From IMG/VR virus record IMGVR_UViG_3300030103_001041, positions 1 to 24,669 of that record: a stretch of DNA of 24,669 nucleotides, one strand, 5' to 3'. Every line of letters begins with the position of its first letter. Position 1 is the first letter of the stretch. The DNA is from a virus. Both the position numbers and the translations under genes were made by a program. Below, in pieces: positions 1 through 24,669 of this stretch. Below the pieces are notes generated by a model. The model saw only the letters and a program-made list of their open reading frames with translations. It was not told the origin of the DNA and searched no databases.

Positions 1-2
1 AA

Positions 3-236
3 GAGAAAAGATTAGGCAAGAGAGATGACCCCAAATATATCACTTGCCGTAGGTACAAAAGAAAAACAGCAAAGAATGGGCAGCAAGTCTGCATATACAA
101 AGGGGCAAACAATACATACACATTAGTAGTAGAGGGGCAATGCCCAAATGAGTACAGGTGTAAGTACGACCCTAACGGTAAAGAACCCAACATAGACAGT
201 GTAGTAGATTCACTCAACGACAGTTTTAAGAGATAA
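3..236 (+). CDS. Partial hypothetical protein with four cysteines (C-terminal 77 residues)
   Basis: This frame is open from the left edge to a TAA at 234-236 and contains no Met codon, so the true start lies outside the window. The other two forward frames meet stops within 30 bases. The visible part is basic at first, carries four cysteines (TC, VC, QCP and YRC contexts) in a probable beta-rich core, and ends in a polar tail with YDPNGKEPNIDSVV. The paired-cysteine pattern suggests a metal-binding or disulfide-stabilised small fold. I recall similar short Cys-containing proteins in marine phage contigs but know no function. The next gene starts 2 bp after the stop, so the two are probably co-transcribed. 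Confidence 0.7.
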   Translation, partial: EKRLGKRDDPKYITCRRYKRKTAKNGQQVCIYKGANNTYTLVVEGQCPNEYRCKYDPNGKEPNIDSVVDSLNDSFKR

Positions 237-238
237 GC

Positions 239-475
239 ATGGAAATAGACCCAGTAATATTTTGGAATGTAATCCTCACACTTGTTATAGCTCCTGCTAT
301 ATGGACATTTCGTAATATGATGATTGAAGTGAAGCGCATAGATATACTTCTCAACAGAACAAGAGAAGAGTATGCCTCACGTGCAGAATTAAAAGATGAG
401 ATGCAAAATGTTATGGATGCACTGCACAGAGTCGAAGATAAATTAGATAGAGTATTAAGTAGGGATAAATCATGA
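239..475 (+). CDS. Small membrane-anchored coiled-coil protein (possible holin or lysis accessory)
   Basis: The protein has 78 residues. Residues 6-24 (VIFWNVILTLVIAPAIW) form one hydrophobic segment near the N-terminus. The rest, about residues 27-75, is charged and heptad-like with no Pro or Gly, so it should form a coiled coil. An N-terminal anchor plus a helical cytoplasmic or periplasmic rod is common in small phage proteins sitting between structural genes, some of them holins or lysis regulators, but the sequence does not prove that role. The ATG overlaps nothing upstream (2 bp gap), and a weak purine-rich AAGAGAT precedes it. Its TGA overlaps the ATG of the next gene in an ATGA, which suggests coupled translation with the virion block. 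Confidence 0.75.
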   Translation: MEIDPVIFWNVILTLVIAPAIWTFRNMMIEVKRIDILLNRTREEYASRAELKDEMQNVMDALHRVEDKLDRVLSRDKS

Positions 476-2232
476 GCGAAGTTGGCATACCAGAAATACC
501 AGAAAAGAAGCCAGAGCAAAAACCTGTAGACCAATTTATGGGTGAACAGGCTCTTAATCCTACGCTGTCACCACAAGCAGTGTATCAACCCCAGATGCAA
601 AAAGTGTATCAGGGTGAGCTCATAGATGAAAGTATTGGAGCTGTAACTGGTGATTTAACAAAGCAACCTACTGTTGCAGGCACAGCATTTGCAGGAGGTC
701 AGACAGGACAAGCTGCTCTTGCTACTCCTACAATAATAGGGCAGGCGCCCACAGTAGATGCAGCCACAGGAGCTGCTACTCAAGGCACTGCAGCACAAGG
801 GACTACACAAGGGGCTCAAGCACAAACAGGTGTGTCAACACAGATACAGCCTATTACAGGCAGAGAAGTAGGCGCAAAAGAAATAGCAGAAGCTGCTACT
901 GCTGACAGAGCTTTTATGGACGATATGACAGCCGCACAGAGCGGCTTTGTAAGTGATGCACAAGCTGCCACTATGACTGTGTCACCTGAGATGACTGTAC
1001 AGGGACAGCTAGCAGAAATATCAAAGCAGTTTGAAGGTGGTAAAGTACCAGCATTTGCCGCTGGTATAGTTCGTAAAGCGAACGCTATAATGGCACAGCG
1101 TGGTATGTCCGCCTCATCAATGGCAGGTGCCGCAATAACACAAGCTGTCATGGAAGCCTCCCTACCAATAGCTACCCGTGACGCACAGACATACTACACC
1201 ACTGCTATGAAAATTATGTCTAACGAGCAACAGGCTAATCTGTTTAACTCACAGCAGAACATGAAGGTCGACTTAGCTAATGTGTCTAACAGACAGCAAA
1301 TGACACTAGCTAGAGCTCAAGTAGAAGCCTCTCTAGCAAACCAAGAACTAAAAAATCAGCAACAAGTAAACATCCTCAATGCTACACGATTTGCTGAAGC
1401 GGCGAACATGACGTTCACACAAGAACAGAACCGAGTGTTCGCCAACTCTAAGATGATGGAGACTATGAATCTTCAGAACTTAAGTAACGAACAAACAACA
1501 GCATTAGCAAATGCCGCCACAATGGCACAGATGGACACTGCTAATCTAAATGCTAGACAGCAGATGGCTGTAAATAATGCTAATAACTTTTTTAGCATGG
1601 ATATGGCAAACTTGACAAATGAGCAACAATCTCGTATAATTAACCAACAGCAACAACAGCAAGTATTGTTGTCTGACCAAGCATCACTCAATGCTGCAGA
1701 ACAGTTCAACGCTACCTCACAGAACCAAACAACACAATTCTTTGCAGGGTTAGGCGCAGACATCGGTAAATTCAACGCAACAGCAGCCAACGCATCTAAT
1801 CAGTTCAACGCAGGACAGGCAAATGCTATGGCACAGTTCAACGCTAACGTACAAAATGCACGTGAGCAGTTCAATGCTAATAATAAACAAGTTATAGCAC
1901 AGAGCAATGCAAAGTGGCGTCGTGATATCAACACCGCAAACACAGCAGCACAAAACGCTGCTAATCAGGTAAATGCAGCAAATTACTACAATTTATCCAA
2001 CACAGCACTCAACAACATCTGGCAACAGTTTAGAGATGAGGCAGATTACGCCTATACAGCCTCAGAGAACGCCGCTGACAGGGCATTCAACTACGCTATG
2101 GCTATATTAGAGTCAAATGTTACACAGAGCCTCTTTGACCAAAAAATAGCGCATGCAAACGCAAGTGCAATCGGAGGTTTCTTAGCTGATTTAGGTGTAA
2201 GTTACATAGCAAGCACAGCAGGAGATAACTAA
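472..2232 (+). CDS. Ala/Gln/Asn-rich repeat protein, probable virion (internal or tail-associated) protein
   Basis: The protein has 586 residues with three visible zones. Residues 1-190 are low-complexity, rich in Pro, Thr, Gln, Gly and Ala, and probably extended. Residues 200-240 form a more globular helix-rich part (GMSASSMAGAAITQAVMEAS). Residues 244-503 are a long repetitive alpha-helical zone: first seven units of exactly 22 residues (core like [LM]SNEQQ or ANLTNEQQ), then 11-residue units marked by QFNA. The C-terminus (550-586) is Gly/Ala-rich. Hendecad repeats make long, nearly straight coiled coils. Together with its place ahead of two giant proteins, this suggests a structural rod or an internal virion protein, perhaps the positional counterpart of T7 gp14; that comparison is inference. 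No enzymatic motif is seen. It starts in an ATGA overlap and its stop shares one base with the next ATG. Confidence 0.85.
   Translation: MSEVGIPEIPEKKPEQKPVDQFMGEQALNPTLSPQAVYQPQMQKVYQGELIDESIGAVTGDLTKQPTVAGTAFAGGQTGQAALATPTIIGQAPTVDAATGAATQGTAAQGTTQGAQAQTGVSTQIQPITGREVGAKEIAEAATADRAFMDDMTAAQSGFVSDAQAATMTVSPEMTVQGQLAEISKQFEGGKVPAFAAGIVRKANAIMAQRGMSASSMAGAAITQAVMEASLPIATRDAQTYYTTAMKIMSNEQQANLFNSQQNMKVDLANVSNRQQMTLARAQVEASLANQELKNQQQVNILNATRFAEAANMTFTQEQNRVFANSKMMETMNLQNLSNEQTTALANAATMAQMDTANLNARQQMAVNNANNFFSMDMANLTNEQQSRIINQQQQQQVLLSDQASLNAAEQFNATSQNQTTQFFAGLGADIGKFNATAANASNQFNAGQANAMAQFNANVQNAREQFNANNKQVIAQSNAKWRRDINTANTAAQNAANQVNAANYYNLSNTALNNIWQQFRDEADYAYTASENAADRAFNYAMAILESNVTQSLFDQKIAHANASAIGGFLADLGVSYIASTAGDN
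1201..1662 (+). repeat. Seven 22-residue (66 bp) coding repeats
   Basis: Within the 586-aa protein, equivalent core positions fall at residues 244, 266, 288, 310, 332, 354 and 376, exactly 22 apart. The cores read TAMKIMSNEQQ, VDLANVSNRQQ, LANQELKNQQQ, AANMTFTQEQN, MNLQNLSNEQT, MDTANLNARQQ and MDMANLTNEQQ. A hydrophobic residue sits at position 6 of each unit and Gln dominates positions 10-11. The DNA copies have diverged, so the repeat is kept at protein level. Confidence 0.85.
1702..1980 (+). repeat. 11-residue (33 bp) QFNA hendecad repeats
   Basis: Within the same protein, the aromatic position of a QFNA-like motif recurs at residues 412, 423, 434, 445, 456 and 467, each 11 apart. It continues in degenerate form at 478 (QSNA) and 500 (QVNA). 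Eleven-residue periodicity is the signature of hendecad coiled coils. The array directly follows the 22-residue array, which is itself two hendecads per unit. Confidence 0.85.
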
Positions 2233-2489
2233 TGATAGGGGCATTAATACAAAACATAGCAAAAGGTATGGTAGCTCGTAGACTTATAGGAGGCGGAAAA
2301 GATGGAAAGGGCGTATCCGCACAGGATTATCTTAGTGATATAGTAGCTGAAAAGATTAGCTTAGATGAATATATGAGAACTACAAAAGTAGCAGGCAAAA
2401 GTAAAGGTAAATCTTTTGCAGCTAAGTCTGTAAGTCCTGAAGGAGGTATCATGACATATAGACGTGCAGTAGAGAAGATGAGGTCATAA
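2232..2489 (+). CDS. Hypothetical small basic protein in the virion gene block
   Basis: The protein has 85 residues. A short amphipathic N-terminus (MIGALIQNIAKGMVARRLIGGG) is followed by a charged helical region (YLSDIVAEKISLDEYMRTT) and a Lys-rich C-terminus. I do not recognise it. It starts in a TAATG overlap with the preceding repeat protein and ends 1 bp before the next ATG, so it is translated from the same message. Its position between probable virion genes suggests a minor structural or assembly role, but nothing in the sequence proves this. Confidence 0.7.
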   Translation: MIGALIQNIAKGMVARRLIGGGKDGKGVSAQDYLSDIVAEKISLDEYMRTTKVAGKSKGKSFAAKSVSPEGGIMTYRRAVEKMRS

Positions 2490-2490
2490 C

Positions 2491-3054
2491 ATGGAAGCAG
2501 AATTTAAAGAAGAATTAAAAATGCCATCCGGCAGAACTCGCTCCATGTTTGAAGCGCCTGTACCGGGACAATCGCTAACGAAAGAAACAGGTAAATATCC
2601 TTGGGAAAGCCCCCCACAGTTCAACAACATAGATGAAGCAATTACACATTACGTTAATCGTTTTCAAGATGAAAAGGTAATGTTTAACTTGTTTTCTCTT
2701 ATGGAAGCAAAAGTACCTGTTACATCAATAGCAGAGAGCATGATACTACATGGCTTTGCAGAAGGCTTATATAATCCCGATGTGGGCATGTTAGTAGCAA
2801 ATGACTTAATGGAGCTACTGGTGGGCATGGCTGAAGAGGCTGATATACCTTATGAGTTAGGTGCAAAAGAAGACATGAGTGAAGAATATCGTAGAGCGGG
2901 ACAATTAAAAGCTGTGATGGCAGAGCGTGAGAAAGAAGATGTTACTAGAGTAAAAGAAGTAATTGAAGAGGCTAAACCTCAGCCTACTCCACCACAAGGA
3001 GGCTTGATGGCTAAAGCGATGACACCAGAACCACAAAAAGAAGAAGTAGCATAA
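2491..3054 (+). CDS. Conserved marine-phage protein with PVPGQSLT/PWE motif, function unknown
   Basis: The protein has 187 residues. The N-terminal part carries PVPGQSLTKETGKYPWESPP (about residues 24-43), followed by a helical domain with the pattern VPVTSIAESMILHGFAEGLYNPDVGMLVANDLMELL (up to about residue 113). The C-terminal third is highly charged and ends in a Pro/Gln-rich tail. From memory, a PG(Q/E)SLT...PWE.PP start followed by such a helical domain recurs in proteins of marine tailed phages, always without assigned function. The start is 1 bp after the preceding stop. The TAA shares its last base with the ATG of the 943-aa gene (TAATG). Confidence 0.75.
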   Translation: MEAEFKEELKMPSGRTRSMFEAPVPGQSLTKETGKYPWESPPQFNNIDEAITHYVNRFQDEKVMFNLFSLMEAKVPVTSIAESMILHGFAEGLYNPDVGMLVANDLMELLVGMAEEADIPYELGAKEDMSEEYRRAGQLKAVMAEREKEDVTRVKEVIEEAKPQPTPPQGGLMAKAMTPEPQKEEVA

Positions 3055-5885
3055 TGGCATTATTATCATCAGTATTTGGAAGTGCATTAGGAGCAGCTGC
3101 AAAAGTAGGCTCAAGAGAAATACGGGAATCTCGTGAAAGAGATAGACTCTCTATGGAGGAGTTTAAAAAGAATGTGCAAGCAAAGAAAGCAGCATTTGCG
3201 AAGCAGCAAGCTGCAGCACAAAAGAAAGCAAGTGAGATTGACACTGTTGCAAAGTTTTTAGGTGGTATGGATGAATACAAAGGGCTCAATGCAATGGAGC
3301 TCAATGATTTAGCTATACAGTTAGACGGCATGTCTGGTGATAAAAGTGCAATAGAATTCTACACAAACAATATTAAAGACGGCACACTAACTCTACAGCC
3401 TGCTGTAAGAAGAGCTGTTACTCAGAAAGATATAGGATTAGTTGATGGTAAGCCTGTAGCACCTCAAACTGATGTGGAGAGACTTTCGTTAGTGAAAGCT
3501 AAGAGGCAAGGCAAAAAACCATCTACAGTGGGTGGGGCGCCTGCCTCACTTCTTAAGCCTGTCAAAGAAAGAAGTTTCTTAACAACAGCTTTAGTAGGCG
3601 GAGACCCCGGCAAATTACAAAGAGACGCTTTAACATCTATGGGGATGACAGAGGAAGACCTAAATGCTATGATGTCTGCGAAAGTAAACTTTCCAGAGAG
3701 CCAAGATACTGCTTATTTCAAGATAGGGAAAGGTAAACGCTACTCTCACCTATTAGAAAGAATTGATAAAACGCATGAGACTTTACTTAACAAAGCGTTA
3801 GACCCTTCAAATGCTGAATTACTAAACAGGAACAACAAAATATCTGTAGACGTTCCCTCTCAAACAGAAGGCACATACGGTATAGGAGGAGCTCAAAAAA
3901 TACCTGCATTAAATGTTAAAGTGGGGGAACCTGTTAAAGCACAGAAGAATCCTTATTATCACTACATGGAGGTTAAGAATCAGTTTGACTTATTATCTGA
4001 TGCTCAGAAAAATGACCCTCAAAACTTGAGAGCTATGTTAGACACTCAATCTAAAACTATAATGCAGTTCGGCAATGTTAAGGCTAAGTCAGAATTAGAG
4101 ACAGCTTTTGATAATTTGTACAAGAAGCATTACGATAAAATAATAGATAACTATACTGGCACTCCTATTAATACAAGAAATGAAATAAATTTCACAGAAC
4201 GCTTGGCAAACATTCATAGCTTAATGGAAAATAAAACAAACATGATGATTAGTGGCGATTATCGACAAGCTCTAACAGCTATGCACGCAGCAGGAAAAGA
4301 AATAAATAAATTATTTTTGGATATGAAGCCAGAAATAGAGTTAAATGAAAGAAGAGATTCATTAATATACGGCGCAACAAATAAGTTACTTGGAGACATG
4401 GAAGGAACTGCAGGTGTATTCGATAGAATGCGTCCGGGAGACAGAGAAATATTCATAACTCTTAGAGAAAAGTTCAATGAAGCTGTAACAAATGATAATA
4501 GAGTTTTAAACAAAGAAGTGTATGATGCAGCTATGTTAATACAAGGTAGATTAAAAGCACCTGCAGGCACTACAATGGGCGAAAAAGAAAAAAATATGAA
4601 CCTAAAAATAGGTGCTCTTCTTAGTCAATGGAAAGAGGAAAATCCTAATGCCGGAACAGAAGAAATAGCACAAGCAGAAAGATTAATAAAAAGAGACGTT
4701 TTAAATGGTATCTTAGACGAAAGGTTTAAGGGAGCTGACGGAGTTTTTTATCAGCACAGATATGCTTTTCAAAGGGGACCGGATGGCTTTGTGCAACGTA
4801 GATTAATAGAGGTGCCAACAGTTGTTGGAAATGCAGTTCTTCACCCCGGCATGAGTGCAGATGACTGGAAAACGGCTAATGAAAATACAGTAAAATATTT
4901 TAACTCTGGCAGAAATGTAGGCTTTTTAATACAAGCATCACAAAAAGACGGTTTGATATTTGGTAGTATAGCCAACATCAGAAGAAGCTATGGTAATATA
5001 AAAGATACTGTAAGATTAATAGAGAAATTAACTACAGGCACTAGCTTTTTTGCTAACTTGCAAAATAATGATGCCTATCTACAAGAAGTAAATCAAATGG
5101 TAACTGCGTTTGTTGGTGCTGCAAAAGATGAACTGTTTGATGACCCTAGATTATCTGACCAAGATTTAGCATTAGTTATAAATTACATAGGGCTCCTTAA
5201 CAGACCGGGAGAGTTTAATGTTATAGGACAGAGTAACGCTATAGCAGCTCTTATAGGACTTGAGAAAATATTTTTAAAACAGCAAGCTCTAAATGAGTTA
5301 ATAACAAGGGGTAGAAACTACGGTGCAGCTGTACGTGAAGGTGATTACATTGCAGGAACAAAACAAATTAATTTTGAAAAAGACTCAATAGCTAGAAAAC
5401 TATACATGCAAGTTGCTGAAAACAGAGGCATAGAATTAAAGAACTTTATGAACATAGACAACAATCTTAAGTCTGCCGCAAATCCAGAGGGGTTTGCAGG
5501 GTTTAATACAGATAAGATTAGAGAGTATTTTACAAACCCGGCTAACAAATTTGGATATAATAGAAATGGTAAAGAGTTATCTGGAAGAAAAGCGTATGAT
5601 GCTTTTATTGAAACTCTAGAAGAGATTGATGTATCTGTAGAATATGCTCTTAAAGGCGCTAACGAATATGTAACCTACGGCAACTTTGAAAATGGCTCTC
5701 AGACCTACAGAAGACTAAGTGCTACTAGCGGTATATTACACAGTGTTAGCACAGACAGAGCAGCAATAAATAATACTATTGCCGCACTTAACAACCTTGA
5801 TGATACTGGTGAGTTAGCTCAAAAATATATGGAGAGAGTGCGCAGTGGTAAAATTGTAGCATACGGAGTGAACTTTGGAACGTAA
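3054..5885 (+). CDS. Large (943 aa) probable virion/internal protein
   Basis: The N-terminus (MALLSSVFGSALGAAAKVG) is a short Ala/Gly/Ser-rich amphipathic stretch. A strongly charged coiled-coil segment follows at about residues 23-63, and then a long, mainly helical polypeptide without clear enzymatic motifs. No lysozyme, protease or transglycosylase signature was found by eye. The size, the location between an Ala/Gln-rich repeat protein and an even larger protein, and the helical character resemble the internal-core protein trio of T7-like phages (gp14, gp15, gp16). I cannot show homology, and tail components or other injected proteins remain possible. A TAATG overlap couples it to the previous gene. 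Its last 11 bases overlap the TTG start of the next. Confidence 0.8.
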   Translation: MALLSSVFGSALGAAAKVGSREIRESRERDRLSMEEFKKNVQAKKAAFAKQQAAAQKKASEIDTVAKFLGGMDEYKGLNAMELNDLAIQLDGMSGDKSAIEFYTNNIKDGTLTLQPAVRRAVTQKDIGLVDGKPVAPQTDVERLSLVKAKRQGKKPSTVGGAPASLLKPVKERSFLTTALVGGDPGKLQRDALTSMGMTEEDLNAMMSAKVNFPESQDTAYFKIGKGKRYSHLLERIDKTHETLLNKALDPSNAELLNRNNKISVDVPSQTEGTYGIGGAQKIPALNVKVGEPVKAQKNPYYHYMEVKNQFDLLSDAQKNDPQNLRAMLDTQSKTIMQFGNVKAKSELETAFDNLYKKHYDKIIDNYTGTPINTRNEINFTERLANIHSLMENKTNMMISGDYRQALTAMHAAGKEINKLFLDMKPEIELNERRDSLIYGATNKLLGDMEGTAGVFDRMRPGDREIFITLREKFNEAVTNDNRVLNKEVYDAAMLIQGRLKAPAGTTMGEKEKNMNLKIGALLSQWKEENPNAGTEEIAQAERLIKRDVLNGILDERFKGADGVFYQHRYAFQRGPDGFVQRRLIEVPTVVGNAVLHPGMSADDWKTANENTVKYFNSGRNVGFLIQASQKDGLIFGSIANIRRSYGNIKDTVRLIEKLTTGTSFFANLQNNDAYLQEVNQMVTAFVGAAKDELFDDPRLSDQDLALVINYIGLLNRPGEFNVIGQSNAIAALIGLEKIFLKQQALNELITRGRNYGAAVREGDYIAGTKQINFEKDSIARKLYMQVAENRGIELKNFMNIDNNLKSAANPEGFAGFNTDKIREYFTNPANKFGYNRNGKELSGRKAYDAFIETLEEIDVSVEYALKGANEYVTYGNFENGSQTYRRLSATSGILHSVSTDRAAINNTIAALNNLDDTGELAQKYMERVRSGKIVAYGVNFGT

Positions 5886-8800
5886 TCAAACAAATCAATT
5901 ATTTAATGCTGTAAATACAGATGACGTAGATAATCAGTTAGTCTTAGCTGGTAATAATAGTTTTTTATCAGATGCTGAGATAAATCAATTACCAAACACA
6001 GAACCACAAGAAGAAGAAACAGGTTACTTTGGTAAAAAATTCCTACAAAGTATATACAAAGGGGGTAAACAAGCTGTTCAAGACACTGGAGAAATATTTG
6101 GTGAAAAACTAGAAAGGGGCGAAGGCATAGGCATAACCTCTCTACTTAATCTGCCCGGTGACTTAACACTTAAAACATTTGACAGAGAACAGAAAGAAAG
6201 AACAAACCACTTAAAACGAATAACTAATAATAGATACACTCCAAATGTAAATACTATTGAAGATTACGTAGGCAGTAACTTTGACTTACAATTAAGTTTA
6301 GGATTTGCAGACAATAGAGAAGAATATATCAATGGTCTAAAAAATCAATTATCTAAAAAACCAGATGGTGAAGACAGAATAATAGATGTGCTAGAAGATG
6401 AAAGAGAAGATAAGCCGTGGTACATGCCCAAATACTACATAAGTGTTGAAAAAGATGACGGCAGTATGACAAACTACTCTAACCCTCATCAAAGTGTTAC
6501 TGACTTTGTAGCTAGAGCTGGGGGACAATTAGGATTTGATATTGCTGCCGGTACTCTTGAAATGGGAACAGCAGCAGCTCAGGGGGCGGCAGCTGCAAAA
6601 TTAGTGGCAGCTTTAGGTGCAATTCCTGGTGTAGGAGTTGCAGCACTAGCGGCTGCTCCATTTGTGGGCGGAGCAGTATTCTTAACAAGTCTTTACACAG
6701 CAGGAGCAACTGCTGAAAGAACACGTGAGGAATATATGAAGAATGTGCTAGGTCTCACGGAAGAAGAAGAGAAAACATTTGGAGACTTTGTTAATATAGT
6801 GGGAGACATGTATTCAAAGCATCCATCTCTACAGGGTGCAAAAATGATGTTTACAGACCATGAATATGAAAGTGTTACAAAAAATCCACAGGAAGAGTTC
6901 TCTGCTTGGGCATCAACAGTATTAGGACCTTTTGGTAGAGTATTAGATAAGATAAAATCCGCAGGGGAGTCTTTCACTAATAGAGCTGTGAACTTGGAAA
7001 AGACTCCTGATGGTCTATACGTTCAGGGCAGAGGTGGGATGAACTTGTATCCACAAATGATTGAGGCTGCAAAAGCTGCTCAGAAATTTAATAAAGGTGG
7101 AAAGTTTGGTTTCTTAAACGTGCCATTCAGTGAATTTATGCTGTCTGCCTATACACCTAATAAGCTAATCGAAAGACTTTCAAGCTTAGCACAACAAACA
7201 AGCACCATAATTCCAGACAGAATAAAGTTACAAAATAAACAATTAACTCAAATTATGTTAGCATATAAAAGAGGAGATGACGTTACATACAACGATTTTA
7301 GAGAACCTTTTGAAAAACTATTTTCTGAATTTAAAGGTATGGCAGACACCAGAAGAGGCGATTTTGATACAATCGCTAGGAGCATTGGAGGACTAGACGA
7401 GCTATTCTCTGCACTAAGATACGTTGACGCAAAATTAAAGTACAAAGAAGTATTCGATAGACTTGGACCTGTTAGGTATGACTTAAATCCTTTAAAGGAC
7501 AAGTTAGGAAAAATATATGATGAAAAAGTCATTGCTCCTAATGTTGATGCTAAAGGAAAAACTACATTTACTGTAGTAGAGGGGCAAGCTTCTGAAAACT
7601 ACCACCTTAAAAGAATTATTGCTGAGTTAAGAAATCTAGGCGACCCCGATGGAAAGCTAGACATGTTTCAATCAAGAAAAGCAAAAGATGCCTTCATACA
7701 AGAAAACAAAGACTTTTTACCTAAAAACTTTACTGCAGACAACATAGATACACCTGCTGAAATATTACATACATACGCTATCGTATTAGGTAAGTTAGCT
7801 TACGGCAGATTTGCTAAAAAAGAGTTGGCAGGTGAAAGACGTATTGCTATGGATTTACGTAATACGCTATTAGACACCATTGTTAATCCACAGTCTTTAA
7901 TACGACCAGAAAAAACTTTTAAAACCGCAGCAGAGTTTGATGCAGAGATAGCTGAAATAAAACCTCTTATGGACGCCGCAAATGAGTTTTACAAAGACAC
8001 ATTAAAAATTAGAGGTATAACTGACAATCAGATATCTGCAATGGACCGACTCAGAAATGCTTTAGAAATAAACGAAGACCCCGGTGAAATACTTAATGAA
8101 ATGATAGGCGCTTATGGCGCTGCAATGAAACGAGGTAAAATTACAACCCTTCAAAGAGTAAAGGATATGGGAGAGTACGTAGAGAAAGAAGGGGCTCGAT
8201 TAGTCGAAGAAGCTAAGAACTTCAATATCAAAACAGATATGTTTAAAGCTGATGGCACCGGTGTTACTAAAGCATATGCTGATTTAAGACTAGACTTTGA
8301 GGCATATCTTTTTGATGTATTGGCTAATCAAACAAAAATACGTGCAACTAGTCCGGCTAAGGCAGACGCTTTTGAAAAGCTTCTTAAAGGCATGGACCAA
8401 AGTCAAAAGAATCTCCTTAATATAACAAAAGAAAGAGAAGAATATTTACTAAATACTTCTGAACAGATGGAGCAGATATTTGACGATAACTTCATGAAAT
8501 CTCTGCGTTACGGCGCTAAAGATTCTAAAGTAACACCAGTAATAAAAGGTGCGTTTGATGCTGAGGACTTTGATACAGAAATAGGAAGACTATTAGCAGC
8601 AGAAGTTGACCCTAGTAAACTAAAGGACTCTATACTACAGTATTTATTTGACCCAAATGGTGGTGTTGCATTTAGGCATAACTTAAAGAACTCACCTTAC
8701 TTTGATGCGGGTGAATTTTACATGGACACAGAACAGTATTCAGCTGCTGTGCGTAAAATTTTATCAAGTAAAGTTTTAGCAGAGAAAAAAGTGTTTAATG

Positions 8801-9249
8801 ACACTGACAGAGAGTTTTTAGATGGAATACACCAACTAGGCATGGCACTAGAAGGTCTAGGTAAAGGAGATGCAGGTGTCGCTCTTGCAGGTGCTCAGAT
8901 AATAGGAGAACTATTCACAATAGATGCTGTGAAGCTTCTTGGGGGAGTTGGTCGTCTAGCTGCACAAGGTAGAATAAGTAAATTATTTACTTCTCCTAAA
9001 CTCGTAAACTTTATAGCTGGAATTAGCCCCGAAAAGAAACAAAGAAGTTTTCTAAGTAGAGCATTCTTTGGGTACGGCTCATTAGCTGAAATAGTTACAG
9101 AAATAGCAATAAAGAAGGATGCTAGAACAGACCAAGATGAAAGTGAAATTTCAGAAGAGCGTCCTAATGTTGACGACCCATTTGACCTAAGAGACCAAAT
9201 TCCTATTAGTGAATTGAATCGTCAAACTAAGAAGTTGTTGACAGGTTAA
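5875..9249 (+). CDS. Very large (1124 aa) probable ejection/internal virion protein, TTG start
   Basis: The start is TTG at 5875. A GGAG at 5865-5868 precedes it by 6 bases, the in-frame codon at 5869 is a TGA, and the first in-frame ATG lies about 180 codons downstream. Most of the protein is charged and helical. Two stretches are unusually Gly/Ala-rich and hydrophobic: about residues 216-277 (several AAA and GVG runs, then FVGGAVFLTSLY) and about 998-1040 (VALAGAQIIGELF ... KLLGGVGRLAA). Such segments suit insertion into a membrane, as proposed for phage DNA-ejection proteins. This role is inference from composition, size and gene order; no catalytic motif was identified. It is the last rightward gene, and its TAA overlaps the stop of the opposing 99-aa gene. 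Confidence 0.8.
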   Translation: MERNQTNQLFNAVNTDDVDNQLVLAGNNSFLSDAEINQLPNTEPQEEETGYFGKKFLQSIYKGGKQAVQDTGEIFGEKLERGEGIGITSLLNLPGDLTLKTFDREQKERTNHLKRITNNRYTPNVNTIEDYVGSNFDLQLSLGFADNREEYINGLKNQLSKKPDGEDRIIDVLEDEREDKPWYMPKYYISVEKDDGSMTNYSNPHQSVTDFVARAGGQLGFDIAAGTLEMGTAAAQGAAAAKLVAALGAIPGVGVAALAAAPFVGGAVFLTSLYTAGATAERTREEYMKNVLGLTEEEEKTFGDFVNIVGDMYSKHPSLQGAKMMFTDHEYESVTKNPQEEFSAWASTVLGPFGRVLDKIKSAGESFTNRAVNLEKTPDGLYVQGRGGMNLYPQMIEAAKAAQKFNKGGKFGFLNVPFSEFMLSAYTPNKLIERLSSLAQQTSTIIPDRIKLQNKQLTQIMLAYKRGDDVTYNDFREPFEKLFSEFKGMADTRRGDFDTIARSIGGLDELFSALRYVDAKLKYKEVFDRLGPVRYDLNPLKDKLGKIYDEKVIAPNVDAKGKTTFTVVEGQASENYHLKRIIAELRNLGDPDGKLDMFQSRKAKDAFIQENKDFLPKNFTADNIDTPAEILHTYAIVLGKLAYGRFAKKELAGERRIAMDLRNTLLDTIVNPQSLIRPEKTFKTAAEFDAEIAEIKPLMDAANEFYKDTLKIRGITDNQISAMDRLRNALEINEDPGEILNEMIGAYGAAMKRGKITTLQRVKDMGEYVEKEGARLVEEAKNFNIKTDMFKADGTGVTKAYADLRLDFEAYLFDVLANQTKIRATSPAKADAFEKLLKGMDQSQKNLLNITKEREEYLLNTSEQMEQIFDDNFMKSLRYGAKDSKVTPVIKGAFDAEDFDTEIGRLLAAEVDPSKLKDSILQYLFDPNGGVAFRHNLKNSPYFDAGEFYMDTEQYSAAVRKILSSKVLAEKKVFNDTDREFLDGIHQLGMALEGLGKGDAGVALAGAQIIGELFTIDAVKLLGGVGRLAAQGRISKLFTSPKLVNFIAGISPEKKQRSFLSRAFFGYGSLAEIVTEIAIKKDARTDQDESEISEERPNVDDPFDLRDQIPISELNRQTKKLLTG

Positions 9250-9545
9250 TCAGGCACTACAACAGTAAGCTTCTCTGTCCTGTCTAATATTTCTTGACCA
9301 CGAGCTTTCATGCTCTTACCAATATTCATAAGAAACTGTTGACTCTCTGGCGTGACTCTGTAGTCATCCTTACGCAACACTGGTATAGCGTGTTCGCCTA
9401 TAAGATTATTAACCATCTCGTCCCACGGATACACAGCATGTGAATCTGTTTCGTGTTCACCGAAGATACTTATAGCAACACCTGTAGTCGTGGGCATCAG
9501 GCGCACCTCTACATCGCTTGTTAAATGAAGTATTCTACTTGACAT
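9246..9545 (-). CDS. Hypothetical 99-aa protein, last gene of the leftward operon
   Basis: I do not recognise this protein. It appears to start with a beta-rich half (ILHLTSDVEVRLMPTTTGVA) and end with a helical half (SQQFLMNIGKSMKARGQEILD), with no cysteines and no obvious motif. Its start lies inside the end of the 139-aa gene (11 bp overlap). Its TAA overlaps the TAA of the rightward 1124-aa gene on the other strand, so it is the terminal gene of the long leftward unit. Confidence 0.7.
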   Translation of the reverse strand: MSSRILHLTSDVEVRLMPTTTGVAISIFGEHETDSHAVYPWDEMVNNLIGEHAIPVLRKDDYRVTPESQQFLMNIGKSMKARGQEILDRTEKLTVVVPD

Positions 9546-9954
9546 TTTCTTTTACCGCCTTGATTACATCAGAAGAAAATAACTTCTGTATATTAAGTAA
9601 GTACATACGAGATGCCATATGGTCGCCCCCTTTTACGCTTTTAACGTAGTCAAGAGAGTCAATAATACGGCGTAGAAAAGGAGTCCGGAATACAAGTGTC
9701 GCATACGTCTCGTCGTTAATGCAGAGATTGTGAAACCAGTAGTCTGATTCTGTTGCTTTAATTCCTGATGGTTTTCCATAACATTCATACTCTATCGCTA
9801 TATTGCCAGACTTTTGCCATATGTCACGCTCTGATTTAACTTCAATCTTTGCGTTCTCAAACATGTCAAGAACCTGAGTTTCACGTATCTTACCATACTC
9901 AAGGTCAATGTCAAACTTCTTTCTGTCTTTTACGCTAGGTGCTGTTTTGTTCAT
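9535..9954 (-). CDS. PD-(D/E)XK-like putative nuclease-fold protein
   Basis: The protein has 139 residues. The core at about 36-72 reads KIEVKSERDIWQKSGNIAIE, then YE, a Gly, KPSGI and SDYW. A beta strand ending in a charged V-K-S-E-R-D turn, a second strand carrying IEYE, and a following GKPSGI..T.SDYW match the layout of small phage proteins with a PD-(D/E)XK nuclease-like fold. Candidate acidic residues are E42, D44, E55 and E57. A classic ExK is not present because the middle motif reads E-Y-E, so activity is uncertain. It lies between the ribonucleotide reductase (2 bp gap) and the 99-aa gene. A role in host DNA breakdown, recycling or recombination is plausible but unproven. Confidence 0.6.
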   Translation of the reverse strand: MNKTAPSVKDRKKFDIDLEYGKIRETQVLDMFENAKIEVKSERDIWQKSGNIAIEYECYGKPSGIKATESDYWFHNLCINDETYATLVFRTPFLRRIIDSLDYVKSVKGGDHMASRMYLLNIQKLFSSDVIKAVKENVK

Positions 9955-9956
9955 GG

Positions 9957-11870
9957 TTATCCCCCTATGTCAACAATCTCGCATGAATCCCCACTACACG
10001 CAAATGTTTGTGAAGAATTTGTAGTATCTTCTTTTTCGTAGTCCTGCAATTTAACCCAATCTATATGTCCGAATTCACTGCTAAGCTTATCGTATACATC
10101 TTTTGTGCAATCCTGATAGGGTGCTTGCTGATAAGTATGTTCGGAGTGTGGTAAAAAAGACACACCAGACATCTCGTCAAAATGCTTGTATACAAAAGCT
10201 CCTACTTCCATCCACTCATCATCACGAACTGTAACAGTAACAGAAGGCTTGTGCTCACACCAGTGTCTCTGGTACACTAACCACATTTCTAGCTGTTCTA
10301 TAGCCGTCATATCGTGCCTAGTAACAGCGTTATCAGGCGACTTCATAGGAAAGCTAAACACAGTTTGTGTATCCGGTTTCATAACATCCGCTTCGCTAGG
10401 GACGCCCTGCTCTTTTAAGAATAGAGTAAGAGGGTCTTTATTGTCACCACGCACAGTCCTAATATAATAAGGACTATGACGAGCATGAATGCCACTGCTT
10501 GAGTCAACAAGCTGTGATACTGTTCCGCTTGGTTTGACACACGTAATCGCTTTACTTTCTGGGATGTCGAGTATCTTTGACCATCTTTGATTTGTTTCAA
10601 CTGCTCTTCTCCTCATCTTCTCTAAGAACTCTGACAAGTGAAAACCTTCTTCACCTCTGCCATTAGTCCACTTACAATCCATAATACCAGTTAATGACAC
10701 ACCGAGGAGTCTCTCTTCTTCTGTGTTAGTTTTCCATATCTTTCGTAAATACGGAAAGTTTGTGAACGTGGATTGAATTGTACCCATGATGGTGGCTAGC
10801 TCTACTTTACGTCCTATCGACGCAGTAGTGTCATCAGCTTTTATTACAACTTCTGTCAAGTTACAGAATTGATATGGACGCAATATTATTTCAGAGCATG
10901 GATTAGTACCAAACTCATAGTTAGCATCACGTCTGCCATACTTCTCTGCTTGTTTCTGAGCAGCTATTCTATTGAATATACCTCTCTCTCCAGATTTACT
11001 TTCTACAAGTGAAGTCCATTCACGTAAGAAGGTTTCACCATCCGGCTTATCGGTGTATGACACGGAGTTATTAGCTAATGCCATCTGTGGGGCTGTTTCC
11101 CACCATGTGCCGCTCTTAGCGTGGCGCATACGCCCATCTGAGAGATTTGATAAGCTAATCATAGCGGAGCGTCTAACACCCCCTGAGACGACAACCTCGC
11201 CGACCTTACACATTAAGTTATGGCAGTCGTAGCTAGACAGCTTACGACCTGCATTGTCACGAAACAATTTTATTGTGAATGAGAACAGGTCTACTAAAGG
11301 TGCAGGACCAGATGCTCTGCCACCAAATGTTTTTAGTTTAGCCCCTGCTGGTCGAACTAAAGACATATTCCACTTAGGTATTTCACCTGCCCATAGAAGT
11401 GCTAATACTTGTCGGAAGGCTTTTGCCCAACCCTCTTTGCTATCCTTAACTATAATAGTCGTGTCACTGTCGTACATAGTTGGAACTTCAGGTAACTTAG
11501 AAATAAACTGACGCTCAACACTGAAACCGACACCAGTGCCGCACAAAAGTATAAACATAGCTTCATCAAAACTTTTAGGATCATCCACGGGTAAGTAGCT
11601 ACAGTTGTACCCTGCTGTGTTGTCTCGCTGCAACGCTGGCCCTGCCGTCATCATCGCTCTCATTGATGGCATTACTTGTAGTGATACTATTGCATCATAA
11701 AGTTCTTCTCTGGTGTCGGTATCCATACCTTTTGTTTCGCATACTAGATCAACATACCTAGATACAGTTTCGTGCCACGTTTCTCTACGCCCTTCCGTGT
11801 CTAACCATCTGGCGTAGCGAGATTTGTGAATAAATGATTGATAGTCGGTGGGCAGGTAGTTATTGTTCAT
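9957..11870 (-). CDS. nrdJ: Class II (adenosylcobalamin-dependent) ribonucleotide reductase, monomeric RTPR type
   Basis: This enzyme reduces ribonucleotides to deoxyribonucleotides for phage DNA synthesis, using coenzyme B12 and no separate small subunit. All expected cysteines are present. C90 (NCSY) and C336 (FCNL) match the active-site pair, and C325 in NPCSEI matches the thiyl-radical cysteine, with N323 and E327 around it. C625 and C630 form the C-terminal CX4C shuttle. In Lactobacillus leichmannii RTPR the corresponding residues are C119, C419, C408, C731 and C736, so the spacing from thiyl Cys to the second active-site Cys (11) is conserved. At 637 residues it is about 100 shorter than that enzyme. 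AAGGA lies about 9 bases ahead of the ATG. It implies a host that makes or imports cobalamin. Confidence 0.95.
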   Translation of the reverse strand: MNNNYLPTDYQSFIHKSRYARWLDTEGRRETWHETVSRYVDLVCETKGMDTDTREELYDAIVSLQVMPSMRAMMTAGPALQRDNTAGYNCSYLPVDDPKSFDEAMFILLCGTGVGFSVERQFISKLPEVPTMYDSDTTIIVKDSKEGWAKAFRQVLALLWAGEIPKWNMSLVRPAGAKLKTFGGRASGPAPLVDLFSFTIKLFRDNAGRKLSSYDCHNLMCKVGEVVVSGGVRRSAMISLSNLSDGRMRHAKSGTWWETAPQMALANNSVSYTDKPDGETFLREWTSLVESKSGERGIFNRIAAQKQAEKYGRRDANYEFGTNPCSEIILRPYQFCNLTEVVIKADDTTASIGRKVELATIMGTIQSTFTNFPYLRKIWKTNTEEERLLGVSLTGIMDCKWTNGRGEEGFHLSEFLEKMRRRAVETNQRWSKILDIPESKAITCVKPSGTVSQLVDSSSGIHARHSPYYIRTVRGDNKDPLTLFLKEQGVPSEADVMKPDTQTVFSFPMKSPDNAVTRHDMTAIEQLEMWLVYQRHWCEHKPSVTVTVRDDEWMEVGAFVYKHFDEMSGVSFLPHSEHTYQQAPYQDCTKDVYDKLSSEFGHIDWVKLQDYEKEDTTNSSQTFACSGDSCEIVDIGG

Positions 11871-11881
11871 TTCTTTTTTCC

Positions 11882-12415
11882 TTATAGTCTTCCAAAAAAT
11901 TCTGTTGCTGTTTTATTTTTTTGATCAAAGAGATACCAAGCACAGTTATCCTTTCCTGTATTCTTACTATCTTCGATCCACTTTACTCTTCCTACACTAA
12001 CAATCTTTTTACAGTATCTTAGGTATGGTATAGCTTGTCGAGTGTGCATCCAATCTGCATCAAAAAGTAACCAGGTTTTTACGGATGCAATAATGTTTTC
12101 TATCATAGGGTGTAGTATATCTCTATTCCAAGGAGGATTAGTAATACAGTACGTGTTAGTCTTATGTACGTCCCAAGAGATTGTAAGAGCATCTGCTTGG
12201 CTAATTCCTTTATCTAAACGTGGCTCAATATCTGTAGCTCCTATACAGACCCCATTCGTTAAAGTTTTAATGTGTTCAATTAATCTGCCATCTCCTGCAC
12301 AAGGCTCAACATAATCAAAGGCCAATGGCAAGTGTGGAACGAGTGGTGCTAAAGCAGATATAGGAGTAGGATAAAAATCCCTTTCAATTCTTTCAAAGTT
12401 AGATCTTTTACCCAT
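11882..12415 (-). CDS. Small SAM-dependent DNA methyltransferase, N6-adenine-type (NPPW)
   Basis: The protein has 177 residues. An N-terminal DFYPTP precedes the SAM-binding motif I YVEPCAGDGRL (about 35-45). The catalytic motif IV is TNPPW (92-96). This order of motif I then NPPW is typical of amino-methyltransferases, with adenine N6 most likely. The protein is little more than the catalytic core and lacks an obvious target-recognition domain, so specificity cannot be read. No restriction enzyme is adjacent, so it looks like an orphan phage methyltransferase that could protect DNA from host restriction. It lies 11 bp upstream of the reductase gene and 3 bp downstream of the 60-aa gene. Confidence 0.8.
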   Translation of the reverse strand: MGKRSNFERIERDFYPTPISALAPLVPHLPLAFDYVEPCAGDGRLIEHIKTLTNGVCIGATDIEPRLDKGISQADALTISWDVHKTNTYCITNPPWNRDILHPMIENIIASVKTWLLFDADWMHTRQAIPYLRYCKKIVSVGRVKWIEDSKNTGKDNCAWYLFDQKNKTATEFFGRL

Positions 12416-12418
12416 AAA

Positions 12419-12601
12419 CTACCACTTCTCTTTAACTTTCATCTTTTCCACTTTTACGTCATCTATGTCGTGTATTGCATTAGATATAGATTCTGCTACT
12501 TCAGTAGGATGTTCTTCTTCTACTAAGGATAAGACATTTCCTTCTTCATCTACCTTCAAGGTAAACGAAACGTAAAAGGATTTATAATTCGTCTTTGCCA
12601 T
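12419..12601 (-). CDS. Hypothetical 60-aa protein
   Basis: A short protein with probable beta strands (YKSFYVSFTLKVDEEGNVLSLVE), an acidic middle, and a Lys-rich end (DVKVEKMKVKEKW). It is not recognised. The ATG lies 20 bp inside the 3' end of the DUF3310 gene, and the stop is 3 bp before the methyltransferase ATG, so it fits the overlapping pattern of the operon. This placement is the main argument that it is a real gene. Confidence 0.6.
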   Translation of the reverse strand: MAKTNYKSFYVSFTLKVDEEGNVLSLVEEEHPTEVAESISNAIHDIDDVKVEKMKVKEKW

Positions 12602-12824
12602 TTATTTGATTTATCCTCATTTCAGCATAACGAATAACCTTGTTGAGATCCGTTATCTCACTTTCTTTTTGGTCCATACCATCGTATAACTTATGTCCTG
12701 CACGGCTAGCATACTTAACTATGTTACCTCGCCAAAATTCAAAACCATTCATCATAGTGTATGTAATAGGTTCTATTTGCCAACGAGCATAATGCTCTGG
12801 CTTATTTATTAGTTCGTCTGTCAC
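12582..12824 (-). CDS. DUF3310 family protein
   Basis: The protein has 80 residues. The pattern NKPEHY near the N-terminus, then the GNIVKYASRAGHK motif and a C-terminal helix (EITDLNKVIRYAEMRI), is the DUF3310 signature. DUF3310 is a small helical domain common in phage replication regions whose biochemical role is not established; some relatives are described as nucleotide-kinase-like by name only. The start is a GTG at 12822-12824 that overlaps the TGA of the 120-aa gene by 3 bases (GTGA). No in-frame ATG lies before the conserved motif. Confidence 0.85.
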   Translation of the reverse strand: MTDELINKPEHYARWQIEPITYTMMNGFEFWRGNIVKYASRAGHKLYDGMDQKESEITDLNKVIRYAEMRINQINGKDEL

Positions 12825-13183
12825 GCTGTGCCTTTCGTTTTAGTTAGGGGGCCAAACTTAATAACCTGACCGCCAGAAGTTTGTATCTCTACTTCAGGTA
12901 GACCATTCACTTCTTCTTCTGCATCTTGTTCAAATATCTTAATCATTTGATCTCTACGCTCTTCAACTATCGCCATAATGTTTGGGTATTCGTGTGCAAC
13001 ATCTAAGAAAGCACTAAGAAAAGTTGCACACTTAATTAAGTCACTAAGTATTGCTTTATCTATATTGCTCTCAGGACCCATTGCTAAACCAGTAGATATT
13101 AAACCACTCCAGTTACCATCGGTATCAAAATTTATTGGTCGTAGTATTAAAGCAACTTCATCATCTGCTAATGTGTATCCCAT
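12821..13183 (-). CDS. Hypothetical 120-aa protein
   Basis: The N-terminal part looks beta-rich (EVALILRPINFDTDGNWSGLISTG), followed by a helical central part (KAILSDLIKCATFLSAFLDVA) and an acidic C-terminal segment. I do not recognise a named family. It begins one base into the stop of the resolvase gene (TAATG), behind a strong AAGGAAGGA ribosome site, and it overlaps DUF3310 by 4 bases. The surroundings suggest a replication or nucleotide-metabolism accessory protein, but the sequence does not show this. Confidence 0.7.
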   Translation of the reverse strand: MGYTLADDEVALILRPINFDTDGNWSGLISTGLAMGPESNIDKAILSDLIKCATFLSAFLDVAHEYPNIMAIVEERRDQMIKIFEQDAEEEVNGLPEVEIQTSGGQVIKFGPLTKTKGTA

Positions 13184-13638
13184 TATATGTCCTTCCTTTT
13201 TGTTTTTAATTTAATTACAGTTTCTTTAGTGCTTCTGCCTTTTTCGAGTAGCCAATCTAATGGTATAACCCTGTGCGCCCACTTAAAATCGTGCTTCTCA
13301 CACCACCCACAGTATCTAGTTTTAGACCCTTTGTATAGTTTTGCTTGAGCATTACTAAATACAAAACGAATGTCTAATTCTGGGTGTTGATCCCTGACCG
13401 CCAAATGTTTGCGGCGATCTTCATTATCAAACAAACCTTTAGATTCTATAAAGATACCATTGTCCAGTTGGAAGTCAGGAGTATAAGTTCTATACCGCAA
13501 GTCTTCCCACTGAACTTTGAGGAGTTCGTAACGTACTTCTTTTTGGTGATGCGTTAGATAGTCAGCAACCCGTTCCTCTAAACCACTTCTGTAGCGTCTG
13601 GAATTGTGTCGCCGTCTTGTATTAGTCTTTTTTACCAT
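13183..13638 (-). CDS. T7 endonuclease I-like Holliday junction resolvase
   Basis: The protein has 151 residues, close to the 149 of T7 gp3. SGLEERVADYL (18-28), YTPDF (52-56) and IFIESKG (62-68) give E21/E22, D55, E65 and K67. The catalytic residues of T7 endonuclease I are E20, D55, E65 and K67, so spacing and even numbering agree. It should cut four-way junctions and other branched DNA, resolving recombination intermediates and helping degrade host DNA. The C-terminal part has a YCGWCEKH motif and ends Lys-rich. The start is an ATG 17 bp inside the upstream 65-aa gene. It sits with the exonuclease and polymerase in the replication module. Confidence 0.92.
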   Translation of the reverse strand: MVKKTNTRRRHNSRRYRSGLEERVADYLTHHQKEVRYELLKVQWEDLRYRTYTPDFQLDNGIFIESKGLFDNEDRRKHLAVRDQHPELDIRFVFSNAQAKLYKGSKTRYCGWCEKHDFKWAHRVIPLDWLLEKGRSTKETVIKLKTKRKDI

Positions 13639-13819
13639 CAGATAGGGAAGCCTTTAATTCATCTACTTTAACCCTACCTATTGCATTAACACATTGTAGC
13701 ATATGACCGACTACATTTGATGTAGTTGTATTAACTCTCAGAACTTCAATTAATTCTTTCTGTTCATCTGTCATATTATCTGTGTCGTACTCTGTACCTT
13801 CTATTGTCATCTTTACCAT
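13622..13819 (-). CDS. Hypothetical 65-aa protein
   Basis: Not recognised. It has a short beta-like N-terminus (MVKMTIEGTEYD) and then two predicted helices (TDEQKELIEVLRVNTTTSNVVGHMLQCVNAI) with one cysteine. It starts one base into the stop of the exonuclease gene and overlaps the resolvase gene by 17 bp. A second in-frame Met (13810) is possible but would leave a small gap. Its location suggests a recombination or replication accessory role; no motif supports a specific one. Confidence 0.65.
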   Translation of the reverse strand: MVKMTIEGTEYDTDNMTDEQKELIEVLRVNTTTSNVVGHMLQCVNAIGRVKVDELKASLSDGKKD

Positions 13820-14598
13820 TATGCTGCCTCATTTTCTTCTAAGATCTCTGACGGATCATATTTTTTTACTAGTTTCCAGTATGCAAGAAGACTGTTGAAC
13901 ATAGCTAAGTGTCTATTGTGAGTTCTAATGTCCCACCGATGTACTGCTATTAGTTCTGGGTCTTCCCTGTCAACAAATATAGAAACTCTCTCTGGTTGTT
14001 TAAAGTTACATCCTTCTGCATAAGCAGATAGCTGCATCCCGTGATCATCAAAAACTAACTTCGATGCCTGTTTCTCTTTTAAACCATCTTTAGTTTTAAA
14101 GTCAACAAAAATTCCTGATTTAGAATATAAATCTATTTTGCCACCATATCCATTTGTTGAGCAGAAAGAGTCTTCAGCAATCCAAGTTTCATCAGGAAAT
14201 TCTGTATCCAAATAATCTTTAATAACTTTGTACGCTTTAGTTTTTTTACCGCCCATAAAGCCTTGCTCAATCATAGCGTGTATAATTGTGCCACGCTCTG
14301 CGGCTTTACGGCCTATCTCTTTTGAATCTGTTTTACATCGTTGCGTAAAATCTTCTAAGGTTTCCCCAGGATCTTGCTCTAATGTAATAGCTGAGTTAAG
14401 GGCTTGATTAATCTTCCAGTTCTCTAAAGATGGCTTTGCAGCCATCCCTATTATTGTTGTAACGGAAGGTACGTATCCGTGTTGTCGTGCATCTCGAAGT
14501 GTAGTGTTACGCTCTCTTCCGTTTGCTCCGACTATTGTGTAAGTAGGCAAGCCATCTTTATCATACCAATGACCTGCCTCAGAAAGTTGTTCTATCAA
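13819..14598 (-). CDS. RecB/Cas4-like PD-(D/E)XK exonuclease, TTG start
   Basis: The protein has 259 residues. Nuclease-family motifs appear in order: the helix RGTIIHAMIE with H107, GGKIDLY with D156, VDFKTK with D166 and K168, and QLSAYAEG with Q189 and Y193. This is the RecB-family layout (H, D, D/ExK, QxxxY) of phage DNA exonucleases. It probably digests duplex ends, as T7 gp6 does by a different fold, to expose single strands for annealing and to recycle host DNA. The start is a TTG at 14596-14598 that overlaps the TGA of the SSB-like gene (TTGA), with AAGGTG about 10 bases ahead. The first in-frame ATG is about 50 codons in, past the conserved PSVTT motif. Confidence 0.88.
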   Translation of the reverse strand: MIEQLSEAGHWYDKDGLPTYTIVGANGRERNTTLRDARQHGYVPSVTTIIGMAAKPSLENWKINQALNSAITLEQDPGETLEDFTQRCKTDSKEIGRKAAERGTIIHAMIEQGFMGGKKTKAYKVIKDYLDTEFPDETWIAEDSFCSTNGYGGKIDLYSKSGIFVDFKTKDGLKEKQASKLVFDDHGMQLSAYAEGCNFKQPERVSIFVDREDPELIAVHRWDIRTHNRHLAMFNSLLAYWKLVKKYDPSEILEENEAA

Positions 14599-15497
14599 AC
14601 ACCTACACCTTCAATGTCGTGACCAACGAAAGCTTCAACAAGTTCAGCGTCTACTTCATCTAGTTCTTGGACATTGTTCTCTTTCCAACGGTCTAACACG
14701 TAACCATCTGACCACTTAATCCAATCTTGAAAGCTTTCAAACGTATTACTGTCTTCGTCTTGCAGATCAACTTCCTTAACATTGTTAAACAATATTGTTG
14801 CGTAAGTTGCAGGAACTGTTTCTACCTTAGACCCTAGTGTAATACTACGCTTTAATAGTTTAGCTTCAATGGGAACCTTACTATCTTCCCTAATTTTTTT
14901 AAGAACTTCGTTTAACGCTTTGATGCTATCTTTATTCTTGATGTCAAGTATAAAAGGTATCTCATCATTGTACCCTTCAACTTCAATACCATCTTCATTA
15001 AGAGCTTTTCCATTTAAGTTTATTGTACCAAACAAAATTTTAGTACGCTTAACGGCTCTCATTAAATCCTTTATCTCTTGTGATAGCGCATCATATTCTT
15101 TCTTTGTGTGATACCCTGAAGGACGACCTATATTAAATGTGCCTTTCGAGTCTTTTAAATCTGTGTAAAGATTGTTAGCCATAACAGTTCTATGCATAAC
15201 ATTATTAATTGAATCCCAATGCGTCCATTGTTCCTTTAGGGCAAATATCCTAATCTCTGGCTCTAAACAATAAACAATATCATCCCCAACTTTTAATTTA
15301 TATGCACCTACGGGTACAACTTCGGTTCTCATAGTCTTACCTGAAACCTCAACGTCACCCATCAACGCTTTATGCGTAATGTTTAGACGAGCTAGGCTAG
15401 AAGACTTCTTAGTGTTGCCGTCATCTTGGGCTGAAAGACCCATCATATCGGCTAGTGCTTGTCCTGAAGCACCTGCTATTTGTAATTCTGTATTCAT
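14595..15497 (-). CDS. Probable phage single-stranded DNA-binding protein
   Basis: The protein has 300 residues and is not recognised from a catalytic motif. It is mixed beta/alpha in the middle (about 50-230). Its C-terminus is rich in Asp and Glu (NVQELDEVDAELVEAFVG). An acidic tail is typical of SSB proteins that recruit replication partners. Position is the other argument: it lies directly between the family A polymerase and the exonuclease, where T7-like phages carry or group their SSB and nuclease functions. SSB activity is therefore inference. A recombination mediator or annealing protein is the main alternative. The ATG is 43 bp downstream of the polymerase stop and has AAAGGT about 6 bases ahead; this is the largest gap inside the operon. 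Confidence 0.6.
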   Translation of the reverse strand: MNTELQIAGASGQALADMMGLSAQDDGNTKKSSSLARLNITHKALMGDVEVSGKTMRTEVVPVGAYKLKVGDDIVYCLEPEIRIFALKEQWTHWDSINNVMHRTVMANNLYTDLKDSKGTFNIGRPSGYHTKKEYDALSQEIKDLMRAVKRTKILFGTINLNGKALNEDGIEVEGYNDEIPFILDIKNKDSIKALNEVLKKIREDSKVPIEAKLLKRSITLGSKVETVPATYATILFNNVKEVDLQDEDSNTFESFQDWIKWSDGYVLDRWKENNVQELDEVDAELVEAFVGHDIEGVGV

Positions 15498-15540
15498 AAT
15501 TTACCTTTATTTATAATATGTGAAAAGAGTTATAGTTATA

Positions 15541-17589
15541 CTATATAACGTCCTTTATGTCAAGCCAATTTGATCCTATCTTGGCCTCTAATAGTAATGG
15601 TACATTCATTTTTACATTGTATGCTTCCTCTATAATTAAATCTAAATCATTATTCATATCTTTGATTATTTGTATTACATAATTTGTTTCATTAGGGTGT
15701 ACATCAACTACAATAGAGTCGTGTACTGAGTTTACAACACAAGATTGTAGTGGCTCTAGTCGTTCGTTTAGTTCTAAATATATTACCTGTACAATGTCAT
15801 TAGAAAAACCTTGAACAGGGTAGTTCTTAATCATTGTAAAGTGTGTAGGTTGTCCACTCTTTCTTTTAACTACATCAGGAAATGCATATTGTCTTCCTGA
15901 CGGGGTAGTTACTTTTCCTTCTACTGCTTCATCCCCTAACTTCTTATGCCATTTAGCTATGCCTTTATACTTTTCAATAAAATGTTTGTAGTATGTAGCT
16001 TCCGCTTTACTTCTGCCAAAGCCGCTTGCACCAAACAAGGGAGCAAAGGTATGGCCTTTTGCAACTTGGCGTGACGTTTCTTGCCCTGCATCAGTAATAA
16101 CTTTAGCTGTGTAGCTGTGTACATCAAACCCTGTATCTATCTCGTGCATTGCTGTTTTATCCTGTGACAAAAATGCAGCTACTCTAAATTCTAACTGAGC
16201 AAAGTCACAGTCTAGTATCTGACCACCCTCCCAACGAGACACAAATACTTTCTTGACAGGGAACGTACCACCTCGTGGCATATTTTGCATATTCGGATTG
16301 CGTCCACTGAACCTGCCTGTAGATGTAATGTGTTGTGTTAGCCCAACGTGTAAGAACCCATCCTCTTTTAGGTAGTTACCTATGCCATCCACAAAAGATG
16401 AAAGATATGTAGACACCGCAGATAACCTCTTTATGTCCTCTAAGAATTGTATGGCAGAGGTAAGATTACTCGTCTTAGCATACGATATTAAAAGGTCTAA
16501 GTTTGTCTTACTTGTGCTAAAACCATTTGCACTTACCCAGGTTTTGTTTGGGGGATTAAAGCCTAGACCTGCCCACATATTTAGCTTCTTTAGTTGATAC
16601 CCTCGACTTAAACAATCAGGACACTTGCTTGCTTTTTTGAAATCAGAGCCATCCTTTTTCTTTTTATATCTACTTCCTACTCCCTTACACGAAGGACACG
16701 TAAATGCTTTTGTCTTTTTAATAAGAGTACTATTCTCTCTAACTGCCGATACAAATTCTTTTTTATCTTTAGTAAACTCAAACAGGCCAACCCATTCTTT
16801 CTTATCATTTACAGATCTACTAAAAATAACTTGCGAAACTTGCTCTGGACTATTTAAATTGATTGGGGTGTCACCCATAAGTTCTCGTGTTTGTTTAGCT
16901 AACCTTTCTTGGATAGCTATCTTCTCTTGCTCAAACTCTTCTTTTACTCTTTGAAGGGCGACTCTATCCACCCTGATCCCTCGCATATACATTCGGGTAA
17001 GGGTTCTACAGACTTTGAAGGTAATGTCTCGAACTCTATCCATTCCGTAGCTTTCGCTTTGGGTGAACCCTTCGGCAATAGTAGCAAGGAACAGTTCGGC
17101 AGTAGTGTCAACATCACAACCAAGATAATGTGTAAGTTCTTCAAGCGGAATTTCATTTGTGTTATATCCTTCTCTAAAATATTTCTTTAGTGTGTCGTCC
17201 TTTTGAAAGGTTAAGTTTCTACGTTCAGCACACGCTAATAAACTTAAAGGTTGTTTTTGACCTCGCTGCAAGATGTACTCAGCTAACATAGTGTCATAGA
17301 TTTCACCATCATACTTAAACCCACTTGCCCACAACCACATCAAGTCGTGCTGTGCATTGTGCATTATAAGTAAGGTTGTCTGGTCTAAGATAGTCTGTAG
17401 TAACTTAGCATTAGCACCTGTCCTGTCGGTTTGCTCAACGTGATCAAAGGTCAACAGGTATCGTTCCGTAGGTATGTCTACATTTTTAGTACCCACTTGA
17501 ACCAGAAAATTGTTCGGCTCAAAGGGATCTAAGTGTGTCTTACCATTACGTTTCGTAACTGTGTTTTCTACATCTAAAACTAATCTCAT
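15541..17589 (-). CDS. Family A DNA polymerase with exonuclease domain and DnaJ-like zinc insert (HMO-2011 type)
   Basis: This is the replicative polymerase, 682 residues. The 3'-5' proofreading exonuclease is intact: D6 and E8, N78 and D82 (HNAQHDLMW), and Y155 with D159. Polymerase motif A is DCDFAQLEFR (D462). Motif B has R507, K511 and F515 (RQVAKGHTF), where F515 matches E. coli Pol I F762. Motif C is SVHDS (D624). Between the two domains, residues 298-330 hold two zinc-ribbon pairs, C298/C301 in CPSCKGVG and C323/C326 in CPDCLSRG, followed by NMWAGLGFNPPNKTW. A partial DnaJ-like centre in a PolA is, from memory, the hallmark of SAR116 phage HMO-2011 and relatives. Its start overlaps the helicase stop by 4 bases. 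Confidence 0.95.
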   Translation of the reverse strand: MRLVLDVENTVTKRNGKTHLDPFEPNNFLVQVGTKNVDIPTERYLLTFDHVEQTDRTGANAKLLQTILDQTTLLIMHNAQHDLMWLWASGFKYDGEIYDTMLAEYILQRGQKQPLSLLACAERRNLTFQKDDTLKKYFREGYNTNEIPLEELTHYLGCDVDTTAELFLATIAEGFTQSESYGMDRVRDITFKVCRTLTRMYMRGIRVDRVALQRVKEEFEQEKIAIQERLAKQTRELMGDTPINLNSPEQVSQVIFSRSVNDKKEWVGLFEFTKDKKEFVSAVRENSTLIKKTKAFTCPSCKGVGSRYKKKKDGSDFKKASKCPDCLSRGYQLKKLNMWAGLGFNPPNKTWVSANGFSTSKTNLDLLISYAKTSNLTSAIQFLEDIKRLSAVSTYLSSFVDGIGNYLKEDGFLHVGLTQHITSTGRFSGRNPNMQNMPRGGTFPVKKVFVSRWEGGQILDCDFAQLEFRVAAFLSQDKTAMHEIDTGFDVHSYTAKVITDAGQETSRQVAKGHTFAPLFGASGFGRSKAEATYYKHFIEKYKGIAKWHKKLGDEAVEGKVTTPSGRQYAFPDVVKRKSGQPTHFTMIKNYPVQGFSNDIVQVIYLELNERLEPLQSCVVNSVHDSIVVDVHPNETNYVIQIIKDMNNDLDLIIEEAYNVKMNVPLLLEAKIGSNWLDIKDVI

Positions 17590-18812
17590 ACAGTGTACTG
17601 TGCTGTCTCACCATCTAGCTGACACGTTATGCGTCCTTGAAACCCACCCTTTAATTTATTCTTAGCTATATTTAAATGTCTTTCTTTGTTTTCCATCTCG
17701 TTTCCTTCAATAACTCTGTTTTTACCTATCAGTATCATCAAGTCAGCTTCTGCAGCCTTCCCTGTCTTACTGCCCTCTAACATAGATTGATCTGGAGCCG
17801 CCCTACCTTCTGCTTCCGCACTAAGTTGTGACAACCAGAATACTGCACAGTTATATTCTTTTGCTATATTCCTGGCGTGAATGGTAGCATCTCTCAAGTA
17901 AACATCAGACTTATCACTGGTGCGTGGCGCAAACTTATCGCCCATATCGAGTATCAGTATGTCTGGTTTGATTGACTTAGCTACAGCTTCTACCCACGCT
18001 AGATCTTTTCCTGTAGAATCTTTAATGTGGATGTTAGAATTAACCTTTTCATAGCGTAATGCCGCCTTCGATGGGTTAACTTTTATCTCGTCCATCGACA
18101 TCCCTGTAGCGGCTGTAAGATACCTCGAACCTACCCGATTTGCCGCCTCTTCGTTGCATAAAACAACACATTTTGCTCCCTGTTCTGCAAACCCCTTCGG
18201 AGAAGCTAAAATAGAAGCGTGGAATGATGTTTTACCTGTGTTTGGTCTTGCGCCGACAATAATGAAGTGTCCTCTGCTAACCCCCTCTACATTGCGTCCT
18301 AGGCTAGATATGTTAAATTTCCATTGTGCCTCATTTTCGTTGGCAGACAGCAAGGTTTCAATGCTAGTGTCTTCAAACTCTACCTTTAAGTTAGGTGTAA
18401 AGTCATCCTGATATGTCTCAACAATTTTGCGTAATGGTTCTAAGCTGTTCTGTGTACCATTGACAAAGTCATACCCTATATTTGCTACCTTCTCTCCTAC
18501 TACTTGCTGAAACATCCTAGAAATAACATCATTGGCTATCTCATTGTTTAACACGCTACTATTAGCAATCTTCTGAAAGATTCTCCTGTACTGTTCTTTA
18601 TTACTAGTCGTCAGTGTTTTGTTCGTAGCGTAGAATAATGCTTCTAAGTCAGCAAGCGATAGCCCTTGGTCATAAGTCTCCATAGCGTAGTCTAAAGTTT
18701 GTTTTACTTTCCTTACATCCTTCGTAAATATCTCGTCAGGGCAACGTATGCCCTTGTGTAATTCGTGAAATTCTTTGTTCATTAGTGTTTTTAATAGTGA
18801 TAACTCTGTCAT
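17586..18812 (-). CDS. DnaB-type replicative DNA helicase
   Basis: The protein has 408 residues and should unwind the fork as a hexameric 5'-3' helicase. The RecA-like C-terminal domain shows Walker A GARPNTGKTS (K194, 187-196), a catalytic-Glu region CNEEAANR (221-222), Walker B ILILDMGD (D289), and the H3-type motif FWLSQLS (Q329). KNKLKGG near 385 fits the C-terminal basic motif. Residues 1-150 form a helical N-terminal domain that lacks primase motifs, so helicase and primase are separate proteins, unlike T7 gp4. The primase is encoded just upstream with one 71-aa gene between them. The ATG overlaps that gene by 4 bases. Confidence 0.93.
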   Translation of the reverse strand: MTELSLLKTLMNKEFHELHKGIRCPDEIFTKDVRKVKQTLDYAMETYDQGLSLADLEALFYATNKTLTTSNKEQYRRIFQKIANSSVLNNEIANDVISRMFQQVVGEKVANIGYDFVNGTQNSLEPLRKIVETYQDDFTPNLKVEFEDTSIETLLSANENEAQWKFNISSLGRNVEGVSRGHFIIVGARPNTGKTSFHASILASPKGFAEQGAKCVVLCNEEAANRVGSRYLTAATGMSMDEIKVNPSKAALRYEKVNSNIHIKDSTGKDLAWVEAVAKSIKPDILILDMGDKFAPRTSDKSDVYLRDATIHARNIAKEYNCAVFWLSQLSAEAEGRAAPDQSMLEGSKTGKAAEADLMILIGKNRVIEGNEMENKERHLNIAKNKLKGGFQGRITCQLDGETAQYTV

Positions 18813-19024
18813 TTTACCTTTCTGCGTCTTCCTATAAATGCACCATCTCTATCCCAACTAATATATCGCATTGGGAGATAACGATAGCACCAACGTATAG
18901 GTTTAGACTTACCTGTATTCCATACTTCCTTTACTGCGCCCCATTCGCCTACTTTAACTAAGCCAACACACGCATCATATTTTATTGGTGGGTTTTTTAC
19001 TTTAACAGAAAGTGTTCTACCCAC
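18809..19024 (-). CDS. Hypothetical 71-aa basic protein between primase and helicase, GTG start
   Basis: Unrecognised. It is basic and aromatic-rich, with four Trp, several Tyr and two Cys (YDACVGLVKVGEWGAVKEVW, WCYRYLPMRYISWDRDGAF) and ends in GRRRKVK. It probably adopts a small beta-rich fold. The only usable start is a GTG at 19022-19024, which overlaps the primase TAG by 8 bases; no clear ribosome site precedes it, so coupling is likely. It overlaps the helicase start by 4 bases. Sitting between the two replisome genes, it may be a loader or linker for primase and helicase, or a nucleic-acid binder. That is inference from position and charge. Confidence 0.65.
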   Translation of the reverse strand: MGRTLSVKVKNPPIKYDACVGLVKVGEWGAVKEVWNTGKSKPIRWCYRYLPMRYISWDRDGAFIGRRRKVK

Positions 19025-19835
19025 TAAGATTACACAAAGTTTTTAGTAACGATATGTCCTCTTCTTCTTTGTATTTTATATCGTTTTTCAAGCGCATAGC
19101 AATAGTGTTGATCCCTGTCCAAGACACAATCTCTCGTCTATATTGCAAGTTCTTGTTTGACGCATCAGGATCAAGAGCCATTATAATTTTTGTATAATCT
19201 TGTATGTATTCAATATGTTTCACGGACATTGACGTACCTAATATAGCTATTCCAGTGACATTTTGACACACACTACATATAGTGTTTGCACTAATAACGT
19301 CCTCGACAATCACAGCAATTCCGTTTGGTTCGCCCTGACACGCAACATAAACATCCGCTTCCCCTGTATAGCGTAACCATTTTGGTTTAGCGTAGTTTAA
19401 GGTTCGCCCTGTTGCATCAATTATAATACCATCCTTTCGGATAGGAAACACAACACGATTATCTTTGACATCGTGCAGCAACTCTACATTCTGCAAGTCC
19501 CACCTCTGAATAAACCCATTTAAAGTATTCCCTTCTATAGGAACTATATATTCTGGCATCAACATAGGACTTTTTCTGTGGCTCGTATCTTCCCAACTCA
19601 TACTCTCACTACTCTCCTTCCTATTTTTTATTCGTTTCTTTATTTCCTGGTGTGACAACCCTTCCTCAATATTACCTTTGATCTTACACCTTTCTTTAAA
19701 ACAGTTATATTTAAGTACACCTTCAACTTTGCTAACACTAAATGAATTTTGACCACGGCAAAAGGGGCAGTCTTGTCTTAGACTTTCCCCTTCTGAAATG
19801 TCTAGGTCTTGAATAAACGCTTTTATACTAACCAT
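19017..19835 (-). CDS. DNA primase (zinc finger plus TOPRIM, T7 gp4 N-terminal-like)
   Basis: With the ATG at 19835 the protein has 272 residues. A zinc-binding domain shows C23, C26, C45 and C50 (CPFC ... NCFKERC). The TOPRIM core follows, with the acidic VIVEDVISA and the DxD of IIMALDPDA. It should make the RNA primers for the helicase-linked replisome and read the template through its zinc domain. I chose 19835 because it gives an 8 bp overlap with the integrase stop, like neighbouring junctions, and starts just ahead of the zinc domain. A further upstream in-frame ATG at 19874 would add 13 residues and a 47 bp overlap. The downstream partner helicase is a separate gene. Confidence 0.9.
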   Translation of the reverse strand: MVSIKAFIQDLDISEGESLRQDCPFCRGQNSFSVSKVEGVLKYNCFKERCKIKGNIEEGLSHQEIKKRIKNRKESSESMSWEDTSHRKSPMLMPEYIVPIEGNTLNGFIQRWDLQNVELLHDVKDNRVVFPIRKDGIIIDATGRTLNYAKPKWLRYTGEADVYVACQGEPNGIAVIVEDVISANTICSVCQNVTGIAILGTSMSVKHIEYIQDYTKIIMALDPDASNKNLQYRREIVSWTGINTIAMRLKNDIKYKEEEDISLLKTLCNLSG

Positions 19836-20730
19836 TAGCGTTTCTCTTAGATAGTGCAGTAGTTGCACCATCAAGAGTATTAACTAAATAGTTCTTAACT
19901 GATTGTGGATTTTGATGCCCTGTTACTTGCATAATACCAAATACATCAACATCACTCTCCACCATCTCAGTTACTGCCGTTCTCCTAAAATCCATTGCCC
20001 ATAACTCAGGGCGAATATTTGCTTCATCCTTAATATCATTAACTAAGTAGGACACTTGCTTATCTGTGTAGGGTCGATACTCTGTACCTCTAACGGGTAT
20101 ACGAGGACAAACGTACTCCGATATACCATCAAAGTCTTCCTTTTGTTGTTGTAGCATCTTAATGAGCCTATCTGATACAGGCAAATGCACTACCGCACCT
20201 CGCTTAGATTGTGTTATATCTATTCGTTTCTCATTAAAGTTAATACTATCCCACGTTAGTTCTCGCATATCCCCGACACGTTGCCCAAAATCGTATGCCA
20301 TATGACACAACAGGGCAATACTTCTATACTTAAAGTCTGAGTACGCAGTGTCCAGGAATTGTTTAACTTCAGAACGCTCCCATTTTACTTGGCGTACTGC
20401 ATCCTTCACAGTGTCTAAGCCAACTAAAGGATTCCTATCCATAAGTTCATTTTGCATAGCATACTTAAACACAACAGAAAGATTACTCTTCCTAATATTA
20501 GCGGTGCGAACTGTATTTTTGCCACCTATCCTTAACCATTGTTCATATGCCGCTGACATATGCTTTAATGATATTTTCTTTAACTTCATATCACCTAGTT
20601 TAACATTATTTTGAACAACAGTTTCACAAATCTTCTTTTGTTGTGCCATATATTCTTTTTGCGTTTTTGTAGATAACTTACAAAACTTAGGTGAACATCT
20701 ATATTGTTCTACCATATCACTTAGTATCAT
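19828..20730 (-). CDS. int: Tyrosine recombinase / phage integrase
   Basis: The protein has 300 residues. The N-terminal part (1-110) is a SAM-like core-binding domain (STKTQKEYMAQQ ... TVRTANIRKSNLSVVFKYA). The catalytic domain has R151 in GQRVGDMRELTW, K176 in QSKRG, R249 in MDFRRT, H272 in TGHQN and the nucleophile Y281 in VKNYL. The usual HxxR motif reads MxxR, so the first His is replaced by M246. It should integrate and excise the phage genome at an att site, implying a temperate option. The ATG sits in an ATGA overlap with the upstream 45-aa membrane microgene, behind an AGAGGAAG site. The end overlaps the primase start. No tRNA-like attachment core is seen nearby. Confidence 0.92.
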   Translation of the reverse strand: MILSDMVEQYRCSPKFCKLSTKTQKEYMAQQKKICETVVQNNVKLGDMKLKKISLKHMSAAYEQWLRIGGKNTVRTANIRKSNLSVVFKYAMQNELMDRNPLVGLDTVKDAVRQVKWERSEVKQFLDTAYSDFKYRSIALLCHMAYDFGQRVGDMRELTWDSINFNEKRIDITQSKRGAVVHLPVSDRLIKMLQQQKEDFDGISEYVCPRIPVRGTEYRPYTDKQVSYLVNDIKDEANIRPELWAMDFRRTAVTEMVESDVDVFGIMQVTGHQNPQSVKNYLVNTLDGATTALSKRNANG

Positions 20731-20864
20731 TTTTTCTTCCTCTTTCTTTTTAATCTATCCTCATAATTTAAATGAGTAATATAATAGCATATTACCCACG
20801 CGCCAACGAATATACCAATAAACATTAAAGGTAAAACATTTTCTCTCAACCAAAAAATATCCAT
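20727..20864 (-). CDS. 45-aa single-span membrane microprotein with basic tail, coupled to integrase
   Basis: The start is MDIFWLRENVLPLMFIGIF. Residues about 10-30 form one hydrophobic segment (LPLMFIGIFVGAWVICYYI), and the tail is NYEDRLKRKRKKK. The positive-inside rule predicts the basic C-terminus in the cytoplasm. The TGA overlaps the integrase ATG in an ATGA. Its ATG is 4 bases after the stop of the 25-aa gene, with no ribosome site of its own, so it depends on coupling. No family is recognised. Small membrane proteins of this shape include phage holin-like, superinfection-exclusion and host-inhibitor peptides; the sequence does not choose between them. Confidence 0.6.
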   Translation of the reverse strand: MDIFWLRENVLPLMFIGIFVGAWVICYYITHLNYEDRLKRKRKKK

Positions 20865-20868
20865 ATGA

Positions 20869-20946
20869 TTAGGTTAGCACAGAATTAATGTAACAAATTA
20901 TAATCATAACAACAACTAAAAGTACTATTGTCCATTTACTTTTCAT
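20869..20946 (-). CDS. 25-aa membrane micropeptide
   Basis: It reads MKSKWTIVLLVVVMIIICYI followed by NSVLT. Nearly the whole peptide (about 6-20) is one hydrophobic segment after a short basic start. It has a strong ribosome site, AAGGAGAT, 4 bases ahead of the ATG, which is the best argument that a frame this short is translated. It overlaps the 3' end of the zinc microgene by 11 bp and ends 4 bp before the next ATG. Function unknown. Confidence 0.55.
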   Translation of the reverse strand: MKSKWTIVLLVVVMIIICYINSVLT

Positions 20947-21073
20947 ACTTATCTCCTTTACATTTTGGGCATATCTCTGGGTTAACATCATCACGAGAAA
21001 AGTTTAACTCGTACACAATACCTTTGCCCTTACAATAAAAACATTTTACTTTACCATTTTCTAACAGTGTCAT
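20936..21073 (-). CDS. 45-aa DnaJ-like zinc-ribbon microprotein
   Basis: It begins MTLLENGKVKCFYCKGKGIV and ends with PEICPKCKGDKYEK. Four cysteines form two CxxC pairs, C11/C14 and C35/C38. The first lies in CFYCKGKG, a perfect DnaJ-type CxxCxGxG; the second in CPKCKGD. With 20 residues between pairs it should bind one zinc ion and fold as a ribbon. The polymerase of this phage carries a similar two-pair insert (CPSCKGVG ... CPDC). The start lies 23 bp inside the upstream coiled-coil microgene, with a GGGAG about 10 bases ahead. Function unknown; a zinc-dependent binder of the replisome or of a host chaperone partner is possible. Confidence 0.65.
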   Translation of the reverse strand: MTLLENGKVKCFYCKGKGIVYELNFSRDDVNPEICPKCKGDKYEK

Positions 21074-21182
21074 TTTTACTTTGCTCCCGATGTAATTCAC
21101 GTTGTTCCAGGATTAATAGTCTCTCCTTGATGCATCTAACTTGAGCGATCAATGATGCTATCTGCTTTTGATCTTCAGTCAT
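21051..21182 (-). CDS. 43-aa coiled-coil microprotein
   Basis: It reads MTEDQKQIASLIAQVRCIKE followed by RLLILEQRELHREQSKNDTV and RKW. Hydrophobic residues fall at heptad-like spacing (I8, L11, I12, V15, I18, L22, L25) without Pro or Gly, so one amphipathic helix or dimeric coiled coil is expected. A strong AGAGGAGAG site lies about 7 bases ahead of the ATG. It overlaps the 100-aa gene upstream by 8 bp and the zinc microgene downstream by 23 bp. Unrecognised; probably a regulatory or adaptor peptide. Confidence 0.6.
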   Translation of the reverse strand: MTEDQKQIASLIAQVRCIKERLLILEQRELHREQSKNDTVRKW

Positions 21183-21477
21183 AATTTTCTCTCCTCTCTG
21201 CATAGTGTACGCCCCTTCTAAAAGCTACTTCTACAATATAAACTTGATCGGACGAAAGTCCACACCCCTCAAGCTCTTCACGCATTTTGTCTGCCCAATC
21301 AACGGTTTCAGCTTGTGCCTTATCACGCTCTGTAAGGTAGCATTTATAATCAACCAACTCTTTATCTCCTTTTTCAATTTGTTTTAACCTACGTAAATAC
21401 GCTTTCTTATCTGCTAATATTTTAAGTAGTTGTTTAGTTTCAAACTCAATGTTCTCTATCTCTCCGCACACACTCAT
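21175..21477 (-). CDS. Hypothetical 100-aa coiled-coil protein
   Basis: Highly charged and almost entirely helical. Residues 5-40 (EIENIEFETKQLLKILADKK) form a coiled coil, followed by a second helical part (RDKAQAETVDWADKMREELEG) and a C-terminal SSDQVYIVEVAFRRGVHYAERRENYD. No family is recognised. The ATG overlaps the TGA of the methyltransferase gene (ATGA). The 3' end overlaps the 43-aa coiled-coil microgene, so it heads the microgene chain that leads into the integrase. Confidence 0.75.
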   Translation of the reverse strand: MSVCGEIENIEFETKQLLKILADKKAYLRRLKQIEKGDKELVDYKCYLTERDKAQAETVDWADKMREELEGCGLSSDQVYIVEVAFRRGVHYAERRENYD

Positions 21478-22454
21478 ACTTCCATCCCTCCTAATAAATG
21501 CGATATAACTGGTATCGTAAAGCCGTTACCTATCATACGAAACCTCTGAGTATTACTAACGTGATTAGTGTAATTAGGTGGCATACCTTGCAGACGCTCT
21601 ACTTCAAGCGGTAAAAGTTTACGCCACATAGGTTTGTCTTTAGTCTCAACTAAAACCTTTGGCTCTAAGTTACCACCCGATGCGGCACATACTGAGGGTG
21701 ACTTACCTTTGCGGTGGTAGACCCTACGATTGTAGCCGTGTCCCTTCAAATCGGCATCACCTACGTGCGCTAGCCCTTCTGGTGAAAACACTAGTTGTCG
21801 TCTATGTTTCTCGAAGTAAGACTTCAAGTTACCACCCTTGAAATAGTTAGCATCTATGCAGAAACTTTTATCTCTGTCAGCAAAGTAACCATCAGGTTCC
21901 AATATATCTTGTAAGACTACGCCCTTATCTTTTGGCAACTCAGTCTGAGGGATGTTTGTCCAATAATATCTGACACGATTCTGTGCAGTAAAATGAGATG
22001 AATTTATCTTGATAGGTTGGACCCCCAATGCGTCAGATATAATATCCATATTACTTTGTTTCATTCGCACATTCTCAAGTAGAAAGTATTTAGGTTTAAA
22101 CTCCTTTAGTAGTCTAACATACTCAAAGAACAACGAAGAACGTGTTCCAGGAATTAATCCTTTCTGATGCCCTGCGAATGAGACATCCTGACAAGGTGAA
22201 CCACCAATCAATAGATCAAAGGGGTTTTTATCTAAATAAGATTCTCTGTACAAATCCCTAGAAAATTCTCTTACATCTCCCATCTGCCACACTGTGTTGC
22301 CCCAGTTCGCTTGTGAGACTGTGTTAGCGTACTTGTCAGTCTCTAAGCTAATGTATGTTTTAACTGGTATGTTGCTCTCTATAAGGGCAAGCAATGCCCC
22401 CGAACAACCATTGAACGGAGACAATACATTTATTCCATTAGGTGTTAATCTCAT
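21474..22454 (-). CDS. C5-cytosine DNA methyltransferase
   Basis: The protein has 326 residues and transfers a methyl group from SAM to cytosine C5 in DNA. Motifs appear in order: I LSPFNGCSGALLAL (11-24), IV GGSPCQDVS with the catalytic C88, VI ENV (127-129), VIII QNRVRYYW (158-165), IX PLEVERLQGMPPNYT and X IGNGFTIPV with N310. The target-recognition part between VIII and IX is about 110 residues, normal for a single-specificity enzyme; the target cannot be read by eye. No cognate restriction gene is adjacent, so it probably protects phage DNA or alters gene expression. The ATG is 3 bp after the 66-aa gene. Confidence 0.94.
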   Translation of the reverse strand: MRLTPNGINVLSPFNGCSGALLALIESNIPVKTYISLETDKYANTVSQANWGNTVWQMGDVREFSRDLYRESYLDKNPFDLLIGGSPCQDVSFAGHQKGLIPGTRSSLFFEYVRLLKEFKPKYFLLENVRMKQSNMDIISDALGVQPIKINSSHFTAQNRVRYYWTNIPQTELPKDKGVVLQDILEPDGYFADRDKSFCIDANYFKGGNLKSYFEKHRRQLVFSPEGLAHVGDADLKGHGYNRRVYHRKGKSPSVCAASGGNLEPKVLVETKDKPMWRKLLPLEVERLQGMPPNYTNHVSNTQRFRMIGNGFTIPVISHLLGGMEV

Positions 22455-22457
22455 TAG

Positions 22458-22658
22458 TCATTCTCCCTCTATAACGTATCTTAACTTAAAATACCCATTG
22501 CCGTCTACCCATTCAAACCAACCTTCACGCCAGTCAGACGCATTGTAGTCAGTCCAATCTTCAGAACGATCTCTATTAATCTCTCCTAAAACTTGTGTTA
22601 AAGTCCAATACAAAAATTTCCCTGTTGTAATGTCCTTTACTTTGTATAAATCAGCCAT
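22458..22658 (-). CDS. Hypothetical 66-aa protein
   Basis: I place the start at the ATG at 22658, which overlaps the upstream stop by one base (TGATG). An in-frame GTG at 22670 would add four residues but a larger overlap. The sequence ADLYKVKDITTGKFLYWTLT, then QVLGEINRDRSEDWTDYN and a Trp-rich EGWFEWVDGNGYFKLRYVIEG suggest a small beta-rich fold. It is not recognised. It is placed directly before the C5 methyltransferase. Confidence 0.65.
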   Translation of the reverse strand: MADLYKVKDITTGKFLYWTLTQVLGEINRDRSEDWTDYNASDWREGWFEWVDGNGYFKLRYVIEGE

Positions 22659-22999
22659 CAATCCATCCACCCATCATTGTATACGGCATCAGGGAAAAAC
22701 TCTTTGATATATATCAATGCTTTACCTACAGACTTATATGCTGAAGTATTACCTTGCACCCATCCACATTGGACTACATTTATATCTTCAGCGATGCGCT
22801 TACCTTTGCGTATGTATGGGATAGAGATACCTTTACCGCCACAACAAGACCCTAGATCTTCTGACCCTTGCGCTTCCCAACAGTCAAACCAAATTTGTTT
22901 GGCGGTATCTATCTCAGCTTTTAGCATCTTCAAGTCGTCTTCTTGATATGCCATAACTTTATTGGGGTTTTTAGTATAATATTTAGGTGCCAACTTCAT
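22658..22999 (-). CDS. Hypothetical 113-aa protein with CCGGKG motif
   Basis: Not recognised. It is helical at first (DDLKMLKAEIDTAKQIWFDCW), then has EDLGSCCGGKGISIPYIRKG and a second part VVQCGWVQGNTSAYKSVGKALIYIKEFFPDA. Four cysteines (about positions 40, 52, 53 and 78) may be coincidental or may bind a metal. The ATG overlaps the stop of the helix-turn-helix gene (ATGA). It is the second gene of the long leftward operon, a common place for early genes of small, host-directed proteins. Confidence 0.7.
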   Translation of the reverse strand: MKLAPKYYTKNPNKVMAYQEDDLKMLKAEIDTAKQIWFDCWEAQGSEDLGSCCGGKGISIPYIRKGKRIAEDINVVQCGWVQGNTSAYKSVGKALIYIKEFFPDAVYNDGWMD

Positions 23000-23235
23000 T
23001 GTGCTACTTCCTCTCTCAGTGGTGCAAAATCTTCTCTATCTAAAACGTAATACTGTTTATAGTTAGTACGTCTAACCTTATCAATTTTAGTGACTGATAA
23101 TATCCTGTAACCCTTACGTCTAAGTTCTGACATAATTTTAGTTAGAGATAATATGTTGTAGCAAAATACTGCTTCTCTTGTAGATATGCTAGCTTTAGCT
23201 TTTAGGTGTGCTATCACCTTTCTTTCTTGTACCAT
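22996..23235 (-). CDS. Helix-turn-helix / winged-helix DNA-binding protein
   Basis: The protein has 79 residues. RKVIAHLKAKASISTREAVF (5-24) then NILSLTKIMSELRRKGYRIL (28-47) make the expected helix-turn-helix. The ISTREA and LRRKGYRI segments resemble small phage HTH domains of the HTH_39 type. A beta wing follows (SVTKIDKVRRTNYKQYYVLD). It probably binds DNA as a regulator. It is the first gene after the terminator and the 190 bp non-coding region, with an AAAGGAA site 7 bases ahead of the ATG, so it is well placed to control its own operon and perhaps the lysis-lysogeny choice. No larger CI-like repressor is seen in the window. Confidence 0.75.
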   Translation of the reverse strand: MVQERKVIAHLKAKASISTREAVFCYNILSLTKIMSELRRKGYRILSVTKIDKVRRTNYKQYYVLDREDFAPLREEVAQ

Positions 23236-23252
23236 TATATGATTCCTTTCTT

Positions 23253-23318
23253 ATTATAATGTACCCCTTTATGGCATACTTGAACTGATAATACAATAGC
23301 AGTTATTTTATTAAGCAA
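23253..23318 (-). promoter_or_regulatory. Candidate promoter of the 14 kb leftward operon
   Basis: The leftward strand carries TTGCTT (23313-23318) 19 bases ahead of TATTAT (23288-23293), a stretched sigma70-like pair. A perfect TATAAT also occurs at 23253-23258, but transcription from it would begin within the ribosome site of the first gene, so it fits less well. Because a terminator lies just upstream, some promoter must be in this stretch; which boxes are used is uncertain. Confidence 0.35.
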
Positions 23319-23376
23319 TTTATGCAGCCGTCCTGGATGACCGATGTATGACAGTACCAGGAAGTTTATAGCAAAT

Positions 23377-23406
23377 AAAAAAAGGGACACCCCGAGAAAT
23401 GTCCCT
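23377..23406 (-). terminator. Rho-independent terminator of the upstream leftward unit
   Basis: On the leftward strand AGGGACA (23406-23400) and TGTCCCT (23389-23383) form a 7 bp stem with a 10-base loop, directly followed by a run of seven T (23383-23377). It lies 22 bases after the stop of the 110-aa gene. On the other strand no T-run follows, so it acts leftward only. Confidence 0.85.
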
Positions 23407-23427
23407 CTAAATTTATGTAACTATATG

Positions 23428-23760
23428 CTATGCTATCATTTTTAAATCTCCCTCTATTGGATAATCACTTGGTTTTCCGTACCTAATTGAAACTGTACCA
23501 TCAACCCCTTCAAAAGCCTTCTTTTTAAATTTTAAATATTCCATCACACTGAACGCTTTTCCGTGATAGGTTCTGGAAAACTGCCCACAGTCACAATCCA
23601 TACCCTCCACCAAAAGTGCTAGCTTATTATTTTCAGTGCAATTTTCTAAACTAGCTTTTAAATTTGCGCGTTGCTCCAAAGGATCAACCTTATCTTTAAA
23701 AATATTGTAACCTGATACTTTTATCGTAATTTCTCTAAACTTTTTTCTGTTTAATTGCAT
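23428..23760 (-). CDS. Hypothetical 110-aa protein
   Basis: Not recognised. Residues 1-50 are mixed (ITIKVSGYNIFKDKVDPLEQ, then a helix RANLKASLENC). The central GMDCDCGQFSRTYH has a DCDCG cluster and His that might bind metal. The end is SIRYGKPSDYPIEGDLKMIA. It overlaps the 154-aa gene by 10 bp and is the last gene before the terminator. Three genes of unknown function in one short unit suggest early or accessory phage genes. Confidence 0.7.
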   Translation of the reverse strand: MQLNRKKFREITIKVSGYNIFKDKVDPLEQRANLKASLENCTENNKLALLVEGMDCDCGQFSRTYHGKAFSVMEYLKFKKKAFEGVDGTVSIRYGKPSDYPIEGDLKMIA

Positions 23761-24215
23761 TTTACACTTTCCATTAGATATGATACTTTTTTCTTGGGTC
23801 GTGCCATTGTTGGTTTGTATATGTAGTGGCTATTCCATTTACCTACATTAACACTCAAATAATATGCTGTATCAAAGTGGTCATACATTGCATCGCTCTT
23901 ATCGTACCATTTTGTACCCTTCATAGCTTTGAATAGAGCATCAAAAAACGCAATGCACTCTGGCTGATCTTTATAATACTTATGATAATGGTACTGATTG
24001 ACGTTACTATAATTTTCGCATCTACCTTGCCCAGTAAAAATTATTCCTTGGGTCAGATCATTATGGGGAAAAAAGTTTAATGCCCCTTCTTTTATGTTAA
24101 CGACTAAGGTTGCGTGGTTTCGTATTGAAATCGTACCTTTAACATTATGCTTATCTAGCACCGCTTTAATGTTTGGTGCTAGTTCTCTTTTATCGTCTTG
24201 GCTAATGTATGCCAT
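23751..24215 (-). CDS. Conserved phage hypothetical protein (MAYISQDDKRELAP-type), 154 aa
   Basis: The N-terminus MAYISQDDKRELAPNIKAVL followed by KGTISIRNHATLVVNIKEG, and later KWYDKSDAMYDHFDTAYYLS with VGKWNSHYIY, are patterns I recall from a conserved family in phage and some plasmid genomes. I know of no established function. The N-terminal half looks like a small alpha/beta domain and the C-terminal half contains several Tyr and His. It starts 1 bp after the preceding stop and overlaps the 110-aa gene. The assignment to a family is memory-based. Confidence 0.75.
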   Translation of the reverse strand: MAYISQDDKRELAPNIKAVLDKHNVKGTISIRNHATLVVNIKEGALNFFPHNDLTQGIIFTGQGRCENYSNVNQYHYHKYYKDQPECIAFFDALFKAMKGTKWYDKSDAMYDHFDTAYYLSVNVGKWNSHYIYKPTMARPKKKVSYLMESVKCN

Positions 24216-24216
24216 A

Positions 24217-24669
24217 TTATGCTACCTCTCTATCTTTTACCCATTGATCAAAACTTTTAGGTATACCCCCACTGCCTTTAATTTGTTTAGCTAAACCGTC
24301 TTTTATCTTTTTATATTCATCCGCAGTAAGATACTTTTGATACTCTTGCCCCTCTAAAGTTAGATCAGCATCTTTTTCTTGGAAATAATGTTTAACTGTA
24401 CCAATGTCGCACACATATTCTTTATTAGTTTTTTTATCGGTGATTACGTAAGGGCGTTTTCTAGCTCGTGGCTTATAACCAGTTAATTGATATGTCGGGT
24501 GTTTTGTGTCTGATGTAGACAATATAATTTGTTCATAAGATTCTAGCTGTTTCAGATGCTGTTCTAATGCTTTAACTTCTGGAGCTACAGCATTAGGTAA
24601 AGTAACCATAACTTTAAATGTGGCGGTATCGTCATTATAACTACAATTACCTACCTTAAATGTTAATCC
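24217..24669 (-). CDS. 5'-truncated hypothetical phage protein, runs in from outside the window
   Basis: An ATG at 24609 would give 130 residues, but the same frame stays open for the 20 codons from 24669 to 24610 and reads GLTFKVGNCSYNDDTATFKV. That stretch matches the start of a phage protein family I recall, with pattern TFKVG..Y....ATFK, then a helical middle and YQLTGYKPRARKRPYVITD. The Met at 24609 is therefore probably internal and the real start lies outside. The C-terminal 50 residues are helical and charged. Function unknown. It is the first visible gene of the upstream leftward unit. Confidence 0.7.
   Translation of the reverse strand, partial: GLTFKVGNCSYNDDTATFKVMVTLPNAVAPEVKALEQHLKQLESYEQIILSTSDTKHPTYQLTGYKPRARKRPYVITDKKTNKEYVCDIGTVKHYFQEKDADLTLEGQEYQKYLTADEYKKIKDGLAKQIKGSGGIPKSFDQWVKDREVA

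What the first reader, a model, noticed from the sequence alone, without database searches (positions are those of the whole stretch)
20727..21182. Chain of four overlapping microgenes feeding into the integrase
A stretch that would usually be left empty is fully used by frames of 43, 45, 25 and 45 codons. Junctions are overlaps of 8, 23 and 11 bp, a 4 bp gap, and an ATGA into the integrase. Two have strong ribosome sites (AGAGGAGAG and AAGGAGAT). They encode a coiled-coil peptide, a DnaJ-like zinc peptide and two membrane peptides. Coupling to the integrase suggests a small module acting at the lysogeny decision, in membrane exclusion, or in modifying host proteins.
Basis: partly seen in the sequence, partly recalled or inferred. 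Interest (0 to 1): 0.72.

Follow-up and report, generated by a model that had tools for sequence, protein, structure and literature searches.

The report
Small-gene cassette in phage early operon
The tiny overlapping frames next to a marine phage integrase mostly are real, conserved genes, and one belongs to a largely unannotated family of very small membrane peptides found beside the integrase throughout this phage group; they look like mobile early-operon accessory genes rather than a dedicated lysogeny module.

Summary
In detail: on the minus strand, frames of 43, 45, 25 and 45 codons tile 20727-21182 with the stated junctions; none of 3000 shuffles comes close. The window is an HMO-2011-type podovirus fragment (relatives infect SAR116 and Roseobacter).

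Frame A (one long helix) is under very strong purifying selection (dN/dS about 0.03, dS near saturation) and occurs in about 20 contigs. Frame B (two-knuckle zinc peptide) keeps its cysteines. Frame D (membrane peptide, basic tail) has dN/dS 0.2-0.4. Frame C (25 aa) is weakly supported; it resembles the signal peptide of a larger glycine-zipper protein and may be its stub.

New point: D looks like a divergent member of a ~33-aa single-span membrane peptide family that precedes the integrase in nearly all relatives and is unannotated in the cultured phages CRP-207 and CRP-603.

The integrase/lysogeny reading is weak: in related genomes A plus a membrane peptide sits before the primase or over 2 kb from the integrase, B sits after the helicase, and CRP-3, a proven lysogen, lacks the peptide. 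Best reading: shuffled early accessory cassettes; the membrane peptide perhaps mediates exclusion (inferred, untested).

The parts
21051..21182 (-). Frame A, 43 aa (36-aa core), single long helix / coiled-coil peptide MTEDQKQIASLIAQVRCIKERLLILEQRE...
   Evidence: SD AGAGGAGAG; dN/dS about 0.03 vs L003 and L007 at dS 1.5-2.0; AlphaFold helix 3-42, pLDDT 91; about 20 contigs
20936..21073 (-). Frame B, 45 aa, two-knuckle zinc peptide (CxxCxGxG ... CxxCxG)
   Evidence: both Cys pairs and glycines invariant in 10 homologues; best Pfam DnaJ_CXXCXGXG at 19.6 bits, cut-off 32.7
20869..20946 (-). Frame C, 25 aa, hydrophobic; probable stub of a longer secreted or anchored protein
   Evidence: SD AAGGAGAT; similarity to signal peptide of the 167-aa protein of L093 (pattern-preserving shuffle p 0.002); dN/dS inconclusive
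20727..20864 (-). Frame D, 45 aa, single membrane span with basic C-terminal tail (KRKRKKK)
   Evidence: homologues in L003, L005, L006, L007, L008, dN/dS 0.20-0.40; scores against 33-aa family profile above 200/200 pattern-preserving shuffles
19828..20730 (-). Tyrosine integrase, 300 aa, ATGA overlap with D
   Evidence: Pfam Phage_integrase 6e-22; PHROG integrase 2.7e-39
21175..21477 (-). 100-aa gene just upstream of A; N-terminal about 38 aa conserved and itself mobile (directly before Int in L191)
   Evidence: tblastn 47-79% over the N-terminus; L191 3730-3858
21474..22454 (-). C-5 cytosine DNA methyltransferase, upstream operon neighbour
   Evidence: Pfam DNA_methylase 1.2e-36
19017..19838 (-). 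Primase, downstream operon neighbour
   Evidence: weak Toprim matches; aligned with primases of relatives
23381..23408 (-). Terminator-like hairpin upstream of the gene run; none predicted on this strand between it and Int
   Evidence: consensus match only

Best explanation
The stretch is a run of real, very small, translationally linked genes in an HMO-2011-type podovirus, part of one minus-strand gene run from the methyltransferase through the microgenes, integrase and primase (shown: conservation and order; inferred: co-transcription and early timing). The microgenes are interchangeable cassettes: A plus a membrane peptide is a recurrent pair, while B and C come and go. They stand beside the integrase because the accessory part of the early region meets the replication module there, not because they serve integration. 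Inferred function: the membrane peptide sits in the inner membrane, N-out and C-in by the positive-inside rule, and alters the envelope early in infection. The likeliest single job, by analogy only (about 0.3), is blocking entry of competing phage DNA in the manner of P22 SieA or HK97 gp15. A would be a helical partner or adaptor, and B a small zinc-dependent nucleic-acid or protein-binding accessory. C is probably a remnant.
For: Coding: A window vs L003 dS 1.97, dN 0.05; vs L007 dS 1.45, dN 0.05; D dN/dS 0.20-0.40; Int 0.11-0.17. Order A-B-membrane peptide-Int in 16 contigs, one with an endonuclease-like ORF inserted between A and B, integrase identity 51-100%. Small membrane ORF with SD within 450 bp upstream of Int in 47 of 63 non-redundant loci, against 3/63 other strand, 0/52 upstream of helicase, 2/49 upstream of primase, 6/1260 shuffled; most of the 16 misses have one without a consensus SD or slightly further upstream. 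Present but unannotated in CRP-207 (4362-4460, E 1e-7) and CRP-603. Cassette mobility. At least five dissimilar peptide types fill the pre-Int slot while A stays nearly fixed, as with SieA, whose three types are under 30% identical and two of which showed the same specificity (PMC10883804).
Against: No expression, transcription or phenotype data. In the 63-locus set the peptide does stand near an integrase because the loci were chosen by integrase, and helicase-selected contigs lacking Int were all truncated near the primase, so an integrase-linked role is not excluded. Exclusion rests on analogy, predicted topology and type swapping. D joins the 33-aa family only by a weak profile score (8.8 bits).
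Confidence: 0.6

Rival explanations
1. A lysogeny module: the microgenes are co-translated with the integrase and tune integration, excision or the lysis-lysogeny decision (for example a small excision factor, or a membrane peptide that protects an unstable regulator as lambda CIII does).
For: D/Int ATGA overlap is kept in L003, L005, L007 and L008; a membrane peptide precedes Int across nearly the whole set; integrases of some HMO-2011-type phages are active (CRP-3, PMC6918029).
Against: A plus membrane peptide and B occur away from Int in relatives; CRP-3 lacks the peptide; none of the four has a helix-turn-helix or winged-helix match typical of excision factors.
Confidence: 0.2
2. Host-takeover peptides without any exclusion role: A, B and the membrane peptide each bind a host factor (division, protease, transporter, polymerase) early in infection, as T7 Gp0.4, T7 Gp4.5 or lambda Kil do.
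For: Early-region position, small size, cassette turnover; such functions are known for phage small proteins (PMC11323111).
Against: No sequence link to any of these; the clade-wide single-span architecture with a basic cytoplasmic tail asks for a membrane target.
Confidence: 0.3
3. C alone is a non-gene: the frame is the leftover signal peptide of a secreted protein, translated by chance or only to carry ribosomes into D.
For: Matches the signal-peptide region of L093's 167-aa glycine-zipper protein (p 0.002); L089 has an intermediate 58-aa form; dN/dS of C-type frames is 0.36-1.21 with few sites; D has no SD and starts 4 nt after C's stop.
Against: C has one of the best ribosome sites of the four, and L003/L007 keep a 38-39 aa version.
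Confidence: 0.5
4. Chance open frames in AT-rich DNA.
For: G+C is 31% and the frames are short.
Against: 0 of 3000 shuffles; dN/dS; conservation across contigs.
Confidence: 0.02

Closest known systems
HMO-2011-type podoviruses (HMO-2011, CRP-2, CRP-207, CRP-603; PMC9038755, PMC6918029)
   Same: Gene order methyltransferase - small genes - tyrosine integrase - primase - helicase - DNA polymerase with an internal DnaJ-like zinc module; integrase 40-49% identical; polymerase 57-67% identical.
   Different: Frame A has no match in 50,697 phage records; the pre-Int membrane peptide is present but unannotated in CRP-207 and CRP-603.
P22 SieA and HK97 gp15 superinfection-exclusion proteins (PMC10883804)
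   Same: Phage-encoded inner-membrane proteins; SieA sequence types differ widely while two tested types act alike; P22, like HMO-2011, is short-tailed.
   Different: SieA is about 160 aa with three predicted spans and is made from the prophage; the peptides here are 30-45 aa with one span; no homology and no exclusion data.
Fc02 overlapping exclusion genes olg1 and gene 10 (PMC9936078)
   Same: Small overlapping phage ORFs in a regulatory region with exclusion activity.
   Different: Different phage type and fold; no homology tested or expected; olg1 sits by the repressor, not the integrase.
DnaJ central zinc domain and the partial DnaJ module of HMO-2011-type DNA polymerases
   Same: CxxCxGxG-type knuckles; the window polymerase carries one at about residues 292-333.
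   Different: B is free-standing, has two knuckles of the four in DnaJ, no J domain, and scores below the Pfam cut-off (19.6-21.8 vs 32.7 bits).

Membership tests
[quoted passage not shown]
   Window 15541-17589: exonuclease 35-167, DnaJ-like 292-333 (20.3 bits, below the Pfam cut-off), polymerase 347-676; 57-67% identity to the polymerases of CRP-603, CRP-2, CRP-207 and HMO-2011. The second motif lacks its last glycine pattern (CPDCLSRG).
HMO-2011-type phage | Integrase upstream of primase-helicase-polymerase block | tested here: met
DnaJ / Hsp40 | J domain plus central domain with four CXXCXGXG motifs | tested here: not met
   B has 45 aa, two Cys pairs, no J domain, 19.6 bits vs cut-off 32.7
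Superinfection-exclusion membrane protein | Inner-membrane location | not testable with these tools
   One hydrophobic span and basic C-terminal tail by sequence only
Superinfection-exclusion membrane protein | Blocks infection by related phages when expressed | not testable with these tools
   Needs plating assay
Excision factor (Xis/RDF) | Small DNA-binding protein with winged-helix or HTH fold next to int | tested here: not met
   No Pfam or PHROG match of that kind for A-D; A is a single helix, D is hydrophobic. B's fold could not be modelled (pLDDT 48).
33-aa pre-integrase membrane peptide family (defined here) | Short polar N-terminus, LPL-like motif, one span, basic tail, located upstream of Int | tested here: inconclusive
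   D: position and architecture fit; profile score 8.8 bits beats 200/200 pattern-preserving shuffles, L003 form 1/200, L007 form 5/200 reach the real score

The most novel reading that the evidence does not exclude
A clade-wide, overlooked class of 30-45-aa single-span phage peptides sits before the integrase of HMO-2011-type phages, with several interchangeable sequence types, and acts as a strain-specific exclusion or immunity determinant in some of the commonest marine phages.
Probability: 0.22. Interest if true: 0.65.

Novelty: new member of a known kind. Interest (0 to 1): 0.42.

Why it matters
HMO-2011-type phages are reported as dominant and widespread in the ocean (PMC9038755). Here a small membrane peptide that gene callers missed in cultured members recurs upstream of their integrase, and a 36-aa peptide under stronger constraint than the integrase itself has no match in public phage records. 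Both can be tested in cultured Roseobacter phages. The functions remain guesses, and clusters of small early genes are ordinary in phages.

Tried and rejected
Chance frames: rejected by shuffles and dN/dS. Integrase-dedicated module: weakened by cassette mobility. A in cultured phages: none. Prophages in bacterial genomes by integrase alignment: none found in the scan, so host and integration site stay unknown. Structure of B: model too poor to use, so no fold search was run. Homology of C to the 33-aa family: not above shuffles. Primase scan found only near-identical records and one fragment. A helicase scan to find integrase-less relatives gave only truncated candidates. Full-length coding of the frame that overlaps the NQTFSARN gene in relatives was not supported.

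Full report
Observation. The four frames lie exactly where stated, on the minus strand, with the stated lengths and junctions. A and C have strong Shine-Dalgarno sites, B a weaker one, D none; D starts 4 nt after C's stop. ATG frames of at least 25 codons cover 99% of the 456 bp; none of 3000 dinucleotide shuffles reaches 90%.

Where it is. The window is a 24.7-kb virus record. Its polymerase has the exonuclease / DnaJ-like / polymerase layout that defines HMO-2011-type podoviruses (PMC9038755), and it is 57-67% identical to the polymerases of HMO-2011, CRP-2, CRP-207 and CRP-603. The integrase is 40-49% identical to theirs. Two near-identical contigs exist (L001, L002).

Are they genes? Frame A is nearly unchanged at the protein level while synonymous sites are saturated or close to it (window vs L003: dS 1.97, dN 0.05; vs L007: dS 1.45, dN 0.05), a stronger constraint than on the integrase (0.11-0.17). 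It is predicted as one helix (pLDDT 91). B keeps both cysteine pairs and their glycines in ten homologues, though it differs strongly in sequence between two types. D has homologues in three sequence types with dN/dS 0.20-0.40. C is different: its closest likeness is the signal-peptide region of a 167-aa glycine-zipper protein at the same position in L093 (shuffle p 0.002). That protein matches one of 150 codons upstream of Int in CRP-2 (0 of 2000 shuffles). C may be what is left of such a gene.

Junctions. In relatives A and B overlap as AAATGA, and B's ribosome site (GGAG or GGGAG) lies inside A's last codons. The window has two extra bases at this point, so A reads on for seven codons and the overlap becomes 23 bp. 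The D/Int ATGA overlap is kept in L003, L005, L007 and L008.

Order in relatives. A-B-membrane peptide(s)-Int is found in 16 contigs, with integrase identity from 51% to 100%. One (L005) has an endonuclease-VII-like ORF (PHROG E 2.5e-9) between A and B. The membrane peptide in this slot is of at least five dissimilar types.

Beyond this clade. Among 63 non-redundant integrase loci, 47 have an SD-preceded small ORF with one membrane span within 450 bp upstream of Int; controls give 3/63 (other strand), 0/52 (upstream of helicase), 2/49 (upstream of primase) and 6/1260 (shuffles). Most of the remaining 16 also have one, without a consensus SD or a little further upstream. The common form is 33 aa, M(V/G)S(x)LL....PL....Y....IYLWY.H.KGK. 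CRP-207 carries it at 4362-4460, under a misplaced integrase start and not annotated as a gene, and CRP-603 carries a like peptide in an annotation gap. D scores above all 200 hydrophobicity-preserving shuffles against a profile of this family, so it is probably a divergent member; this is suggestive, not proof.

Is it tied to the integrase? Partly by position, but the pieces move. A plus a membrane peptide lies before the primase in L010, L012 and L013 and 2.6-3.3 kb from Int in L196 and L191; in L191 the pre-Int slot holds a relative of the 100-aa gene's N-terminus instead. A B-type peptide lies between helicase and polymerase in L190-L198. CRP-3, which integrates (PMC6918029), has no such peptide; HTVC033P, which has no integrase, has several tiny membrane ORFs in its early region. 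Because the 63 loci were chosen by integrase, they cannot show that the peptide needs Int.

Mechanism. Shown: A, B and D are conserved coding sequences, tightly packed, and exchanged as units. Inferred: one early transcript (no terminator-like site between the one at 23408-23381 and Int on this strand; weak evidence), translational coupling, and an N-out/C-in inner-membrane peptide. The most economical single function is interference with entry of other phages at the inner membrane, as for P22 SieA, whose sequence types also differ widely. I give this about 0.3; unspecified host takeover is as likely, a lysogeny role about 0.2.

Noticed in passing
L015, L018-L062 and CRP-2/CRP-603 upstream of int (e.g. 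L015 3233-3507; motifs FDDxTHWxG and NQTFSARN): In 30 non-redundant relatives a short frame with the motif FDDVTHWVG overlaps, in another frame and always 94 nt apart, a conserved gene with NQTFSARN (PHROG 3342). In L063 and L064 the two occur apart, so the motif frame seems to be a gene of its own; but beyond the motif it is no better conserved than the third frame and is often closed by a stop.
   Followed up: partly
L093:593-1096; CRP-2 gp16 region: A secreted glycine-zipper protein (about 150-167 aa) sits in the pre-integrase region of some relatives; L089 has a 58-aa form and L003/window only hydrophobic stubs.
   Followed up: partly
CRP-207 (MZ892987.1) 4423-5376: The annotated integrase start appears too far upstream, running over the 33-aa membrane ORF; the homology starts at 4492.
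   Followed up: partly
L005:1029-1679: An endonuclease-VII-like / HNH-like ORF interrupts the A-B junction, as homing endonucleases do.
   Followed up: no
L013 (reading frame ending about position 616): A B-type zinc domain is fused to a coiled-coil-like N-terminus beginning MSxxGEI, resembling the start of the window's 100-aa gene, though the likeness is not significant (E 0.3).
   Followed up: partly
window 15541-17589: The DNA polymerase carries an internal two-knuckle DnaJ-like zinc module; whether B is related to it beyond the motif was not settled.
   Followed up: no
window 19017-19838: The primase of the two otherwise near-identical records L001 and L002 is only 95% identical to the window's, while integrase and helicase are 100%, which hints at local recombination.
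   Followed up: no
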